Positions 1 through 64,000 of a stretch of 64,000 bases of DNA are shown here, one piece after another. The stretch spans positions 30,583-94,582 of IMG/VR virus record IMGVR_UViG_3300036823_000120. One strand, given 5' to 3'. The stretch's first letter is position 1. Each line of letters begins with the position of its first letter. The position numbers and the translations under genes are program-made. The stretch is from a virus. The notes below the pieces were generated by a model, which was given only the letters and a program-made list of their open reading frames with translations, was not told where the DNA came from and made no database searches.

Positions 1-22
1 CAATTTCAAATGTTACTTTCAT
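1..22 (-). CDS. start of a leftward gene cut by the window edge
   Basis: Only the first seven codons are present (MKVTFEI). An ATG at 20-22 is preceded on the minus strand by AGGA with about six bases spacing, a good ribosome binding site. Nothing can be said about the product. Confidence 0.5.
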
Positions 23-44
23 TTTGATTCCTAAAAGGATGAAG

Positions 45-148
45 TGGACACGTCGGGATCGAACCCGCACACGCGATTTAGTGCCATCTTACTTGCCAAT
101 GGTACTTACTTATTAGATTTCTCATTGGATTAATCGCAATCGTGCCCA
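45..148 (-). tRNA. atypical tRNA-like element, 104 nt, identity unresolved
   Basis: A seven-pair acceptor stem (TGGGCAC with GTGTCCA) closes a 104-nt element with a T-loop-like segment GGGTTCGATCCC near its 3' end. The interior does not fold as a standard cloverleaf. Possible helices are ATTG/CAAT in the D position and an arm GTACCAT/ATGGCAC that would be a long variable arm. CTA occurs in the expected anticodon zone but I cannot close an anticodon stem around it. It could be a degenerate tRNA, a tRNA with a large variable arm, or another tRNA-like RNA. Confidence 0.4.
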
Positions 149-286
149 AAAGAAGGAACCGGACATTATAAGCCACTGTCCGATTCCTCGCAAACTTTTA
201 ATTTTACATAACTATTACTCCTCTCATATTAATAGACATAGTGTTTTATTTTAGTATAACGATACTAACCTAGTTCTAGGTTACAG

Positions 287-359
287 TACGGCAAGTGGGA
301 ATCGAACCCAACTTACATCGGCTTATAAGACCGAGCCACTTCCAAAGTGGTATTGCCGT
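287..359 (-). tRNA. tRNA-Ile (anticodon UAU)
   Basis: Full cloverleaf of 73 nt without encoded CCA. Acceptor ACGGCAA/TTGCCGT with discriminator A, D stem CCAC/GTGG, anticodon stem TCGGT/GCCGA around loop CTTATAA, T arm with TTCGATT loop. The anticodon TAT reads AUA, a codon that is common in AT-rich phage genes and rare in GC-rich hosts. Most bacteria read AUA with a lysidine-modified CAU tRNA, so a UAU tRNA needs no host TilS. Confidence 0.88.
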
Positions 360-440
360 AACAAGCGATTCTAGTTTTTAGTGGTTCTTCTCAGTTTGCT
401 ACGCTGAGACACTCACTGTCTCCTATAATTGAGCAACAAT

Positions 441-815
441 TTAACCCTTTCGGATCAAAACAGCAATATATTTTTCTAAGGCTTTAACTTCCTCTTCATC
501 ATCAAGCGTACCAAACTCCGTTTCATAATCAAATCTAATGTCGCCCAAATACTGTAAAGCATCTTGCTTATCTTCACATTCGGAGATGGTTACATGAACT
601 TGCTTTATAAGGAAGTTATTTTGCCTTTCAGTCAAAACAATAATTCTTCCTTCTTGGTAAGTTCGTATTGCCTCTGCCAATTCAGGCAGAGACATAGAGT
701 AGATTGTTTTCGGGCCAGCAAAGTTTGCTGCAACCTTATCAGCAGCTTCTTCGCTTGGATAAAGCTCAAGTCTCCAATCTTCAGTACCAAGTTTCATCAG
801 TAAAACGTGATTCAA
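441..815 (-). CDS. hypothetical protein, 124 aa
   Basis: Unrecognised soluble acidic protein. The annotated start is TTG, overlapping the stop of the upstream gene as TTGA; an in-frame ATG at 795-797 is an alternative and has no clear ribosome binding site either. The gene sits at the downstream end of a leftward run that includes the CAP protein gene. Residues 85-115 are rich in Asp and Glu. No function can be assigned. Confidence 0.6.
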   Translation of the reverse strand: MNHVLLMKLGTEDWRLELYPSEEAADKVAANFAGPKTIYSMSLPELAEAIRTYQEGRIIVLTERQNNFLIKQVHVTISECEDKQDALQYLGDIRFDYETEFGTLDDEEEVKALEKYIAVLIRKG

Positions 816-1219
816 AGCTTTCTCGCTTTCATGTAACTTGTGTTTTCATATGGAGCAAAGGCACCACAATCATCAGGAAAGTCATCGAAGACTTTTTCAT
901 AATGTGTTGGTGGCGGTGGAGCAGTGTCAACCGCCAAGAAGTAGCTATAAGCATCATGAAAATCTTTATCAAGATGAGTGAACATTCGTCCACTTCTTCG
1001 ATAAGTGTTTGGCATGATTCTGGCTTTAAAGCCAATCTTTTCAAGGATCTTAAGAACTTGTTTTGAGGCGTAGTAAGGAGTCATGTTAGGTGTTATGATA
1101 ACAACGATTTCAACTGGATCGTCATCATCGTAACAAATAAAATAATTTGGTCCTCTCCATACAGGCTCCCTGTACCACTTCTTGTCTTTGCAAAAAACTG
1201 TCGTGTGCGTTAAGCTCAT
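812..1219 (-). CDS. hypothetical protein, 135 aa
   Basis: Start chosen at the ATG of MSLTHTT because GGTGA lies about six bases upstream and it falls just after the stop of the preceding gene. An open frame extends further upstream but would overlap that gene. It contains a tetraproline stretch (APPPPTHYE) near residue 100 and several aromatic residues. No family recognised. It overlaps the next gene by four bases, suggesting co-translation. Confidence 0.6.
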   Translation of the reverse strand: MSLTHTTVFCKDKKWYREPVWRGPNYFICYDDDDPVEIVVIITPNMTPYYASKQVLKILEKIGFKARIMPNTYRRSGRMFTHLDKDFHDAYSYFLAVDTAPPPPTHYEKVFDDFPDDCGAFAPYENTSYMKARKL

Positions 1220-1224
1220 TTGTT

Positions 1225-1752
1225 TCACCGAACAAAGATGTGCATGTAGCGTTTGCCATCTCCACCCATCGCCCATGCAGCACCAGCGTAGGTGTAGTTA
1301 TCGTATACGTCGCAACTCATCCAACCATAAGAAGCAGGATAAGCAGCACAACCAGCAGAGGAGGCATAACTACCAGAAGGAAGAAATTGAAAATCATTGC
1401 CCGTATGCCCAAACATTTGCCTTGAGGCACGAAAGCTTGCACAGGATTGGGCGGCTTGAGTAAGACCGGCGTCGAATATGTACGGTCGCAACCCATGCAT
1501 CGCCCTCTTCGCATTGACTTCTGATAGAGCTTCATTCCCTCCCTCCGTAGGCTGTGAGTTGAAACTCACGGGTTGTGAGTTGAAACTCACGGGTTGTGAG
1601 TTGAAACTCACGGGTTGATAAGCCGGCTGTTGAAAATTACTTTGGCCTTGAACCGGATAATACTGAACCCGATTCCTACGAAGCAGTGGACCACTGTAAG
1701 CATCCACACTGGCCAAAAGCACAACCAAGCTACTCAGGATCAAACGCATCAT
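1225..1752 (-). CDS. secreted CAP-domain protein
   Basis: Sec signal peptide (MMRLILSSLVVLLASVDA) followed by a low-complexity linker with three PVSFNSQ repeats and then a CAP/SCP-like domain (about the last 100 residues). Visible landmarks are ALSEVNAKR, a GHTGNDF motif and a C-terminal AGAAWAMGG...YMHIFVR. This arrangement is familiar from secreted planctomycete proteins. Start placed at the double ATG after GGGAG; the open frame runs further upstream inside the HNH gene. A role in the cell envelope or outside the infected cell is inferred; the catalytic or binding role of such short CAP proteins is unknown. Confidence 0.75.
   Translation of the reverse strand: MMRLILSSLVVLLASVDAYSGPLLRRNRVQYYPVQGQSNFQQPAYQPVSFNSQPVSFNSQPVSFNSQPTEGGNEALSEVNAKRAMHGLRPYIFDAGLTQAAQSCASFRASRQMFGHTGNDFQFLPSGSYASSAGCAAYPASYGWMSCDVYDNYTYAGAAWAMGGDGKRYMHIFVR
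1552..1614. repeat. three tandem 21-bp repeats inside the CAP gene
   Basis: Three near-identical 21-bp units encode the PVSFNSQ repeat of the linker. Each unit contains the inverted repeat GTGAGTT-GA-AACTCAC, so the tract can form three hairpins in the mRNA. Confidence 0.85.
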
Positions 1753-2071
1753 CCATCTCCCTTGACAAGTGAACACTTGACTGCACATTGCATCTAGCAC
1801 AGAACAACACCAAGTTATCCTGACTATTTGTGCCACCTTTACAAAGAGGTGTCACATGCTCTATTGTGGCTCTAGCCACTTTTTCAGTACGATCAGGTGA
1901 TAAAAGGTAATAGTTACTGTAACCACCAATCACCCAACCTAATAAGAGCTTATCACGATCTAGTGCAATTTTCACTTGACAAAGATGACAACACTCATTT
2001 TGTTTGGCCATAAGCATACGTTGTATTTGATACTTACGTCTGCTATGTATCTTCTTTCTCTCTTTACTCAT
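1730..2071 (-). CDS. HNH endonuclease, free-standing
   Basis: Basic N-terminus followed by a CxxC pair (CHLC), the HNH core IEHVTPLCKGGTNS with NLVLFCARCN, giving two zinc-binding Cys pairs and the H-N-H residues. Length of 113 aa is typical of McrA-like HNH nucleases. The start overlaps the stop of the small membrane gene as TAATG. Likely a selfish homing nuclease, although a role in phage DNA processing cannot be excluded. Confidence 0.82.
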   Translation of the reverse strand: MSKERKKIHSRRKYQIQRMLMAKQNECCHLCQVKIALDRDKLLLGWVIGGYSNYYLLSPDRTEKVARATIEHVTPLCKGGTNSQDNLVLFCARCNVQSSVHLSREMDDAFDPE

Positions 2072-2205
2072 TAATCTACTTTCAGTAAGTAACCAATAAT
2101 AAATCCTATTGGCAAAAGTATAAGTAAGAAGATATACATTGGCAGATTATATTTTGAATATTCAATCAACCAATAATACAACTTGTCGATATTATTTATG
2201 ATCAT
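2071..2205 (-). CDS. small single-pass membrane protein, 44 aa
   Basis: Read directly from the sequence: starts MIINNIDKLYYWLIEYSKY and continues with one strongly hydrophobic segment (about residues 21-40, YIFLLILLPIGFIIGYLL) ending KVD. Its ATG overlaps the upstream stop as ATGA, and its own stop overlaps the HNH start as TAATG. These tight junctions on both sides support it as a real gene. Function unknown; holin-like or membrane-anchor roles are possible. Confidence 0.7.
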   Translation of the reverse strand: MIINNIDKLYYWLIEYSKYNLPMYIFLLILLPIGFIIGYLLKVD

Positions 2206-3209
2206 GTTCGATATGTGGCTCCTATCGGGCCTGTTAAAAGATGCTTATTGACAATGCATCGTGGAATACGAATTCTTTTCTTCAAAGAATTTCCAACTCC
2301 ATAACGTTGCATACGATAGTATCCTCGTCTTGCATGTGCAGGAAGCTTACGTCCAGTATGCGTGCCAAGTTCACTTACATACTGATCTTCAGTGATAACT
2401 CGAACAAGTGGAGTTTCACGTTGAAGATCATATATAATTGGTTGGGCCAAAAGTTCTATCTTATTATTCTTAGTATGCTTGGTCTTTTTCTGGCACCATT
2501 TCACAAGCTTTGCATACTGGTTTGGTGCTTCCGGACCACACTTCTTGATTCCAACTTCATCAAGAAGTAAACAGTAATTCAATACTGCTCGTCGAACTTG
2601 TGCTTCACAAAGATACTCTTGTTCTGTCGTTGGTAATCTATCAAATTTATCATCAATAGAATAATCAGACTGACACCACTCTTCAAGTTCATCTTTCTCG
2701 TTGCCAGCCCACCAGCTTTTAAGTGAGTGAAACGGTTCTTTGTCAAAGACAATACTATGGATGAAGAAATTTTGCTTCTTATCGTGATGAAGCCACGCAA
2801 AAGCAGGCTTTGCATCACCACAAATTTTCTTTGCAGAATACTCTGCTGGTATTTCAATTACAATAGTCTCAAAAGGCATATTATAATCTTCACAAGCTAG
2901 AGTAAGCTGCATTTCTTCCAACATCTCTAACTGATAGCTTGTTGGTCGAAAGACTTTCGGTCCATTTCCAAAGATTTCGGCTGTAAGAAAGCCTTCAATC
3001 TTCATCAAAAAATCCATATTTGCCATAGTCAATAAGATTCGACCAGCATCATCACTAACCTTAGTTAGTGCTTCATCATTAAGCAGTACAGAAGTTTTCT
3101 TTCCTTCAACTTTCAGGTTCAATACCTTATGTTGACCAATTTCAACATAAGGTTTGATGTCAATTTTCATTTTCTGAAGTAATTCGTTGAGCGTCATTGT
3201 TAAGCTCAC
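2202..3209 (-). CDS. hypothetical protein, 335 aa, with basic C-terminal motif
   Basis: Globular protein without signal or membrane segment. The C-terminal part has a conserved-looking basic segment GRKLPAHARRGYYR followed by an aromatic-Arg stretch and IRIPRCIVN. This resembles a C-terminal signature in a broad phage/plasmid family that includes AcrVA2-type proteins (PHxRRGHWR...WIPPxxV). That link is from memory of the motif and tentative. It is followed by two small overlapping genes. Confidence 0.55.
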   Translation of the reverse strand: MSLTMTLNELLQKMKIDIKPYVEIGQHKVLNLKVEGKKTSVLLNDEALTKVSDDAGRILLTMANMDFLMKIEGFLTAEIFGNGPKVFRPTSYQLEMLEEMQLTLACEDYNMPFETIVIEIPAEYSAKKICGDAKPAFAWLHHDKKQNFFIHSIVFDKEPFHSLKSWWAGNEKDELEEWCQSDYSIDDKFDRLPTTEQEYLCEAQVRRAVLNYCLLLDEVGIKKCGPEAPNQYAKLVKWCQKKTKHTKNNKIELLAQPIIYDLQRETPLVRVITEDQYVSELGTHTGRKLPAHARRGYYRMQRYGVGNSLKKRIRIPRCIVNKHLLTGPIGATYRT

Positions 3210-3245
3210 TAGTTAAAGCGTTTCATGTTTTAGCTTTTGCCACAA

Positions 3246-3386
3246 TACCTCCGGTCGGACTCGAACCGACAGTTTCTCACAAGACCCTCACAACAAGTGA
3301 GTAGCTTTACAGGTGCCATGCGTCCAACGCTCGTGAGAGACACTTGGGTCTCGACCAAGCTGCTATACCCTTTTGCATACGGAGGT
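3246..3386 (-). tRNA. tRNA with an exceptionally large variable region (tentatily Leu GAG)
   Basis: Perfect acceptor ACCTCCG/CGGAGGT with discriminator A and a perfect T arm (GTCGG, TTCGAGT loop, CCGAC). The D arm (TGC/GCA with a GGG loop) and a five-pair stem CTTGG/CCAAG around TCGAGAC follow as expected, giving a central GAG that would read CUC; position 33 is C rather than the usual U. Between the anticodon and T arms lie roughly 70 nt, closed by a nine-pair stem TCTCACGAG/CTTGTGAGA and containing further hairpins such as CTCAC/GTGAG. Normal class II variable arms are under about 25 nt. Identity and function are uncertain. Confidence 0.55.
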
Positions 3387-3394
3387 GTAGGTTC

Positions 3395-3613
3395 TTAACG
3401 TGGAAGATCATTTTCGCTAATATGAGTACTCCATTTTGCTTTTACTATTTCAAGTGTTTTAATTCTTTTTTGAAGTATTCTCACTGAAAAATTCTCATCC
3501 GCTTGTACTCTACAAGCTTCTAGCGTTGCTATAAAAGCGTCTAAGATATCTTCCTCTCCGTAGCCTTCGTCGAACATTGATTTAAATTTATCCACTAATG
3601 TAATAAGTGCCAT
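3395..3613 (-). CDS. hypothetical protein, 72 aa
   Basis: Short soluble, mostly helical protein starting MALITLVDKFK. A longer open frame runs back through the adjacent tRNA gene, so the ATG at 3611-3613 just downstream of the tRNA is the sensible start. It lies between two tRNA genes. No family recognised. Confidence 0.55.
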   Translation of the reverse strand: MALITLVDKFKSMFDEGYGEEDILDAFIATLEACRVQADENFSVRILQKRIKTLEIVKAKWSTHISENDLPR

Positions 3614-3634
3614 TTTAATGCCCTTATGTTGGAA

Positions 3635-3709
3635 TGTCCCTGGTGGGATTTGAACCCACACTAAACAGATTTTAAGTCTGTTGCCTGCTACCAATTGGGC
3701 TACAGGGAC
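3635..3709 (-). tRNA. tRNA with anticodon UAA (Leu, UUA)
   Basis: Complete 75-nt cloverleaf: acceptor GTCCCTG/CAGGGAC with discriminator A, D arm with TTGG, anticodon stem ACAGA/TCTGT around CTTAAAA, T arm GTGGG/CCCAC. The anticodon TAA reads UUA. Bacterial leucine tRNAs normally have a long variable arm; here it is a short class I loop, so charging by a standard LeuRS is not certain. Confidence 0.88.
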
Positions 3710-3712
3710 GAA

Positions 3713-3747
3713 TGACAGACTACCACCGTTATTTCTTCGGTCTGTCA
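3713..3747. other. inverted repeat beside the UAA tRNA
   Basis: An eight-base perfect inverted repeat (TGACAGAC and GTCTGTCA) spaced by 19 bases lies immediately upstream of the tRNA in its transcript. It may be an RNA processing hairpin. The rest of 3748-3880 holds nothing I can support. Confidence 0.4.
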
Positions 3748-3880
3748 GCGAATTTTCGAGCGTCATTCCCTTGTTATCGGGATGCAATAGTTCTACCATT
3801 AAGTATTGCACTGAACTATTTAGCGACAGAGACAGTGGCTTTACTCTTGCGAAGCGGTGCTTCAAACAATTCTTCCCAGG

Positions 3881-4552
3881 TCATGCAACATACCTCTTAG
3901 TTCCAATTTGGACTGTGCAACCTTTGGCAAGCTTTTTACTACTTAACAATGTCGAGCTAACTTTAAAATTTGTATCACGAATGCCGCGAAAGGCAATGCT
4001 TTTCAGCGAAAACATTGGCTTCATCATTTTAATCACATCTACTATGTTTGATTCTTGACGGAACCAAGCATAATATTGTACATCAAGATGCCAAAGCTTT
4101 TGAAGCCGCCAGTTTGAAAAAACATCAAACAATTGTGCTCGTTCGGCTCGACTTGCTCGTAAGATCATATGTCGAATCGGTTGAGCAGATAGAATATTTG
4201 GACGTTGACTAAGATATTCAGGTGTTATATCTATCGTGGTATAAGCATCACCTAAGCGGCCATTAAAATAACACAAGTTTCGCTTTTCTTCAAGCTGATT
4301 TGGAGATTCTTGAGCATAATTTTTGTTCCAATTATGAATAATCATATCCAATGCTGAAACAATATTTGGTAAAAGCTCACCAGTAGAGAACGTTCTAATG
4401 ATCGTTTTAGTATTGATCCACTGCCGCAAAATAGACGATAGTTCGTGGTCGCGTGACTCGTCTGATTCGTCCAGACAATCACAGTAGATGAGGATGCCCG
4501 TGTCATCTCCATCGTTAATCGAGACTTTCCAATCAGGCAACAATGTCGGCAT
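3881..4552 (-). CDS. TIGR02996-like (repeat-companion) protein
   Basis: The N-terminal part contains a stretch (DDTGILIYCDCLDESDESRD) that closely follows the pattern of the TIGR02996 domain (DxxRLVYADWLEExGD), followed by LSSILRQW. The rest, with leucine and aromatic periodicity (MILRASRAERAQLFDVF and WHLDVQYYAWF), resembles the LRR-like continuation of such proteins. TIGR02996 is a family strongly expanded in Gemmata-type planctomycetes. The start is set at an ATG with GGAG eight bases upstream; the longer frame starts with TTG at 4636. Function of the family is unknown. Confidence 0.5.
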   Translation of the reverse strand: MPTLLPDWKVSINDGDDTGILIYCDCLDESDESRDHELSSILRQWINTKTIIRTFSTGELLPNIVSALDMIIHNWNKNYAQESPNQLEEKRNLCYFNGRLGDAYTTIDITPEYLSQRPNILSAQPIRHMILRASRAERAQLFDVFSNWRLQKLWHLDVQYYAWFRQESNIVDVIKMMKPMFSLKSIAFRGIRDTNFKVSSTLLSSKKLAKGCTVQIGTKRYVA

Positions 4553-4647
4553 GTCCATAGCTCCGGTGTGTACTGAATCATAGCACACATACAGACAGAT
4601 GGTAGCCCAGTTCACTCGATTTTTATTAAAGTACAAACGTTAGAATG

Positions 4648-5610
4648 TCACTCACATAGTGAGTCAAAAAGCTTATCTTCATCTGTAACAGGGCCATATC
4701 GCATTTCCATTTGAGCATCTAAAGCTTCACAACGTGCCATACTAGTTTCCTTAGACATTTCATCAAAAATGTATTCACTTTGTATTCCATACCAAGCAGC
4801 ATGTGCCCGTTTAAATAGATCATATTGAAAATCTACATTAACTAAAGCTCTGTGTTGAGCAATACGAATATCTCTACTCCCCATCCAATCTTTTGTGCAA
4901 CATATTTCATCAATTGCAACTACAAATTTACTACCAACTTCATTGCCAAGAAGCCAGGCATAGATACTCAACTGAGTTGCCCACTTCTTTTCAACAGAAT
5001 CAAGAGTTTCTTTTACATTAATTCGATAGCCTTCATGGTCCATCGGAAAAGCGTCTTTATGTGCATTACGATCTGGAAGACAGCGAATATAGCCTCTTTT
5101 TGGACTATAATTTGTCTTGGCATAAAAGCCTGTTACTTTCCAATCAAAAATGATACGTACACCATTAATTGTTAAAAAGTAAATATCAGGCTTTCCAAGC
5201 ATTGGTACTGCACCGATACCCTTTGATACGCATTCAACATAACCTTCAATTGATGTCTCAAACTTAGGCTTACCAAGACAGCCTTCTAAGTCTTTGAGAA
5301 CGTCAAGTAATCCTCCATGCTTTTGGTACAAGTCCCATACAATCTTACCATCAATCAAAGCTTGATCACGGTTATGGGGTTCAACTTGAGCTTCAAACAA
5401 AGTTGTGAACTCAAACTTTGGATCACGACCGACAGTTTTCTCATGGAGGTAACTCTTTGCATAAGCATCAAAAGCAGAGCCAACTGACATTGGACCAGTT
5501 TGTGGATCACGTTTCTTACGTTTTTCACATAAGTATTCCAAATAAAAAGTTTCTCGATTACTTTCCCAAAGAGCAAGACTAGTAGGACTTAAATAATTAA
5601 GCTTACGCAT
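4648..5610 (-). CDS. PD-(D/E)XK nuclease, RecB/Cas4-like
   Basis: N-terminal YLSPTSLALWE matches the start of PDDEXK_1/RecB-family nucleases. The catalytic region reads KPDIYFL, then IIFDWKVTG (the D and DxK of the motif), followed by the QLSIYAWLLG helix typical of RecB motif. Start at the ATG 5608-5610, which overlaps the upstream stop by eight bases; the longer open frame has no support. Role in recombination, DNA end processing or host DNA degradation is inferred. Confidence 0.8.
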   Translation of the reverse strand: MRKLNYLSPTSLALWESNRETFYLEYLCEKRKKRDPQTGPMSVGSAFDAYAKSYLHEKTVGRDPKFEFTTLFEAQVEPHNRDQALIDGKIVWDLYQKHGGLLDVLKDLEGCLGKPKFETSIEGYVECVSKGIGAVPMLGKPDIYFLTINGVRIIFDWKVTGFYAKTNYSPKRGYIRCLPDRNAHKDAFPMDHEGYRINVKETLDSVEKKWATQLSIYAWLLGNEVGSKFVVAIDEICCTKDWMGSRDIRIAQHRALVNVDFQYDLFKRAHAAWYGIQSEYIFDEMSKETSMARCEALDAQMEMRYGPVTDEDKLFDSLCE

Positions 5611-5809
5611 ATCGATTTCTCTTATCGGTTTTTTCTTTGTAAGTTTTATGATTTTTGTTTCTGTGAATATAAGAGACAAAGATCAATTCGCCATCACCTT
5701 GCTCATATACAGCTTCAATATCATCTGCAAAGCCATCAGGACATAAGAATCTAATATTTAGATTCTCATCTAAAGTTTCCAGCAAAGCTTTCATTGATTT
5801 AATAGTCAT
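5603..5809 (-). CDS. hypothetical protein, 68 aa
   Basis: Small soluble protein starting MTIKSMKALLETLDE with a mixed alpha-beta appearance. Start overlaps the upstream stop as TAATG, end overlaps the nuclease gene. This places it in one translation-coupled run from 6168 to 4648. No family recognised. Confidence 0.65.
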   Translation of the reverse strand: MTIKSMKALLETLDENLNIRFLCPDGFADDIEAVYEQGDGELIFVSYIHRNKNHKTYKEKTDKRNRYA

Positions 5810-6168
5810 TATTTTTCCTTTTTAACTCCTTCACACGCAAGCTTCAACTCTTCAATCTCATCGCTAGTTAATGGAGTTACTTTTTTAATATCTCCTGTTA
5901 AAATCTGATCTGCTCTTGCAACTGAAATACGTTTTACAACTCTTAATAAAAGTTTGCGAATTGGTGCTGTTTTAGGTAAAACTGTTTCAAGCTCTTCAAA
6001 CAATTTTCCAACTGCAATATGTGGTGGTAAAACTGTTGGATCAATTCCAGATAGTTGTGATTCAGCTTTTGCAAACCATTTATCAAATAACTTCTTTATC
6101 AATCCAATAAGCCAGGGACCAATTATTTGCATAATTAATCCAAATATTACAGCCCATGTCATTAACAA
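5809..6168 (-). CDS. membrane-anchored protein, 119 aa
   Basis: One N-terminal hydrophobic helix (WAVIFGLIMQIIGPWLIGLI) followed by a basic stop-transfer and a cytoplasmic helical tail. Topology like a membrane-anchored small phage protein; holin-like function is possible but there is no lysin next to it. Its stop overlaps the next gene as TAATG. Confidence 0.62.
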   Translation of the reverse strand: MLMTWAVIFGLIMQIIGPWLIGLIKKLFDKWFAKAESQLSGIDPTVLPPHIAVGKLFEELETVLPKTAPIRKLLLRVVKRISVARADQILTGDIKKVTPLTSDEIEELKLACEGVKKEK

Positions 6169-6174
6169 ATCTCC

Positions 6175-6639
6175 TTATTCTTGTGGAGTATTAAGTTCTG
6201 GTGAATCAATATGTTGTTGCATTGCTTCTTGTGAATCGTCACTATTTTTCTTTACAACACTTGCACGAAATTCTTCAAATGTTGCTGTAGCTGCATCTGG
6301 AAAACTATCAATCTTATTTAATTTTATATCTCCGCCAAGTCCAAGCTTAGCTCGAATCTTGCGTTTTGCATCTTCCTCAGTTGCTGAAGATGCACCAATT
6401 TTCTTAAGACCGTCTGCCGTTTCAACGGTAAAAAGATAAAACATTGTTCTATTTCCTGTTTTCGGAGTGTAGAGAACCCAACCACGATTCACATCAATGA
6501 GACGTGTATCAATTTCATTTCCTGTCAAAGCATTTCTACAAACAAAACGACGTTCATCTTTTGTAAAAAAGCAAACGCCAAGTTTTACATGCTTTACCAA
6601 AATATTTTCTGGTACTGGAAAAGACAACTCAAATGGCAT
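6175..6639 (-). CDS. hypothetical protein, 154 aa
   Basis: Soluble protein with predicted beta-rich N-terminal half (TKDERRFVCRN, GWVLYTPKTGNRTMFYLF) and a helical C-terminus ending in a polar tail rich in Gln, Asp and Ser. No family recognised. Six bases separate it from the next gene, so it belongs to the same leftward transcript. Confidence 0.6.
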   Translation of the reverse strand: MPFELSFPVPENILVKHVKLGVCFFTKDERRFVCRNALTGNEIDTRLIDVNRGWVLYTPKTGNRTMFYLFTVETADGLKKIGASSATEEDAKRKIRAKLGLGGDIKLNKIDSFPDAATATFEEFRASVVKKNSDDSQEAMQQHIDSPELNTPQE

Positions 6640-6676
6640 ACTTTCTCCTCATGTTGAATTAGGAACCTCTTCCTAT

Positions 6677-6958
6677 TTATGATCCAGTAAGAGTAAAGCC
6701 ACAATCTTCTGGTATGTGACATTTTAAATGAAATATATATTTACTTCCTGCATTATAATATATTGCAATAAAATAATCTTGATTTTGACTTTTAACAGTG
6801 AATTTTGTACAAAGTTCAGTCAAAAGTTTCAAGAGAGTTGGATTTTCATCAAAATCAATTCTTGAAACCATAGTATTTGGTAATGGTGGATTATCACCAT
6901 AAAATACTTCAACATCCATGTATGAACCATTTGTAATTACAAGTGTCCATACTTTCAT
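6677..6958 (-). CDS. hypothetical protein, 93 aa
   Basis: Small beta-rich soluble protein starting MKVWTLVITNGSYMDVEV. No motif recognised. It follows an intergenic hairpin and starts a new translational unit. Confidence 0.6.
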   Translation of the reverse strand: MKVWTLVITNGSYMDVEVFYGDNPPLPNTMVSRIDFDENPTLLKLLTELCTKFTVKSQNQDYFIAIYYNAGSKYIFHLKCHIPEDCGFTLTGS

Positions 6959-6999
6959 TATATACCTTTCATTATATTTAGTAATCTCTTATAGAATTT

Positions 7000-7027
7000 G
7001 CAGAATGGTATTTTAATACCATTCTGC
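7000..7027. other. perfect 13-bp inverted repeat between genes
   Basis: GCAGAATGGTATT and its exact complement are separated by two bases. It lies between the glycosylase gene stop (7054) and the next start (6958). There is no T tract on either side, so it is not a classic intrinsic terminator; an mRNA stabilising or processing hairpin or an operator are possible. Confidence 0.6.
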
Positions 7028-7053
7028 ATCTGCTTCATCAGCAATTGAAAAGC

Positions 7054-7515
7054 TTAAATGGATTCATATTTTTGCCAATCATAATTATGTGCAGGCCAAA
7101 AGTAAGGTAAATTTGGACCTTCTGTCCAGCCAAATTTAGAGTAATAGTCTGGCACTTTACGTAGTAAGTTACTTCGATGTGAAGCGTGTAACTTAGGACT
7201 TCCAAGCCAAGGTGGTAATATTAAGTCTTCTTGCTTATCATGGTATGGTCCTTTAAGCCAACTCATGAATATAAGCCATGTAGAGTCGTTCTTATCGCGA
7301 TCTCTCCATACATCACAGCAAGTCATACCATAATGTAGTAAAGCGTCTACATATGGAACCCACATTTGGGCCACTGGATGATGAAACCATCCTGACTGAG
7401 TTACAATAGAGGTATATAAACATTTTACCTCTCTACGTTGATTGCCTAATCTACTATTATCAAGTGCTTGAGCACTTTCTCTAAAATTTGGACTAATCAG
7501 AAACGTCTGCATCAT
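7054..7515 (-). CDS. pyrimidine dimer DNA glycosylase (DenV/MSMEG_6728-like)
   Basis: Recognisable Pyr_excise family protein: TFLISPNFRESAQALDNSRLGNQR at the N-terminus, WFHHPVAQMW, and the C-terminal PKLHASHRSNLLRK with YYSKFGW. The family removes UV-induced cyclobutane dimers (T4 endonuclease V relatives). 153 aa matches the usual length. Overlaps the upstream sigma-like gene by 23 bases. Function in repair of UV damage to phage DNA is inferred from the family. Confidence 0.82.
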   Translation of the reverse strand: MMQTFLISPNFRESAQALDNSRLGNQRREVKCLYTSIVTQSGWFHHPVAQMWVPYVDALLHYGMTCCDVWRDRDKNDSTWLIFMSWLKGPYHDKQEDLILPPWLGSPKLHASHRSNLLRKVPDYYSKFGWTEGPNLPYFWPAHNYDWQKYESI

Positions 7516-8110
7516 TACACCTTTCTAAGTCCTTTAATCTTTTTCTTATGCGAGCTAAAACTTTTTGTACTTTTTTAGTACGTATTTGTAAAGCTATACC
7601 AATTTCTTTTGGCGTTTCATTTAGCAAATGATGTTCATACACTCGCCAATCAAGTTCTGTTCTAAGAGCACTTTGTAGACATTCAAAACATTCTATATCT
7701 ACATTTGTTGTTTGTACATCCTCCTCTTTAAATTCTACTGTTTCAGGTAACTGTTCACCTTTCTTTTTAATATACGACATAGTTGATGTGGCATATGGTG
7801 CCCAATATTCTTTGAGCTTATAGCCAATCTTCATGCGTATGTATGCAAGAGTGTTTTCTTTTTCAAAAAGTTCTTGTTTGAACTCTACGAATAAGATTAC
7901 TAGCCAGAAATTTGCTTCAGCTATACATTCATCTACAAATTGCAAATCTCTACTCTTGAAATTTTTTCTGGCAAAGTTAATTGCCGTTAGTCTTACTCTA
8001 CTCATAAGAAAAGCAACATTACTTTCGTCCAATTTAACATCTGTAAGCTCCGTAAAAAGTTTCAATTTCGAAGCATCCGGCGATAGAATACTTCGTACCA
8101 TTAGGGTCAT
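7493..8110 (-). CDS. sigma-70-like transcription factor
   Basis: Pattern of a small sigma factor: a helical region 2-like N-terminal part (residues 40-105) and a C-terminal region 4 helix-turn-helix (ETPKEIGIALQIRTKKVQK) ending in basic ARIRKRLKDL. About 205 aa as annotated. The start is uncertain: the ATG at 8110 gives a 77-base overlap with the protease gene, an ATG at 8011 would avoid it but drop residues 1-33. It may direct transcription of phage genes by the host polymerase. Confidence 0.6.
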   Translation of the reverse strand: MTLMVRSILSPDASKLKLFTELTDVKLDESNVAFLMSRVRLTAINFARKNFKSRDLQFVDECIAEANFWLVILFVEFKQELFEKENTLAYIRMKIGYKLKEYWAPYATSTMSYIKKKGEQLPETVEFKEEDVQTTNVDIECFECLQSALRTELDWRVYEHHLLNETPKEIGIALQIRTKKVQKVLARIRKRLKDLERCNDADVSD

Positions 8111-8492
8111 AGATTAACCCGTCTTTAGCTGACCATGCAACAACATGATGCAAGCTTTTTCCTTTGGGTTTGCCGAAGAGGAGTCCATCTCTCTCTTCTA
8201 AAATGGCATTAAATTTATCGCAAAAAATCAAATCCTTTCTGTGATTGACAGTGGGACAATAACTGATCCCACCACTGTATGGAACCAGTACAAACCCAAA
8301 TAACGGCGTTATATATTGAATTTCTTCAATACAAAAAGCACGCCGTCGTATTGGTTCATCTAGGTCGGGAAATATAATTTCCGAACCGTCATGCTCTAAT
8401 GTTTGAATTATGGAACTTAAAGGAACATCAGCAACCATTGCTACTGATGTTGGCAAACAACTGAATCTATTCGGCTGGGACTGCAACTTCAT
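8034..8492 (-). CDS. papain-like (C39-type) cysteine peptidase
   Basis: Catalytic Cys in FSCLPTSVAMV, catalytic His in HHVVAW and Asp/Asn in YDPNGTKY give a C39-like papain fold of about 150 aa. Start at ATG of MKLQSQPNRF, preceded by GGGAG; the longer frame starts with TTG. Overlaps the NYN gene by 26 bases. Could be a phage protease or a peptide-processing enzyme; substrate unknown. Confidence 0.65.
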   Translation of the reverse strand: MKLQSQPNRFSCLPTSVAMVADVPLSSIIQTLEHDGSEIIFPDLDEPIRRRAFCIEEIQYITPLFGFVLVPYSGGISYCPTVNHRKDLIFCDKFNAILEERDGLLFGKPKGKSLHHVVAWSAKDGLIYDPNGTKYSIAGCFEIETFYGAYRC

Positions 8493-8943
8493 CAGATTTC
8501 TTCTCCCGAAGTAAGCTTTGATCAATTTCAATTGGAGTGGAGTAATAGTTCACAAATCGTGGTAGCTTAACACCAACAGCATATGTGAGCTTTCCATGTG
8601 TCTTTGCATACTCCAAAACTGGAAAGTGACCATACCAACATGATGCCAGAACAAGTGCATCAACATGAGGCATTACAGTTGCTGCCATTAAAGCTAATGG
8701 TGCATCATAAAACTTACGGTCAAAAAATACTTTAAAACCAGTTTCAACTAACAACGTGTTAAAACGATAACACTTATCTTGTTCATATTTTCCATATGCA
8801 AACTTAAATGTGAACAAAAGATTATGTTCTTCCTCAAGCTTCTTTATAAGATCAAGATAATTCAAGCTATGACTTGGAAACTTTTCTTTAACTCCATAGT
8901 ACAAACTACGAGTATCTGCAATAAATACAGCCTTAAGCTTCAT
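8467..8943 (-). CDS. NYN-domain protein (PIN-like fold)
   Basis: N-terminal VFIADTRSLYYGV and the central DALVLASCWYGHFPVLEYAK followed by GKLTYAVGV match the layout of NYN/LabA-type RNase domains (DGxN then SGDGDF). Several of the family's acidic residues are replaced (DTRS and ASCWYGHF), so catalysis is uncertain. 158 aa. Confidence 0.6.
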   Translation of the reverse strand: MKLKAVFIADTRSLYYGVKEKFPSHSLNYLDLIKKLEEEHNLLFTFKFAYGKYEQDKCYRFNTLLVETGFKVFFDRKFYDAPLALMAATVMPHVDALVLASCWYGHFPVLEYAKTHGKLTYAVGVKLPRFVNYYSTPIEIDQSLLREKKSDEVAVPAE

Positions 8944-8964
8944 TTTAGCCTCATTTTGGAATTA

Positions 8965-9708
8965 TCAACTAATCGGCATTTCACAGACTTCGCCTTCACA
9001 AAACTTCGTATCAATTCCGTCTGAGCCACAAAAGCCTGACCAATCAATTTTTTGTATGGCCGCTAATCTAGCTTTGTACTCTTCTTCAGATATACCTTCC
9101 TCTGGCATTTGTTCATATACACCTTTTGGTGTATGAGGTAATAATGAACAAGCTTTAATTAGTGGAGCAAAAGCTGATAAGACTTTTTCAAGAATATCCT
9201 CCTCGTGATTAGGATCAAACTTATAGACTCTCATTTCCGTAGTTTTAGTCCAATAGTTTTCACGGAACGTGACTTTGATTGAATTATTTTCAAAGTCAGC
9301 TTGTCCAGCAGCAATATTGGTCCAAGGATATTCATCTTTAAAGTATTCAATCAATTCTTTGACAAATTGGCCTTCTTTCCTAATATGCATGATAAGCTTC
9401 CACTTAGGCCGGAAATATAGTGTATTAGAAACACTATTATCTGCCCATTCTCTCTGAACTGTGGCAAGATTAACCGCTTGCTCCCAGAGACTTATCGTAT
9501 CTGCTGGAGGCGTTGGTCCTTGAAGAGTGGGATATTCATAAATTAGAGTTCCATTTGGATCAGTTACATCTGGTTCATATGGGATACATGCTTTATCAAG
9601 GATTGGACACATAGGATGGTTACGTGCAACACGAGTGCGACGCAACGTGTAATCGAATGTTGGATAACCAATACCAGCCGTTCTTCCTGCAAGCTTTGGA
9701 GTAGTACC
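8965..9708 (-). CDS. nrdJ: class II ribonucleotide reductase, exon 4 (C-terminal part)
   Basis: Encodes GTTPKLAGRTAG, YTLRRTRV, WADNSVSNTLYF and the C-terminal redox cysteines (FCEGEVCEMP), as in the monomeric adenosylcobalamin-dependent RTPR of Lactobacillus leichmannii (VSCTITF and CEGGACPIK). Exon begins at GGT (9706-9708) directly after the intron's terminal G; the apparent ATG at 9709-9711 is intron. Joined with the other exons (12459-13542, 11460-11799, 10600-10609) it gives 725 codons in frame, against 739 for the L. leichmannii enzyme. Confidence 0.88.
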   Translation of the reverse strand, partial: GTTPKLAGRTAGIGYPTFDYTLRRTRVARNHPMCPILDKACIPYEPDVTDPNGTLIYEYPTLQGPTPPADTISLWEQAVNLATVQREWADNSVSNTLYFRPKWKLIMHIRKEGQFVKELIEYFKDEYPWTNIAAGQADFENNSIKVTFRENYWTKTTEMRVYKFDPNHEEDILEKVLSAFAPLIKACSLLPHTPKGVYEQMPEEGISEEEYKARLAAIQKIDWSGFCGSDGIDTKFCEGEVCEMPIS

Positions 9709-10599
9709 CATTTAATCCCATAATTTTCATTATAGGCTGGACTATATCTTTATCTTTTCTAATTCACTATGACGATATCTAAAACATGAAGCATATTTTT
9801 CTACAAAACGATTATATTTTTTCTTTCCACAAATAGTTAGACGCCAAAAACTTTGGTGTTTTTCTGTAACATCAAACTTATGAATATGTGGATTAATCCA
9901 ATCTTGTTGTAAAATATATTGAGCTTTACAAATAATACTAAAATTAGTATTACATAGTTGAATTATAGGTGAAGTAGTCCAACTATGGTTAGTAAAGCTA
10001 CCTTCTGCTTCATATATTCCAGCTAACCAATCTCGTGAATAAGAGTAAGATACCTCGCGTGTAGTCTCTGAGGATCGCCATTGATTGTGCTTTTCAACAA
10101 TTTCTAATTCTTTGTCGTTATGCAGCGAGTATCTAGTTCTTTGCATTCGACTATTAACAAATTGTTGAAAACATTCTAATCTGACTTTATCACATTCAAT
10201 GAGTGATTTAAAGTAATCTACAAATAAGCTTATAGCTACATTTGAACAAATACTTAAATCATAACAGTCAATTTTACCTGTTCTTATACTTTTAGTTTTA
10301 GAATAGTTAATAAGCTTTTGTTGTAAAATCTTTTCGCAAAGCTCAATAGCAATTTTATTAGTATTAGATATACTAATTTTTGGTTCAAAGAAAAAGCCTA
10401 CATTATTGCCTCTTCTTTGTCTTTCTCTAAAACTAAAAGAACCCTCACCTTCAAAAAAGCCAGAAAACCAATGGATGTCCTGCGGGTTGTCCATTTTTAT
10501 CTCTTGTTTTGTTACTTATAAGTAACAAGAGGTCTTGGAGTTTCACGCATATAGCGAGGAGTACACTAATACATTTCTGTATTAGGCGGCAGTACATTT
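9709..10599 (-). mobile_element. group I intron 3 of the reductase gene
   Basis: 5' splice site follows CCCGGT, with P1 pairing CGGT to GCCG and a T.G wobble at the cut. R element TCAGAGACTACACGCG (10056-10071), S element GATATAGTCC (within 9735-9748), P7 pairing GACTA/TAGTC, terminal G at 9709. 891 nt. R and S are 307 nt apart because half of the endonuclease gene lies between them. Shares P1-P2, Q, R and S sequences with introns 1 and 2. Confidence 0.85.
9742..10494 (-). CDS. LAGLIDADG homing endonuclease in intron 3
   Basis: Two LAGLIDADG motifs: WFSGFFEGEGSF (residues 9-20) and WLAGIYEAEGSF (156-167), the usual pattern of a monomeric two-motif enzyme of 250 aa. Start codon sits in the intron's Q segment (MDNPQ from GGACAACCCGCAGG), residues SSETTRE (141-147) are encoded by the R element, and the TAG stop is part of the S element. 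Cleaves intronless alleles to spread the intron. Confidence 0.9.
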   Translation of the reverse strand: MDNPQDIHWFSGFFEGEGSFSFRERQRRGNNVGFFFEPKISISNTNKIAIELCEKILQQKLINYSKTKSIRTGKIDCYDLSICSNVAISLFVDYFKSLIECDKVRLECFQQFVNSRMQRTRYSLHNDKELEIVEKHNQWRSSETTREVSYSYSRDWLAGIYEAEGSFTNHSWTTSPIIQLCNTNFSIICKAQYILQQDWINPHIHKFDVTEKHQSFWRLTICGKKKYNRFVEKYASCFRYRHSELEKIKI

Positions 10600-10609
10600 A
10601 CCGGGTTTG
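10600..10609 (-). CDS. nrdJ: class II ribonucleotide reductase, exon 3 (10-nt micro-exon)
   Basis: Ten bases, CAAACCCGGT, between introns 2 and 3. Splicing ACCAT to it and then to GGTACT reads T-I-K-P-G-G-T, restoring the conserved TTVKPSGT loop of class II reductases in the correct frame and length. The preceding base is G (end of intron 2), and CGGT forms P1 of intron 3. Deduced from motif reconstruction and splice-site rules; not proven by RNA. Confidence 0.75.
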
Positions 10610-11459
10610 CGACATTATCCAAAAGTTTCGCTTTTGGGTCGGACTATATCACATTCCGCAAAGCATAAAAAATTTCATGCTGTCTTTTAGTATATGGCTC
10701 TTTGATATTTTGAAGCAATCTAAGATTAACAAATTCTTTTAACAAAGAAGATTTTAATTTATACTTTTTTGTTTGGAATTCATTAATAATCTGAAAAAAT
10801 CTTTGTACTCTTTTATAACCATGAATAGTTATTACTTTATATGGACTATGTTTTAGTGGTATATAAGATGATATATGCCAACTAAGTCCTAAAGAATACA
10901 AAGTTTTCACTGTCTTGTCAATAATTTTAGTATTAGTAGAGCATACAGTTATTTCAGGATTATAATTGACTGTATTATTTCTACTCATATGACAAGAAAT
11001 ATGAAAACTACCTTCAGCTTCTAAAATACCAATAAGCCACCAAAAGTCTGCGGAACACTCGCATGTAGTCTCTGAGGACTCAAGATGAAATTGTCGGCAA
11101 TAAAGTTTGGTCTTTAGTTCCTCTAAAAAACACAAACATTTAATTCTACCATTAATGGCTAGATCATATTCTCGTTTTCTTTTTCCTCTTTGAGTCGAAG
11201 AGATTGAAACAGATATACCAAAAGAAGATATTATATCTTCACATTGATGTATTAGATCAATTTCAGTATTACTGATTCGTAATCTATTTTTATCAAAGGA
11301 ACCTTCGCCATCAAGTATGCCAACAAGCCAACTTGTTGCCTGCTGATTATCCATTTTAAGCCTTTATTACATAAGAAGTAGACTTAATTAAAAGAGGATT
11401 TTCCAGCAAATAGCGAGTTTCTCACTAATACATTACTGTATTAGGCCACCAATTTCTTA
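10610..11459 (-). mobile_element. group I intron 2 of the reductase gene
   Basis: 5' splice after ACCAT with P1 CCAT/GTGG, P2 hairpin of CTAATACA/TGTATTAG, R element TCAGAGACTACATGCG (11060-11075), S element GATATAGTCCGACC (10637-10650), then a hairpin CCAAAAG/CTTTTGG and the terminal G at 10610. 850 nt. The endonuclease ORF spans almost the whole intron including R. Confidence 0.85.
10644..11354 (-). CDS. LAGLIDADG homing endonuclease in intron 2
   Basis: 236 aa with motifs WLVGILDGEGSF (residues 9-20) and WLIGILEAEGSF (106-117). Starts MDNQQ in the Q segment, reads through the R element as SSETTCE (93-99) between its two halves, and stops at the TAG of the S element. Each half looks like one single-motif unit. 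Confidence 0.9.
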   Translation of the reverse strand: MDNQQATSWLVGILDGEGSFDKNRLRISNTEIDLIHQCEDIISSFGISVSISSTQRGKRKREYDLAINGRIKCLCFLEELKTKLYCRQFHLESSETTCECSADFWWLIGILEAEGSFHISCHMSRNNTVNYNPEITVCSTNTKIIDKTVKTLYSLGLSWHISSYIPLKHSPYKVITIHGYKRVQRFFQIINEFQTKKYKLKSSLLKEFVNLRLLQNIKEPYTKRQHEIFYALRNVI

Positions 11460-11799
11460 ATGGTTGTCTTACGAATTGCTTCAGGAACACCAGCTTCAGC
11501 ATTTGCTTCTTGATTGATTTTTGTAACTTTCTCATATCCCTTTCTCATATAAGAAGTTACTTTATTCAATCCAACATCATATACCCAACCAGTCCAATCA
11601 ATAATACCAATGCCAATTCTTCGGTTTCTAGCAACAACTCGATTTGTTTCCTCTCTATGAGTAGGAAGTAAGCTTACACTGCTACAATACATTGTAGCAT
11701 ACTCAACTGCTTCATACCATTGTTGGACACCATTACAACGAGTTGGCAAAGTTTCTGAAACGTTGCACAATTCCTTATCTTCGAGTGGAATTTCTCCGC
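11460..11799 (-). CDS. nrdJ: class II ribonucleotide reductase, exon 2
   Basis: 340 nt encoding GEIPLEDKELCNVSE, PTRC, LLPTHREETNRVV and RNRRIGIGI up to RKTTI, the central part of the RTPR catalytic barrel. Joined to exon 1 (CCG T + GC GGA GAA ATT) it gives NPCGEI, the motif with the cysteine that carries the thiyl radical (C408 in L. leichmannii). The unspliced ORF starts at a spurious ATG (11815) in the intron. Confidence 0.88.
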
Positions 11800-12458
11800 C
11801 GCTATTGTTACTCATGCTTAATACATGGGAGTGGTCATTTCTGCCACTCTCTGCATGTTACCATGCAGGCCGGACTATATCATCATCCTTGTAGGATGTC
11901 TCGCGTGTAGTCTCTGAGGTTCCAGATTATCGCTTAAGTTGACGTAACAAATGGTATGTTTGCAAGTCTAAAACTGCATCCATTTGACCATATAGTGTAG
12001 CAAGACGCTTTGTAACATACTCAAATAGAATTGTAGCTTCTTCATTTTTAGCTACGATATATTTGAGTAATATTTTCAAAGCTTTTTCAACACGCATCAC
12101 ACCATTTATTTCAACGCGCTTCGCAGCGCGTTGATTAGAGGCACGAGTTGCATCATAAATATGATATGCTAGTCCTAGCTTTTGCAGGATAAAACATATA
12201 TTTTCTATGATGATTTTATTTGTGTTGACAATTTTAATCCCTACATTGTAGGAACCTTTGCTACCTGGACTCATTGAAAAGCAACCTTCACCATCAAGAA
12301 TACCACTTAACCAACCAAGCTCAAAATCTGTTACCTGCGGATTGTCCATTGCAATATACTTGGGATTTTTGCATTAGAAGCACCCAAGCCTTTAGGTACT
12401 TTCCAGCATATAGCGAGATTGTTCACTGATATATTACTATATCAGGCCGCTAGGATTA
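11800..12458 (-). mobile_element. group I intron 1 of the reductase gene
   Basis: 659 nt. 5' splice after AATCCGT, P1 CCGT/GCGG, P2 CTGATATA/TATATCAG, Q at the start of the endonuclease gene, R at 11902-11917, S at 11868-11881 with a short P8 hairpin ATCCTACAAGGAT between them, terminal G at 11800. Here R and S are only 20 nt apart, the usual compact core. It interrupts the codon of the catalytic cysteine. Confidence 0.87.
11927..12349 (-). CDS. single-motif LAGLIDADG homing endonuclease in intron 1
   Basis: 140 aa with one motif (WLSGILDGEGCF, residues 13-24), so it should act as a homodimer. Starts MDNPQ in the Q segment and stops nine bases before the R element, so the ORF fills the P6-side loop only. 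This is the one-unit counterpart of the two-unit ORFs of introns 2 and 3. Confidence 0.87.
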   Translation of the reverse strand: MDNPQVTDFELGWLSGILDGEGCFSMSPGSKGSYNVGIKIVNTNKIIIENICFILQKLGLAYHIYDATRASNQRAAKRVEINGVMRVEKALKILLKYIVAKNEEATILFEYVTKRLATLYGQMDAVLDLQTYHLLRQLKR

Positions 12459-13542
12459 ACGGATTCAGTCCACTTGCCTTATCTTTTCTAACAGGAATTG
12501 GCTTACCAATTCGCCCAAAAGGAAAGTTTTTCAGGTTCAAGATTCCTGGCTCTCCTCTAACTGTTATACGCTTTGCTACTTCTCCTAACTGTTCAAAGTC
12601 TTCTGGATTATATAGAACCGCTGTATTGTTAGACATCCAGCCCCATTCTTGGCGTTCAGGATTCATGTCATAGTCTTTAAGATTCATAAAAACAGGATCA
12701 TGAATATCGCCCTTCATAAGTTCTGCACTACGTCTAACGTTACCAGCAACGACGCAAACTCCGAGTATATTACCTATGTCTGCTTTTAATCTGACTTCGT
12801 CAATTGATTCAGATTCAAAAAGCATTTCCATATTTTCGTGTAATCTTTTCAAAGGGACTGGGCCAGAAGCTTTTCCGCCAAACCCTTTAATTAGTAGACC
12901 TTCTTCACGAAGTTTGTCGTATTTGAAAATAGGCTTTCGTCTATTTGGCTGAGTATAAGCTTCGACAAGAAGCTTTACACTATCAGCCCAACCTTCTCGT
13001 GAATCTGGAATTTCAAAGATATAAGTTCCAACAGGCTTATATCTAATTAATCCAGTTCGTTTTGGTTCAAATCCAACACCAACACCAAGCATCAAAGCAT
13101 CCATCATCCAATTCAAATCATTGGCGAGAGTATCATTATCGCCCAAAACGCAATATCCGCAATTGTTAAGAGCCATAGAGCCACGTTCATATATGAACGA
13201 TGTACCCATAGCCCATAGACCCCGACCACCAGGAAACCAATGCATATTGAACAAACTGATTGCCATTCTATAGGCATAAGCTTGCCAGTATTCTTCGTCC
13301 CATCTGATATAGTTTCGAGCATAAAAGTCTTTTCTAATCGAGAAAGTTCCATTAATTACCCTTGTTACAACATCAGCCCAATTTTCCTGTCCACCATTTG
13401 TTTTTATGCGACTATATGTCCTAAAGAAAACTAATTCACCATAGCCGTCATAACCAAAATCTGGCTTCATAAGCTGAAGTCTTGAAGCAAAATCAAGACT
13501 TAGTGAGAAGTGTTCATTTACATACTTAGTGGGGACCACCAT
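12459..13542 (-). CDS. nrdJ: class II ribonucleotide reductase, exon 1 (N-terminal part)
   Basis: Encodes RTYSRIK, FPGGRGLWAMGT, NNCGYCVLGD, DALMLGVGVGF, PDSREGWADSV, AGNVRRSAEL and GEPGILNL up to GLNP, in the order found in RTPR. The reductase makes deoxynucleotides from ribonucleoside triphosphates with adenosylcobalamin and works with or without oxygen. GTP-independent details cannot be judged. Overlaps the upstream Tat-signal gene by 17 bases. The last base, T12459, begins the TGC cysteine codon completed in exon 2. Confidence 0.9.
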
Positions 13543-13960
13543 TTACTTTGTCCTCATGTATTATATACATATCTATAAGCTCATCAACAGTTTTGAACTC
13601 AACATTACTTTTCAAAGTCTGTGAACATCTGAACCTGTCTCCAACGCACATTGGCATACTACTATTGAAAAAAGATTCAGTAATAAGCGTATTATTAATA
13701 GTGAAGAGAGCAACACTTTTCAAGTGCAATGATTGAGAAGGTTGTAACTCTTCTGCAATGAATTCAAAGCCTCCTTTGATTTTATTAATGGCTTTGATAC
13801 CAGGAGCTTGTATTAGTTCATTGGTACTAACTTCCCTATAAAATAGCTTATAAGGAAGAATCACACGTTGTGGCGAGTCTGTGAAACCCTTCACCAAGAA
13901 GTTCTGAGACGCAACAATTCCAAGAACCGAGCCAAAGAAGCCTCGACGTGAAATGTTCAT
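13526..13960 (-). CDS. exported protein with twin-arginine signal
   Basis: N-terminus MNISRRGFFGSVLGIVASQN fits a Tat signal (SRRGFFG then a hydrophobic stretch). The 120-residue mature part has no recognised domain and is largely beta-like. A Tat-exported phage protein is unusual. It shares a four-part overlap run with genes on either side. Confidence 0.6.
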   Translation of the reverse strand: MNISRRGFFGSVLGIVASQNFLVKGFTDSPQRVILPYKLFYREVSTNELIQAPGIKAINKIKGGFEFIAEELQPSQSLHLKSVALFTINNTLITESFFNSSMPMCVGDRFRCSQTLKSNVEFKTVDELIDMYIIHEDKVNGGPH

Positions 13961-14244
13961 TATAATACCTTTTTGAAGCGAGGTATCTTCTTACCATCAT
14001 TTTCAACAAACTCAAAGAATATTGACCAAGGACGTACAAAGAGTTGATATGAGGAATATAATGCTTTGTACACTGCAACTTTCTCTTTTGTCTCTGTATC
14101 AATACCTTGGCCAATTAATTGATAATCTTTACCATTTTTATAATGACGATATATACCAATTGATTTATAAGGATTATCTCGAATATCCATATGTTGGGCC
14201 ATTAAAAACATCAATTCTTTTTCTGCCTTTTCCTCGTCGCTCAT
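13960..14244 (-). CDS. DUF1653 protein
   Basis: YRHYKNGKDYQLIGQG, VAVYKALYSSYQLFVRP and FFEFVENDGKKIPRF match the DUF1653 pattern (YRHYKGxxYxVxG, VxYxxLY, RPxxMFxE). 94 aa, a small single-domain protein. Function of the family is unknown. Overlaps the Tat-signal gene by one base. Confidence 0.75.
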   Translation of the reverse strand: MSDEEKAEKELMFLMAQHMDIRDNPYKSIGIYRHYKNGKDYQLIGQGIDTETKEKVAVYKALYSSYQLFVRPWSIFFEFVENDGKKIPRFKKVL

Positions 14245-14692
14245 TCTTTTCTTCCTTTTTCTTACGAATTTTTTCGTTATGACGCTCCAAATTTAATTCA
14301 GAAATTCCGGCCCAAAATTGTGCCCATTGAATTGATCGAGTAGTTGTTCGTGAACTTATTGTTCCAGGAAGTTCTGGCTTTTCAGCTAAAGCTAAATTGA
14401 TTTTCTTTTCGTGTTCAAAAAATGTTAAAATTTCTTCTACGCAATTTGGAAAGCGTTTCACTGCATCAACAGTCATCATTTCATATGGATGAAGCTTTTC
14501 ACCTGAATTTTGCATTTTAAAAATACGAGCAAGAATATCTTTTGTTTCAGACATTTCGCCAGTTAATGGACACTTAAGCAATGGAGCTTTTGGTTCATTT
14601 TTGATTAACTCATTTGGCCGATTACCAAGAATATCAAGCTTACCGAGATCTTTATCAATCTTATAGATCGGAGTAGAAAGAAATTGACTCAT
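14174..14692 (-). CDS. hypothetical protein, 172 aa
   Basis: Start at the ATG with GGAG six bases upstream; a GTG at 14728 extends it by 12 codons. Helical, with a very basic C-terminal tail (KIRKKKEEKNERRGKGRKR) that overlaps the DUF1653 gene by about 70 bases. The tail suggests nucleic acid binding. No family recognised. Confidence 0.6.
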   Translation of the reverse strand: MSQFLSTPIYKIDKDLGKLDILGNRPNELIKNEPKAPLLKCPLTGEMSETKDILARIFKMQNSGEKLHPYEMMTVDAVKRFPNCVEEILTFFEHEKKINLALAEKPELPGTISSRTTTRSIQWAQFWAGISELNLERHNEKIRKKKEEKNERRGKGRKRIDVFNGPTYGYSR

Positions 14693-14727
14693 TTTAAGCT
14701 CCAAAGAATTAAAATAAAGTACACTCA

Positions 14728-15135
14728 CTATTTAGGCACAAGTTTTACTCCATTAACCCAGCAATAATATACTTCAAAATAATTTGCTGGCTTGTGTAAT
14801 TTCATTAATTCTGTATCATCATCTGACATAAGAATCCATATTCCAACACCAGCAGCTTTGAACTTAGGAAAGTCAATTTGTTGTGCTGGAGTAAAACTGA
14901 AAGCTAATGGATTTTTAATCTCAATCATGCGTATACCATGATTGATATGTGCGGCAAATAAATCTGGAAAACCAGACTGAAAAGCATTTCCATGAGTAAT
15001 TTTAACAAACCATCCACGAGATTCAAGTTTCGTTATTATCTTTCCCCGAATTATTGATTCCGGGCCGGATGCTGCCGTTGCCACTGGTTTGAGTGGCATC
15101 ATTCCCCGAGTTGTGTCCCGCTTTCCTCTGGCCAT
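14728..15135 (-). CDS. VRR-NUC domain nuclease
   Basis: The core reads GFPDLFAAH, MIEIKNP and FTPAQQIDFPKFKAAG, the D-ExK and helix pattern of VRR-NUC (PD-(D/E)XK) nucleases, with the following beta strand IWIL. 135 aa is normal. Such small phage enzymes often act on branched DNA. It lies among replication and recombination genes. Confidence 0.8.
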   Translation of the reverse strand: MARGKRDTTRGMMPLKPVATAASGPESIIRGKIITKLESRGWFVKITHGNAFQSGFPDLFAAHINHGIRMIEIKNPLAFSFTPAQQIDFPKFKAAGVGIWILMSDDDTELMKLHKPANYFEVYYCWVNGVKLVPK

Positions 15136-15355
15136 ATTTTTCTCGAAGTTTGAATCTAGTAATATTGAGCATCTGAATCACAGATTTCAATAGCTCCTCT
15201 TGTTTTTCGTAATTTAATTCATCTGCGGCTTTTTCAAGGTCTTCTTGCGCTCTTAATATCGTATACGTTGCATCAGCTTTTATTAGAAATGGCTTGAGTG
15301 CCGTTTGCCCCAAATGACATTCAGCTAACATTGTTTTCAACTGACTTAGTTTCAT
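15023..15355 (-). CDS. hypothetical protein, 110 aa
   Basis: Helical N-terminal 80 residues and a low-complexity C-terminus rich in Gly, Asn and Ser. Its 3' end overlaps the VRR-NUC gene by 113 bases and its 5' end overlaps the gene before it, both in different frames. Real coding is supported by the ATG and dense packing, not by homology. Confidence 0.55.
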   Translation of the reverse strand: MKLSQLKTMLAECHLGQTALKPFLIKADATYTILRAQEDLEKAADELNYEKQEELLKSVIQMLNITRFKLREKYGQRKAGHNSGNDATQTSGNGSIRPGINNSGKDNNET

Positions 15356-15665
15356 TTCTTCTTACCTGAATAATTAAAATAAGCAAATCATCTTTTGATA
15401 CACCAGTGTAATTTCTAATTCCTAGTTGAGCAGCTAAAGCTCGTAGCTGACGAATAGTTTTATCGCAAACTTCATTACGAAGTACATTATCCATCCATTC
15501 TCTGACGTATTCAAGATCAGCATCTTGAATTGCTCGCTCTAAGCGGGGATTATTTGAATCCAATCTCAGACATTGAGTGAATGATACTGAGTGAACTATT
15601 CTCTCTAAAGCTCTAAGATCATTGAATCTCGATCTTATTCGATATTGTACATCAGCTATATTCAT
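15321..15665 (-). CDS. hypothetical protein with SAP/Rho-N-like motif
   Basis: Residues about 75-105 (TIRQLRALAAQLGIRNYTG then VSKDDLLILI) form the two-helix SAP/HeH-type motif found in DNA-binding proteins and Rho N-termini. The rest is helical and unassigned. 114 aa, four-base overlap with the upstream homing endonuclease gene. Confidence 0.6.
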   Translation of the reverse strand: MNIADVQYRIRSRFNDLRALERIVHSVSFTQCLRLDSNNPRLERAIQDADLEYVREWMDNVLRNEVCDKTIRQLRALAAQLGIRNYTGVSKDDLLILIIQVRRNETKSVENNVS

Positions 15666-16114
15666 AGAGTGTTAATGCATGCATATGCTCCAAAGTGCTT
15701 AATAGCAGCTTCGTTATAAGCTTTTGCTGCATCCTCCTCTTTATCAAAGTAACCTAACCTCATAATTTTGTTATTAACAAAAATATAAGAATCCCATTTC
15801 CTATATAATTTGTTATAACTTACTCCTTTATATTTGGAGCTACAGTGTGTTTGTCTTTTAGACTTATTCTTTTCATTGTCGCTTCGTGTTGCAGCTCGCA
15901 AATTAAATTTTTGATTATTTAACTTATTACGATCAATATGATCTATAATTTGAAAATTTAATTTGACTGTTAAAAGCTTATGCATATAGGTATTATCGCC
16001 ATTGTCTCTGGCATACCCATTACATAAGTACCAAGTTCTTAAGGCAAAAAGAAGCCAATCTTCATCATCTACGAGTATAAGCAAATCTGAATTTATTAAG
16101 CTTATTGTCTTCAT
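15662..16114 (-). CDS. AP2-HNH homing endonuclease
   Basis: Central HNH part (IDHIDRNKLNNQKFNLR) followed by an AP2/ERF-like DNA-binding domain (YKGVSYNKLYRKW, RLGYFDKEEDAAKAYNEAA, GAYACIN). 150 aa. Inserted directly after the DNA polymerase gene with a four-base overlap. Paralogous to the genes at 53560-54045 and the broken copy at 37348-37823. Confidence 0.88.
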   Translation of the reverse strand: MKTISLINSDLLILVDDEDWLLFALRTWYLCNGYARDNGDNTYMHKLLTVKLNFQIIDHIDRNKLNNQKFNLRAATRSDNEKNKSKRQTHCSSKYKGVSYNKLYRKWDSYIFVNNKIMRLGYFDKEEDAAKAYNEAAIKHFGAYACINTL

Positions 16115-18477
16115 TTCTTTCCCCAGCTATTTTGCTCCGACCAATCTATTTCTATTAATGGGATTCTAGCTCGAAAGCTTTCGACTACTTCATGCACAAC
16201 TGCTGCTATCTTTGGAATCAATTCAGGCTTACTTGGAGTAAGCACCTGATCATGGGCATTTAATGGTTGAGTAAGCCATTCATGACAACCATGTGGTTGT
16301 AAATCCCATATACGACGTTGCATTCGCTTTGTAATTTCTGCACCACTAGATTGTATTTGGTGGTTTGCTGCTGCTCTACAATTACCAGCTTGAACTTGAA
16401 AAGCTGCTGCAAACAATGCTGATTGCAATGCTCCAACAGCAGTTTGTTCACGATCACGTCGTACAACTTTAATTTTTAATTCTTTCCAAGCTTTTGGGGG
16501 TTTCTCTGCCAATTCAAAAAGAGCTTTTACAATTCTATTTTCAAGATTAAAATATCGTCGGAATCCGAACAAAGATTCCACATATTCAGCAGGATCATTC
16601 CATATAATGCGACTACCAATCCCACCTGTTTGTCGCATTGAGCAAAATGAATCAATGACTTTATTTCTTGCTTTACCAACTCCCTTATATTGTTCCGCAA
16701 ATCGTTGGTAGGCTGCATCTGCAATTTCTCTTTCTACACCTAAGCGTGTTTGAAGAGTGTAACCTTCTCCACCATAAAGCATAGCAAAAACTGCTGATTT
16801 ACACTTTGTGTACTTGTCATCAACTCCACCTGGACTACCATCAGTAGCTACAATATCATCATAAGTCATATGTGGATAGACATGTACGCCAAACAAAGCA
16901 TGAATTTTCATCGTCTTACTGCCACCACATTTTGGACACTTCTTCTTTCCTTCATTATAAATCACTTCCACGTTGCGACACTTAGAACAAGTAAGAAGGT
17001 CACGACGTAAAAGAGGATCATTATAGGTAGCATCAGCAAGAACAACTTCGAAGCCCGAGAAGTCGCCTCCCACCAACTTAAGTCCACCGAATGCCAACGG
17101 GAATTTGGACCTAACCTCGTCAGTCTTCTTAATCCCCTGGGCGTTAAGACCGCCAGTCCCAGACATACGACCAGACAAAGCGCCGATAACATTAAAGTTG
17201 GCATGAAAGCGTCCTGCCAAAATAAGCTTATCATAAAGCTCAATCTCCTTTTTGGCGAATCGTGTTTCAAGAACGCCTTTTGCTCTCTCACATGCAGGAT
17301 GTGAAAGCTTACCTGTGTTGTTACACAAGTCGCATGGTCCAAATTGGCAAGGAATATTGTCCCATTCTGCAATTTTTTGTAGTATAATCTTTCCAGTTTT
17401 ATTTCCATTCATTGATTCATTTGAAAGTCGTTCTTCTGGACTTAATGCTTCATCAATGAATTTCTTCACTTTTCTTGGTGCGGTTGGATATTTACCTAAT
17501 TTTTTAATAGCCTCGGCTTTAAGTGCCTCTATACCTGGCAAATCAATAGCATAACCTCTCCAACGAACACAGCCTACCATACAGGCAAGTTCAGAATCAT
17601 CGTCGCCAGGAGTTGGATCATTGAAATAATGATACAAACGACGAGTATATTCTACATCTTTTCGGGCATATTCTCTTGCACTATCATTATGTCTCCAATG
17701 AGAAATATGCTTTTCAATTACTTCTGGCCAGGCTTTCTTCCACCTACCAGGCCGTCCAACTGCTAATGCATATGGAGCGTATCCATATTCTTCAGGATAA
17801 AAAGCTTTTTCTACTTCAACGTCACTAAAGAATATTACTTCTTCGAGAGGAATTTGTAGAACATGAATAGCTAGATTTTTTAATGCACTTGAAGCTTTGA
17901 ACTTTAAAACAATATCTTTGAATTCTGTTTCTATTTGACCATTTTGTTTTGTAATAGGATGTACTTTGAATCTTGGAGCAAGCTTATCTTTTGCTCTTGC
18001 AAATAAAATACTTTCAAAGAAAATACGCTTTTCAAGTTCTTTTGCAAGTGAATATGCCAATTTCGTTGGAACACGTCGAATACGAATATCCGAACGTTCC
18101 ATTGTCATTTGAAATTCAGTCTTACGAGCATGAAGCATAATATCAAAAGCTGCTTTTGGCTTGAAGCAAGGACCATCTCTTGCCCTTTCTTCAAGTAAAG
18201 CAACTTGATCAATATGCTCATCAAGATATTCCCACTCACCAAAGGTATCACGAGCAAGCAAAAGAATTGTATACATCTTATTTATCATGAACCAATCAAA
18301 TGCTAAATTGTAGCCAATAACTTCACATTGAGCTAATTTGTCCAACAAGTCAATACTATCTTGTATTGGACTCGTCCAAAATTCATGAATCTCAATTGGT
18401 CCATCATCAAAAGCATATTGAATCGTAACTGGCATACCATGAAAGCCACAAGACTCAACATCAATGTAACATTTCAT
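16111..18477 (-). CDS. family A DNA polymerase with 3'-5' exonuclease
   Basis: 788 aa. DEDDy exonuclease: D6 and E8 (YIDVES), N57/D61 (GYNLAFDWF), Y270/D274. Polymerase: HANFNVIGALSGRMS, motif A GGDFSGFE (D472), motif B KSAVFAMLYGG (560-570), motif C NAHDQVL (H742, D743). Motif C reads HDQ instead of HDE, but the catalytic Asp is kept. Two four-Cys clusters are unusual: C377/C382/C385/C396 before the palm and C497/C500/C514/C517 inside it, probably zinc-binding inserts. No 5' nuclease domain. This is the replicative polymerase of the phage. Confidence 0.92.
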   Translation of the reverse strand: MKCYIDVESCGFHGMPVTIQYAFDDGPIEIHEFWTSPIQDSIDLLDKLAQCEVIGYNLAFDWFMINKMYTILLLARDTFGEWEYLDEHIDQVALLEERARDGPCFKPKAAFDIMLHARKTEFQMTMERSDIRIRRVPTKLAYSLAKELEKRIFFESILFARAKDKLAPRFKVHPITKQNGQIETEFKDIVLKFKASSALKNLAIHVLQIPLEEVIFFSDVEVEKAFYPEEYGYAPYALAVGRPGRWKKAWPEVIEKHISHWRHNDSAREYARKDVEYTRRLYHYFNDPTPGDDDSELACMVGCVRWRGYAIDLPGIEALKAEAIKKLGKYPTAPRKVKKFIDEALSPEERLSNESMNGNKTGKIILQKIAEWDNIPCQFGPCDLCNNTGKLSHPACERAKGVLETRFAKKEIELYDKLILAGRFHANFNVIGALSGRMSGTGGLNAQGIKKTDEVRSKFPLAFGGLKLVGGDFSGFEVVLADATYNDPLLRRDLLTCSKCRNVEVIYNEGKKKCPKCGGSKTMKIHALFGVHVYPHMTYDDIVATDGSPGGVDDKYTKCKSAVFAMLYGGEGYTLQTRLGVEREIADAAYQRFAEQYKGVGKARNKVIDSFCSMRQTGGIGSRIIWNDPAEYVESLFGFRRYFNLENRIVKALFELAEKPPKAWKELKIKVVRRDREQTAVGALQSALFAAAFQVQAGNCRAAANHQIQSSGAEITKRMQRRIWDLQPHGCHEWLTQPLNAHDQVLTPSKPELIPKIAAVVHEVVESFRARIPLIEIDWSEQNSWGKK

Positions 18478-18590
18478 AGCTCATCCTTCGTGAACAAGTG
18501 AACAAAATATGCAAAACACGCGAGATTCTCGCAGTTTTGATGCCACCAATCATCTTCATTAAGGACAAACCAATCTACTTCATAGATCAT
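18474..18590 (-). CDS. small ORF upstream of the polymerase, 38 aa
   Basis: Read from the sequence: starts MIYEVDWFVLNEDDWW and ends KDEL; the stop overlaps the polymerase start as ATGA. The same frame is open upstream to about 18631 with plausible residues but no ATG, GTG or TTG, so an unusual start is possible. Very rich in Trp and acidic residues. Function unknown. Confidence 0.45.
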   Translation of the reverse strand: MIYEVDWFVLNEDDWWHQNCENLACFAYFVHLFTKDEL

Positions 18591-18634
18591 ACACCATTCA
18601 ATAAGCCTATTAATTTCAACAGGCTCAGTTAAGA

Positions 18635-19561
18635 TTATTCACTTTTATCACCAACTAATGCCTTACTTACCCAAGAAGGCATAATAAAATCTTTACCTTC
18701 TTTCCTAGCTGCTGCTTGAACTTCATTAAGCAATTCAATTGTACTAATCTTTGCGGTACACCATGCTGCAAATCGAGTTGCTAAACACGCACCAAGAGTA
18801 TCATAAATGAGACCACCCATTTCAACTATCTCTGGTCCCTTTCGCTCACGAGTTTTCATTGCGTCGCTACTTCGTTGAATAGAAGGAACAACGCTGAGAG
18901 ATTCTCCTTTTTCGCGCTTTTCTTTGACTTTCTTCACAAATTCAATTTGTTGTTCAACTTTTCGAAGACTCGCACAGTGTTTGATTTGTGCTTGAGTAAG
19001 CAAACCAGCAGCGGCAACTGCTTGAATTTCCTTCGGCAAACTCAAAAGAGCTTTACGAATTTGCACCCATCCACGAGAAGTACCAGTGAGATCGGCAACT
19101 TCAACTTCATTGAAGTGAATATCAAAGTAATATTTAATTGCATAAGCTTCTTGAAGAATATTTAATTGCTTACGATGCAAATTCTCTCTTAGGTTCTGTG
19201 TTCGTGCGGCTGTTTCATCAAGACCTTCTTCAATGAAACATGGAATCTTTGAATGCTTCTCAGCAACGACAGGATCAGCATCTAAGGCGTTAATTTCAAA
19301 TGCCGTAAAACGTCTATGTCCTGCCACAATACGGTATTTCTTACCTGATATAGCATCGTGTGGTTGTACAGTAATTGGAGTATCAAGCTTTCGGTCCTTG
19401 ATATCTCGTGCAAGATCAAGAACATCGATTGGGCTTATGTTTCCACGACAATTGAAGTTTTCATCAAGAAAAATATCTTCAATAGGAATTAAAAATACTT
19501 TGTAGCCAGTTATAGGATCAATATCAACTGTTTCTTGATTATTTGCAATTGCTATAGACAT
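18635..19561 (-). CDS. ParB-like protein
   Basis: N-terminal ParB/Srx domain with RIVAGHRRFTAFEI (GxRR box) and NLRENLHRKQLN, then a helix-turn-helix (VADLTGTSRGWVQIRKAL). 308 aa. In phages such proteins serve in regulation, replication or methylation-linked roles, rarely in true partition; I see no ParA in the window. Its start overlaps the stop of the small gene as TAATG. Confidence 0.82.
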   Translation of the reverse strand: MSIAIANNQETVDIDPITGYKVFLIPIEDIFLDENFNCRGNISPIDVLDLARDIKDRKLDTPITVQPHDAISGKKYRIVAGHRRFTAFEINALDADPVVAEKHSKIPCFIEEGLDETAARTQNLRENLHRKQLNILQEAYAIKYYFDIHFNEVEVADLTGTSRGWVQIRKALLSLPKEIQAVAAAGLLTQAQIKHCASLRKVEQQIEFVKKVKEKREKGESLSVVPSIQRSSDAMKTRERKGPEIVEMGGLIYDTLGACLATRFAAWCTAKISTIELLNEVQAAARKEGKDFIMPSWVSKALVGDKSE

Positions 19562-19707
19562 TATTTTGGTCCTTGCTTATTCAGAGCTAAAAGCTCCTTG
19601 TATATTAACTCATGTTCTACGATTAACTCATAAGGTTTCACTATACCTTGGGAGTTTCTTTGACTTTTTAGTAATATAAATTTTTCAATCTCATTTATTT
19701 GATTCAT
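19561..19707 (-). CDS. small helical protein, 48 aa
   Basis: Reads MNQINEIEKFILLKSQRNS and ends LLALNKQGPK. A good ribosome binding site (AGGAG, five bases before ATG) and TAATG coupling to the ParB-like gene support it. Predicted helical and soluble. No family recognised. Confidence 0.68.
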   Translation of the reverse strand: MNQINEIEKFILLKSQRNSQGIVKPYELIVEHELIYKELLALNKQGPK

Positions 19708-19715
19708 TAAGACTC

Positions 19716-22349
19716 CTAGTTTCTAGAATCACTTGTTACTCCCATTTCATGGGCTTTTGCAGCTTCTTGTTGAGCTTGTTTCATTTCTTCTAGTACCAAA
19801 CCCATACTCAAACTTTGCAAATCACGTTTGCGTTTGAGATTTTTTAATACATAAGCATCAGTTGGAAGATGGAGCAAATCAATTATAGTAGCTCCTCTTT
19901 CTACTGACATACCTGCCCTATGTATGCGATCTTCTGATTGCAATCTAGACTCACCATTGAAATCATTGCTGAAATAAATGATGGCTTTTGATGCCGTCAG
20001 TGTCAGGCCCATTCCCGCTGATCCAGCGTGCCCAACAAAAGCTATCTTTTGATCGTATTGCTTAGGATTCTGAAAGACTTTCAAGAATTCTACGTTATCT
20101 TTTGGCAAGAAGTTACCATATGGCACCCATCCACGTCCGTCCACACGCATCACTTGCCAACCAAGCTTAGTCACATGGTCACTAACTCGATCAATTGTTC
20201 CTGTGAAAGCTCCATAGATAACAATTCTATTCTCATCTTCAAAATCATCTGAGAGAAGTTCTGTAAGAGTATCAAATTTTGGACTATCGACTGTTTTTAC
20301 TTCTCTCTTAATAACATTAGTTGTTCCGCGGCCTTCGCAAGCAGGACACTTAATTTTTTCATTAAGATCGTTATCGAAAAGCTCTCTATTGCCTTTACAA
20401 GTTGTACAAGTTGCAGTAGATTCGACAGTTTCAATATATTGAAAGCCATCTGATAACTCACGAAGCTTTGTAAGAGCTTCAATTGCATTGCGACAACCAA
20501 CTTGTATCAAACTAGCCGCACGAATCATCGGCAGACTTGGCTTTATATTAATTTCTCGATATACCTTATCAGGTAGATCAAGACAATCTTTCTTGTGTTG
20601 AACTAATACAAGTCCACTCATTCGCCGATAAAGTTGACTAATTTCATCTTTCAAAGCTATATATTCATGGAAGTTTTCTTTGTCTTCTTTGGCATAATGA
20701 TTAGCATGAGAACTAAGCTTACCACATTTATTACAGATTGCTTGACCACCATCTCGCCATGCAATGAATTTCGGGAACCGACCACCAGTGATATCACCAA
20801 CGTATTCAGTAACAGCTAATCGTTCCTTGAACTTGTTGACATCACCTTCAATCAAGAAGCCTGGACAAGCAGTTTCACATTGCCAATACCAATCTACAGG
20901 GGACTTGGGAGCGGGAGAACCACTCATAAGTACAATGTATGCATCGTGTCCATAGTTATTACGCATACTTTCAGCAACATGAAAAGCTGATTGTGAGCGT
21001 TGAGCAGTTGGTGTCTTTAATTTTGAAGATTCATCGAATATAATTCCACGAGGTGGCATTTTCCGTGGAATCCAATTTTCAACTGTTTTCTTCAATTCAT
21101 CATAAGTCATAAATATTGGACGTATGAAAGATTTCCAATTCCAAAACTCAAGACGAACACTTGCAATTGATGATTTTGTTCCAATGTACCACCAATCTGC
21201 GATACCACTTCGTTCCATTGCCTCTATTGAGGCAAGAGTCTTTCCACAATTATGTACTACAATACCATTTGCGACAAAATTTCTATAAGGATCATCACAA
21301 ATAACATCATAGACAAATAATTCTCCATTATTTTCAATACTTATAATTTTATCTTTATGTGGTATAAATTGACATTTCTCAGTATGTAGATTTACATAAT
21401 TTGTTTGGCCATGTAATTTTGCATGCTTACTACTTGAACTTAATAGTTCCAAGTTTTCAATTTTATTATCATTTTTAATTTCATTTTTATGATGAACTAT
21501 CTCATTTTCTTTAATATATCGTCCAAGATGTTCTTCCATAATTAAAATGTGTTCATATACTCCACCTGTAGACCATCTTGGATGCTTGTTTTTTAAGCCT
21601 CCAACTCTAATATAGCCATCTTTATCTTTCCATTTACCATTAACTAAAATTTCATCACCAATATTTAGCTTTTCTGCTGAAATATAAGTATTATTATTTA
21701 CAGCAATTTCGTGATCTAAAGTTACACAAATTTCATAACCTAATTTTGTTTTTATTTTTAAAGTAGACTTTTTACCTTTGCTTAAGACATTTTTAATTTT
21801 ATTTAACTTTAATATCCCAGCACAATTACTTCGAATATAAGTTTCTATTCCTAAATCCCAGCATCTGCCTTTTAAATTATGAAATTTCTCAAAAAGATTT
21901 TTTAGTTTTATCTCAAATCCTTTTCCAGCTCTATTTACATGCACGAGTGCTTCACCATCAACGCATCCCATTTCCGCAGCTAGTATACATTGCTTACGTA
22001 GCAAAATATGACCAATCTCATATTTTTGATGCGTATATACAGGTCGTTGAAAAGTTAGCTTATCAACAAATGATTCAAGTGAAGCGTCGTATCGAGAAAA
22101 AGGATTCTTACCTTCTAAGTGTTCAATACGAAATTCATTTCGTCGTGACTTATTAACGCGCCAAACTTTCATTGGATTATCTTCGTCTCTACCAAGCCAT
22201 TTTGAACCTTGCATCACTTTCAATTTATCTTTGAATTCGAAAGCTGAACTAATATAATAATACTTTGAATCTTCATAAATAGTAGCTGGATGACGAAACT
22301 GCTTTCCTTCAAACTTAGTTTGTCTTTCAGCTATAAAATTAATTGCCAT
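19716..22349 (-). CDS. SNF2/DEAD-type helicase interrupted by an intein
   Basis: 877-aa precursor; about 638 aa after removal of the intein (residues 129-367). Extein features: AAEMG-CGKTLASIEA (Walker A split by the intein), IIFDESSKLKTP (motif II), VLMSGSP (motif III), and C-terminal motifs V and VI around GHAGSAGMGLTLTAS and QSEDRIHRAGM. Two Cys pairs (CNKCG; CTTCKGN with CPACEGRG) suggest zinc ribbons. SNF2-like proteins of this size are common phage replication or recombination helicases. Confidence 0.88.
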   Translation of the reverse strand: MAINFIAERQTKFEGKQFRHPATIYEDSKYYYISSAFEFKDKLKVMQGSKWLGRDEDNPMKVWRVNKSRRNEFRIEHLEGKNPFSRYDASLESFVDKLTFQRPVYTHQKYEIGHILLRKQCILAAEMGCVDGEALVHVNRAGKGFEIKLKNLFEKFHNLKGRCWDLGIETYIRSNCAGILKLNKIKNVLSKGKKSTLKIKTKLGYEICVTLDHEIAVNNNTYISAEKLNIGDEILVNGKWKDKDGYIRVGGLKNKHPRWSTGGVYEHILIMEEHLGRYIKENEIVHHKNEIKNDNKIENLELLSSSSKHAKLHGQTNYVNLHTEKCQFIPHKDKIISIENNGELFVYDVICDDPYRNFVANGIVVHNCGKTLASIEAMERSGIADWWYIGTKSSIASVRLEFWNWKSFIRPIFMTYDELKKTVENWIPRKMPPRGIIFDESSKLKTPTAQRSQSAFHVAESMRNNYGHDAYIVLMSGSPAPKSPVDWYWQCETACPGFLIEGDVNKFKERLAVTEYVGDITGGRFPKFIAWRDGGQAICNKCGKLSSHANHYAKEDKENFHEYIALKDEISQLYRRMSGLVLVQHKKDCLDLPDKVYREINIKPSLPMIRAASLIQVGCRNAIEALTKLRELSDGFQYIETVESTATCTTCKGNRELFDNDLNEKIKCPACEGRGTTNVIKREVKTVDSPKFDTLTELLSDDFEDENRIVIYGAFTGTIDRVSDHVTKLGWQVMRVDGRGWVPYGNFLPKDNVEFLKVFQNPKQYDQKIAFVGHAGSAGMGLTLTASKAIIYFSNDFNGESRLQSEDRIHRAGMSVERGATIIDLLHLPTDAYVLKNLKRKRDLQSLSMGLVLEEMKQAQQEAAKAHEMGVTSDSRN
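21249..21965 (-). mobile_element. HNH intein in the helicase Walker A motif
   Basis: 239 residues starting CVDGEALV (splicing block A) with block B around TLDHEIAVN, block F near FVYDVICDD and ending GIVVHN before Cys +1. An HNH endonuclease core is embedded (NEIVHHKNEIKNDNKIENLE). Splicing joins AAEMG to CGKT and restores the P-loop. Both junction cysteines and the terminal His-Asn are intact, so it is probably active. Confidence 0.9.
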
Positions 22350-22356
22350 AACTTCC

Positions 22357-22803
22357 TCAAGCTAATACAAACGTTTTATCTTGTAAATGCTTAATCGTTA
22401 CATTTAGAAAAATACCATATACATTATTAAAATGAGTATACAGTAAATTTGCTAATACTCTTAATTCTCTTGGTGTATCTTCAGTAAGATATTTTGTTAC
22501 AAATGTTAAATATTCTTCAATTGATCCTGTAATAAAGCCTTTTGAGTCTCTATCACAATAGGCTGTTGTAATTTTTAAGTAACCAGTGTTTATAAGTAAG
22601 TCAACAACATCTTGAGGCAATTCAAAATAAAAAGTTACAAATATCCACTGATAAGATGGATTTAAGTTAAATAGGCTCCTAGCCAACATAGACAATTTGT
22701 CAAGTGGCTTGGAGCTTTTCTTATCAATCTCAGTAAGTTCAATACACTTTGAAAGTATATTAAAATCAATTTGTGATTGAATCACAGATTGTAATTTATA
22801 CAT
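22357..22803 (-). CDS. hypothetical protein, 148 aa
   Basis: Helical soluble protein starting MYKLQSVIQSQIDFNIL. No motif recognised. It lies seven bases upstream of the helicase gene and directly downstream of a tRNA-like element. Confidence 0.6.
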   Translation of the reverse strand: MYKLQSVIQSQIDFNILSKCIELTEIDKKSSKPLDKLSMLARSLFNLNPSYQWIFVTFYFELPQDVVDLLINTGYLKITTAYCDRDSKGFITGSIEEYLTFVTKYLTEDTPRELRVLANLLYTHFNNVYGIFLNVTIKHLQDKTFVLA

Positions 22804-22818
22804 TATTTACCTCCAAAC

Positions 22819-22887
22819 ACCCCGATAGAGAGTCGAACTCTATTAACCAAACTTTGTAAAAGATGGTTAAATACCATTATTCGGAGC
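22819..22887 (-). tRNA. degenerate tRNA-like element
   Basis: Seven-pair acceptor GCTCCGA/TCGGGGT (with G.T pairs), perfect T arm TAGAG/CTCTA around TTCGACT, D-like arm ATGG/CCAT. The anticodon arm does not fold normally; the best helix is a shortened CTTT/AAAG around TAC. It may be a decayed tRNA or a tRNA-like RNA. Only 69 nt. Confidence 0.45.
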
Positions 22888-22891
22888 GGAT

Positions 22892-22921
22892 GAGGAACTG
22901 TCGCTTCACTTACAGTTCCTC
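22892..22921. terminator. strong hairpin between tRNA-like element and secreted protein gene
   Basis: Perfect ten-pair stem GAGGAACTGT/ACAGTTCCTC with a ten-base loop. On the plus strand it is followed by a run ending TTGTTTTT, on the minus strand there is no T tract. Genes here run leftward, so it may end the secreted-protein transcript weakly or serve in processing of the tRNA-like RNA. Confidence 0.45.
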
Positions 22922-22930
22922 ACCTTGTTT

Positions 22931-23296
22931 TTAATGCCTCAGATATTCTATGCCATTGATTGTAAGCTTTGCAGGAAGTTCTGGCATTGGACCACCAACA
23001 GTGAGTGGCAAGCTCGAAGGCTTTCCAGTAAGCACAGCCGGCCCTGTTTGCAGAATCGTAGTCACTTGTGGAACTGCACGGACAACTGGAGCAGCCATAT
23101 TATACGAAGAAGTAGACGAAAAGCTGCTTTGAGTCGTCGAAGACGAACAATTACCATTCGAACAATTACCATTCGAACAATTACCACTCGCAGTGGCCTG
23201 ATGGCGACCCTTACCAAAGATACCAAACGGACCGGCAAACGTAGTGGATGCAACAGCCAGAACCAGAAGCATTGCAAGCATAAATTGCTTACGCAT
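22931..23296 (-). CDS. secreted Cys/Ser/Asn-repeat protein
   Basis: 121 aa with a clear Sec signal (MLAMLLVLAVASTTFAGPFG) and a low-complexity segment of three GNCSN repeats followed by a Ser/Thr-rich stretch; the C-terminal part (GGPMPELPAKLTINGIEYL) looks conserved. Exported from the host or into its periplasm. Similar small Cys-repeat secreted proteins are common in planctomycetes; the family function is unknown. A structured leader lies upstream. Confidence 0.65.
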   Translation of the reverse strand: MRKQFMLAMLLVLAVASTTFAGPFGIFGKGRHQATASGNCSNGNCSNGNCSSSTTQSSFSSTSSYNMAAPVVRAVPQVTTILQTGPAVLTGKPSSLPLTVGGPMPELPAKLTINGIEYLRH

Positions 23297-23320
23297 TACT
23301 TTCTCCTAAAAGTTAAAAGT

Positions 23321-23373
23321 GCCTGTACCGTATTACACGGTATTCACATGTGGAGGTTACAGGCTTATACCTC
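23321..23373 (-). promoter_or_regulatory. pseudoknot-capable leader of the secreted protein gene
   Basis: In the minus-strand RNA, GAGGT pairs with ACCTC around a loop that contains GCCTGTA, and this loop is complementary to TACAGGC downstream; ACCGT/ACGGT pair inside. This is H-type pseudoknot topology, or two mutually exclusive hairpins. The ribosome binding site AGGAG and ATG follow within about 25 bases. Regulation is inference. Confidence 0.4.
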
Positions 23374-23389
23374 TACCCAACAAGGGATA

Positions 23390-24085
23390 TTATTCTCGTG
23401 ATACAGCACCTTCAGGCTTTTTATCCACGAGTTCAACTTTGGTCTCAGGAGGATTCTTAAATTCCTTTAAGACATTATGATATTCTTCAATATTTGGTGT
23501 ATCAAATTGTTGCGATGCTGATACAATTTGTGGACCATACCAATTATATTTCTTTGTTTCTATGAACTTACTAGAAATGATTGCACACTTGTCAATCAAA
23601 GCTTTAAAGTTCGCGGCTTCATTCTTTGCAGTCTTTGACGCCATCAGATACGTTGCAAATCCATGACCTGGGATGAAAATCAAAAATTGTGGACCACACA
23701 TTGCACCATCACCAAAAATACCACGATCTGCAATTTCACGAACTTTCTTGAAGCCTTCACTATTAGGATCATAGAAAGAAATTGGCTTATCGCCAGAAGT
23801 AGACAATGCAATGGGTCTCCATGCACAAACCCAACATTGGACATTTTGTCCAAGGTCAATAATTGCTTTTCCCTTGAAAATTGCATGGTTACCAACTCTT
23901 ACATCGCCACGCTGAACAGGCACACTCGTAGCACTCATAAGCTGAACATATGGAAGATAATTTCCAATTGTTGCTAAATCGTCGAATGCTGCTTCAGTAT
24001 ACCTGTCAGGCACCAATTCCGAAGACTTAGGCATTGCAGCAATTGCATTACTTGCTGAATTCGGATTTACAATCTCAGTGTTCAT
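23390..24085 (-). CDS. hypothetical protein, 231 aa
   Basis: Soluble protein with a conserved-looking core: YLPYVQLMSATS, VRVGNHAIF, DLGQNVQCWVCAWRP and a late YNWYGPQIV segment. The layout recalls proteins of unknown function that occur near phage replication genes, but I cannot name a family. Gene lies in the run with ParB-like proteins. Confidence 0.62.
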   Translation of the reverse strand: MNTEIVNPNSASNAIAAMPKSSELVPDRYTEAAFDDLATIGNYLPYVQLMSATSVPVQRGDVRVGNHAIFKGKAIIDLGQNVQCWVCAWRPIALSTSGDKPISFYDPNSEGFKKVREIADRGIFGDGAMCGPQFLIFIPGHGFATYLMASKTAKNEAANFKALIDKCAIISSKFIETKKYNWYGPQIVSASQQFDTPNIEEYHNVLKEFKNPPETKVELVDKKPEGAVSRE

Positions 24086-24156
24086 TCATCACCTTTCAAA
24101 GTCAAGATCATTGGATGTTATAAGCTACCACGAAATGTGGTAGCTTACGTTAAAAC

Positions 24157-25248
24157 TTACTGGCCATTCTGAGGCACAAAGGACGGGTCAATTGGTTGAT
24201 TCAGATTGACAGGTACAACAGGGTGACCATTAACGCCAACACCGGCAGTAGTTGTAACTGCTTTTGCGGCCTGATCTTTCTTTTGTTGGCGTTCTGCTTC
24301 ACGCTTCTTCTTATCCTCATCACGTTCCTTCTTACGTTGCTCATACCGATGACGATCAAATTCGACAGATTCAGGATCGAGATGCATTGAATACTTGAGA
24401 GCAATTTCAGCAGAAGCTAGGCACATAAGCTTTACTTCATCAGGTTGATTCTGAACCTGTTGAAGAACAAGGGTTCCAACCTTAGACGAAGTGAATTCTT
24501 TCTTCGCAAAAGCGGCAAGTTCTTCCTTGAGAGTCACAGGACGTTGAAGTCGAGGAACAGGAACAAACCCTTCCTCAGCCGGAGCACGTCCTTCAGAGCG
24601 AGCATCACGAATCGCCTTATAAGCAGAAGTTGCGATTGGGATGAATTCATTCGGGGACAACGAAATTGCCTGATTCGCAAGTTCATCTTGCTTTTCAGGA
24701 GGCAACTTGGCGAGTGCATAAGCATTCGCCAACCCGATGTCACCACTATCAACCAACTTTTGGATAGGCTCATTAAGCTTCACGAGTTGCAAGCGATCAC
24801 GTAGCCAAGAGTTCGACTTACTAAGACGTGAGGCCAACTCAGTCATAGTTAAAAGCGGATTTGCACTCATGATCTTGATGAGTGCCTTTGTGTATTGTAC
24901 CGCCTTAGTTTCAATCCTATGTACATTGGCAAGAATCTGAGCTTCAATCAAATCCGCGTCTTTCAGCGAACCAATTTGTGCAGGGATTTCATTAAGACCT
25001 GCATCCATTGCAGCATTGAAACGGTGTAAGCCATCAATAAGACCGTAAAGGATTTCACCACTTGCAGGGTCTTTAATTTCTCGCACCAAAATGGGATTCA
25101 TAATCCCACGCTTTTTCACACTGTCTACAAGTTGGATATAATCTTCATCTTGCTTATCGACAGCGGTGCGAAGTGCTTCACTGTTCTCACGAATCTTCTT
25201 AAGAGGAATCTTTGCTTGTGTCGTATTCTTGAAGTTAAAATCGTCCAT
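24157..25248 (-). CDS. ParB-like protein
   Basis: 363 aa from the ATG at 25248 (an upstream TTG frame overlaps the preceding gene). ParB N domain with IPLKKI, NPILVREI, YGLIDGLHRFNAAMDAG and a following EAQILANVHRIETKAVQ; helix-turn-helix MTELASRLSKSNSWLRDRLQL. A very basic coiled region near residues 310-335 is followed by a Pro/Asn-rich tail. Second of three ParB-like genes. Confidence 0.82.
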   Translation of the reverse strand: MDDFNFKNTTQAKIPLKKIRENSEALRTAVDKQDEDYIQLVDSVKKRGIMNPILVREIKDPASGEILYGLIDGLHRFNAAMDAGLNEIPAQIGSLKDADLIEAQILANVHRIETKAVQYTKALIKIMSANPLLTMTELASRLSKSNSWLRDRLQLVKLNEPIQKLVDSGDIGLANAYALAKLPPEKQDELANQAISLSPNEFIPIATSAYKAIRDARSEGRAPAEEGFVPVPRLQRPVTLKEELAAFAKKEFTSSKVGTLVLQQVQNQPDEVKLMCLASAEIALKYSMHLDPESVEFDRHRYEQRKKERDEDKKKREAERQQKKDQAAKAVTTTAGVGVNGHPVVPVNLNQPIDPSFVPQNGQ

Positions 25249-25249
25249 T

Positions 25250-25504
25250 TTATAATTCTGGCTTCTTGGGTGGTGGTACAGTTGCAATCTGGATGGGTAA
25301 CTGCGTTATCCCTAATTCCAGTGCAGCTTGATACCGATAATAGCCATCTATAATGGTATATAAGCCATTCGTCTTATGCTGTACAAGAAGTGGCTCAAGA
25401 ATACCATCAAGGCGGATATCTTCTCGTAACTCGACGAAAAGCTGTCCGCTAGGCTGTGAAGGTTTGGGTGGTTGCCTGATTTCCATGATGTTAACTATTA
25501 ACAT
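25250..25504 (-). CDS. short ParB N-domain-like protein, 84 aa
   Basis: Contains only the ParB N-like fold: ELREDIRLDGILEPLLVQ and TIIDGYYRYQAALELGI (the GxxR/YRYxAA box). No helix-turn-helix. Two in-frame ATGs (25504 and 25486). Immediately upstream of the full ParB-like gene, two bases apart; together they may form a pair. Confidence 0.65.
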   Translation of the reverse strand: MLIVNIMEIRQPPKPSQPSGQLFVELREDIRLDGILEPLLVQHKTNGLYTIIDGYYRYQAALELGITQLPIQIATVPPPKKPEL

Positions 25505-25608
25505 GTTATAAGCTCCTACCTGATAAGCATATTTTCATTTCTAATGTCTAGTCTGCTTTTCTCCTTATTCTTATATTCGTTTTAATATTTCCTAGATGCC
25601 GCAATGGG
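25505..25608. promoter_or_regulatory. upstream region of the leftward ParB-like operon
   Basis: About 100 AT-rich bases between the leftward genes and the inverted-repeat element. It should hold the leftward promoter, but I cannot point to convincing -10/-35 boxes. Confidence 0.3.
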
Positions 25609-25962
25609 CCTCTACTCATATAACCGCAGTTACAGTCAAAAATCCCAAAATAATTCTGGCGGCTCGCTCCACCGACCAGCATCGCCCTGGCGAGCCGTTT
25701 GGCGGCTCTCACGTCGCCCAAACGGGGCGAACGCGATCGAGTCTGAAGATCGGGCCGGGCGAGACGATCGACGGGCAGACGCGAGCTAATGAGCCGGTCT
25801 CTCGATTGTTGTTCATGTTGCGATTTAGACTACTACTATATGAAGGAATTAAAATGAAATTTGAATGGGTCATAGAGTAGTATATAGGAAGTAAATGAAG
25901 AACAACACGATTCCGGACTATTTTGGGATTTTTGGCCGTAACTGCGGTCATATAGGTAGAGG
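25609..25962. mobile_element. inverted-repeat element with GC-rich core
   Basis: Two imperfect 44-bp inverted arms (25609-25652 and 25919-25962), both containing CCGCAGTTAC and AAAAATCCCAAAATA, bracket about 266 bp. The left half of the interior (about 25655-25800) is strikingly GC-rich, with hairpins such as CGGCTCGC/GCGAGCCG, unlike anything else in the window. No ORF is credible. It looks like a MITE or a short host-derived element. A third copy of the arm is at 63253-63286. Confidence 0.6.
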
Positions 25963-26021
25963 AACCACAACATCACTAATCGTGAAAATACCAAACAATT
26001 GTTAGAATGACAATAAAAACA

Positions 26022-26213
26022 GCTTATGAGCCTTATTTTAGCTTATCAGGTATGCTTATGAGCCTTATTTTAGCTTATCAGGTATGCTTATGAGCCTTAT
26101 TTTAGCTTATCAGGTATGCTTATCAGATATGCTTATCAGGTATGCTTATGAGCTTTATTTTAGCTTATCAGGTATGCTTATGAGCCTTATTTTAGCTTAT
26201 GAGACTTATTTTT
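26022..26213. repeat. iteron array, candidate replication origin and divergent control region
   Basis: Full 32-bp units (GCTTATGAGCCTTATTTTA then GCTTATCAGGTAT) start at 26022, 26054, 26086, 26144 and 26176 (last one degenerate), with two 13-bp half units at 26118 and 26131. All are direct repeats of GCTTATSAG-type motifs. The array sits in the only divergent intergenic region, directly before the primase-helicase gene, as expected for an iteron origin or operator array. Confidence 0.7.
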
Positions 26214-26235
26214 ACAAACTGAATAAGGTGAACTA

Positions 26236-28983
26236 ATGAATCCTATGCGTTGTGAAGCAATTGCACGCTTATTGATTGCAAAAACACATCCAGACCTTGC
26301 TAAGCTTTACACGCCTGAGATGGAAGTACAAGTTCTTGCTGCTAAAGATGATGGTGAGATGATTAAAGAACCAGGCTTTCAAGGTAAGGAATGGAGAGCT
26401 TTTACAGATGGCTTTAACACATGGAAATCAATAAGAATTCCATATAAAGCTAACACAGAACCTGAATATGAAGATAAGCCAATAAGCTTTTCACTTGAAC
26501 ATCATGCTGAAGGTATTGGCATGACTGGTTGGAATTGGAAGAAAAGAACATCTCAATGGGTAGCTTATGACTTCGATGCAATTGTCGGACACTCTGATAA
26601 GCACTCTAAAAAGCTTACAGATAAGGAACTTGAAGAAGTCACAGAGCAACTTAAGAGGATTCCATTTTCCACTTTACGCTTATCAACGTCTGGAAAGGGC
26701 TTACATCTCTATGTATTTCTTGATTCCATTCCTACTGCTAATCACACTGAACATGCTGCTCTTGCTCGTAGTGTCTTAAGTATGCTTAGCGGTATGGTTG
26801 GAGCAGATTTCACCACAAGAGTAGATATTTGTGGTGGAAATATGTGGGTATGGCATCGTAAAATGTATACATCATATGTATTACATAAAGATAACATAAG
26901 CTTTGGTGATAAGAATCAAGGTCTTAAGCTTATTAAGCAAGGTGAAGTGTTAAAAGAAGTTCCAGCTAATTGGCGTGATCATGTTCCCGTTATATCTCGC
27001 ACATGTAAAACAACTATACCTTCATTTGTATATGATTTAAATACAACTGATCCCGATAAGCTTTTCACAGAGTTGTCTAGTCAACGTCCTAAAACTCCAC
27101 TTGATCTAGAGCATAAAAAGCTTATAGAATGGTTATCGCACAATAATTGTCGCTGGTGGTGGGATAATGATAACTGGATGCTTGTAACTCACACATATCA
27201 CTTAAAAGAAGCCCATCTTGCTTTAAAAATGAGAGGTAAATACGAAACTTTAGCGACTGGAAGTGAAAGAGGAGGAGATCACAATGCATTTTGTTTTCCT
27301 GTGCGTGGCGGAGCTTGGGCTATACGCCGTTATTCTCTAGGAGTTAAAGAAGCTGATACATGGGAACAAGATGGTTCCAGATGGACGAGATGCTACATCA
27401 ACAGGGATATTGACCTGTCTTTAGCTGCTAGAATGTATGATGGAGTAGAACATGAAAAAGGTGGTTTCATCTTTAGAGATGCTGAATCAGCCGTAAAAGC
27501 TTTGTCAGAAGTTGGAGTTAATTTTGACCCACTACCAGCTTGGATTACTGGCAGAAAAACAATTTTAAAGCCAGTTAGAGGCGATAATAAGCTTTTGGTG
27601 ACAATTGAAGCAGAAGAAGGCAAGGACGATGCAACAAAGATGTCAGGATGGTATATTGAAAAGAAGTTTTGGCGAAGAATTTTTAGAGTAGATCTTCCTA
27701 CAGTACCAAGTGGAGATAACAAAGAAGATTATAATGATTTAATTCGCCATGTAAGTAACGAAGAAGGTGCAGATGCTGGGTGGATGCTTAGGCGAGAAGG
27801 ACATTGGTGTGATGAACCAATCGAACACATTAAAATTGTACTTAGAAGTATGGACCAAGATCAGCGATCTATTGATCAAATCCTAGGCGGATCAATTATT
27901 AATGCTTGGAAGCTAGTAAATCATCCTTTTCAGCCAGAATATCCAGGAAATCGTGAATGGAATCGTGATGCTGCACGCTTTATAGTTGCTCCAACAGCCG
28001 ATGCTGAGCAACTTAGCTATCCAACATGGCAAAAAGTCCTTGAAAATTGCGGTAAAGGTCTTGATTACGATATAAAAGATCATGTATGGTGTAAAGAAAA
28101 TAGTATAAGCAATGGTGCCGATTACTTAAAGCTTTGGTTAGCATGTATGTTCAAGTTCCCTGATCGTCCTACACCATATTTGGCCTTTTGGGGCGATCAG
28201 GATAGCGGAAAAAGCACATTTCACGAAATGTTAAATTTGCTTTTTGAAGGCGGTACAATGGGTGCTGATACTGCACTCACATCAAAGGAAGGCTTTAATG
28301 GTGAATTACTATCTGCAATTCTATGTATAGTTGAAGAAACTAGCATGAAAGGTAGCACATTAGCTAATAGAAGAATCAAAGATTGGGTAACAAGCCCTTA
28401 CATCACGATTCACGCAAAGAACTGTACTCCATATCGTGCAAAAAATTACACGCATTGGATACAAACAGCTAATGAACAAGAAGATTGTCCAGTATTTCCT
28501 GGAGATACAAGAATTACGTTAATTCATGTATCTGAATTACAAAAAGATAAAATGATCCCAAAAGACGAATTACGAACATTGCTCCAAAAAGAGGCTCCTG
28601 ATTTCTTAGCAAGTGTCCTTGCTATTGAAATTCCTAAGTCAAATAGTCGTCTAGCGCTCCCAATTATTGAAACTTCTGATAAAAAGAGACTTGAACAGAA
28701 AAATATGTCTCTTATTGAGCAATTTATCTTAGAAGAAGTTGCTTGTGTAGATGGTTATTTAATTGCTGCAACTGAATTTCACGAGAAATTTAGTTGTTGG
28801 GTTGATGACAAGGAACGTGGAAATTGGTCAAAGACCAAAATTGGTCGAGAGTTACCTAATAAGTTTCCTCGGGGTCGTATTGGTAATTCCAACGAAACTG
28901 GTTATGGGAATATGACGTTCGATAAAGAAGCCAAACCCGCCAGAAAACTTATTTTAAAAGGTATGTACTTACGCCCGGAGTAA
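26236..28983 (+). CDS. primase-helicase (AEP primase plus SF3/D5-like helicase)
   Basis: 915 aa. Primase half: DFD (D112, D114 in VAYDFDAIV), SGKGLHLYVF (H157) and VDICGGNMW (D197), the three AEP motifs. Helicase half: Walker A GDQDSGKST (653-661), Walker B-like ILCIVEE and a sensor-type HWIQTAN. Domain order matches D5/P4-type replication proteins. Preceded by AAGGTGA as ribosome binding site and by the iteron array. It should start replication at the origin. Confidence 0.9.
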   Translation: MNPMRCEAIARLLIAKTHPDLAKLYTPEMEVQVLAAKDDGEMIKEPGFQGKEWRAFTDGFNTWKSIRIPYKANTEPEYEDKPISFSLEHHAEGIGMTGWNWKKRTSQWVAYDFDAIVGHSDKHSKKLTDKELEEVTEQLKRIPFSTLRLSTSGKGLHLYVFLDSIPTANHTEHAALARSVLSMLSGMVGADFTTRVDICGGNMWVWHRKMYTSYVLHKDNISFGDKNQGLKLIKQGEVLKEVPANWRDHVPVISRTCKTTIPSFVYDLNTTDPDKLFTELSSQRPKTPLDLEHKKLIEWLSHNNCRWWWDNDNWMLVTHTYHLKEAHLALKMRGKYETLATGSERGGDHNAFCFPVRGGAWAIRRYSLGVKEADTWEQDGSRWTRCYINRDIDLSLAARMYDGVEHEKGGFIFRDAESAVKALSEVGVNFDPLPAWITGRKTILKPVRGDNKLLVTIEAEEGKDDATKMSGWYIEKKFWRRIFRVDLPTVPSGDNKEDYNDLIRHVSNEEGADAGWMLRREGHWCDEPIEHIKIVLRSMDQDQRSIDQILGGSIINAWKLVNHPFQPEYPGNREWNRDAARFIVAPTADAEQLSYPTWQKVLENCGKGLDYDIKDHVWCKENSISNGADYLKLWLACMFKFPDRPTPYLAFWGDQDSGKSTFHEMLNLLFEGGTMGADTALTSKEGFNGELLSAILCIVEETSMKGSTLANRRIKDWVTSPYITIHAKNCTPYRAKNYTHWIQTANEQEDCPVFPGDTRITLIHVSELQKDKMIPKDELRTLLQKEAPDFLASVLAIEIPKSNSRLALPIIETSDKKRLEQKNMSLIEQFILEEVACVDGYLIAATEFHEKFSCWVDDKERGNWSKTKIGRELPNKFPRGRIGNSNETGYGNMTFDKEAKPARKLILKGMYLRPE

Positions 28984-29243
28984 TGATGACGCCTTACAAT
29001 CAGTTTATAGATATGCTTAACAAGGCAGGATATATACTTGTTAAAGGAACGACTTATATCAATATCAAAGACAAAGAATATGTGATTGATCGAGGGATGC
29101 CCGGCATCATTTTTGTCAGCCTTGGAAAAGGACTAATGGGAACAGAAAATGCTTATACAAATTTAGATTTTGACGCAAACACAGGAGAATTCCTTGACCA
29201 TTCAAGTCGATTCGACGAGGGAATTGTTTCAAATGAATTATAG
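28983..29243 (+). CDS. hypothetical protein, 86 aa
   Basis: Starts inside the primase stop codon (TAATG). Small beta-rich soluble protein; no family recognised. Part of the rightward replication operon. Confidence 0.65.
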   Translation: MMTPYNQFIDMLNKAGYILVKGTTYINIKDKEYVIDRGMPGIIFVSLGKGLMGTENAYTNLDFDANTGEFLDHSSRFDEGIVSNEL

Positions 29244-29279
29244 TCAACTTTAGGAACCTATTAATCTTAAGGATAACAA

Positions 29280-29849
29280 ATGCGTAAAGTCATTGGGATA
29301 GGACATCAAAAGGGAGTTGGCAAAGATCATTTTGTTAATTATTGTTTTGATGTCTTACGTACAGAGACTCGTAAGCTTAAGATTGTACGACGTGGATTTG
29401 CTGATAAGCTTTATCAGTTTCTTCATAGTACATATGCTTGGGCAGGTTTTCGAGAGAAAACTTATTATGACGAAAAGCCTGAACGAAAGAACGAAGTCCT
29501 AAAGAATGGTAAAACTCCTCGTCAAATGCTTATTGATGTAGGAACACCTGTTATGCGTGCCTATGATAATGATATTTGGATTAATGCTTGTCTAAAAGAT
29601 GAAGATTATGACATTTTATTTGTAACTGATCTTCGTTTTCCAAATGAATTTATAGCTATAGAAGAAATGGGAGGTTATTTGATACGTATTATACGTCCTG
29701 GATTACCTATTCCAACTGATGTAGCTGATACTGCTCTAAACGGATGGGAAGAACGATGGAAGTTCACATTCCAAAATAACGAAGATAAAAAGAAGCTTTA
29801 CACTTTAGCTGAAGCTTTTACATTGACTCATATTTTGGAAAGAAAATAA
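29280..29849 (+). CDS. deoxynucleoside monophosphate kinase
   Basis: P-loop GHQKGVGKDHF at the N-terminus, FADKLYQFL, TPRQMLIDVGTPVMR and VTDLRFPNEFIAIEEMGG are signatures of phage dNMP kinases (T4 gp1 relatives). 189 aa. Phosphorylates dNMPs to dNDPs and complements the reductase in dNTP supply. Its stop overlaps the methylase start. Confidence 0.85.
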   Translation: MRKVIGIGHQKGVGKDHFVNYCFDVLRTETRKLKIVRRGFADKLYQFLHSTYAWAGFREKTYYDEKPERKNEVLKNGKTPRQMLIDVGTPVMRAYDNDIWINACLKDEDYDILFVTDLRFPNEFIAIEEMGGYLIRIIRPGLPIPTDVADTALNGWEERWKFTFQNNEDKKKLYTLAEAFTLTHILERK

Positions 29850-30751
29850 TGTCAGATGATATCCTTGGAATGCTTATGGGCATGAATGATGAAAAGGAAG
29901 TTCGAGAAACTTATCTTAGACTTCCTTTTGGTTATCCAGGTTCAAAAGCTAATGAATTGCACAATATTTTGCCTCACTTACCTTATACAGACAAGTATGC
30001 AGAACCATTTGGTGGCTCTGGAATTGTTCTACTGAATCGAAAACCATCAAAGTTAGAGGTTTTCAATGATAGGTATGCCGGAGTTACTTGCTTCTTCCGG
30101 GTTATCCGAGATCCAATTCTCAGGGAACAGCTTATTGAGCGACTTGCCATTACTCTTCACTCACGAGAAGAGTTCTGTTGGTGTAAGTCAACATGGAAAG
30201 ACCATGCTGATCCTGTTGAGAGAGCGGCAAGATGGTTCTACACAATTAGATATGCGGTCAATAGTAAGCCAACATCAACATTCGGTCGCTCACTCACTGC
30301 CAAGGCGAGTTTTGCACACAAGCTCCCAATTTCACTTGAGCTTTTTCTCCCGGTTTCTGTTCGACTTGAAAGAGTGCAGATCGAGAATTTGGATTGGAGA
30401 TTATGTCTAAGGGACTACGATCAAGAAGGAATGGTTTGGTACTTAGATCCAAGTTATCTTGGTACTCAAGGTAATTATGAATTCGAACTTACTAGAGCCG
30501 ATCATATTGAACTTTGTGATCGTGTACATAATCTTAAAGGTTATGTTGCTTTAAGTGGTTTCGATAATGACTTAACAAATGAGATATATGGACGTTACAA
30601 ATGGAAAGAAGTTTTTGCTTGGAAACGCCAAACTAGAGCTTTGACACAAAGTTTTAGTGACACGAATAATCTTGAAGGTTATGAGGGTGACACGGAACGT
30701 GGTGTGAAATCACATGTCAAAGAGGCTTTATGGTTAAAGGACTTCAAATGA
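29849..30751 (+). CDS. N6-adenine DNA methyltransferase (Dam/D12 class)
   Basis: Motif I variant FGYPGSK and YAEPFGGSGIVLL, EVFNDRY, and catalytic motif WYLDPSYLGT (DPSY in place of DPPY). C-terminal target-recognition region KGYVALSGFDN. 300 aa. Protects phage DNA from restriction or marks it; the recognised site is unknown. Confidence 0.88.
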   Translation: MSDDILGMLMGMNDEKEVRETYLRLPFGYPGSKANELHNILPHLPYTDKYAEPFGGSGIVLLNRKPSKLEVFNDRYAGVTCFFRVIRDPILREQLIERLAITLHSREEFCWCKSTWKDHADPVERAARWFYTIRYAVNSKPTSTFGRSLTAKASFAHKLPISLELFLPVSVRLERVQIENLDWRLCLRDYDQEGMVWYLDPSYLGTQGNYEFELTRADHIELCDRVHNLKGYVALSGFDNDLTNEIYGRYKWKEVFAWKRQTRALTQSFSDTNNLEGYEGDTERGVKSHVKEALWLKDFK

Positions 30752-30975
30752 ATGGTTTTAAGTGCGTAGAGTGTCAATCACTGTTTCCTGAAGCTGTAAT
30801 TTTGGAACATGCTGTAAGGTTGAGATTAGATGTCAACCATTTAAAGTGCCCAGTTTGTGGCTGTCAATTCACAGATGAAAAACTTGGTCAAGAGTTTCAT
30901 GGCCAAAGTAACTCGCCCTCAATTCGTGAATGTAGTTGGACTAATCCAAGTACCGCTTCACCTGACGACCGATAG
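30748..30975 (+). CDS. zinc-ribbon protein, 75 aa
   Basis: Start at the ATGA overlap with the methylase stop. Two CxxC pairs (FKCVECQ and LKCPVCGCQF) 30 residues apart form a zinc ribbon. The C-terminal 30 residues look disordered. May be a small regulator; the open frame ends before the HD gene start. Confidence 0.6.
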   Translation: MNGFKCVECQSLFPEAVILEHAVRLRLDVNHLKCPVCGCQFTDEKLGQEFHGQSNSPSIRECSWTNPSTASPDDR

Positions 30976-30982
30976 GAGCAAT

Positions 30983-31558
30983 ATGTCTGGTGGTAAAAAC
31001 ATTGACGAACTTGGACCATACACACGACCACGCTCATTGACAAAAGTTCACTTCATGAGCTTTTATCCAAACGAAATCAAGATTGATGATATTAGTTATC
31101 ACTTGGCACGGGCAGGTCGATTTGGCAATGCTATCGAACCTTGGTATAGTGTTGCAGAACATTCTGTAATGATGGCAAATATATTCATTGAACGGGATGA
31201 TGACTTAGTTCTTGCTCGTCAAGCTTTGATGCACGATGCTGCGGAATATTTATTTACAGATCTTCCAGCACCAATCAAGAAATTCTGCAAAGACTATGAA
31301 AACTTAATAGATAACTTTGAAGCCAAGCTTATGGACCACTTTGGTGTTCAGTTTCCGTATGATCCAAAGATAAAGAATCTTGATAAGATCATGTGTTCGA
31401 CTGAACAGTTAATATTACGTGGACATGAGCCAGATACATATGACGATATTAAGCCAGATGAAAATATGTTCTTTCATTTGTGGCCGTGGCAAAAAGCTCA
31501 AAATGAATTTCAAATAATGTTTCAATATCTCTTTCCTGATTATAAGGATACTGAATAA
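30983..31558 (+). CDS. HD-domain phosphohydrolase (YfbR-like)
   Basis: Start chosen at ATG 30983 with AGGAG six bases upstream; the annotated longer frame lies inside the zinc-ribbon gene. HD signature: YSVAEHSVMMA (H), ALMHDAAEYLFTDLPAPIK (HD) and a late D in IKNLDKIM. Family members hydrolyse dNMPs or nucleotides; in phages they help shape the nucleotide pool. 191 aa. Confidence 0.82.
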   Translation: MSGGKNIDELGPYTRPRSLTKVHFMSFYPNEIKIDDISYHLARAGRFGNAIEPWYSVAEHSVMMANIFIERDDDLVLARQALMHDAAEYLFTDLPAPIKKFCKDYENLIDNFEAKLMDHFGVQFPYDPKIKNLDKIMCSTEQLILRGHEPDTYDDIKPDENMFFHLWPWQKAQNEFQIMFQYLFPDYKDTE

Positions 31559-32226
31559 TGAGCGAAGAAGAATTCAGAAAACCTAGTAAAATAACTTCTG
31601 CAAATAAAACTTTTTGGGGAATGAACCATCTTAATGGCAACTTGCTTTGTGCAGTTGATGTTGAAACAACTGGTACTGACCCCAATATTCATGGAATTGT
31701 TGAAATTGCCATATTGCCTTTGAATGGTAATCTTGAACCACATGAACATTTTCCTCTCTTTCACATGCGAATGAAGCCTGAAGAAGGAGAAGAAATTGAT
31801 GAAGAAGCTTTTAAAATCAATCAAACTGATTTAGCAGATTTAATTCTTACAGGATTTCCAAGAGAGACTGTAGCTGATTTTTTAATGAATTGGTTTGAAA
31901 CTCTTGGACTTATTAAATACAAGAAAATTATGGCTCTTGGTTGTAATTGGCCATTCGATAGAGCTATGCTTGAAAGATGGGTTGGAAAAGAAAGCTTTGA
32001 GCATGTTTTTGATGTACGATATAGAGATGTGCAAGTAGCAGCTAATTTTCTAAATGATTGTGCCGATGTAAGATGTGAACAAGTACCATTTTCAAAGGTT
32101 AATTTAAAGTATCTTTGTAGTACACTTAAAGTTGAAAATCCACGGGCACATAGTGCGATTGGCGATTGTCTCGCAACCGCACAGATATATAGAAAATTGC
32201 TTAATATGCGGCCAGGATTACTGTGA
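31558..32226 (+). CDS. DnaQ-like 3'-5' exonuclease
   Basis: DEDDh motifs: AVDVETTGTDP, CNWPFDRAMLERW and RAHSAIGDCLATAQIY. 222 aa, family length. Start overlaps the HD gene stop by one base. Last gene of the rightward operon; converges with the leftward virion genes, overlapping 32218-32226 tail to tail. Confidence 0.88.
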   Translation: MSEEEFRKPSKITSANKTFWGMNHLNGNLLCAVDVETTGTDPNIHGIVEIAILPLNGNLEPHEHFPLFHMRMKPEEGEEIDEEAFKINQTDLADLILTGFPRETVADFLMNWFETLGLIKYKKIMALGCNWPFDRAMLERWVGKESFEHVFDVRYRDVQVAANFLNDCADVRCEQVPFSKVNLKYLCSTLKVENPRAHSAIGDCLATAQIYRKLLNMRPGLL

Positions 32227-32754
32227 TGCATAGAAAGAATTGATTAGATCAGTAAAATCAGAGGCAGTGACTTCACTTGAAATCCTGCCTCTCCAGTTCC
32301 AACCATAGTTTTGCATTGTACTACAATCAGTTTCCATATTATTAAAAACAGTGTTCAAAAGTATTTGAAATTTTGAGCCACCATCTGGGTCAGCATCGGC
32401 AGCTTTTTGTCCAAGTAAAGCATCTCCAAAGAAATTCAACTCAAACTTCGACCATTGCCAAAACAAATCCCTTAAAGTTTGCATTGAATCAGCATATCCA
32501 GGAGGAGGCCAACTGATTGATTGATGGCCCTGATCACCAGTAACTCCATAGGCTTTACTGACAATAAAAATAATACAAACTTTAGGTCCAAAGAATTGTG
32601 CATGGAATGGTGTAATGCCAGCTAAAGGATTTGTTAATGTTTGTGGAATAAAGCAATAATATTGACTTGGTCTATTACTATTTCTTTCATGATAATAATT
32701 TTCAAGTCCTACTGCAACTTGACTCCACATTTGAGATGTTGAAACTATTGCCAT
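32218..32754 (-). CDS. hypothetical virion-module protein, 178 aa
   Basis: Soluble protein without recognised domain, last in the leftward virion run. Aromatic-rich with WSKFELNFF and WNWRGRISSE. Likely a tail-tip or late protein by position. Confidence 0.55.
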   Translation of the reverse strand: MAIVSTSQMWSQVAVGLENYYHERNSNRPSQYYCFIPQTLTNPLAGITPFHAQFFGPKVCIIFIVSKAYGVTGDQGHQSISWPPPGYADSMQTLRDLFWQWSKFELNFFGDALLGQKAADADPDGGSKFQILLNTVFNNMETDCSTMQNYGWNWRGRISSEVTASDFTDLINSFYASQ

Positions 32755-32761
32755 TTTATCC

Positions 32762-33367
32762 TCAACATTGATTCACATCATCACAAACCCAATATACTCC
32801 TTGTGTATTTGGATTTGGTGCATGTCCTGGACTTCCTCCACAAATCATACTTGTATCATAAAAGCCTGATGCTGCATTAATTGAAAGTTGAGTATAGTTA
32901 CATTCCGGAGAGCAATCACAACTATTTGGACTACCACCTTTAGTACCACAAAAGACAGAAACATGTGATTGACCACTTCCAGATATACAAGTCCAATTAA
33001 CATAAAAATAAGCGCAATCCAAAAAGCCACCCATAGGCTGTGAATCAAGCATCTCACATCTTAAAGATGGTCTTGGGCCCGGCGGTGGAGGTGGCGGAGG
33101 TACACCACCACCCCAATCTGTTGTGTTAATTACTGCATCATCAAAATAAAAACGTACCATCTTTGGAATTGACATCAAAGGATAATTACTCCACTCTGTT
33201 ACAGGTGGAGCAGAATACGTTTGAGTTGTATCAGCATTAGGAGACCAGTAAATCGGGATCTTCCCGTTTGCGAAGTTGTGGTAACACACCAACAAATCCG
33301 GTGGGGAGGACGAGGGAGATTTGGGTTGTCCGAGATTGTGGTTCGTCGGGAGCATCACAATTCTCAC
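32762..33367 (-). CDS. Cys-rich protein with proline stretch, start uncertain
   Basis: About 200 aa. A polyproline run (GGGVPPPPPPPGPRP) separates a small N-terminal part from a C-terminal Cys-rich domain with ten or more Cys (for example SCDCSPECN, MICGGSPG, WVCDDVNQC). First in-frame codons are GTG then ATG within the 33237-33587 frame, so the true start is unclear and a frameshift link to that ORF is possible. Probably an extracellular or virion-tip protein. Confidence 0.5.
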   Translation of the reverse strand: MRIVMLPTNHNLGQPKSPSSSPPDLLVCYHNFANGKIPIYWSPNADTTQTYSAPPVTEWSNYPLMSIPKMVRFYFDDAVINTTDWGGGVPPPPPPPGPRPSLRCEMLDSQPMGGFLDCAYFYVNWTCISGSGQSHVSVFCGTKGGSPNSCDCSPECNYTQLSINAASGFYDTSMICGGSPGHAPNPNTQGVYWVCDDVNQC

Positions 33368-33587
33368 AATCTTTTATACTTGTTGTCCGGTAAAACTTTA
33401 AGCACCACCAAAGAAAGCCTTGTACCTTACTACAAGGCTTTACTTTACCAATAAATTTTCTTGATAAGCATACTTGAGGAAATTTTGGAACAAATTTACC
33501 TGGTTCATCACCAGGTCTATAGTTTTTAAGAACCGGGATAATTTCTCCCGGCTCAAAGTAAATGTTACCATCTACATCAACTCTCAT
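33237..33587 (-). CDS. tail-associated protein, 116 aa
   Basis: Start MRVDVDGNIYFEPGEIIPVL with the ATG at 33585-33587 overlapping the upstream stop. Cys in CENCDAP and several aromatic residues near the centre. Its last 130 bases overlap the Cys-rich protein in another frame; which frame is translated there cannot be settled by eye. Confidence 0.5.
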   Translation of the reverse strand: MRVDVDGNIYFEPGEIIPVLKNYRPGDEPGKFVPKFPQVCLSRKFIGKVKPCSKVQGFLWWCLKFYRTTSIKDCENCDAPDEPQSRTTQISLVLPTGFVGVLPQLRKREDPDLLVS

Positions 33588-36478
33588 TAGAAGTCACCTC
33601 CACCGCCAAAGTCGCCAGAATCCAAGTCACCACCGCCACCACCAAAATTACCCGCACCTTCATCAGTAATATCAGTATCATCCCCACTTCCTGTATCCTC
33701 TTCACCATCTGTACCAAAATCACCAGTATCAATATCGCCACCACCGCCAAAGTTTCCACCATCTTCATCAGCAATAGCACTAACCCAAATTGGAACTTGC
33801 ATCCATAAAGTTGTATCCATAAGCCCATCAACGGTTCTACGCCAGACTAATCTATGTACAGTAGCAGGTGTACCAACCTTAATAGTATCTTGTGAATTAA
33901 TAAGTAATTGAGTAACTTTTACTGTCTGCTGAGGATTTGCAAATCCACTGAACCAAACTGCAACATTATAAATCTGTGCCTCTTGATCAATGACATTTTG
34001 TACAATTCCTGGAAAACTTGCATTTACTGGATCAGTTATTATCGTTGATGTAATAGGATTAACTTTATATTTTAAATAATTATTAGTATTTTGAATGTCG
34101 CCAATTCTTGCAGGATTACCTGGTAAGCCTGCAACTGTCTCAGTATCTTGAAGTGGAGCAAGTCCATTAGCTGGCAAATAACGACCAGCAGAGTTTCTTA
34201 CAATACCCAAATAGTGTGTAACTGGAGTGTGTTGTTCAATAACAAATTGTTCTTGAGGAAATATCCCAGCAAGTTCAAACGGATTATCGCTATGAATATT
34301 TGGGTCATTAATTATTGGATAAACTGTACTTTCATCAAAAGGTTCAGCAAATTTATAAACAATCATTTCTCCAAAGCGAACTGGTAACCAAACTTCAATA
34401 TCAATTGTATTATCACTTGTATTGTAAGTAGCTTTTAATACAGTCCCAACAATTGGTCCATCTGCTATCAGTCCAGGCTCAAGATCAATGGTAATTGCAT
34501 CAAAAGTCTCAATACTAATCTTATGCAAAGCTGTTTTAAATTTCAATATTTTAAAAGTATTTGCATTTCTGATAAGCCAAAACTCAGCACTCTTTTGAAC
34601 GAGAGGTTCTTGAGTATAAGCATAAAAATTGTACGAACCTTCCTTAAAACCATATTGAGGAATATTATACTTATAAATTACCTTGAAATCTTCAGTTTGA
34701 AAAAGATTAGGTTTCCAAATTGCTGTATAGCTTGTGATCAGATTTTCTGTATCATTGCAAGTTATACTCAAACTATTTACTATAATATCATCATCTGTAA
34801 TTGTATCAGTTGGTGTTGGTTTCTTAGGTAGGTATCTAATAAAGAAAGTATCGTCATTAAGCCAAACACTACAGCACGCTTGATAAGCTATTTCGTGCAT
34901 AAATGCAACGACATTTTTCTTATCAAGCAAGGCAAAATTCATTGGATAAGGATCAAGTAACGTTTTTACTGCACTAAAACTAACAGGATCAAGTTTGAAG
35001 ACAGTAAAAAGCGTAATAACCCATGTCAAAATATCAATTGTATTTGGTCCAACTAAAGATGAAGCATCAACTTCAATTTGATCATTATCCCAACCTTCTG
35101 GAATAGTATTAACACCGTTAAATATAGTCTTAGCTGTAAGTGGAGAGTCTAAAGTGACCAATGTACAAGTTGTATTTCCAAACTGTTGATAACTAACTGT
35201 GTAATAGTTAGTAGGTAGAGGAACACGAACTTTACGCTTATAAGCAAAGACTCCAAGAACTTGAACAACAGTAACTGAAACAACAAATGTTAATGGAAAA
35301 TTCTCAACATGAATTTCAGTACCAGCGTCTACCCAAAGAAATTTTTGGCCAAATTCTACTGGTTGAGGACCGTTTCCATAAATATCAGAAGTCCTAATAC
35401 CATTTGCTGTTTCACCATGATCAATAGTATTTACATAAGTTTTATGGTTAAAATCTTCTGGAAACTTTCTATCTGTAACATGAAAATAACCATTATCATA
35501 AATACCATAATAAGTTGCAGAACCAAGCTTAAATTGTAAAAGAGTATTGCTTGGCATATTAACTGTATCAACTCTAAATACACCTTTATCATATGATTTT
35601 TGTTCTGCTCGTAATTGATCCTTTAAATTAATTTGCAAACTTATGTTATTTGCATCATCAGCATATGCTGACGATTGTGCAAAATAATTACTGGCCGCTA
35701 TATCATGCGATACAGCAGCCTGTGGATCGTCAGAAATAGTCCAAGTTGATGTAAAGCCACCAGATTGTTCGCCCTTGTAACGAGCAGCAGTTAAAGCTTC
35801 ACCTACGCCGTTGAGATAAGCATTTCTAGAATTAGTAATTGCTTGCTCACGTTGCGTGTCTAAATCATCAAGCTCCTTTTGCCAAACAGTATCATCTACT
35901 ACAGCAATTCCTTCACCAGTAATACCAGAAGGAGCTTCAATAATTGACAATGCAGGTACACCTTCAACAAAACCAAAAACAATTGGCCATGCTTTACCGA
36001 TAAGCTTTGGTGGAAAGATTTTGAACTTTCCATCTTCAACAGAGAAGCCGACTTCCACGTCTTCGATCTGTGTGACAGCATCAAAGCTTAATGTACGATC
36101 TCCTTCTTTCCATTCTATTGGACTTGATATTTGTCCTGTAAAAATTGGAAAGGCTTCACTTGGCGGTAAATCAGGGCACCATTGAAAAATTTTTACTTTT
36201 GTTTTGTGAATATCGGTAGTATTAAAAATTGTTTTTATTGTTCCATCTGTATCGTCTAAAACAATAGAAACTTGAGTTGTGCTACTTGAATTATCAATAC
36301 TAACAACGTCATCTAATGTGCCAATACTGATAAGCTTACCTTCATAACCAAAGTCTTCAAACTTTCTATCACTGTATATTATACCAGTGCCATTGCGCCA
36401 AAAGATTTTAACAAGTAAAACTGGTTCAATACCTGATTCAGAAAATTTAGCTAAAGCTACGGCAGAAAGTTCCCTCAT
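33587..36478 (-). CDS. tail hub/baseplate-like protein, 963 aa
   Basis: Large protein with a beta-rich N-terminal half (IFTGQISSPIEW resembles the gp27-type hub fold of siphovirus tail proteins) and a very acidic Gly/Asp-rich C-terminal tail (GNFGGGGD repeats). Position next to the tape measure and minor tail genes supports a tail tip role; assignment to hub is tentative. Confidence 0.6.
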   Translation of the reverse strand: MRELSAVALAKFSESGIEPVLLVKIFWRNGTGIIYSDRKFEDFGYEGKLISIGTLDDVVSIDNSSSTTQVSIVLDDTDGTIKTIFNTTDIHKTKVKIFQWCPDLPPSEAFPIFTGQISSPIEWKEGDRTLSFDAVTQIEDVEVGFSVEDGKFKIFPPKLIGKAWPIVFGFVEGVPALSIIEAPSGITGEGIAVVDDTVWQKELDDLDTQREQAITNSRNAYLNGVGEALTAARYKGEQSGGFTSTWTISDDPQAAVSHDIAASNYFAQSSAYADDANNISLQINLKDQLRAEQKSYDKGVFRVDTVNMPSNTLLQFKLGSATYYGIYDNGYFHVTDRKFPEDFNHKTYVNTIDHGETANGIRTSDIYGNGPQPVEFGQKFLWVDAGTEIHVENFPLTFVVSVTVVQVLGVFAYKRKVRVPLPTNYYTVSYQQFGNTTCTLVTLDSPLTAKTIFNGVNTIPEGWDNDQIEVDASSLVGPNTIDILTWVITLFTVFKLDPVSFSAVKTLLDPYPMNFALLDKKNVVAFMHEIAYQACCSVWLNDDTFFIRYLPKKPTPTDTITDDDIIVNSLSITCNDTENLITSYTAIWKPNLFQTEDFKVIYKYNIPQYGFKEGSYNFYAYTQEPLVQKSAEFWLIRNANTFKILKFKTALHKISIETFDAITIDLEPGLIADGPIVGTVLKATYNTSDNTIDIEVWLPVRFGEMIVYKFAEPFDESTVYPIINDPNIHSDNPFELAGIFPQEQFVIEQHTPVTHYLGIVRNSAGRYLPANGLAPLQDTETVAGLPGNPARIGDIQNTNNYLKYKVNPITSTIITDPVNASFPGIVQNVIDQEAQIYNVAVWFSGFANPQQTVKVTQLLINSQDTIKVGTPATVHRLVWRRTVDGLMDTTLWMQVPIWVSAIADEDGGNFGGGGDIDTGDFGTDGEEDTGSGDDTDITDEGAGNFGGGGGDLDSGDFGGGGDF

Positions 36479-36843
36479 AGTCGTTCTGCCTCCAACTCAA
36501 GAGATATTAAAAATGTACTATCACTTTTTTGTTGTATAGAAGCATTTGGATTAGTAATAAGTGCAGACCATTCTATATCATCTTGATCGATATAATTGAA
36601 TTCTTTACCAAGAGTTTTCTTAATAAAATTTTTCATTTTATCTACGTCATCCTTATCTTTGCATCTTAAAAGTTGAAAATTTAAAATAAGCTTTTCAATC
36701 TTTGGCCATTCTTCATCGCGGAATATAATAACATCTCCACCTGACGTACTTCTGGAAATTCTCATATAATCTAATGAATTTTGATTACCCATTTCAGGAT
36801 CACGAAGTTCTAGAACAATATCTTCAAAAGTAAGAGTAACCAT
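36475..36843 (-). CDS. hypothetical tail protein, 122 aa
   Basis: Soluble mixed alpha-beta protein; no family recognised. Four-base overlap with the hub gene. Tail role is from position only. Confidence 0.58.
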   Translation of the reverse strand: MVTLTFEDIVLELRDPEMGNQNSLDYMRISRSTSGGDVIIFRDEEWPKIEKLILNFQLLRCKDKDDVDKMKNFIKKTLGKEFNYIDQDDIEWSALITNPNASIQQKSDSTFLISLELEAERL

Positions 36844-36846
36844 ATT

Positions 36847-37344
36847 TTAACCTGAAATAAAGTATTTACTTGGTTTGTACACGGAGGCTCCTTGTGCGAA
36901 AACCAACGTATGTTCAATATCTTGAGTATTGTCAATTTGTAAAGCTACTTCTTGAGCAAATATAATACTATTTATTGAATTATACTTTACAAGTTCAACG
37001 GTTACAGATTGTGCTAAAGTGAAAATATCTTTTGAAGCTTTTGCTGATTCAACTTCTACCTCTTGAACTAATATCATTGGAGTATAAGCAACTTCAATGA
37101 AATCTCTTGGTGATACAATTTGTGTAAAAGGCAACACGTTGCTTACTGACAGTTGGTATACAGACCTACTGACAATAGCAACGTGTTGTAGCCATAAGCG
37201 ACTAGCAACTTGCAGAACACTAGGACTTTCATGTATAGTAGACGAGAGCCTTAATGTATGGCGAATATGCTTCCACTTGATATTAGTATCAGTCACTTGA
37301 CTAAAACTTAAAATATTAAGTGCTGTAAGTTGATAAACTGCCAT
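36847..37344 (-). CDS. repeat protein of virion module, 165 aa
   Basis: Contains five to six degenerate repeats of about 30 aa ending in a [NS]-x-[IL]-x-F-[ST]-Q pattern (LNILSFSQV, SNVLPFTQI, IIFAQEV, TLVFAQG). The same repeat is abundant in the protein at 48434-50410. Probably a fibrous or decoration part of the virion. Confidence 0.6.
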   Translation of the reverse strand: MAVYQLTALNILSFSQVTDTNIKWKHIRHTLRLSSTIHESPSVLQVASRLWLQHVAIVSRSVYQLSVSNVLPFTQIVSPRDFIEVAYTPMILVQEVEVESAKASKDIFTLAQSVTVELVKYNSINSIIFAQEVALQIDNTQDIEHTLVFAQGASVYKPSKYFISG

Positions 37345-37347
37345 TGA

Positions 37348-37823
37348 TTACTCCGTAGAAGCAAAAGAACCAAAGTGCTTATTGGCTGCTTTGCTATAAG
37401 CCTCTTTTGCCTCTTCGACTGTATCGAAGTAACCTAGATGGTGCCTGATTGTATTTACTCTAATATAAGCTTGGTATTTTTGAACATCTTCTCGCCAGAT
37501 GACGCCTTTAACACCAAGCTTATTATTTGAGTAATTTGGTTGATTAGCACGATTCTGTGTTCGTGTTGCTTCTCTTAAATTTTCTCTTTGGCAATTAAGT
37601 TTGTTTTGATCTTTATGATCTATTTCAAAAGTCAAACTTAATCCCATTTTTCTTGCAACTATTATGTGAAGTCTTTGTTGTTTTTGTTAATATCAAAGAA
37701 ACAAGTGGCTTCTTGAATATAGCCATTCTTTTCAAGATACCAAGAACAAAAACAAAAAGCCATATAATCATCATCAGAAACTTGAATTTCTGAATCTGAA
37801 TTTGTTAAAATCAAGATTTTCAT
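37348..37823 (-). pseudogene. frameshifted AP2-HNH homing endonuclease
   Basis: Two frames together make one AP2-HNH protein: residues starting MKILILTNSD up to NKNNKDFT in one frame and (L)HIIVARKMGLSLTFEIDH, then VKGVIWREDVQKY and HLGYFDTVEEAKEAY in the next. The junction lies near an A-rich run (about 37670-37690). A single indel destroys the gene. A sequencing error cannot be excluded. Confidence 0.75.
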
Positions 37824-37866
37824 GCATTTCCTTAGTATGATCTTAAGCTTATGCTTCAATAAATAA

Positions 37867-38433
37867 TTAAGCTGAAATTGTATAGGTCACTTTTAATTGA
37901 TCGCCTGACGTAACTGGCACGTCACCAGTAAAGAGTGCCGTAGCCCAAAGAGTTCCAGTTGTACCACCCTTTGTGGACTGAGAAGTAACAAAAATACCTT
38001 TCACAGTACCAGTCGCATTAATACTGAAAGTAACTGGAGAGGCATTTGTAATTGCTTGTGAAGCAGGATCGCCCGGTCCCCACGCTGGACGAGTGGACTC
38101 AGAGTAACCAGTAAATTCAGTCCAACCACCGTGGCTAGCCATCGTATCGCCAGCAGCCAAAGCTGAATAGCCTGAAAGACTAATCAAACTTAAGACCCAT
38201 GCACTTCCAGCAATTTGAGTAGCGTCTGAAAAGTATACATCAAAAATACTATTTTTTCCAGCATTTGTAATATCATTATTAAATGCATAAATATCCTTTA
38301 AATTGCCATCTTTATCGACATGCTCAACACGAAAACGACCCTTCATCTTCTTCTTATGTTCAATTTCACGACCACGAATTACTTTACAGCCCAAATCATG
38401 ATCAAGATTAAATTGACTGGCTTCGAGTTGCAT
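37867..38433 (-). CDS. virion structural protein
   Basis: 188 aa from the ATG at 38433 (upstream codon is TTG). Contains GKNSIFDVYFSDA, SLISLSGYSALAAGDTMASH and a beta-rich C-terminal half (TGTVKGIFVTSQ, WATALFTGDVP). This fold family is common in tailed phage virion modules. Located right after the tape measure gene. Confidence 0.7.
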   Translation of the reverse strand: MQLEASQFNLDHDLGCKVIRGREIEHKKKMKGRFRVEHVDKDGNLKDIYAFNNDITNAGKNSIFDVYFSDATQIAGSAWVLSLISLSGYSALAAGDTMASHGGWTEFTGYSESTRPAWGPGDPASQAITNASPVTFSINATGTVKGIFVTSQSTKGGTTGTLWATALFTGDVPVTSGDQLKVTYTISA

Positions 38434-38435
38434 TA

Positions 38436-41400
38436 TCAAGTCCCTTGAGTGATGTTACCACGACGCATTTCACGTCGTATTTTATTCCAAACTTGACGCC
38501 CTGTATCTGCACCGTCCTTAGCTTCATTCACAATGATCGTGATATCACCAACGGTACTGGTAGAAGTGTTGCCTCCAAGAACACTTGCATTAGTACCTCT
38601 ACGATCCTTATTTATTTGAGTTAATAGATCAGCATTTAAAGATGCTGACTCAGCATTAACCATGAACTCACCATCACCAGCATTGACTTTATACTTGTCG
38701 GCACCAATCATTGATGATTGACTACCAATCCAACCACCAAAAGCATTATTTCCAGGCTTATCTATACCTGGAGCAATTGTAGAACCAGTTGTTGGCTCTG
38801 GCGGAGCAACACTATAAGGTTTGCCAATACCAGTCGAATTTCGTGGTTCAAAGTTTGTCAAACGTTCTTTTAAAGTTTTTATTGCTTCTGCTAAAGATAC
38901 CATTGCATCAGCAGTTTGAAGAGTAACATCAGCAGCGCGTGTATTTGCTCTTCTTAATTCTGCCATTCCTGGAAGAGATTCAAATTGACTAAGTATTGGA
39001 TTTAACTTTGTATCATATTCTTGTGTTATCCTTTTCCTATCTTCATCAGTGTGTAAAAGACTAAGAGCATTATTTTTCAATTCTGTTGGTAACTTTTTAA
39101 GTTCGTCAATTAACTCACCATATGTTACACCTTCATTTCCTTCGACAGCTTTACTGCGCCAGTTTGGACCATTAATCTCTTCGAGAGCTTTACTTACTGT
39201 AGCTGTAAAAGCACTTGATGTTGTATCAAAGTTCTTTATATTTTCTATTTTAAATCTAGGCTCTTGTCCAGGTATTTGTTCTTTATCTGTGTCTAATTTC
39301 TTTAATGCTTGTAAATATTTTTCTTGTTGAAGCTTTGCCGCATTAACAACTGGTGTCATAATTGTTTTTGGATCAGCAATTGGTCCAAAAATAGTTTGCA
39401 AAGCTGAACGACCAAAAGTAGCTTCTGGATCTGTTAATCTTGGAATAGTAGATTTTTCAGTTGATGCTGCTAAGATTGATATATCTTTTTGTTGCTTTAT
39501 AAGAGTATCGGTTTGTTTTTTATTAGCTTCTAATTCCATTTTTAATTGTTTTTCAGTAGCTTGTACTTTTTGTTGAGCTTCCTTAACATTTTCAGTATTT
39601 CTATATGCCACAAGTTCTTGTTCTTTTTGCATTCGTATTTTTGCTACTAATAATTCAACTTGAATTAATTCTTCTTTTGTTCCGCTTTTGCGAACTGCTG
39701 CCAATAATTCATCTGAAACTTTATCAAAACCTGATATACCTGCACTAACATCAAGTTTTTGACTTAATTTGTCTTGATACTCTTTCTTAACGCCACCACC
39801 TGCATTAGTTACAGAAAAAGTATTATATGCTTTAAATTTATCTTGAACAGTTTTTAAATTTTCTTCTTCTTGTTTCTTTTGTTCTTGTAAAGCTATATTT
39901 TCTTTTTCTTTTTCTGCTTTTAGCTGCTTATATAAGCCTAATCTTAAAAAGTAAAGATTATTTAGTCTTGCTTCAGCAGCTTCAATTAATGGTCTTGTTT
40001 CATTCTTATACTCTTGATCTGTCATCTTATGTTCATAAGGATTTTGAGCTTCATATTGCTGCTGAGCTTGTTTTCTAGCTGCTGCTGTAGCTTTAATACC
40101 TTCAATTTCAGCAGCTAAAACTTCACTATATAATTTATCAGCTTCTTTAATATTTTCAATATCGAAAGGCTTTTTAGCTGCCTCTCTAAGAGCTTTAGCC
40201 TGAGCTATATTTTTATCATAATCAAATGAATATACACTTGTTTGCTCAAGTCTTTCAGCTTCAGTAACTGCTGCTGGATTACCAGTAGCAAATTTCAAAG
40301 AAGCTCTAGAAAGTAAAGCTTGTTTTCTATCTTCAATGAATTTAACTTTATTTTCTGGATCAAGATTAGCTAAGGTTTCAGCGTCCAATGCTTTGTTTGC
40401 ATTAATTTGAAAATTACCTAATTCTTTTTCAGCTTCTTTAACAGCAGCTTTATTATCTGTAATAGCTTTTGTCGTTTTTCCAATATTATCTTTCAATGTG
40501 CTTGTGAAAGTTTCAAAACTTCTTTCAAATTCTTTTGTAGATGCTTTTCCTTTTTCAACAAGTGCATCAAGAACTTGACTAGTTTGAATAGAAAATTGTG
40601 CAAGTCCCTGTAAAACAAATTGAAAGCTTTTTTCACTTCTTTTTTCAAAATCATCGCCACCAATTGGCTGTAATTTTAGTGCATTTGTTTTAACTATTTC
40701 TTCTCTTACTTTTTTAATACGATCATTAAATTCTTCGAAATTATTAGAGTGGCCAATAACATTATCACCAAATACTGCACTTGTAACTGCTACTGCTGCA
40801 ATTGCAGCAATAATACCTAATATTGATGCAGACATTGCTATATTTGCTGCTCGAACAGCGGCAGCAGTTCTAACTGCACCTATACCGGCAGCATTAATAG
40901 CTACATTGAATGCAATAACAACGGCAGTAGTGGCTGCACTTGCAGTTCTGAAAGCAATAAATGCAATTAGTAAATCTCTTGTAGCAACAATTGCTAAATT
41001 CAAACCAGCAGATAGACTTCCATCACCTGTAAAAATTTTACTTACTTCACTAAAACCTTGTAATAATTGCTTAGCTAAATTAATAAGCTTTTGACCAATA
41101 TCCACAGTAAAAGTATTACTTAATTCATTAAATTCTTTATTTAACTGTGCTGCTGGTGATTCATTAACAATATCCTTTGCATTACGAAAATTTGTAAGTA
41201 ATTGTTTTGTGTCCTTAGCTTTATCAATGATTCTTTCAAAATTCTTAAAATCATCAATTGCACCTTGAATTGGAATATTAGCTCTAATTTCAGGGAATAA
41301 TTTAGCTATATCAAGATTTCCACCAGCAATTTCAGCTTTTAATTTTTGAAGGACACCTATCCAACCATAAGTTTCAAAAGCTGCTTTACCAGATTCAACA

Positions 41401-42344
41401 CCAATACTTTTAAAGAATGCTTGTAATTGAACTGAAGGCTTTTCAAACTGAATAAAAATATTCTTTAAAAATGTAAAAGAGTCTTCTGTAGTAACACCTT
41501 TTTGTGTTAAAAATGCAATTGATCCTGCTAGTTCTTTAGTTGAAATACCTAGACCATTTGCAATAATTCCAACACGACCAAAAGTATTGGCCATATCTGA
41601 CATTTTTACTCGGCCTTCATCAATCGTATAAAAGAATAATGCATTTAATTCTTCTGTACTACCTATTGCAGAACCATAAGTATTCATTGCAGATGCCATC
41701 AAATTTCCAGCATCAGCTACAGTTCCACCAGTAGTTTTTGCTAAATCAGCAGCATCTTTCAAAAATGGAAAGACGGCATTACCTTTAGCAACTTGATTAG
41801 AGACAGCATCATAAGCAGCTTTTGAGACATCAGCTATAGCTAAGCCACTTTCATTTGAAACCTTTTTAATACCATCAGCCCAAGCATTAAAACTTAATTG
41901 AGAATCTTGAGAAATAGTTCGAATCAAAGAAATTTGAACTTGAAAATCTCTAGCATTATTAAATCCATCTTTTAAAGCATCATTCATTGCATTGAGGGCT
42001 TTAAAACCCACAAAGCGTTGAAACATGCCAAAAACTTCATTAATAGCTTTCCCGACGTCATTAAAAGTATTTTTTGTTGTATTTGCAGAGGCATTTAATT
42101 CATCAAACTTAACTTTAGTAGTAGTTAATTTACCTTTTATACTTTCAAGAGTAGCTGTAAAAGCTTTACCACTAGAGTCAATACCACGCATAGTTCCTTC
42201 GATAAGCTTACCATTCTTATCGTAAGAAGCCGATTCAAGAGCAGCCTCTCGAATTGTTGCAGTAGTTTTGGCAATAGCATTAGCCATTGCAGTAGCAGCG
42301 TTTACTACGCTGCTAGTATCCATAGTAACGCCAACTGTTGCCAT
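38436..42344 (-). CDS. tape measure protein
   Basis: 1302 aa. Long, highly helical, with coiled-coil segments, hydrophobic stretches around residues 460-520 (several Ala-rich helices) and N-terminal TMP-domain features such as VGRVGIIANGLGISTKELAG. Length implies a long tail (around 200 nm at 0.15 nm per residue, estimate from the known rule). Sets the tail length and reaches the tip. Confidence 0.85.
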   Translation of the reverse strand: MATVGVTMDTSSVVNAATAMANAIAKTTATIREAALESASYDKNGKLIEGTMRGIDSSGKAFTATLESIKGKLTTTKVKFDELNASANTTKNTFNDVGKAINEVFGMFQRFVGFKALNAMNDALKDGFNNARDFQVQISLIRTISQDSQLSFNAWADGIKKVSNESGLAIADVSKAAYDAVSNQVAKGNAVFPFLKDAADLAKTTGGTVADAGNLMASAMNTYGSAIGSTEELNALFFYTIDEGRVKMSDMANTFGRVGIIANGLGISTKELAGSIAFLTQKGVTTEDSFTFLKNIFIQFEKPSVQLQAFFKSIGVESGKAAFETYGWIGVLQKLKAEIAGGNLDIAKLFPEIRANIPIQGAIDDFKNFERIIDKAKDTKQLLTNFRNAKDIVNESPAAQLNKEFNELSNTFTVDIGQKLINLAKQLLQGFSEVSKIFTGDGSLSAGLNLAIVATRDLLIAFIAFRTASAATTAVVIAFNVAINAAGIGAVRTAAAVRAANIAMSASILGIIAAIAAVAVTSAVFGDNVIGHSNNFEEFNDRIKKVREEIVKTNALKLQPIGGDDFEKRSEKSFQFVLQGLAQFSIQTSQVLDALVEKGKASTKEFERSFETFTSTLKDNIGKTTKAITDNKAAVKEAEKELGNFQINANKALDAETLANLDPENKVKFIEDRKQALLSRASLKFATGNPAAVTEAERLEQTSVYSFDYDKNIAQAKALREAAKKPFDIENIKEADKLYSEVLAAEIEGIKATAAARKQAQQQYEAQNPYEHKMTDQEYKNETRPLIEAAEARLNNLYFLRLGLYKQLKAEKEKENIALQEQKKQEEENLKTVQDKFKAYNTFSVTNAGGGVKKEYQDKLSQKLDVSAGISGFDKVSDELLAAVRKSGTKEELIQVELLVAKIRMQKEQELVAYRNTENVKEAQQKVQATEKQLKMELEANKKQTDTLIKQQKDISILAASTEKSTIPRLTDPEATFGRSALQTIFGPIADPKTIMTPVVNAAKLQQEKYLQALKKLDTDKEQIPGQEPRFKIENIKNFDTTSSAFTATVSKALEEINGPNWRSKAVEGNEGVTYGELIDELKKLPTELKNNALSLLHTDEDRKRITQEYDTKLNPILSQFESLPGMAELRRANTRAADVTLQTADAMVSLAEAIKTLKERLTNFEPRNSTGIGKPYSVAPPEPTTGSTIAPGIDKPGNNAFGGWIGSQSSMIGADKYKVNAGDGEFMVNAESASLNADLLTQINKDRRGTNASVLGGNTSTSTVGDITIIVNEAKDGADTGRQVWNKIRREMRRGNITQGT

Positions 42345-42351
42345 AATACCC

Positions 42352-42909
42352 TCAAGTTATTTTTCTCAGTAAGAATTTTCCTACTTGAGGGAATTCTTTG
42401 TTAATATTATTTCTAAGATAAGCTTCCATTGCATCAGTGCCGGCTTTGAATGCACCCCATACGGATCTATCAAGAAGATCAACGTAAGTAATATTTACTT
42501 CAAATTTAAAGTAAAAAGCAGTGCGTCCAGTAGCTAATGATGCACCAGTCAAATTCATAATTTGATTTGAGGGAGTAGCAAAATCTCTACCACTTTGTGT
42601 TGTTTTAAGAACTCTACCACCGCTGCCAGTATAATATTCATTTGACCGTCTTAAATCACGTCCACCGCCACGAGTACCACGAATTCGAAAACCACCACTT
42701 TGAGAATCAACATTGACTTTGCCCGCAATATCTTCTAAATTACGAAAAGCACTACGAGCAAAGCCAGTGCGAACTGGAATTCTTGGAACAGCAGCTAATA
42801 GAAAAGCACGCATACCTTTAATTAAGACACTTCTTAAATGTATTTGAACTTGTGCAAGAAAAGCAATTTTATCAAATTCACCTAACGAAGATGTCCATTG
42901 AGTTTTCAT
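42352..42909 (-). CDS. tail-associated protein, 185 aa
   Basis: Basic-rich protein with N-terminal helical part and a C-terminal YFKFEVNITYVDLL. Its ATG overlaps the stop of the frameshifted tail chaperone as ATGA. No family recognised; location between chaperone and tape measure suggests a minor tail role. Confidence 0.58.
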   Translation of the reverse strand: MKTQWTSSLGEFDKIAFLAQVQIHLRSVLIKGMRAFLLAAVPRIPVRTGFARSAFRNLEDIAGKVNVDSQSGGFRIRGTRGGGRDLRRSNEYYTGSGGRVLKTTQSGRDFATPSNQIMNLTGASLATGRTAFYFKFEVNITYVDLLDRSVWGAFKAGTDAMEAYLRNNINKEFPQVGKFLLRKIT

Positions 42910-43573
42910 ATTTGTGCCCTTGCCATCATTGCTGCTATTTGAAATTCTTCATGTTCACGAATTTCCATGTAAGCAACAAGCTTTGCTTGTGCCCACGGAC
43001 TTAAGTCTTCCCAGCGGCCTCTGATACCCTCTGGTCTAATACTGAAACGCTCGCAGGCTCGCCAGATACAGAATTCGAAGGAACGACCATCCGGGATAAC
43101 AAGTCGTCTGCCTTGGCTTTTTCCGAAGACAAAAAACGGGCACGAGCTTCCTCAATAAGACTTGTACTCAAACTATTTGCCTTAACAAAGTGTGACCAGA
43201 TTGCATTCAATTCACCAATTGAAAACCCAGCCTCTTCCATCTCTACACGCCAAAGATGCCAAGTTCCTGGATCATTGAGAATAACTCGACTCCACTCTAA
43301 TCCTTCAGTAGCATTAATTGAAGTCAAAAATTGCCAGTGAGTTTGTCGAGCCGCCCATTCATTTAAAGATCGCTTAAAATCTTTATCTTCAAAATTAAAT
43401 GTTACTTCTCCGCCAGTCCTTTTAACTTTTGGCGGAGAAGGTTCAGGACACATTTTCTCAAAAGCTTTTGAATCAACAACTGCTCTAAATTTAAAAACTA
43501 AATCTCCAGAATCTCTTGGTAGAACCAAAAGCACTTCATTTGGTTGATCGACAACTTTTCCATTAACTTTCAT
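42906..43573 (-). CDS. tail assembly chaperone, frameshifted long form (222 aa)
   Basis: Produced when ribosomes slip -1 at TTTTTTG (43130-43136). The extended frame adds FGKSQGRRLVIPDGRSF, then EFCIWRACERF and RPEGIRGRWEDLSPWAQ up to ARAQI and stops at TGA 42906-42908, which overlaps the start of the next gene. Phages need both forms for tail assembly (lambda gpG/gpGT). Confidence 0.75.
43001..43573 (-). CDS. tail assembly chaperone, short form (190 aa)
   Basis: Zero-frame product of 190 aa, helical soluble protein with RFLSSEKAKADDL ahead of a low-complexity C-terminus. Matches lambda gpG-type chaperones in position (between the tail tube gene and the tape measure) and in having a slippery site near its end. 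Confidence 0.7.
   Translation of the reverse strand: MKVNGKVVDQPNEVLLVLPRDSGDLVFKFRAVVDSKAFEKMCPEPSPPKVKRTGGEVTFNFEDKDFKRSLNEWAARQTHWQFLTSINATEGLEWSRVILNDPGTWHLWRVEMEEAGFSIGELNAIWSHFVKANSLSTSLIEEARARFLSSEKAKADDLLSRMVVPSNSVSGEPASVSVLDQRVSEAAGKT
43130..43136 (-). other. -1 ribosomal frameshift slippery site
   Basis: The zero-frame codons CGT TTT TTG contain the heptamer T TTT TTG, a canonical X XXY YYZ site. Slippage -1 leads into a 74-residue frame with conserved tail chaperone motifs. Confidence 0.75.
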
Positions 43574-43584
43574 TTAATTATCCT

Positions 43585-44316
43585 TTACTCTTGGTCTAGA
43601 CGTATAACAGTTGCTTCGGTTGCATTGCACTTACCAGAGCAACTAATCATCCCACCCTTTGGATCATGGTCAAGCTTTTCATATCGGAAGTATGGCAGAA
43701 TGACCTTTTCTATCTTCAAATCCACGCAAGGTGGAGTATGAATTACTTCGATATTTACTGAAAATGGACGACAAGATGCTTCTGAATCAAGATTATCACT
43801 TGAGTCCCAGTTTGCTGCTCCTCCACGTTGCTTTAAAACATCTTCAGGAGTCGGCGGATCGGCATCAGGATCACTTGAAGTAAGTTCAATATACATAATT
43901 TGGAATGTGACATCCATCGGAGTATCGTCGCCATTCCTAACCTCACTAATTTTACCTCGATCAAGTTTGTATTCACGAGTCTTAGTTTCAGTCCATTTAA
44001 TATCACCTTCCCCAACTTTCATCTTTAAAAAGCGAGTACCAGCAGTTAAAGCTTGATTATCAACTAAAGCTTCTTTCAATCCTGGTGAAATAACAACAGT
44101 TGTTGTATTCATAGTTGTTTCAATCGTGCTTACAACACGATAAACAAAATCATCACCAGCAAACATTATACGTGAACCGGCTGGAATCTGACCAGTCACA
44201 TCGGCAACAACGATAGACGTTGCACCAATCGTATAACCAGCCATCAGATTCACAGTCCCAGTCATTACATTACCGTCAACAAGAAAAACTTCACAGTTTT
44301 TCAAATCAATCAACAT
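43585..44316 (-). CDS. major tail protein (tube subunit)
   Basis: Start at MLIDLKNCEVFLVDG after the preceding stop. Beta-rich, 243 aa, with an N-terminal module GYTIGATSIVVADVTG shared with the capsid protein and a C-terminal domain with ISEVRNGDDTPMD. Position between terminator-like and chaperone genes fits the tail tube. Confidence 0.72.
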   Translation of the reverse strand: MLIDLKNCEVFLVDGNVMTGTVNLMAGYTIGATSIVVADVTGQIPAGSRIMFAGDDFVYRVVSTIETTMNTTTVVISPGLKEALVDNQALTAGTRFLKMKVGEGDIKWTETKTREYKLDRGKISEVRNGDDTPMDVTFQIMYIELTSSDPDADPPTPEDVLKQRGGAANWDSSDNLDSEASCRPFSVNIEVIHTPPCVDLKIEKVILPYFRYEKLDHDPKGGMISCSGKCNATEATVIRLDQE

Positions 44317-44323
44317 GTTATAG

Positions 44324-44812
44324 TTACTCCGGTGTGTCTGTATAGAGTTCGTAATGGGCTTCAGCGACAGCTTGATACACTTCTGTCGTTTCGTTGATTC
44401 TACCGAAGTCACTAACTTTGATTTGATCTGACGGTATAAGCTGTAAAGCTCCTAAAAAACTTCCGTCATCGAGCGAATCTTTATCTGTGTTTCCAATGCG
44501 ATAAACGCATATATCTCTATTTAGCATTTGAGCAGCTATACCTTGTAAATTATGCCGCTCATAAAAATCATCTTCTGATCTAGTAGAATTAACAAGAATG
44601 TTAATTTCAATGTAGTGACGGTAGCAACCTTTTGTTAAAGGTTTTGTGTATGGCCCGTCAATACGAAGTTCAAAGTGTTTATCCTTTTGACTTGTATCTG
44701 GGTCCATACCCTCAACGTATACGTGTATTCCTTCATTATACTCTTTAAAAAGCTTAATGATGGAAGCTGTCACCCATCGTTTTATATTTCTAATCGTATC
44801 AGTTGAGTTCAA
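44324..44812 (-). CDS. tail terminator-like protein
   Basis: TTG start with GGAG six bases upstream (overlaps the previous gene end); no ATG in range. 162 aa with YIEINILVNSTRSEDDFYE and a following helix, suggesting the U/terminator fold. Assigned by position between the head-closure-like gene and the tube gene. Confidence 0.55.
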   Translation of the reverse strand: MNSTDTIRNIKRWVTASIIKLFKEYNEGIHVYVEGMDPDTSQKDKHFELRIDGPYTKPLTKGCYRHYIEINILVNSTRSEDDFYERHNLQGIAAQMLNRDICVYRIGNTDKDSLDDGSFLGALQLIPSDQIKVSDFGRINETTEVYQAVAEAHYELYTDTPE

Positions 44813-45284
44813 AGCTTACTCCATGTTGGAGTTGCAAACCACTTGAAACTTTTGGTCTTATTATATCGTATGGTTTGCCACCTTCTACTCCTTTAGCTGA
44901 AAGCATGAAAGCAACTTCATGCTCAATAAGATCAAACTCTGTTTTTTCATAACGTTTGTCGTTGTACACCAAATAACCGTCAAGACTAATATTCAATCCT
45001 TTTGGAAAGTCATCAATGTCAATCAAAAACTTTATTTCATTATAGTCGTTGAACGCACCATAAGTAAAGTTTTTATTAGCCGCCAAGTATCCAATATCTT
45101 GAATAAATTTACGACTAATTCGACGAGGAAGTACGACAACATCAATTAAAAAATCTTGTTTTATAAAATCTCTTTTACCTGTCTCAACATCAAGATCAGA
45201 TTGGACAATCACTATATACCTAATTTTAGCACCATAATCTTTTTTAAATTGATAAAGCAAATCTTTTATGAACTTATTATTCAT
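44799..45284 (-). CDS. head-tail connector protein, 161 aa
   Basis: Beta-rich small protein with a core around DVVVLPRR and FLIDIDDFPKGLNI. Position after the capsid region and before the terminator-like gene suggests a stopper/closure role. No motif names it. Confidence 0.5.
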   Translation of the reverse strand: MNNKFIKDLLYQFKKDYGAKIRYIVIVQSDLDVETGKRDFIKQDFLIDVVVLPRRISRKFIQDIGYLAANKNFTYGAFNDYNEIKFLIDIDDFPKGLNISLDGYLVYNDKRYEKTEFDLIEHEVAFMLSAKGVEGGKPYDIIRPKVSSGLQLQHGVSFELN

Positions 45285-45769
45285 GGTCGTCTTTCTTGCT
45301 CTTGTTCAAGTCTCTGATTCATAAGTCTTAACGCCGTAGTTTGTTCAGTCGACGCTTTTGACAATTCATCGAGAACTTTTTCTAATTTCTCGACACGAGT
45401 ATCAGAATTCTTGATAATCAAGTTCAAGTTTGTTGCATAATTTGTATAAGCTTCTGCTTGAATATCTTTCATAATGGCAGCAATTTCTTTCTTACCCTCG
45501 TTCATTATTTGAAAAATCTGAGGAAGCCTGTATACTAATAAAGCTAATACACCAATAGCTCCTATATTGGTGAGTAAGCTTTTCAGGTCACCATCAGGCA
45601 TGGCAGTTACCTTCGGTAAAGAAGGATCAGTTAAAGTATCAACTGATCCTTTTTCCTGTGGAAAAGCTTGACAATCAACCAAGGAGGATAGCACCAAGAT
45701 TATCGTTGATAACGCTAATACCCGCGAGGAAGTCAAAATTCCAAACATGTTGTTGCTTATAGATATCAT
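45281..45769 (-). CDS. membrane protein with coiled coil, 162 aa
   Basis: N-terminal hydrophobic segment (LALSTIILVLSSLVDC) and a second membrane helix (GAIGVLALLVYRLPQIF, about residues 71-87), followed by a long charged coiled coil ending in KRRP-like EQERRP. Layout recalls a spanin or pinholin-like lysis protein. Overlaps the 3' end of the capsid gene in another frame; ATG at 45748 is an alternative start. Confidence 0.5.
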   Translation of the reverse strand: MISISNNMFGILTSSRVLALSTIILVLSSLVDCQAFPQEKGSVDTLTDPSLPKVTAMPDGDLKSLLTNIGAIGVLALLVYRLPQIFQIMNEGKKEIAAIMKDIQAEAYTNYATNLNLIIKNSDTRVEKLEKVLDELSKASTEQTTALRLMNQRLEQEQERRP

Positions 45770-47063
45770 ATCCGATTACCACACGCATCGGAATACTCTT
45801 ATAGTTCAATGTGGCACTTTTTGCTCCAGTTCCATCGATAACTGGGGCGAGAGGACGAACAGCTAATGTCATTGCATTTTTATTGAATGCAAAATTATAG
45901 GCACCATTTGGCCCAACATTTACAGCGTCATTGTCAGCAATATCAGCTTCCAAACCACGATCTAGAGTTATACCAACAGTACCATTAACACGAATAATAG
46001 TATATGGAGTTGCTGTATTTGCAAACGTAACAAACTGACCAACCTTTGGAGCAACAGAGAAACCGTCAACTGTAATTTCTTTATCATAATCAGCAGCGTA
46101 ACCTGCCGTCAAATTAACTGCACCTGGCGTATAAACAAGAATCGGAGCATTATCAAGAACAGCACGCTTTAGACCACCAGCAATAACAATAGCAGTAGTT
46201 GGAGTAGTACCTGTACGAGCTGTAACATGATACGGAATACCATCTAAATCAATCCAAGTACCTGCAGTAATTTCACCAGTACCAGTGTCAACAGTTAAAG
46301 CTGTTGCACCAATGCCGTAACCAGCAGCATTATTTACTTGGAATGTTCGATAGCTAGTAAAGTTCAGAACGTTACTCATATTTAACGACTTAAAAAAGTC
46401 GAAACCGAGCTTACGGCCAATGCTAGCCTCTCGCAAAGCTGTGCCATTATCACCAACTTTTTCAGCAGATGTGAACCATTCAGGACGAAGACAATCACCT
46501 TCAGTCTTTGGAGTCAAAACGAGTTGACGACCAACTTCTGGAACTTTGTTTTCGTCCATCACTTGACGTAAGTCAATAATGGCGTCCTTGATATTGTCCT
46601 TAGTAAGACCACCAATCTTACCAGCAATATTAGCAAGGAATCGAGGATATTGACCAAATACGATTCGATCAAGAGCACGAGCCAAAGCTAAAGCAGCAGG
46701 CTTTGCATAGACATTTTGTAATGTCCACATACTCATAGAACGTTCAACATCCTTGATACTAAAAGCAACATGGATATGTTGATCTAACTTAACTTGCATA
46801 TTTCCAGAATTCAAATCTTGAATCGTAATCTCGTCGTTCTTCGACTTTCGATAAGCATCAAAGTCACCAACAGTTGGAATATTTACAACATCACCAAACT
46901 GTTGAAACTTATCTTCAAAGCTACGATCAATCATAGAGGGAGCAATTAAATTCTCATTCAAATTATAGAGAACTTCATTAGCCCACCATTCAGGAATGAA
47001 TGGATCAATTTGATTATCAAAATAAAGCTTCGTCTTTACCGTCAGTCGAATTTGCAATTGCAT
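45675..47063 (-). CDS. major capsid protein (P22-like HK97 fold)
   Basis: 462 aa from ATG at 47063 (AAGGAA upstream). N-terminal part DPFIPEWWANEVLYNL, RSFEDKFQQFGDVVNIPT and LNSGNMQVKLDQHIHVAF match P22-type coat proteins. An inserted beta module (about residues 250-320, GYGIGATALTVDTG) is shared with the tail tube protein. Follows the scaffold gene. Confidence 0.85.
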   Translation of the reverse strand: MQLQIRLTVKTKLYFDNQIDPFIPEWWANEVLYNLNENLIAPSMIDRSFEDKFQQFGDVVNIPTVGDFDAYRKSKNDEITIQDLNSGNMQVKLDQHIHVAFSIKDVERSMSMWTLQNVYAKPAALALARALDRIVFGQYPRFLANIAGKIGGLTKDNIKDAIIDLRQVMDENKVPEVGRQLVLTPKTEGDCLRPEWFTSAEKVGDNGTALREASIGRKLGFDFFKSLNMSNVLNFTSYRTFQVNNAAGYGIGATALTVDTGTGEITAGTWIDLDGIPYHVTARTGTTPTTAIVIAGGLKRAVLDNAPILVYTPGAVNLTAGYAADYDKEITVDGFSVAPKVGQFVTFANTATPYTIIRVNGTVGITLDRGLEADIADNDAVNVGPNGAYNFAFNKNAMTLAVRPLAPVIDGTGAKSATLNYKSIPMRVVIGYDIYKQQHVWNFDFLAGISVINDNLGAILLG

Positions 47064-47064
47064 T

Positions 47065-47895
47065 TTATTTTCCTTGTGTTGCACGCCATTTCATAAATTC
47101 TTCAGTGGACATTTTTGTTGGGTCGGCCCCATTGCCATTATTTCCACCAGAATTACCATTGTAATTATTTCCACCCAAACCACCACGCCCATCAGTTTCA
47201 AAAAGATTAGCAAAATCAGAATTTTCACGTAACTTACCAATTGCTTCAGAAATTGGAAGTTCGAGTTTGACTTTTTGCTTAGTTTTAGGGTCAGTTACAT
47301 CAACTGTCATCTTAGCAATCCAATTACCGCTAGGCTTACCTTGATCATCAATCTCTTCAACAACTTTTCCTTGACTTGAGAACATCATTTGTAATTGTGT
47401 TGCACTAAGAGCCTTATGTTGAATAGCTCCTGTACTTATAGCATTCTGAATCATTGTATTTTCGAACCGATTCTTCCAAACATTTTCTTTTTCAATAAGT
47501 TGTTTTGTTTCAGTTTCATATTTCTTCTTTAACTTATTATATTCTTCTTGAGTTTGCTGCTCTTTTGTAAGATGTTGTTGTGAAAGCGTATTAATTCGAG
47601 CTTCTAGTTCATCACGTTGCTGTTGAGTCAAACTTTGATTGTTTCGTAAAGCTTCAAGTTGTTCGATAAGTTCCTTATTTTGATTTTGCAAACCTTTCCT
47701 ATGTTCAGCCATAAGCTTATCTACTTCTTCCTGAGTAAAAATTTTACCAGGAGGAGGTGGAGGCACAGTTGGCGGAACAACTGGAGGTGGAGGCACAGTT
47801 GGCGGAACAACTGGAGGAACAGCCGGAGGATCGTTATAATACAAACGATTCACCGATTTGAGAAGAACACAAGCCTTAATGTCCTGAAGAGTCAT
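47065..47895 (-). CDS. scaffolding protein
   Basis: 276 aa. Proline-rich N-terminal segment (VVPPTVPPPP repeats) and a long central coiled coil (KEQQTQEEYNKLKKKYE) typical of scaffolds; C-terminal Gly/Asn-rich tail then TEEFMKWRA. Immediately before the capsid gene in transcription order. Confidence 0.8.
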   Translation of the reverse strand: MTLQDIKACVLLKSVNRLYYNDPPAVPPVVPPTVPPPPVVPPTVPPPPPGKIFTQEEVDKLMAEHRKGLQNQNKELIEQLEALRNNQSLTQQQRDELEARINTLSQQHLTKEQQTQEEYNKLKKKYETETKQLIEKENVWKNRFENTMIQNAISTGAIQHKALSATQLQMMFSSQGKVVEEIDDQGKPSGNWIAKMTVDVTDPKTKQKVKLELPISEAIGKLRENSDFANLFETDGRGGLGGNNYNGNSGGNNGNGADPTKMSTEEFMKWRATQGK

Positions 47896-47897
47896 AG

Positions 47898-48419
47898 TTA
47901 ATCTACCCTACATAATTGTAATCCCAATCTTGGTTGCAGATAAGCATACAAGAGGTTCCAAGCTGTTGGGCTAGGAATACCATGTACAATGTACAGTGGG
48001 ACTGACCCGGACTTGTAGTCTGTCCGTACTGGGCCATACACCTGAGTTTGCTTATAAAGATTATCCCGCTCAGTATCGGGATTAATCCCTTTGAGGAGAA
48101 CCAATGCTAACTCATACGTGGCTTCCTCAATAGCTACCGGGATTTCTGTGTCCCGTCCACGCGGAAATTGCAAAGGCTGAGATTCATAGGCTTTATAACC
48201 CGTAAAATTCAGTAAATCAATTCGTTTTGTAGCTGAAACTAATGCTTGCAGCTTTCTTGTTCTATCAGTATCTGACCATCTCATGCCATGAAGTAACATT
48301 GAGAAATAGTTATCAGCTTTTTCAATAGAACCATAGATTGGAAGTGTAGTTAGGTTATTTACACTAGCTGATTGACCAATCCAAAAGTTAGTTATTACCT
48401 CCCTTATTATAGTTGCCAT
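47898..48419 (-). CDS. DnaT-like head-tail connector
   Basis: Contains GSIEKADNYFSMLLHGMRW, LVSATKRIDLLNFTGYKAY and LQFPRGRDTEIPVAIEEATYELAL, the pattern of phage 'DnaT-like' connector proteins (gp6/HK97-type) next to capsid genes. 173 aa. Confidence 0.75.
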   Translation of the reverse strand: MATIIREVITNFWIGQSASVNNLTTLPIYGSIEKADNYFSMLLHGMRWSDTDRTRKLQALVSATKRIDLLNFTGYKAYESQPLQFPRGRDTEIPVAIEEATYELALVLLKGINPDTERDNLYKQTQVYGPVRTDYKSGSVPLYIVHGIPSPTAWNLLYAYLQPRLGLQLCRVD

Positions 48420-48433
48420 TAGTCATGCCCCTA

Positions 48434-50410
48434 TTAGTTAATTCTAACGCCCTCAAAGCTAAGTGTAACTTTGAATTTATTTTTACCAGCTATTTCACTA
48501 GCTTCCCAATAACTATCTTCACTAAAAGTGAATGGATTAGAGTTAAAAAGTACAAACCAAATTTCACCTTTCCAATTTTCTAAATAGAAAGGTGTAGCAT
48601 TGTATTCTCTAATAAAAGCTTTTAATTCATCAACTTTCAAGCTTTGAATTATAAAAGTATAATCTAAAACTCTTCGTTCTGTATCTTTTTTATAGACCTT
48701 TTTGTCACCAGTTTTAAATCTTACAATATTAATTGAACCTGTAAAAGCATCTGTATCGTCGAACTCAGGCATTGGTAATGTAATTGCTTTAGTAGTTCCT
48801 CTCAAAACTACTAATTTTTTCACAACAATACCTTGTGCAATTGGTACTGTAACTGTCCCAATTCCACCGCCGCCAGGACCACTACCAATAAATCCAATAT
48901 ATTTTTGAAAACTGTTTTTGAAAACTAATTGATTTCCAACATTAAAATGTAAAACTTTATTTACATTTGCAATTTGTTGAAAACTAAGTGCTTGAGTATT
49001 TGGACGTTCAACGGTCCTCTCTTGATCGACATTATGACTAAAATCAATTTCACTAGTTAATGTTTCAAAATATCGAGACTTAACAAGCTCATCAGATAAA
49101 TTGAAAATATTAGACGCTTCTGCTGTTCGTATACGTTGCTTTGTTAGAGTTTGAGCGAAACTTAATATACTTTGAGCAGTCAGAGCCTTAATTCTATTGA
49201 CACTAATCTGTTGCACAAAGAAAGCTGTACTTTTTGCATTTCTATTAAAAACTGCATTATAACTTGCAATTCCAATAGGATCAAAGAAATCTTCGGCACC
49301 ATTAACTTTATCAACAGTTACTATTTGAATGAAAGTTAATGTATTTTGTGTTCCACGAACTACATTTTCTATAATACTTTGTGAGAGTGTTAATACACTT
49401 GTCAAATCACGTCGAAACGTATTTGGACCAAGATGTACAGTTTGGAATGGTTGAAATAAGCTATGTAAGCTTTTTCCAAGAACTGTATTTCTTTCTACAG
49501 TTTGAGTTATAACGAATGTATTTTTAGCTAATTTACTAACAAAAACATCTGCTATTTGACTAAAAACAAGATTATTATTTGCATATTTTGAATTAGTATA
49601 AGTAGTTGTTTCGTAAAAAGTCAATGTACTATTAACTGACTTAATAGAAATCTTATTTTTTAAAGCTTGACTTGTAAAGACTAAAGTCGAAATAATACTT
49701 GTAACAATATCTTTTTCAACTTCAGTATCTTGGTCGAAAAGCAAATTATTTGACGCAATAACAGGGTGAAATTTATTTTCAGAATCGTTCTGACTGAAAG
49801 GTAATTCATTATTAGTTTCTAAATCGAAAGTACGATTCAATCTGTGATCAAGATCAAAAGTATCTTGAATATCAAAATTCAAAATTAATTGAACTTGAAC
49901 AGTTTGACTTAAATTTAAAGTATTTGAAGGACTTTTAAATATACTGCCATGAATCTCATATTCAGCTAATTGAGAAAAGCTTATAGTGCTTAATACTGAC
50001 TGATTATGAACTAAAATAACATCAACATTTTGACTTAATTCAAAATCGCTACTAGTTGTATCAGTAGTAACTTCACCTTCAACTGCTTCACCAATAAAGG
50101 TGATTGTATTACTTCCTGATCTTGGATATATTCCATTAACTAAAGGCGTCTGCGTAAATGTTAAAGTATTACTAGCATCTACATTATTTACAATTGATGT
50201 TGGATTAGTAATAACTTCAACGTACTGTTGAAATAATCTTGATGCTACATTAGAAACAGTTAAAACTTCAGCATATTGCTGAAATAAGCGCCCTGAGCCA
50301 GTTCCTTGAGATAAAGCTTCAACGTACTGCTGAAACAAACGACCACTAGCAGTACCTGTAGTTACAACTTCAACGTACTGTTGGTATAGTCGTGCATTGC
50401 CAGCAGCCAT
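48434..50410 (-). CDS. long repeat protein of the virion
   Basis: 658 aa. Four N-terminal repeats of about 20 aa (RLFQQYVEVLxxGT) followed by about a dozen 30-40-aa repeats with [NS]-x-L-x-F-x-Q cores (NTLTFTQTP, NLVFSQIAD, ILSFAQTL). C-terminal globular domain with EIWFVLFNSNPFTF. Similar repeats occur in many phage virion proteins; a surface fibre or decoration role is inferred. Confidence 0.7.
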   Translation of the reverse strand: MAAGNARLYQQYVEVVTTGTASGRLFQQYVEALSQGTGSGRLFQQYAEVLTVSNVASRLFQQYVEVITNPTSIVNNVDASNTLTFTQTPLVNGIYPRSGSNTITFIGEAVEGEVTTDTTSSDFELSQNVDVILVHNQSVLSTISFSQLAEYEIHGSIFKSPSNTLNLSQTVQVQLILNFDIQDTFDLDHRLNRTFDLETNNELPFSQNDSENKFHPVIASNNLLFDQDTEVEKDIVTSIISTLVFTSQALKNKISIKSVNSTLTFYETTTYTNSKYANNNLVFSQIADVFVSKLAKNTFVITQTVERNTVLGKSLHSLFQPFQTVHLGPNTFRRDLTSVLTLSQSIIENVVRGTQNTLTFIQIVTVDKVNGAEDFFDPIGIASYNAVFNRNAKSTAFFVQQISVNRIKALTAQSILSFAQTLTKQRIRTAEASNIFNLSDELVKSRYFETLTSEIDFSHNVDQERTVERPNTQALSFQQIANVNKVLHFNVGNQLVFKNSFQKYIGFIGSGPGGGGIGTVTVPIAQGIVVKKLVVLRGTTKAITLPMPEFDDTDAFTGSINIVRFKTGDKKVYKKDTERRVLDYTFIIQSLKVDELKAFIREYNATPFYLENWKGEIWFVLFNSNPFTFSEDSYWEASEIAGKNKFKVTLSFEGVRIN

Positions 50411-50411
50411 A

Positions 50412-51497
50412 TTATGTACTCACCTTCAATCCAAACTCTGCGGCATCTACATCAGATTTTGTCCATCCTGATGAGGTTCCGGGATTGGTTTCATACACTT
50501 GTTGATTATTAACAGTAGATGCAGAAAGCAAAAGTTCTGTACCATCATAATCTGTACCACTATGACGCACAACAGGCTTAACACCTCTTGGATCAGTATC
50601 AGTTTTAGTGACAACTGAATTAATAGTCAAGCCCTTAATCGTTGTTGTCGCTGCTACAGTATCAGTATAACCATAAGTGTCTTTATTACCAGATGTAGTT
50701 CCATCATTATAATCAGCAGTATTTAATGGAATATCATCAACTTGTTGAAAATTATTAACAGTATTACCGTCAGACCCAGTAAATTGACTAGTATTGCCAT
50801 TAGCACTCGGCGAAAGCGTTTGAATTCGTACTGGTCCAAGTGGAGCATTATTTACTGATCCAGTAAGATCAATAAGATAATGGTCATCAAAGAAACTAAT
50901 AGCATTAGTACCAGTTGTAGTTGTTGGTGTATCGCCACCAAACGCATAGTGAGTAGCATAAGCATTTGCAGTATTTTTAGTATCAGTTGTTGCTGCTAAA
51001 TTAAGTACATCTGTACCATCAATGTATACAATAACGTCATTTGCAGATATACTATCTGAAATTTTCCACTTTAACTCGATATAGTACCAAGTATTTGGTA
51101 ATAGAGCAAAAGTAGAAGTGCCAAGAATATTTGAATGCGATGTTCTGTATACTGAAAGAGTACCATCAGCATTTGCTTTTAGTCCCATTTGTACATTTGA
51201 TGTTGTATCAAATAATACAATAAGATTTCTATTATATGTAGTTAAATGAGTTGCAGTTTTAAATGCAACACCAATAACTCCAGATGCAAGATTAGAACCA
51301 ATTGCACGACGAATATAATTATTGAAAATTGAGCTAGTATTTTGTGTCCAATAATTACCTGAACCTGTCCCAAAACGTAAGTCACCACTAACTGCTGCAA
51401 CTGATCCATTGCTAGAATCAAACCATTTACCAAAAGCAACATAGTTACTTGCAAGATTAGTAGACCAATCAAAGCCCTCAGTAAAGAGGAGTGCCAT
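50412..51497 (-). CDS. virion protein with lectin-like fold
   Basis: GFDWSTNLASNYVAFGKWF N-terminus, WYYIELKWKI and YIDGTDVLN near the middle and EFGLKVST at the end are typical of a LamG/concanavalin-like phage protein. 361 aa. Candidate receptor-binding or decoration protein. Confidence 0.72.
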   Translation of the reverse strand: MALLFTEGFDWSTNLASNYVAFGKWFDSSNGSVAAVSGDLRFGTGSGNYWTQNTSSIFNNYIRRAIGSNLASGVIGVAFKTATHLTTYNRNLIVLFDTTSNVQMGLKANADGTLSVYRTSHSNILGTSTFALLPNTWYYIELKWKISDSISANDVIVYIDGTDVLNLAATTDTKNTANAYATHYAFGGDTPTTTTGTNAISFFDDHYLIDLTGSVNNAPLGPVRIQTLSPSANGNTSQFTGSDGNTVNNFQQVDDIPLNTADYNDGTTSGNKDTYGYTDTVAATTTIKGLTINSVVTKTDTDPRGVKPVVRHSGTDYDGTELLLSASTVNNQQVYETNPGTSSGWTKSDVDAAEFGLKVST

Positions 51498-51524
51498 ATT
51501 ATTCTCCTTAAAGAGAGCTTTTAG

Positions 51525-51722
51525 TTATGCTGCTTCAAGAACACCAATACGAGTTTCAAGATCTTTAATATAAGCTTGCATTGCAATTACTTCAGAAACA
51601 ATTCGTGCCCAGTCTTGCCAATCAGGAGAAGACTTTGTACCACGATCATCCCTACTAGGACTTTCTCCATCCCAAATATCAGTTGGAAAACTTGCAGTAG
51701 GAATTGCTGGTCCGACAGACAT
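51525..51722 (-). CDS. small coiled-coil virion protein, 65 aa
   Basis: Extended N-terminal segment with DIWDGESPSRDDRG and a C-terminal coiled coil ending LETRIGVLEA. No family named. Between portal and lectin-like genes. Confidence 0.6.
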   Translation of the reverse strand: MSVGPAIPTASFPTDIWDGESPSRDDRGTKSSPDWQDWARIVSEVIAMQAYIKDLETRIGVLEAA

Positions 51723-51736
51723 TTGATTTCTTTCAA

Positions 51737-53560
51737 TTACGCAGCAGGCCCACGAGTCTGTGAACCGCCACTAGTTGGATTAGTGTCTGGATTTTGTGAA
51801 TTCTGCTTTTCAATTTTTGATTGAGTAGGATCACCGCCAACGCCTCTAGCAGCACCTACACCAGAACTTTGAGCAGCAGCAATTTGAGCCATACGTTCAG
51901 TGTATTCTTCTTCAGCAATTGGCACAACTGTTTTACCATCATAGCCACGAGCATAAGAAGCTGTTGTTTTATCAACGATGCCTGCTTCAACGTCCATTTG
52001 AATTTCTTTTGCATCACTTGTTATATAACCTGCATCATCTATTTCTTTATCAATTTTAATTAAAACTTCAGCTCGAACCTTACCTGAAAGCATAGTATGA
52101 GCAATCTGTTTACCAATTTCTTTTGCAAAAGTTAAAGATGGTGCTGCCCCTTTAAGGTCTTTAAGAGATTTCGCTTCATTTTGCCTATCCGAGTCACTTT
52201 TAACATCATATTTACGCGGATAATTGACCTCTGCAACTTCTTTTGAATTTTCATACATTGCCCATAATTTAGCGATACGACGTTCGCCATATTCAAGTTC
52301 AAGGCCAATTCCGCTTAGACCATTTTCTAGACCTGACTTATCTTCTTTCTTTGAATCGGCACTTGCATGTTGTGGAGCAACATTCGACATTGCTAAATTA
52401 ATAATTTGACGAAGTTCATCTTTCATTTGAGCTTGCTTTTCCATGCTCGCCATCATTGGAGCACTTGGAGGAGCAATAAAATCAGGAGCATTTAGACCTT
52501 TACCGTATCTTCTACCAGTAATACCACCAGTTTCGACTTCAGAACCACTTGCAGATGTCCCAGCTAAGCTTTGAGTACCTCTTTGAGCAGCATCAAGCTT
52601 TGAGCGGTCAATAAGTGGATTATTTATATCAATTTTAGGTGTTATAGGCACGCGACTGAATGTTTGTTCAGTTAATTGGTCATATTGCTCAACATAAAAT
52701 ACAAAATTAGCTGTTAAAGCATAATTTAAATCAGCAGAAGCTAAATTTAGCAAGCCAATTTGATAATTACCAATATCTTCCATCAAACTTCCACCAATAT
52801 CCATCATAACAAATGGAATTTCAGTGAGATTCAAGTCATATTGATTAATAGACTTAACTTTTTTCTGATCAATTGGATCTTGTTCATTTTCGTCAATATA
52901 TTCGATCCAATCTTCAACTGAAACATAGCCATCTTCATTAATCCAAAAGTGACGATATACTTCATTATAAGCAATTGGAAGATTAGATTCTGGGTCAACT
53001 TCTAAAAGATTAGTGCGAAGAAGTAGATTCGTGAATATTTCATCATTTTCAGCATATCTTGAGTCCCAACTCAAGATATTTTCTCTAGTATAATAATATA
53101 AATAAGGTCTTTTGTTCTTATTTAAATCCAACCGAGGATCATCAATACGACTTTTATCAACAATTACACCAACTTTACCCATAATCATAAGTTCAGTCAA
53201 AACATCTTGACCAATATAAGCATTCATTGAAGAACCATGAAGATCAACACCAGCCGTAAAGCCTGTAATTGCTTCTTGGTAATTGTCAGGACCACCTAAT
53301 CGATTAATTTCGCTCATTCGTTGGTAGATACTGTTTCTTATCTCATTAATAGCTGCACGAGCAAATGATGGCGAATATGCCATTGCTAAGCGTCGTTGAT
53401 AATTTGGATCACTTTCACGAATAGAAAAACGTTGTAAATAACGATGAATGAAAGCATCACCAGAGTTATAGCAAAGTCGCCACTTGTAAAAATCATCAAA
53501 CTCCAGACAATAATCCGGATGTCTTATCTCTGTTATAAGTCTTTTCTTTTTCTTTGCCAT
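51737..53560 (-). CDS. portal protein
   Basis: 607 aa. Core of DUF4055-like portal: YLQRFSIRESDPNYQRR, SPSFARAAINEIRNSIYQR, DVLTELMIMGKVGVIVDKSR, IPFVMMDIGGSLMEDIGNYQIGLL and a disordered C-terminal tail. Located after the terminase gene with a homing gene in between. Confidence 0.85.
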   Translation of the reverse strand: MAKKKKRLITEIRHPDYCLEFDDFYKWRLCYNSGDAFIHRYLQRFSIRESDPNYQRRLAMAYSPSFARAAINEIRNSIYQRMSEINRLGGPDNYQEAITGFTAGVDLHGSSMNAYIGQDVLTELMIMGKVGVIVDKSRIDDPRLDLNKNKRPYLYYYTRENILSWDSRYAENDEIFTNLLLRTNLLEVDPESNLPIAYNEVYRHFWINEDGYVSVEDWIEYIDENEQDPIDQKKVKSINQYDLNLTEIPFVMMDIGGSLMEDIGNYQIGLLNLASADLNYALTANFVFYVEQYDQLTEQTFSRVPITPKIDINNPLIDRSKLDAAQRGTQSLAGTSASGSEVETGGITGRRYGKGLNAPDFIAPPSAPMMASMEKQAQMKDELRQIINLAMSNVAPQHASADSKKEDKSGLENGLSGIGLELEYGERRIAKLWAMYENSKEVAEVNYPRKYDVKSDSDRQNEAKSLKDLKGAAPSLTFAKEIGKQIAHTMLSGKVRAEVLIKIDKEIDDAGYITSDAKEIQMDVEAGIVDKTTASYARGYDGKTVVPIAEEEYTERMAQIAAAQSSGVGAARGVGGDPTQSKIEKQNSQNPDTNPTSGGSQTRGPAA

Positions 53561-54045
53561 TAGTGTACCTCATTGAGGCAAGCAAACGCCCCGTGATACT
53601 TAATTGCTGCCTCATTGTACGCTAAAGCTGCTTGCTTTTCATCTTCAAAGTTTCCAATGAAGATTTCTTTACGATTTAAGACAATTTTAGCACGAAATTT
53701 GTCTTTAATCCTATCGAAGTAGACTCCTTTGTATTGGCTACTACCAATTACAAGCTTTCTACTATTCATAGAGTTTTGACTGTTAGTCGCAACTCTAAGG
53801 TTTGCTCGTTGACTATCAAGCTTATCGCCATCAATATGATCCACTTTTAAATTTTGATCAAAATTGAGTCTCTTTGCAATAATAAGATGCAATGTTTCTC
53901 TATGTTTTGTAAGAGAATAGATTCTACTACTCTCATATACATAACTATCTTTTGGATTCAAATACCAAGTAGCAAAAAGTAAGAGATCAGAATCTTCATC
54001 ACTTATGAAGAATTCATATCTATTTGTTGTCTTACCAATTTTCAT
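53560..54045 (-). CDS. AP2-HNH homing endonuclease
   Basis: 161 aa. HNH part LKVDHIDGDKLDSQRANLR and AP2 part YKGVYFDRIKDKFRAKIVL, FIGNFEDEKQAALAYNEAA. Sits between portal and terminase genes, overlapping the portal start by one base. Confidence 0.87.
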   Translation of the reverse strand: MKIGKTTNRYEFFISDEDSDLLLFATWYLNPKDSYVYESSRIYSLTKHRETLHLIIAKRLNFDQNLKVDHIDGDKLDSQRANLRVATNSQNSMNSRKLVIGSSQYKGVYFDRIKDKFRAKIVLNRKEIFIGNFEDEKQAALAYNEAAIKYHGAFACLNEVH

Positions 54046-54064
54046 AATCTTATCCTTAATTTAA

Positions 54065-55699
54065 CTAACCAGCAATATCTGTGTTGAGACCTATACCTAA
54101 GCTTAGTGGAAGTGCGATCTCCGCATAGTTGTTTGCATGACTGTAATGATCGGCTAGACTCCCATTAAGATAACGAACGATTGGATTATCATTCTTGTCT
54201 TTCAAAGGAACTCTCATGGAAGCCTTAATTTGAAGCTTGAAATCTTCACGAGTATCTATTGGTAAAGATATAGTTCCACGCTTAAAGCGACCCAAACTTA
54301 AGTCAAGCCAAGAAGTTCTATCAACCTTAATCATTAGATCATTATCATTTGGAGTTAAAGCGCGACTACTTAATCCTGTAACATATTTGCAAAGTCTAAC
54401 ATGACCATAATGTCTGTTTGCAAATTGTAAAGCTTCACGTCCATCAGGTTCAGAATCTACCACACAATATTTAACAAAAAAATCATGCATTAAAGCATCT
54501 AAATCATTAAATCCAGATACTTCACCATGATACAAGTTTCTTGCTTTTGCGTAACTATTTACGTCGTTACCTGCTCGACCATATAGATGCCACTCGTTAA
54601 TAACAACATGTAGAACTTTACCAACATCTACACCCATTGTAATTAAGCCGGTATTTGCGTAATCTATCATACGATGAGAACCAATACATGATTGTATCAT
54701 CTCATCAGTAACTCTTGCACCTTTAGGTGTATGAGTTAATCCCATATTTGAGTTGTAGAATTCTTGTTCTGCAAACTCATTCTTTAAGCTACGAAAATAT
54801 GCAATTGCTTGCACCACTGGATGCAAATGCATTGCATATAACTGATTAATATAAAAGCCACGAACATTATTTCCTGGATGATGACTACGCCACTTTCCAT
54901 CTTTAAGGAAACCTAATTTACTTTCATGTGGAAGTTTTGCTTTGCATTCATAACAAATTAAGTGTGTTTCTTCTTTACGTGGATCATTCTCATTGTCACC
55001 ACAAATGACTAGACTTTCGGGATATTTTAACTCAATCCATTTACTACAAAATGGACACTTAAATTCAAAATGATCTTGTGTTGATTTACTATAATAATCA
55101 TTAATACCGTGGCCAGGAATAGTAGGTGTGCTTATCATCCAATCATATCGTTCAATTTGACCGGATAGACGTTGCAGAGCCAAAGGCACATTATCTTGAT
55201 TCATCTCATCAAGCTCATCAAGTACGATAAGCCCAACTGGAATAGATTTTAATTGTGCTCTACTATTTGAACCACGAATATACATATTAGCATAGCCGGC
55301 ACGCTTATGGCCAACATTTTTTACATCTGAAAATAAGTCCTGGAGATGTGGACTTAAATCCAGAGCTTTATCAAATCGAGCCGCACTAAAGTCAGTCGCA
55401 TCAGGTCGGATGTTAGGGAGAACATATAATACGTCCATTTTCCTAACATCAATAAAATAAAAACAGATATTCATCATAGCTTCGGTATAGCCCATTTGAG
55501 CAGCTTTTTGACCGACATTACTAGAATATCTCGTATCATGCATATCCTTTAGCCAGGGATGATGGTCAAAGTTCCACCGGCCCGGATACGGATGGCTCAT
55601 CATACGGTATTTGCACGCCCATCGGCTTGCGTCCGTCACTGACTTGCGACTGATTCCTAATCTGATTCTCTCCGCTAGCGATTCCGACAATGACTGCAT
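54065..55699 (-). CDS. terL: terminase large subunit (GpA type)
   Basis: 544 aa from the ATG preceded by GGAG (an ATG at 55729 is also possible). YPGRWNFDHHPWL, Walker A-like AAQMGYTE (77-84 counting from 55729), Walker B LIVLDELDEMN, zinc ribbon CPFC...CYEC, nuclease TMGVDVGKVLHVVI. Packages DNA with the portal. Overlaps the small-subunit-like gene by over 130 bases. Confidence 0.9.
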   Translation of the reverse strand: MQSLSESLAERIRLGISRKSVTDASRWACKYRMMSHPYPGRWNFDHHPWLKDMHDTRYSSNVGQKAAQMGYTEAMMNICFYFIDVRKMDVLYVLPNIRPDATDFSAARFDKALDLSPHLQDLFSDVKNVGHKRAGYANMYIRGSNSRAQLKSIPVGLIVLDELDEMNQDNVPLALQRLSGQIERYDWMISTPTIPGHGINDYYSKSTQDHFEFKCPFCSKWIELKYPESLVICGDNENDPRKEETHLICYECKAKLPHESKLGFLKDGKWRSHHPGNNVRGFYINQLYAMHLHPVVQAIAYFRSLKNEFAEQEFYNSNMGLTHTPKGARVTDEMIQSCIGSHRMIDYANTGLITMGVDVGKVLHVVINEWHLYGRAGNDVNSYAKARNLYHGEVSGFNDLDALMHDFFVKYCVVDSEPDGREALQFANRHYGHVRLCKYVTGLSSRALTPNDNDLMIKVDRTSWLDLSLGRFKRGTISLPIDTREDFKLQIKASMRVPLKDKNDNPIVRYLNGSLADHYSHANNYAEIALPLSLGIGLNTDIAG

Positions 55700-56201
55700 A
55701 TAGCTCTTCTCCGGCTGCCAGCAAGTCATCTGGATCTTTGATGTAGTTGCTTATAACATTAACAACTGCATCAGCGATGTTGAAAACTTCTGTTTTACTT
55801 AAAAGCTCTTTATTACGTTCCTCAATTTTTTGACAAGTTTCAACTAGACCTTTTAAGTCTCTTGCAACACTTTGAATCTTGTCTGCAAAAATTGGAAATT
55901 GTATTGGTGTTTTAATTTGATTAATAACACTTTCCATAACCATACGAAGAATACCAATCTCACCACGCAAACTCTTAATATGTGAAGAACCTGCCAATTC
56001 ATCAACTCTATTTTGCCAATCTACTAATTGAAGTCTGTAATCATGTATAGATTTCTTACGGTGAGCTTGTTGTGCATTATTTCCACCGTGCATTTGACAA
56101 TATTCCGAATGTTCAACACGCTTATAAGGGCATTGACCATGTGCGAAAATAGACTGACACTGAAGAGGATCACCTTCTTCAACACGTTCCATCTTAGCCA
56201 T
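55566..56201 (-). CDS. terminase small subunit candidate
   Basis: 211 aa. N-terminal zinc-finger-like CQSIFAHGQCPYKRVEHSEYC with QMHGG, then helical region with coiled coil LVETCQKIEERNKELLSK. This type of gene precedes GpA-type terminases; no HTH was seen, so the function rests on position. Confidence 0.6.
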   Translation of the reverse strand: MAKMERVEEGDPLQCQSIFAHGQCPYKRVEHSEYCQMHGGNNAQQAHRKKSIHDYRLQLVDWQNRVDELAGSSHIKSLRGEIGILRMVMESVINQIKTPIQFPIFADKIQSVARDLKGLVETCQKIEERNKELLSKTEVFNIADAVVNVISNYIKDPDDLLAAGEELYAVIVGIASGENQIRNQSQVSDGRKPMGVQIPYDEPSVSGPVEL

Positions 56202-56235
56202 GATTTTTATCCTTATAAGCGTATTAAGTTAAAAT

Positions 56236-57021
56236 TTACTTTTTCTCAGGAGCAGGAACAGACCCGCCTGGAATGACTGGTTGTGGACTAGGCTTCGGAA
56301 CTTGTGGTGGCACTGTAGTACCAGGAGTTCCACTCACGCCAGGAGCATTAGTTACAGGAGAGCCTGATTGACTGGACGGAGAGCCAGCTATTGGAATCTT
56401 ATTTTCACTATCAGCAGTGTTTGCTTGTAACTGCGGACTCTTACTAGACTGAGGAACACTTGTATGCTTTTCAGGTACATGTCCAGTTGGTTGTTGCATT
56501 TTATCAGATGGTTGACTTTGGGCACCACTTGCCTGACTTTCTGATAACGTTCGACTTGTAGTAAAAGCTCCCGTTCCAGATGGAATGCCAATCTTCCTTT
56601 CTGGAAAAGCACCACCAGTTTCACGAGGTAATGAACGCTTCAGATTTAATCCGAATAATTTCGGATTCTCTTGTTGACTGAGACGTTCAAATAGCTTTTC
56701 CAATACAACTTGTGCAAGTTGTTGTAAAAATGGAACGAGCCAAACTGGAAGTTCACCCTTTAATAGTTCAGGATTAGAGTTTGAAAAATCCAAGAACTTT
56801 TGAACTTCAGGCGGAGCTTGAGCCATTGCATTTGCTATGTGACCTGGAGTATCAGATTGCATAGTATAATGCACATCACCATAAATTTGGAAAAGACCAA
56901 ATCCAACAATGTCATAAGCGCCAAGAGCAGCTTCACCTGTGATACCAGTTCCACCAAAAAGCATCTTTGTTAAAGCAGAAATTCCTTGTTGAGGAAATTC
57001 TGTTGGGAAAGAACCTGCCAT
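56236..57021 (-). CDS. hypothetical protein with Pro/Ser-rich tail
   Basis: Start at ATG 57019-57021 after GGAG; longer frame overlaps the upstream gene. Folded N-terminal half (LTKMLFGGTGITGEAALGAY, FLQQLAQVVLEKLFERL) then a 130-aa low-complexity tail rich in Ser, Gln, Pro, Thr. Function unknown. Confidence 0.6.
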   Translation of the reverse strand: MAGSFPTEFPQQGISALTKMLFGGTGITGEAALGAYDIVGFGLFQIYGDVHYTMQSDTPGHIANAMAQAPPEVQKFLDFSNSNPELLKGELPVWLVPFLQQLAQVVLEKLFERLSQQENPKLFGLNLKRSLPRETGGAFPERKIGIPSGTGAFTTSRTLSESQASGAQSQPSDKMQQPTGHVPEKHTSVPQSSKSPQLQANTADSENKIPIAGSPSSQSGSPVTNAPGVSGTPGTTVPPQVPKPSPQPVIPGGSVPAPEKK

Positions 57022-57034
57022 TTCTGTTCTCCAT

Positions 57035-57649
57035 TTAGTGAATAGATGTGGCGGGTTTTGGACCTTGATACTGGTATCGCCACTCACCAGCATTACAGTT
57101 AGGGCATGTGTGACTACCACCTGGATAGTGTGCCCAAACTTCTCCACAAACACCACACTCATGTTTGTGCATACCAGGCAAAATTGCTATAGCTTGCTTA
57201 TTTTGCTTAGGAACTAATTCTCTTGTTGGATAAATTACTTCTGGTTCTTTTATTATCTGTTTAATGCCAAGTAACTCTTCTTCGATACTTAATCGAGTAA
57301 GACCTTTGCCATACTTTGTAAGAATACGATCTTTCACTTTCTCGTCATTAAGCATTGAAGCATCAAAAACTTCTTGAAGAATTTTACCTTTACCAATTAA
57401 TAAGCCTGCTTTAACTCCAGGAAGTTCTTTAACATAAGTATTACGTTGATTTTTAAGTTTTTCAAAAAGTTCAATATCACTATAACCAACCCAAACGAAA
57501 AGTAATTCATCATCTTTTGTCGTAGCCAAATCCTTACTATAGTTAGCAGTAACACGTAACGTGTGCCACTGAACTATAGTCTCTGGACTTTGAGCATGTA
57601 TCACGTTTGTAAAAACAAATGTCATTATAAGTGATATTAAGCTTTTCAT
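57035..57649 (-). CDS. secreted protein with C-terminal zinc ribbon
   Basis: Sec signal peptide MKSLISLIMTFVFTNVIHAQ after GGAG ribosome binding site. C-terminal HECGVCGEVWAH and HTCPNCNAGEW form a zinc ribbon, unusual for an exported protein; such secreted ribbons occur in planctomycetes. Middle part includes LLIGKGKILQEVF. Function unknown. Confidence 0.62.
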   Translation of the reverse strand: MKSLISLIMTFVFTNVIHAQSPETIVQWHTLRVTANYSKDLATTKDDELLFVWVGYSDIELFEKLKNQRNTYVKELPGVKAGLLIGKGKILQEVFDASMLNDEKVKDRILTKYGKGLTRLSIEEELLGIKQIIKEPEVIYPTRELVPKQNKQAIAILPGMHKHECGVCGEVWAHYPGGSHTCPNCNAGEWRYQYQGPKPATSIH

Positions 57650-57673
57650 ATAGTAACTCCATCGGGGACATTT

Positions 57674-60118
57674 TTATATAACAATTCCAAGTGCAATTGC
57701 TTCAGTAATAGTCCTATTTGATGTAGTCAAACCATCATTATAATTCATTAATAATATTTGATTAAGACCACCATTAAATGTACAATTAGAAAGTAGAATT
57801 GTATCTGTATTTGATGCACCAGTTATAAGCGAAATTAATGAGCCAGTTCCTGTTATAGTACAATTTGTCATCGTAAAATTAAATGTTCCATTTTTAGACC
57901 AAACTGCACCACCTGAAAATCCAAAATTACTGATATCTATTGAGCCACCGACTATATTCAATTCTGCTTGAAGTAATCCAGGACTACCTGTACCATAACC
58001 AGAGTTATATGTCACAGTACAATTAGTAAGTGTTAGATCACCTAAATAAGATGTACTCCAAGGTGTTAGAAACGTACATCCAGTTGCTTTTGAACCATTA
58101 GATGCACCTATTATATATTGACAAATCGAATCGTCGAATGAAAATTCTTCGTCATTGTTAAGCTGTTCATTTACCACTCCACATAAATCACAATTAGTAA
58201 ATATTGTACAGAATGCCGGGAGCGTGCGGCCGGCGAGACTATGCTGATACCACGATTGGATTCCAATGAAAGACGATGCCTCTTGACCAGATGATTGAGC
58301 CGAATGATTAATTACATTGTCGAATACACTGAAAATTCGACATTGCGTATCTGTTATTGCTGTATATGCAACTAATGTAATAGCACCACCACCCGTCCAC
58401 ATTCGTTCATGTGTTGTGTCAAACTCAAACTGAGCACCTGCTATATCGTTACCAACAAGACCACTGCTGTGATAGCATCCTTGCAAATGAATAACGTTAT
58501 CTGCTACAGATAAATTATTAAGTGCAATAGAGCGAACGTATTGTGGTGGAGTTGAGGAGCCGTCTGTATAAATACAGATTGGCCCTGCTTCAATAGTGAG
58601 ATTTTTAACTAGTGTAGTTCCAGCAGCAACTACGCCTGAACCAGTACCATTTGGTCCTTCCAATACAGTTGATACACGACGTATCATACCATCTGAGTTT
58701 GGATCGCTACCACTAAATGTTGAGAAATAGAATCCACTTCCATCCGCATAGCATGCCCCTGGTATTGTATTAAGAGCTGAAATAACCGCGGCTAGATTCG
58801 CTCCAAATTGCGGATTCATTAATCGTGTATTTTCATACCCAATTACGCCGCAATTTGGAATAGCTTCACCTACAAGACCTCCATAAGTCGATCCTAAAAT
58901 CTGCCAGACATTTGGATAACTTCCTGCGTTAGGTTGTGTAAAACTATTACCAATATCTCTCATAATGGTAAGCGACCCGCCGGAAGCACCTCGCAATGTA
59001 ATTCCATAAGCTTGTTCCAACATGATGCGTGAACCACAATATAGATTTGGCTCACGTATCTCGATCACATTTCCAGTTGTATTCCTATTTCCAGCGCGAT
59101 AAGCATCTCGCCATATTATAGCATCATCTCTTGTAGACAATGTAGATAGATCGGCTGATGCTCCCGCGCTATCAACCCAGCCTCTATAGTCGCCCAGGAC
59201 GATTCCACGGCTGAGACCTGTCACAAGATCATCGGCCGTTGGAAAATGTTGCCCTGTTCCAACTCCCCAAATATAGTTATCATTTGCAGGTAAAATAATG
59301 TCATTTGGATATAGACTCGCTGTTTCAATATCCGGACATGAATACAGACTCAAACCTCCAACTGTACCATACCAAGGATCAATTGAAACTATGTCTCCAT
59401 AGACAGCTTGTAAATTCAAATGAACTGGTCGTAAGTCAAAAGCTACAGATAATTGCGTGCCAAGTTGTGTTAGTCCAGTATCATTTAGTAACTTATAATA
59501 TACACGTTCCAAGAAGTTACCACCAATATATTGCCAAGCGAGTTGGAAATATATCCATTGATTTATATTTCCTGCTACAGTTTCACCACTAATACCGACG
59601 CCACTGTCCCATTTAGCTAAAGTAAGACCAGGTAATCCAAATGTTGTTTGCTTTACTGCGAATCCAAATAAAGGAGCAGTTGGATTTATTGAAAATCCAA
59701 TCATTCTTGCTACATTACTATATGCTCCTGCTGTTGTCCCAGCAATTTTAATTGTCCCACACGCCATGCCACATGCTCCGAGAGCAGACGTAGGGACAAT
59801 GTCCTTTGCACCTAAAAATACAGTCCCGCTACCAGGAGTAGGATTTCTAGGTACTCGCATAGACCAGCCTGGTGATTGAAAAGCTGGATCATTTATGTCA
59901 GTTCCAAATCGCGGACCGATCTTGTCGCTATACCCTGCACCTGTAACTGAACTAAAGTTAGATGGCGAATCACTATTGATAGTAGCTGTTGATGCAAATC
60001 CAGCTCGCCAAACTAAAGTTTGACCAGCAGTAGGAGAAGGTACAGATATTGTCTTACCGCTAAGAGATAAGCCCACATTATAAGCAGATTTGTAACCATT
60101 ATTAGCTTTATAAGACAT
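57674..60118 (-). CDS. beta-helix tail fibre/adhesin-like protein
   Basis: 814 aa from ATG at 60118 (TAATG overlap with the gene before). N-terminal beta domain (TLVWRAGFAS), a lectin-like module (KLLNDTGLTQLG, FDLRPVHLNLQ), then right-handed beta-helix repeats near the C-terminus (LTNCTVTYNS, MTNCTITGTG, LSNCTFNGG). Likely tail spike or surface adhesin; carbohydrate binding inferred. Confidence 0.7.
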   Translation of the reverse strand: MSYKANNGYKSAYNVGLSLSGKTISVPSPTAGQTLVWRAGFASTATINSDSPSNFSSVTGAGYSDKIGPRFGTDINDPAFQSPGWSMRVPRNPTPGSGTVFLGAKDIVPTSALGACGMACGTIKIAGTTAGAYSNVARMIGFSINPTAPLFGFAVKQTTFGLPGLTLAKWDSGVGISGETVAGNINQWIYFQLAWQYIGGNFLERVYYKLLNDTGLTQLGTQLSVAFDLRPVHLNLQAVYGDIVSIDPWYGTVGGLSLYSCPDIETASLYPNDIILPANDNYIWGVGTGQHFPTADDLVTGLSRGIVLGDYRGWVDSAGASADLSTLSTRDDAIIWRDAYRAGNRNTTGNVIEIREPNLYCGSRIMLEQAYGITLRGASGGSLTIMRDIGNSFTQPNAGSYPNVWQILGSTYGGLVGEAIPNCGVIGYENTRLMNPQFGANLAAVISALNTIPGACYADGSGFYFSTFSGSDPNSDGMIRRVSTVLEGPNGTGSGVVAAGTTLVKNLTIEAGPICIYTDGSSTPPQYVRSIALNNLSVADNVIHLQGCYHSSGLVGNDIAGAQFEFDTTHERMWTGGGAITLVAYTAITDTQCRIFSVFDNVINHSAQSSGQEASSFIGIQSWYQHSLAGRTLPAFCTIFTNCDLCGVVNEQLNNDEEFSFDDSICQYIIGASNGSKATGCTFLTPWSTSYLGDLTLTNCTVTYNSGYGTGSPGLLQAELNIVGGSIDISNFGFSGGAVWSKNGTFNFTMTNCTITGTGSLISLITGASNTDTILLSNCTFNGGLNQILLMNYNDGLTTSNRTITEAIALGIVI

Positions 60119-60390
60119 TACATGATACCCCAATAAATTATTGGATTATCGGAAATATCAAGAATACTTATATCAGAAGCAAATTCAATTGCTTCACCGC
60201 GAAATTCAATTGACTCACCTGCATTTAAGTAACCATCAGCTTTTCCAGAAGCAACTAAATCCTTCTTTTCAAGTCTAAAAAGCACTTTTGCAGTATCTGC
60301 TGCATCATTAATACGAATTACAAGCTTTGAAAAGCCAAGTTTTATTGCAGGTAATCGTGTTGCAACACCACCACATTGAAATTGTGGCAT
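60118..60390 (-). CDS. hypothetical protein, 90 aa
   Basis: Starts MPQFQCGGVATRLPAIKLGF with GGAG five bases before ATG. Beta-rich; no family recognised. Possibly a small chaperone or accessory for the beta-helix protein that follows. Confidence 0.6.
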   Translation of the reverse strand: MPQFQCGGVATRLPAIKLGFSKLVIRINDAADTAKVLFRLEKKDLVASGKADGYLNAGESIEFRGEAIEFASDISILDISDNPIIYWGIM

Positions 60391-60398
60391 GTCAACTC

Positions 60399-60519
60399 CT
60401 AAATTTGTGGACCACTATTCCACCAAGGTGGGCATGGTACTACTTTAAAAGCAACAAGAATAATATAAATTAAAATTCCACCAAGAATTACCTAAATAAT
60501 CTGAGCAAAACGACCACAT
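60399..60519 (-). pseudogene. broken small membrane-protein ORF
   Basis: A perfect ribosome binding site (GAGGAG, six bases before ATG at 60517-60519) precedes MWSFCS, but that frame ends after 24 codons. A neighbouring frame encodes a convincing hydrophobic helix, VILGGILIYIILVAFKVVPC ending WWNSGPQI, with an internal TAG at 60492-60494. Removing one T in TTTTGC would give MWSFAQII-TAG-VILGG. Reads as a degraded gene, or as sequencing errors. Confidence 0.42.
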
Positions 60520-60522
60520 TGC

Positions 60523-60759
60523 TTACTCCTCAAGGTGATCGGCTATTGTTGACATAATTGAGTCTTTAATTGGGTAGTAACCGTCACCATTTTGTTCTTT
60601 ACGTACCCAATCGCCCACTTCAAGATATACTCGTTGATAATGGGCAGTTGTCACAAAAGCTTTTCCATCTGAGTCAATCTCAACGCCTTCTGGAGCAGTT
60701 AAGTTTGACATAAATTGAAAAGCTTCAAACTTTTCGGGTTTCTTCATGAACCATGCCAT
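60523..60759 (-). CDS. hypothetical protein, 78 aa
   Basis: Starts MAWFMKKPEKFEAFQF at 60759 (upstream TTG in frame is less likely), a pattern common in small phage proteins with a PGDWVRK-type strand (VGDWVRKEQNG). Ends ADHLEE. Function unknown. Confidence 0.58.
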   Translation of the reverse strand: MAWFMKKPEKFEAFQFMSNLTAPEGVEIDSDGKAFVTTAHYQRVYLEVGDWVRKEQNGDGYYPIKDSIMSTIADHLEE

Positions 60760-60955
60760 TTGTTTCAACTTTCCTATAACCGAGTGAGTGGGCTATTTTT
60801 AAAATATCTCTACAAGTTGGTGACTTAGCACCACTATGTATAAATTTGCCCATTGCAAGAATAAAAGCTAATTCCTCGTCCGTATAATTTTGGTAAGTAT
60901 GGTCCATACGTAAATTCCAAAGGCCAGAATTTCCTTTTGTATTACGTTTTGGCAT
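60725..60955 (-). CDS. small DNA-binding-like protein, 76 aa
   Basis: Starts MPKRNTKGNSGLWNL. Contains helices YTDEELAFILAMGKFIHSG and SPTCRDILKIAHSLGYRKV resembling a winged-helix or LexA-type HTH. Overlaps the gene on both sides. Possible regulator. Confidence 0.5.
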   Translation of the reverse strand: MPKRNTKGNSGLWNLRMDHTYQNYTDEELAFILAMGKFIHSGAKSPTCRDILKIAHSLGYRKVETNGMVHEETRKV

Positions 60956-61130
60956 AATTATCTTGTGTTGGTTTCTTTTTACTACCATTACATGTTGGAC
61001 AGACAATAATCTTGTCGTCTAAGCCAATGAATCCATTGCCATTGCAAGTTGGACATTCATCTTTAGGGGGTTGATCGTGTTCACTACTAAGTAATTTCAT
61101 AACAGATGTTTTAACATTATCAATTGACAT
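60942..61130 (-). CDS. DnaJ-type zinc-finger mini-protein, 62 aa
   Basis: Starts MSIDNVKTSVMKLLSS; two CxxCxG motifs (CPTCNGNGF and CPTCNGSKK) form one DnaJ-like zinc finger. Start overlaps the upstream stop as TAATG. Function unknown. Confidence 0.65.
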   Translation of the reverse strand: MSIDNVKTSVMKLLSSEHDQPPKDECPTCNGNGFIGLDDKIIVCPTCNGSKKKPTQDNYAKT

Positions 61131-62122
61131 TAGTGTGCCCAAGTAAGCAAGTTCTGGGCGGGATACCCATTAAAAGCTGACGGACAAAAAGAATCACCTT
61201 GACCAAGCATAGAGTCAACGACTTTTGCGTCAACCCAAAAAGTATTTGATGGTTGTTCTTTATACACTGGACCAGTAGGTGTATTCAATCCCCAATTTTG
61301 ATGACAAAGCAATCCTGGTCGGTCCCAACGAATTGAACTGAACATCATACAGTGATTCCACGTACCACTTGCAGAACAGAAACCCTGATTGTCCCGAGTC
61401 ATGGTGAAACCACGATTACTACAAACTGGAATCACGTATCCACTTTGACAAAGCTTTGCAGCATCAGCAAATGTTGTAACTTTACTAACATTTTTAATAG
61501 TGTGTTGACGAGCAAAGTCTTCAAGATTAGTTGGTAAGCCATTGGCTCCCCAACTCTTGGCACGCTTCGAATCATAAGTTCCACCGAGACCGCGATTGGC
61601 TAGTTCTTGCCACGATATTGTACCAAAGTCTGTAACTGCTTTTGCGGCCCACGCTCCAACCGATCCATCTGACGTACTACCACGTTGACCACCAACTTCT
61701 ACTCGTGATAAGCCATAAATAGCTTCACAACTTGCTTCTTCGAATTCTTCAAGAAGTGTTGACTTACGTTCTTGAACGTCCTTGTTGTCCATTTGCATAG
61801 TCGGACCGAATTCACTCTTTAACTGCATATATATCTGAACTACAGCAGTATAATCAACTCCACGTTTCCAGCCATGTCCGACACAATCACCGATAAGTTG
61901 TGGGCCTGGATATTCATTGCGTCCAGTTACTTGCTTAAAGTAAGTATATGTCAATACTTCTGTCTGTTCATCGCCTTCTGGCACACCTGCATCACCTATC
62001 ATTGGCTTTGGCAATTGTGCGACGATTTTTTCAACTTCATGTGGAGCATCAATCCACCCAAAGTTTTTTGGATCACTTGGATTCTGCTCAAGATACGTTT
62101 TCGGATGCATATTTTGAATCAT
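61130..62122 (-). CDS. papain-like (C1-type) cysteine peptidase
   Basis: 330 aa. Catalytic Cys in LIGDCVGHGWKRG, His in TWNHCMMFSSIRW and Asn in HQNWGLN, in the papain order. No signal peptide. Could be a virion protease or an enzyme acting on the host envelope or defence. Confidence 0.7.
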   Translation of the reverse strand: MIQNMHPKTYLEQNPSDPKNFGWIDAPHEVEKIVAQLPKPMIGDAGVPEGDEQTEVLTYTYFKQVTGRNEYPGPQLIGDCVGHGWKRGVDYTAVVQIYMQLKSEFGPTMQMDNKDVQERKSTLLEEFEEASCEAIYGLSRVEVGGQRGSTSDGSVGAWAAKAVTDFGTISWQELANRGLGGTYDSKRAKSWGANGLPTNLEDFARQHTIKNVSKVTTFADAAKLCQSGYVIPVCSNRGFTMTRDNQGFCSASGTWNHCMMFSSIRWDRPGLLCHQNWGLNTPTGPVYKEQPSNTFWVDAKVVDSMLGQGDSFCPSAFNGYPAQNLLTWAH

Positions 62123-62442
62123 TTTAAGCTCTTAAGTTTGTTAATGACATCCATTAAAGATATTTGTTTGACTTCACTGCCTATTGCCACTTGAATAATT
62201 GGTCCATCTCTTTTAGAGAATAAAATTGCCAAATCACATATCATATTGGCATCTCTATAGAAACCTAAATACCAATCGCCTTTTTGTGGACCACCCACTT
62301 TATCTTTAATTAGACAGATGGTTGGCTTTGTATGATCATCTGTTTTGACTTCTAACCAAATACCTTTGTCACAACCAAATTGATTTGCATCAACAGATGT
62401 TACTTCTGCAATAAGCTTACCATTCTTGTCAACAAGTTCCAT
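62119..62442 (-). CDS. hypothetical protein, 107 aa
   Basis: Soluble protein starting MELVDKNGKLIAEVTSVDA; beta-rich first half and a short helical C-terminus. Four-base overlap with the peptidase gene. No family recognised. Confidence 0.58.
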   Translation of the reverse strand: MELVDKNGKLIAEVTSVDANQFGCDKGIWLEVKTDDHTKPTICLIKDKVGGPQKGDWYLGFYRDANMICDLAILFSKRDGPIIQVAIGSEVKQISLMDVINKLKSLK

Positions 62443-62451
62443 AGGAACCTC

Positions 62452-63192
62452 TTATTGTCTATTTTTCTGAATATATTTCAAAGAAGCAATAATATCTTTC
62501 AAACCACTACTCAAAATTGCCTTATCATATTTTGTAAAGTTTTGTCCAGTTCTTTCGACAAGAATCTTAGCAATTTCATCACGAAGTGGACGTAATATTG
62601 TTGAATCTGACTTATCATTTGTTTTCAATGTATCAGCAGTTGAACTTACAAGTACGTCCCATGCCTGCTTATAAGTAGTATAACTACCTGCGTCATTTGC
62701 TTTATCAATTGTCTCAAATACAGAAATATACTTTGGCAAATTTACAGAACTTGGTTGAACCATATAAATTGGATCTAAACGGTCAACAAGAGCAGGCTTT
62801 TGTTCTGGTGTTGGTGTTGGTGTTGGTGTTGGTGTTGGTGTTGGTGTTGGTGTTGGCACTTTAGTTCCATGAATCAAAATTCCATGTGTCGCCGTATAAG
62901 TTTTGTCACCATTATTAATTGCAGCGAAAAAGTAATAAGTTACATCTTGTTCAGTTTTCTTAGGACTGAACAGTATAAGCACCTGATCACTTACATTCTT
63001 AACGGCTTCCCAATTTGTGTTCTCTGGAACACAAAGAACTTTCAAATCTTTACCGTCCGATTGAGTGATTTTTATCCTAAGAAAATCACCTGAATTTCCC
63101 TGTGAATCACCATCGAGCTTCACCTGTGCATCTGCTCCATAGCAGATGAAAAGCATAATAATCAAACTGAGAACACATTTTTTGAAAAGCAT
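62452..63192 (-). CDS. secreted protein with Pro-Thr linker
   Basis: 246 aa from ATG at 63192 (upstream TTG frame less likely). Sec signal (MLFKKCVLSLIIMLFICYG). N-terminal beta domain, a (PT)9 linker, then a helical C-terminal domain. First gene of the leftward run from the right end. Possibly surface- or periplasm-directed. Confidence 0.62.
   Translation of the reverse strand: MLFKKCVLSLIIMLFICYGADAQVKLDGDSQGNSGDFLRIKITQSDGKDLKVLCVPENTNWEAVKNVSDQVLILFSPKKTEQDVTYYFFAAINNGDKTYTATHGILIHGTKVPTPTPTPTPTPTPTPTPEQKPALVDRLDPIYMVQPSSVNLPKYISVFETIDKANDAGSYTTYKQAWDVLVSSTADTLKTNDKSDSTILRPLRDEIAKILVERTGQNFTKYDKAILSSGLKDIIASLKYIQKNRQ
62809..62858. repeat. GGTGTT hexanucleotide tandem repeat
   Basis: Eight or so copies of GGTGTT (minus strand AACACC) encode the Pro-Thr linker of the secreted protein. 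Slippage-prone, so linker length may vary between isolates. Confidence 0.8.
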
Positions 63193-63252
63193 TACAAACT
63201 CACTTTTTGTACAACAGTTGTTCAAAAGTCAGCACGCACCACTCCCTATAGG

Positions 63253-63286
63253 TATAACCGCAGTTACGGCCAAAAATCCCAAAATA
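63253..63286 (+). repeat. third copy of the inverted-repeat arm
   Basis: 34 bp identical or nearly so to the left arm at 25619-25652 (TATAACCGCAGTTACGG then CCAAAAATCCCAAAATA). Only one arm is present here; no partner or GC-rich core follows. Confidence 0.75.
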
Positions 63287-63354
63287 AATTTTGTTGTACA
63301 AAACTTGTGTTTGTTTTACTTTTCAAAATGAAAATATCAAAATAACCCTCCACC

Positions 63355-63785
63355 TTAGTTTTAATATATGTTATTTATCATTTGCTTTTAATATATGTTA
63401 TTTATCATTTGCTTTTAATATATGTTATTTATCATTTGCTTTTATGATTTGCTTTTAATACATGTTACGTGCCACTTGTTATACGTACAGTGTTACTTGC
63501 ATTTGTTATTTGCTTTTATTTCACGATACGTGTCACTTGCTTTTATGACGTGTCACTTGCTTTTATAACATGTTACGTGTCACTTGCATTTATTATTTGC
63601 TTTTATAACGTATTACGTGTCACTTGCATTTATTATTTGCTTTTATAACGTGTCACTTGTTATTTGCTTTTATAACGTGTCACTTGCTTTTATTATTTGC
63701 TTTTATAACATGTCACTTGTTATTTGCTTTTATAACGTGTTACGTGTCACTTGTTATTTGCTTTTATAACGTGTCACTTGCATTA
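63355..63785. repeat. AT-rich degenerate tandem repeats, non-coding
   Basis: First three copies of a 27-bp unit (TTTAATATATGTTATTTATC), then about 350 bp of irregular units built from CTTTTATAACGTGTCACTTG, TTATTTGC and variants. The plus-strand ORFs here are just translations of the repeat. Nothing gene-like. Possibly an origin, attachment or packaging-related region. Confidence 0.75.
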
Positions 63786-64000
63786 GTCCATATAAAATTT
63801 ACGAGAATCTCACACAACTGAGCGTTCGACGCTCATACGAGCAGGTTACCCTATTATTTGTACGAATTAACCCTACCAGGGGTATCAGAATATTAGAGCA
63901 TAGTTATTGTTAGACTAACAGATATGATTGTATAACTATTTGATTAGGTAGATGTAAAACTAACATAGATCATAGTAGCATACATCTATATGATGTATGC
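63786..64000. other. non-coding right edge of the window
   Basis: 215 bp without credible ORF. Contains a small inverted repeat (GAGCGTTCGACGCTC, about 63821-63835) and AT-rich sequence. I see no promoter or tRNA. Confidence 0.5.

Follow-up and report, generated by a model that had tools for sequence, protein, structure and literature searches.

In a 64,000-nucleotide stretch of viral DNA (the window), we found a phage gene for an RTPR-like NrdJ, a monomeric, B12-dependent class II ribonucleotide reductase (RNR), into which three mobile group I introns have very probably inserted and in which the 10 nt between introns 2 and 3 would represent a true exon. This reading is based on the reading frame, homology, guide pairings, core helices and the anatomy of the intronic open reading frames (ORFs), and from these we infer the actual splicing, its order, the homing activity and a competition between splicing and translation. 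The gene spans positions 13542 to 8965 on the minus strand, to which all features given below belong. Its four exons measure, in order, 1084, 340, 10 and 744 nt, and the three introns 659, 850 and 891 nt. Once joined, the exons read as 725 codons plus a stop in one frame, and all coordinates agree with those of a preliminary description made from the same letters. Exon 1 (12459 to 13542), which encodes both the RNR_Alpha and the RNR-II_ins_dom domains, ends in ...AATCCG T, the final T being the first base of the catalytic cysteine codon, and intron 1 (11800 to 12458) hence splits this codon (NP-T|GC). Exon 2 (11460 to 11799) runs from GC GGA GAA ATT to ACC AT and is followed by intron 2 (10610 to 11459), the predicted exon 3 (10600 to 10609, CAAACCCGGT) and intron 3 (9709 to 10599). 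Exon 4 (8965 to 9708, including the stop) starts with GGT ACT and ends with CEGEVC, which carries the C-terminal cysteine pair. Introns 2 and 3 thus both interrupt the TT[VI]KPSGT loop, at a distance of 10 nt from each other, and all three introns sit at the most conserved active-site codons of the gene.

The spliced product was compared with PDB 1L1L and with 83 distant, intronless phage homologues, the closest of which (L012) shares 44% identity. Alignment to NrdJ/RTPR sequences had been proposed as a check, and the product proved colinear with 1L1L (E 3.6e-64) and with all 83 homologues, no indel being present at any exon joint. The NPCxE motif, the redox cysteine pair and the C-terminal cysteine pair identify a class II monomeric RNR of the L. 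leichmannii type (RTPR), and the residues expected from 1L1L (C128, N360, C362, E364, C373 and the C-terminal CxxxxC) are all present. At the joint of exons 1 and 2, where NPCGEI had been read, N360, P361, C362 and E364 are invariant in the 83 homologues. Similarly, the claimed TTIKPGGT across exons 2, 3 and 4 corresponds to TTVKPSGT in the homologues, at least 82 of which retain T473, K476, P477 and G479. A mismatch between the codons of intronless homologues and the 10-nt exon had been named as grounds for rejecting it. K and P agree with at least 82 of the 83 homologues. The third codon, in contrast, differs: residue 478, encoded by the last codon of exon 3, is a glycine, but a serine in 82 homologues and a threonine in one. 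The loop therefore reads P-G-G-T instead of P-[ST]-G-[TS], at a position that is conserved but non-defining for class II RNR. A DNA search over the locus returned nothing similar (four short matches, each covering 1% of the query), the spliced protein as a single query against IMG/VR revealed no close relative, and a phage collection gave no match when queried with the short KPGGT stretch alone.

The presence of three group I introns in one gene, as proposed, is in good agreement with same-strand matches to the Rfam group I model (RF00028), with the P3/P7 cores and with the P1 folds. In the suggested covariance-model check, introns 1 (48.6 bits, E 2e-10) and 3 (40.6 bits, E 5e-8) matched significantly, weak matches were those of intron 2 (22.7 bits) and of the 5' half of intron 3 (21.4 bits), and all matches, each on the minus strand, remained below the gathering score. 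All three introns contain P3 (CUCGC/GCGAG) and P7 (GACUA/UAGUC), that is, the core helices and the R and S elements of P7 typical of group I, and P2, P5, P6, P8 and P9 are paired in each of them although the sequences differ; intron 1 additionally harbors P9.1. Since the longest identical run common to the three introns is 20 bases at most, a repeat-driven assembly chimera is unlikely. The P1 pairings (CCGU/GCGG, CCAU/GUGG and CGGU/GCCG in introns 1, 2 and 3) share one register, consisting of a 4-nt guide, CC and the P2 hairpin, with a U.G pair at the cleavage site. The choice of splice sites by P1 pairing and a terminal G was upheld as well: the terminal G's of introns 1, 2 and 3 lie at 11800, 10610 and 9709, and the minimum-energy folds place P1 and P2 hairpins exactly at every predicted 5' splice site. 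P10 measures 3, 3 and 5 bp, respectively, that of intron 1 being offset by two. The rest of the 94.6-kb record contained no further intron of this type. Relatives with introns at the same sites were not found either; RTPR genes were searched for an S motif immediately ahead of the KPSGT or SGT codons, which gave three and zero pattern matches, respectively, and all three were false.

Four agreeing lines, namely frame, homology, the terminal intron G and P1/P10 guide pairing, point to a 10-nt exon 3, which is what had been proposed. The intron 2 guide (11446 to 11452; P1 CCAUUAA/UUGGUGG) would pair through GUGG (11449 to 11446) with CCAU of exon 2 and through UUG (11452 to 11450) with CAA of exon 3 (10609 to 10607), while the GCCG guide of intron 3 (10587 to 10590) would pair with CGGU of exon 3 (10603 to 10600). 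Exon 3 can thus be divided into CAA (P10 of intron 2), an ACC spacer and CGGU (P1 of intron 3), consistent with the earlier statement that it must serve as the 3' target of one ribozyme and as the P1 strand of the next. The intron 3 5' site is the sole T-ended 4-mer within 120 nt upstream able to pair with the guide, and its 3' site has the best P10 (GGUAC/GUACU, 5 bp) among 18 G's scanned.

Homology alone fails to place this exon: when a filler was sought anywhere in the 1.75-kb interval, an equally good one occurred in 36 of 200 dinucleotide shuffles. What makes the predicted exon convincing is its location, with the P9 of intron 2 on one side and the P2 of intron 3 on the other, together with P1 and P10. 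Protein homology also permits any length from 6 to 10 nt, because the codons are duplicated in the ATT-AAG that spans the border of exon 2 and intron 2. Exon 3 might accordingly be real but cover only 6 to 9 nt, its splice sites lying elsewhere within the ATTAAG/CAAACCC duplication and the protein being unchanged. Indeed, ATT AAG over the exon 2/intron 2 border and AAA before CCC allow five cut positions without any change of residues, and P1 of intron 2 (CCAUU/GGUGG) offers a second U.G pair adjoining the first. We nevertheless consider this highly improbable, given that only the 10-nt solution lets intron 2 end in G while exon 2 ends in U, and that the P10 CAA/UUG begins exactly at the first base of the 10-nt exon.

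Alternatively, introns 2 and 3 could be removed as one unit (as a twintron or by exon skipping), exon 2 then being joined directly to exon 4 with loss of the 10 nt. Skipping of an exon flanked by group I introns is known from Twort orf142 and from a SIOphi gene (PMC11878797). At this locus, the predicted mRNA over the micro-exon is GACAACCAT-CAAACCCGGT-GGTACTACT, whereas the skipped form would read GACAACCAT-GGTACT, shift frame after TTM and stop at codon 523, leaving a product with neither the K-P-x-G loop nor the C-terminal cysteines. Moreover, the end of exon 2 is unable to pair with the guide of intron 3, and the start of exon 4 does not continue the intron 2 guide as P10. We therefore regard skipping as very unlikely in place of a retained exon 3, though it could occur as a minor product.

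The residues around the intron 3 site are odd, and this counts against our main reading. Directly after residue 478, the start of exon 4 harbors four more window-specific changes at near-invariant columns (481, 482, 489 and 492), and a cluster such as that at 478 to 492 was reached in 45 of 5000 scan-corrected permutations. This cluster, together with the weak score of intron 2 (22.7 bits), would suit a decaying gene whose locus is no longer efficiently spliced and whose introns 2 and 3 are remnants. No exon frame and none of the three nuclease frames is interrupted, the ribozyme cores are preserved, and the enzyme retains its catalytic cysteines and N/E residues; we therefore judge decay to be extremely improbable. 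As for residue 478, its codon begins with the G at 10602, and the changed base pairs with the guide of intron 3.

With exon 3 retained, every intron would fold its own ribozyme and leave by the usual two-step guanosine reaction, and the 10 nt would enter the mRNA. CAA would pair with the intron 2 guide as P10 in the second step of intron 2, and CGGU with the intron 3 guide as P1 in the first step of intron 3; the two ribozymes would therefore share exon 3 without having bases in common. Splicing is probably stepwise: after the loss of either intron, the remaining one would have normal long exons on both sides. The locus may represent a natural minimal case in which to ask what length of exon suffices for two group I ribozymes and whether they act in a fixed order.

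Very small exons between self-splicing introns have precedents, and the view in the preliminary description that such exons are very unusual stands for phages but not for mitochondria. In fungi and protists, mitochondrial genes regularly contain exons of under about 4 codons between self-splicing introns (PMC10352661); these are organelle genes, but the exons are similarly small. The placozoan mitochondrial cox1 has a 1-nt micro-exon between group I introns, proven by RNA-seq (PMC5436844), which, like exon 3, is shorter than one guide pairing and flanked by two group I introns, whereas exon 3 measures 10 nt and lies in a phage gene. The nearest phage case is nrdE of Bacillus phage phiNIT1, in which a small exon between two group I introns was demonstrated on RNA by nanopore sequencing after self-splicing (PMC11878797). 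Both are phage RNR large-subunit genes with adjacent group I introns and a short exon; however, phiNIT1 nrdE is class Ib and its exon about 60 nt long by our own reading (L104, 32270 to 32332), in contrast to class II and 10 nt here. Mini-exons between group I introns are thus already known, but a ten-base case is unusual for phages, and our literature search found no exon this small reported from a phage. An exon of this kind escapes standard phage annotation, which would report the RNR described here as three broken ORFs; similar genes may therefore hide in metagenomes.

The introns of Twort nrdE and orf142 were reportedly described by Landthaler and Shub in 1999 and by Landthaler et al. in 2002. 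According to two further sources, these Twort genes contain several group I introns per gene, at conserved RNR residues, and the nuclease in nrdE is of the HNH type, as opposed to LAGLIDADG here (PMC4853749, PMC3653736).

All three intron ORFs match Pfam LAGLIDADG_3 above its cut-off. The ORF of intron 1 (11927 to 12349, 140 aa) has a single LAGLIDADG and lies within P6. Those of introns 2 (10644 to 11354, 236 aa) and 3 (9742 to 10494, 250 aa) are two-lobed and match phrog_5046 in two stretches each; they start in P5' and stop with TAG inside P7', with the lobes located in P6 and P8. The R element, the 5' strand of P7 and P3' (CCTCAGAGACTACATGCGAG at 11058 to 11077 in intron 2; CCTCAGAGACTACACGCGAG at 10054 to 10073 in intron 3) also encode the linker between the lobes, SSETTCE and SSETTRE, respectively. 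This passage of the nuclease ORFs through the ribozyme core goes beyond the preliminary description. The two nucleases align over both lobes (28%, E 3e-19), and a tree of the lobes did not resolve whether intron 3 originated from intron 2. An AF2 model of the intron 3 nuclease displays two helix-strand-strand repeats, to be read for topology only given its low confidence (pLDDT 50).

Each of these homing endonucleases would spread its own intron. A puzzle is that two mobile introns lie 10 bp apart, although homing into either site would be expected to overwrite the intron at its neighbor. In introns 2 and 3, the nuclease frame extends across the greater part of the ribozyme core, from P5' to P7'. 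Any one RNA should therefore serve for splicing or for nuclease synthesis, but not for both, and this coupling of the two processes is open to test. We put forward, as a tentative proposal, that exon 3 may be smaller than any so far reported from phage or prokaryotic genes, its individual bases being divided between two ribozymes (3 nt of P10, 3 nt of spacer and 4 nt of P1), with nuclease lobes in P6 and P8, a catalytic core doubling as linker coding sequence, splicing and nuclease translation mutually exclusive for each RNA, and a Ser-to-Gly change in the last micro-exon codon that favors guide pairing.

Among other nucleases, a search for ORFs in which a second LAGLIDADG motif comes after the R motif gave nine matches, all by chance, and a search of a genome collection for two-lobed nucleases gave two Chloroflexi MAG loci whose two-motif ORFs are devoid of the SSETT linker. 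Closer in design are phage group I introns whose nuclease ORFs read MDNQQ...SSETTRE (L005, L095, L099, L102 and others), which have the same P5'/P4' start and the same R motif, translated as SSETTRE. Unlike the two-lobed ORFs of introns 2 and 3, however, they carry a single LAGLIDADG and end soon after R, with no second lobe in P8.

The class II ribonucleotide reductase gene lies on the minus strand of the 94,582-base IMG/VR virus record, with predicted exons at 13542-12459, 11799-11460, 10609-10600 and 9708-8965 (-) of the window. Joined, the four exons gave 726 codons, stop counted, and would encode a monomeric class II ribonucleotide reductase. The Pfam families RNR_Alpha and RNR-II_ins_dom were matched within exon 1, and the whole spliced product matched the L. 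leichmannii enzyme RTPR (PDB 1L1L; E = 3.6e-64) in an alignment spanning the joints. The exon 2-3-4 stretch was covered by 83 loci in total, and no indels were found at the joints in the alignment with five phage homologues. This confirms the in-frame four-exon joint proposed in the preliminary description.

We then considered the 10-nt exon 3. Since exon 2 leaves its final codon one base short and exon 4 opens a new one, the length of exon 3 must be a multiple of three plus one; skipping it led to a stop at codon 523. By homology, K-P is needed before G-T, and exon 3 provides it. Homology alone would nevertheless be weak evidence in two ways. Because the border of exon 2 and intron 2 reads ATTAAG and exon 3 starts with CAAACCC, exons of 10, 9, 8, 7 and 6 nt encode identical residues, and an equally good filler occurred in 36 of 200 shuffled versions of the 1.75-kb interval. 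Only a 10-nt exon leaves G as the final base of intron 2 (11459-10610). Exon 3 has the P9 hairpin of intron 2 on its 5' side and the P1-P2 hairpins of intron 3 (10599-9709) on its 3' side, and CGGT, which ends exon 3, is the sole T-ended 4-mer within 120 nt upstream that can pair with the intron 3 guide GCCG. Of 18 G's scanned as the 3' end of intron 3, the one chosen had the best P10. Position and guides together settle the predicted placement, in which CAA would serve as P10 of intron 2, ACC would be free and CGGU would form P1 of intron 3. The record is a metagenome assembly, but a repeat-driven chimera is unlikely, since the introns share at most 20 identical bases in a row.

All three introns, including intron 1 (12458-11800), have a common layout: P1 guide, CC, P2 hairpin, P3 to P9 and terminal G. 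P3 (CUCGC/GCGAG) and P7 (GACUA/UAGUC) are the same in all three, while P2, P5, P6, P8 and P9 differ in sequence with pairing kept; P4 has imperfections in introns 1 and 3. When the 5' ends were folded for minimum energy, P1 (CCGUUA/UAGCGG, CCAUUAA/UUGGUGG and CGGUA/UGCCG in introns 1, 2 and 3) and P2 formed where expected. The Rfam group I model matched all three on the correct strand. Introns 1 and 3 gave strong hits in their 3' parts, and weak ones came from intron 2 and from intron 3 in its 5' half; the low scores are probably due to the long nuclease inserts.

Intron 1 carries an ORF with a single LAGLIDADG, located in P6. The ORFs of intron 2 (10644-11354 (-), 236 aa) and intron 3 (9742-10494 (-), 250 aa) each have two LAGLIDADG lobes and start in P5'-P4' with a sequence like ATGGAYAAYC(C/A)GCAG. 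In both, the R element CCTCAGAGACTACA is read as SSETT between the lobes, the linker SSETT(C/R)E being encoded by the R/P7/P3' core, and the frame ends at the TAG of GATATAGTCC, in P7'. This places the second lobe in the loop of P8, whose stem closes across it (UUCCGCA/UGCGGAA and UAUCUU/AAGAUA). Nuclease ORFs overlapping the intron core are known generally (PMC3984707). Relatives in IMG/VR share the start and frequently SSETTRE, but have a single lobe. A directed search found no two-lobed form elsewhere in IMG/VR, which is only suggestive because the exact R motif was required. In the IMG/VR phage locus L005 (5062-7314), two adjacent introns both carry nucleases of the MDNQ-type family. Splicing order, homing activity and competition with translation we infer.

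The micro-exon agreed with intronless homologues in K-P but not in its last codon, GGT (Gly), where 82 homologues have Ser and 1 has Thr. None of the cuts near the predicted sites yields Ser or Thr there. The first G of this codon (10602) pairs with a guide C, a pair that AGT would lose; this makes a sequencing error at 10602 unlikely, and guide pairing may have favoured the change. Compared with its closest intronless relative, phage homologue L012, the window protein alone was changed at 11 of 147 near-invariant columns, five of them (residues 478, 481, 482, 489 and 492) at or just past the intron 3 site (Fisher 9e-5 for a region picked post hoc; 45 of 5000 permutations with free choice of stretch). 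Homing-linked co-conversion of the flanking exon is a plausible cause. The clustered changes at 478-492 correspond to 9667-9708 and 10600-10602 (-).

Such micro-exons had been called very unusual. Among the openly available papers searched, none described a phage exon this small; however, mini-exons shorter than about four codons are regular in mitochondrial genes (PMC10352661), and placozoan cox1 has a proven 1-nt exon with a group I intron on either side (PMC5436844). In phage phiNIT1, two introns of the ribonucleotide reductase large-subunit gene enclose a small exon (PMC11878797), probably the nrdE stretch RQGSGAAYLNIFHRDISDFLD at about 32270-32332 of the phiNIT1 record (L104), where it carries no annotation; homology puts its length at about 60 nt.

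Elsewhere in the window, a DNA helicase ORF (19716-22349 (-)) contains an inserted stretch with HNH endonuclease matches and intein-like ends (EMG-CVDGEAL ... IVVHN-CGKT), directly ahead of the Walker A lysine. HNH-type homing endonuclease-like ORFs adjoin the DNA polymerase gene (15662-16114 (-), HNH type confirmed) and lie between terminase- and portal-like genes (53560-54045 (-)).
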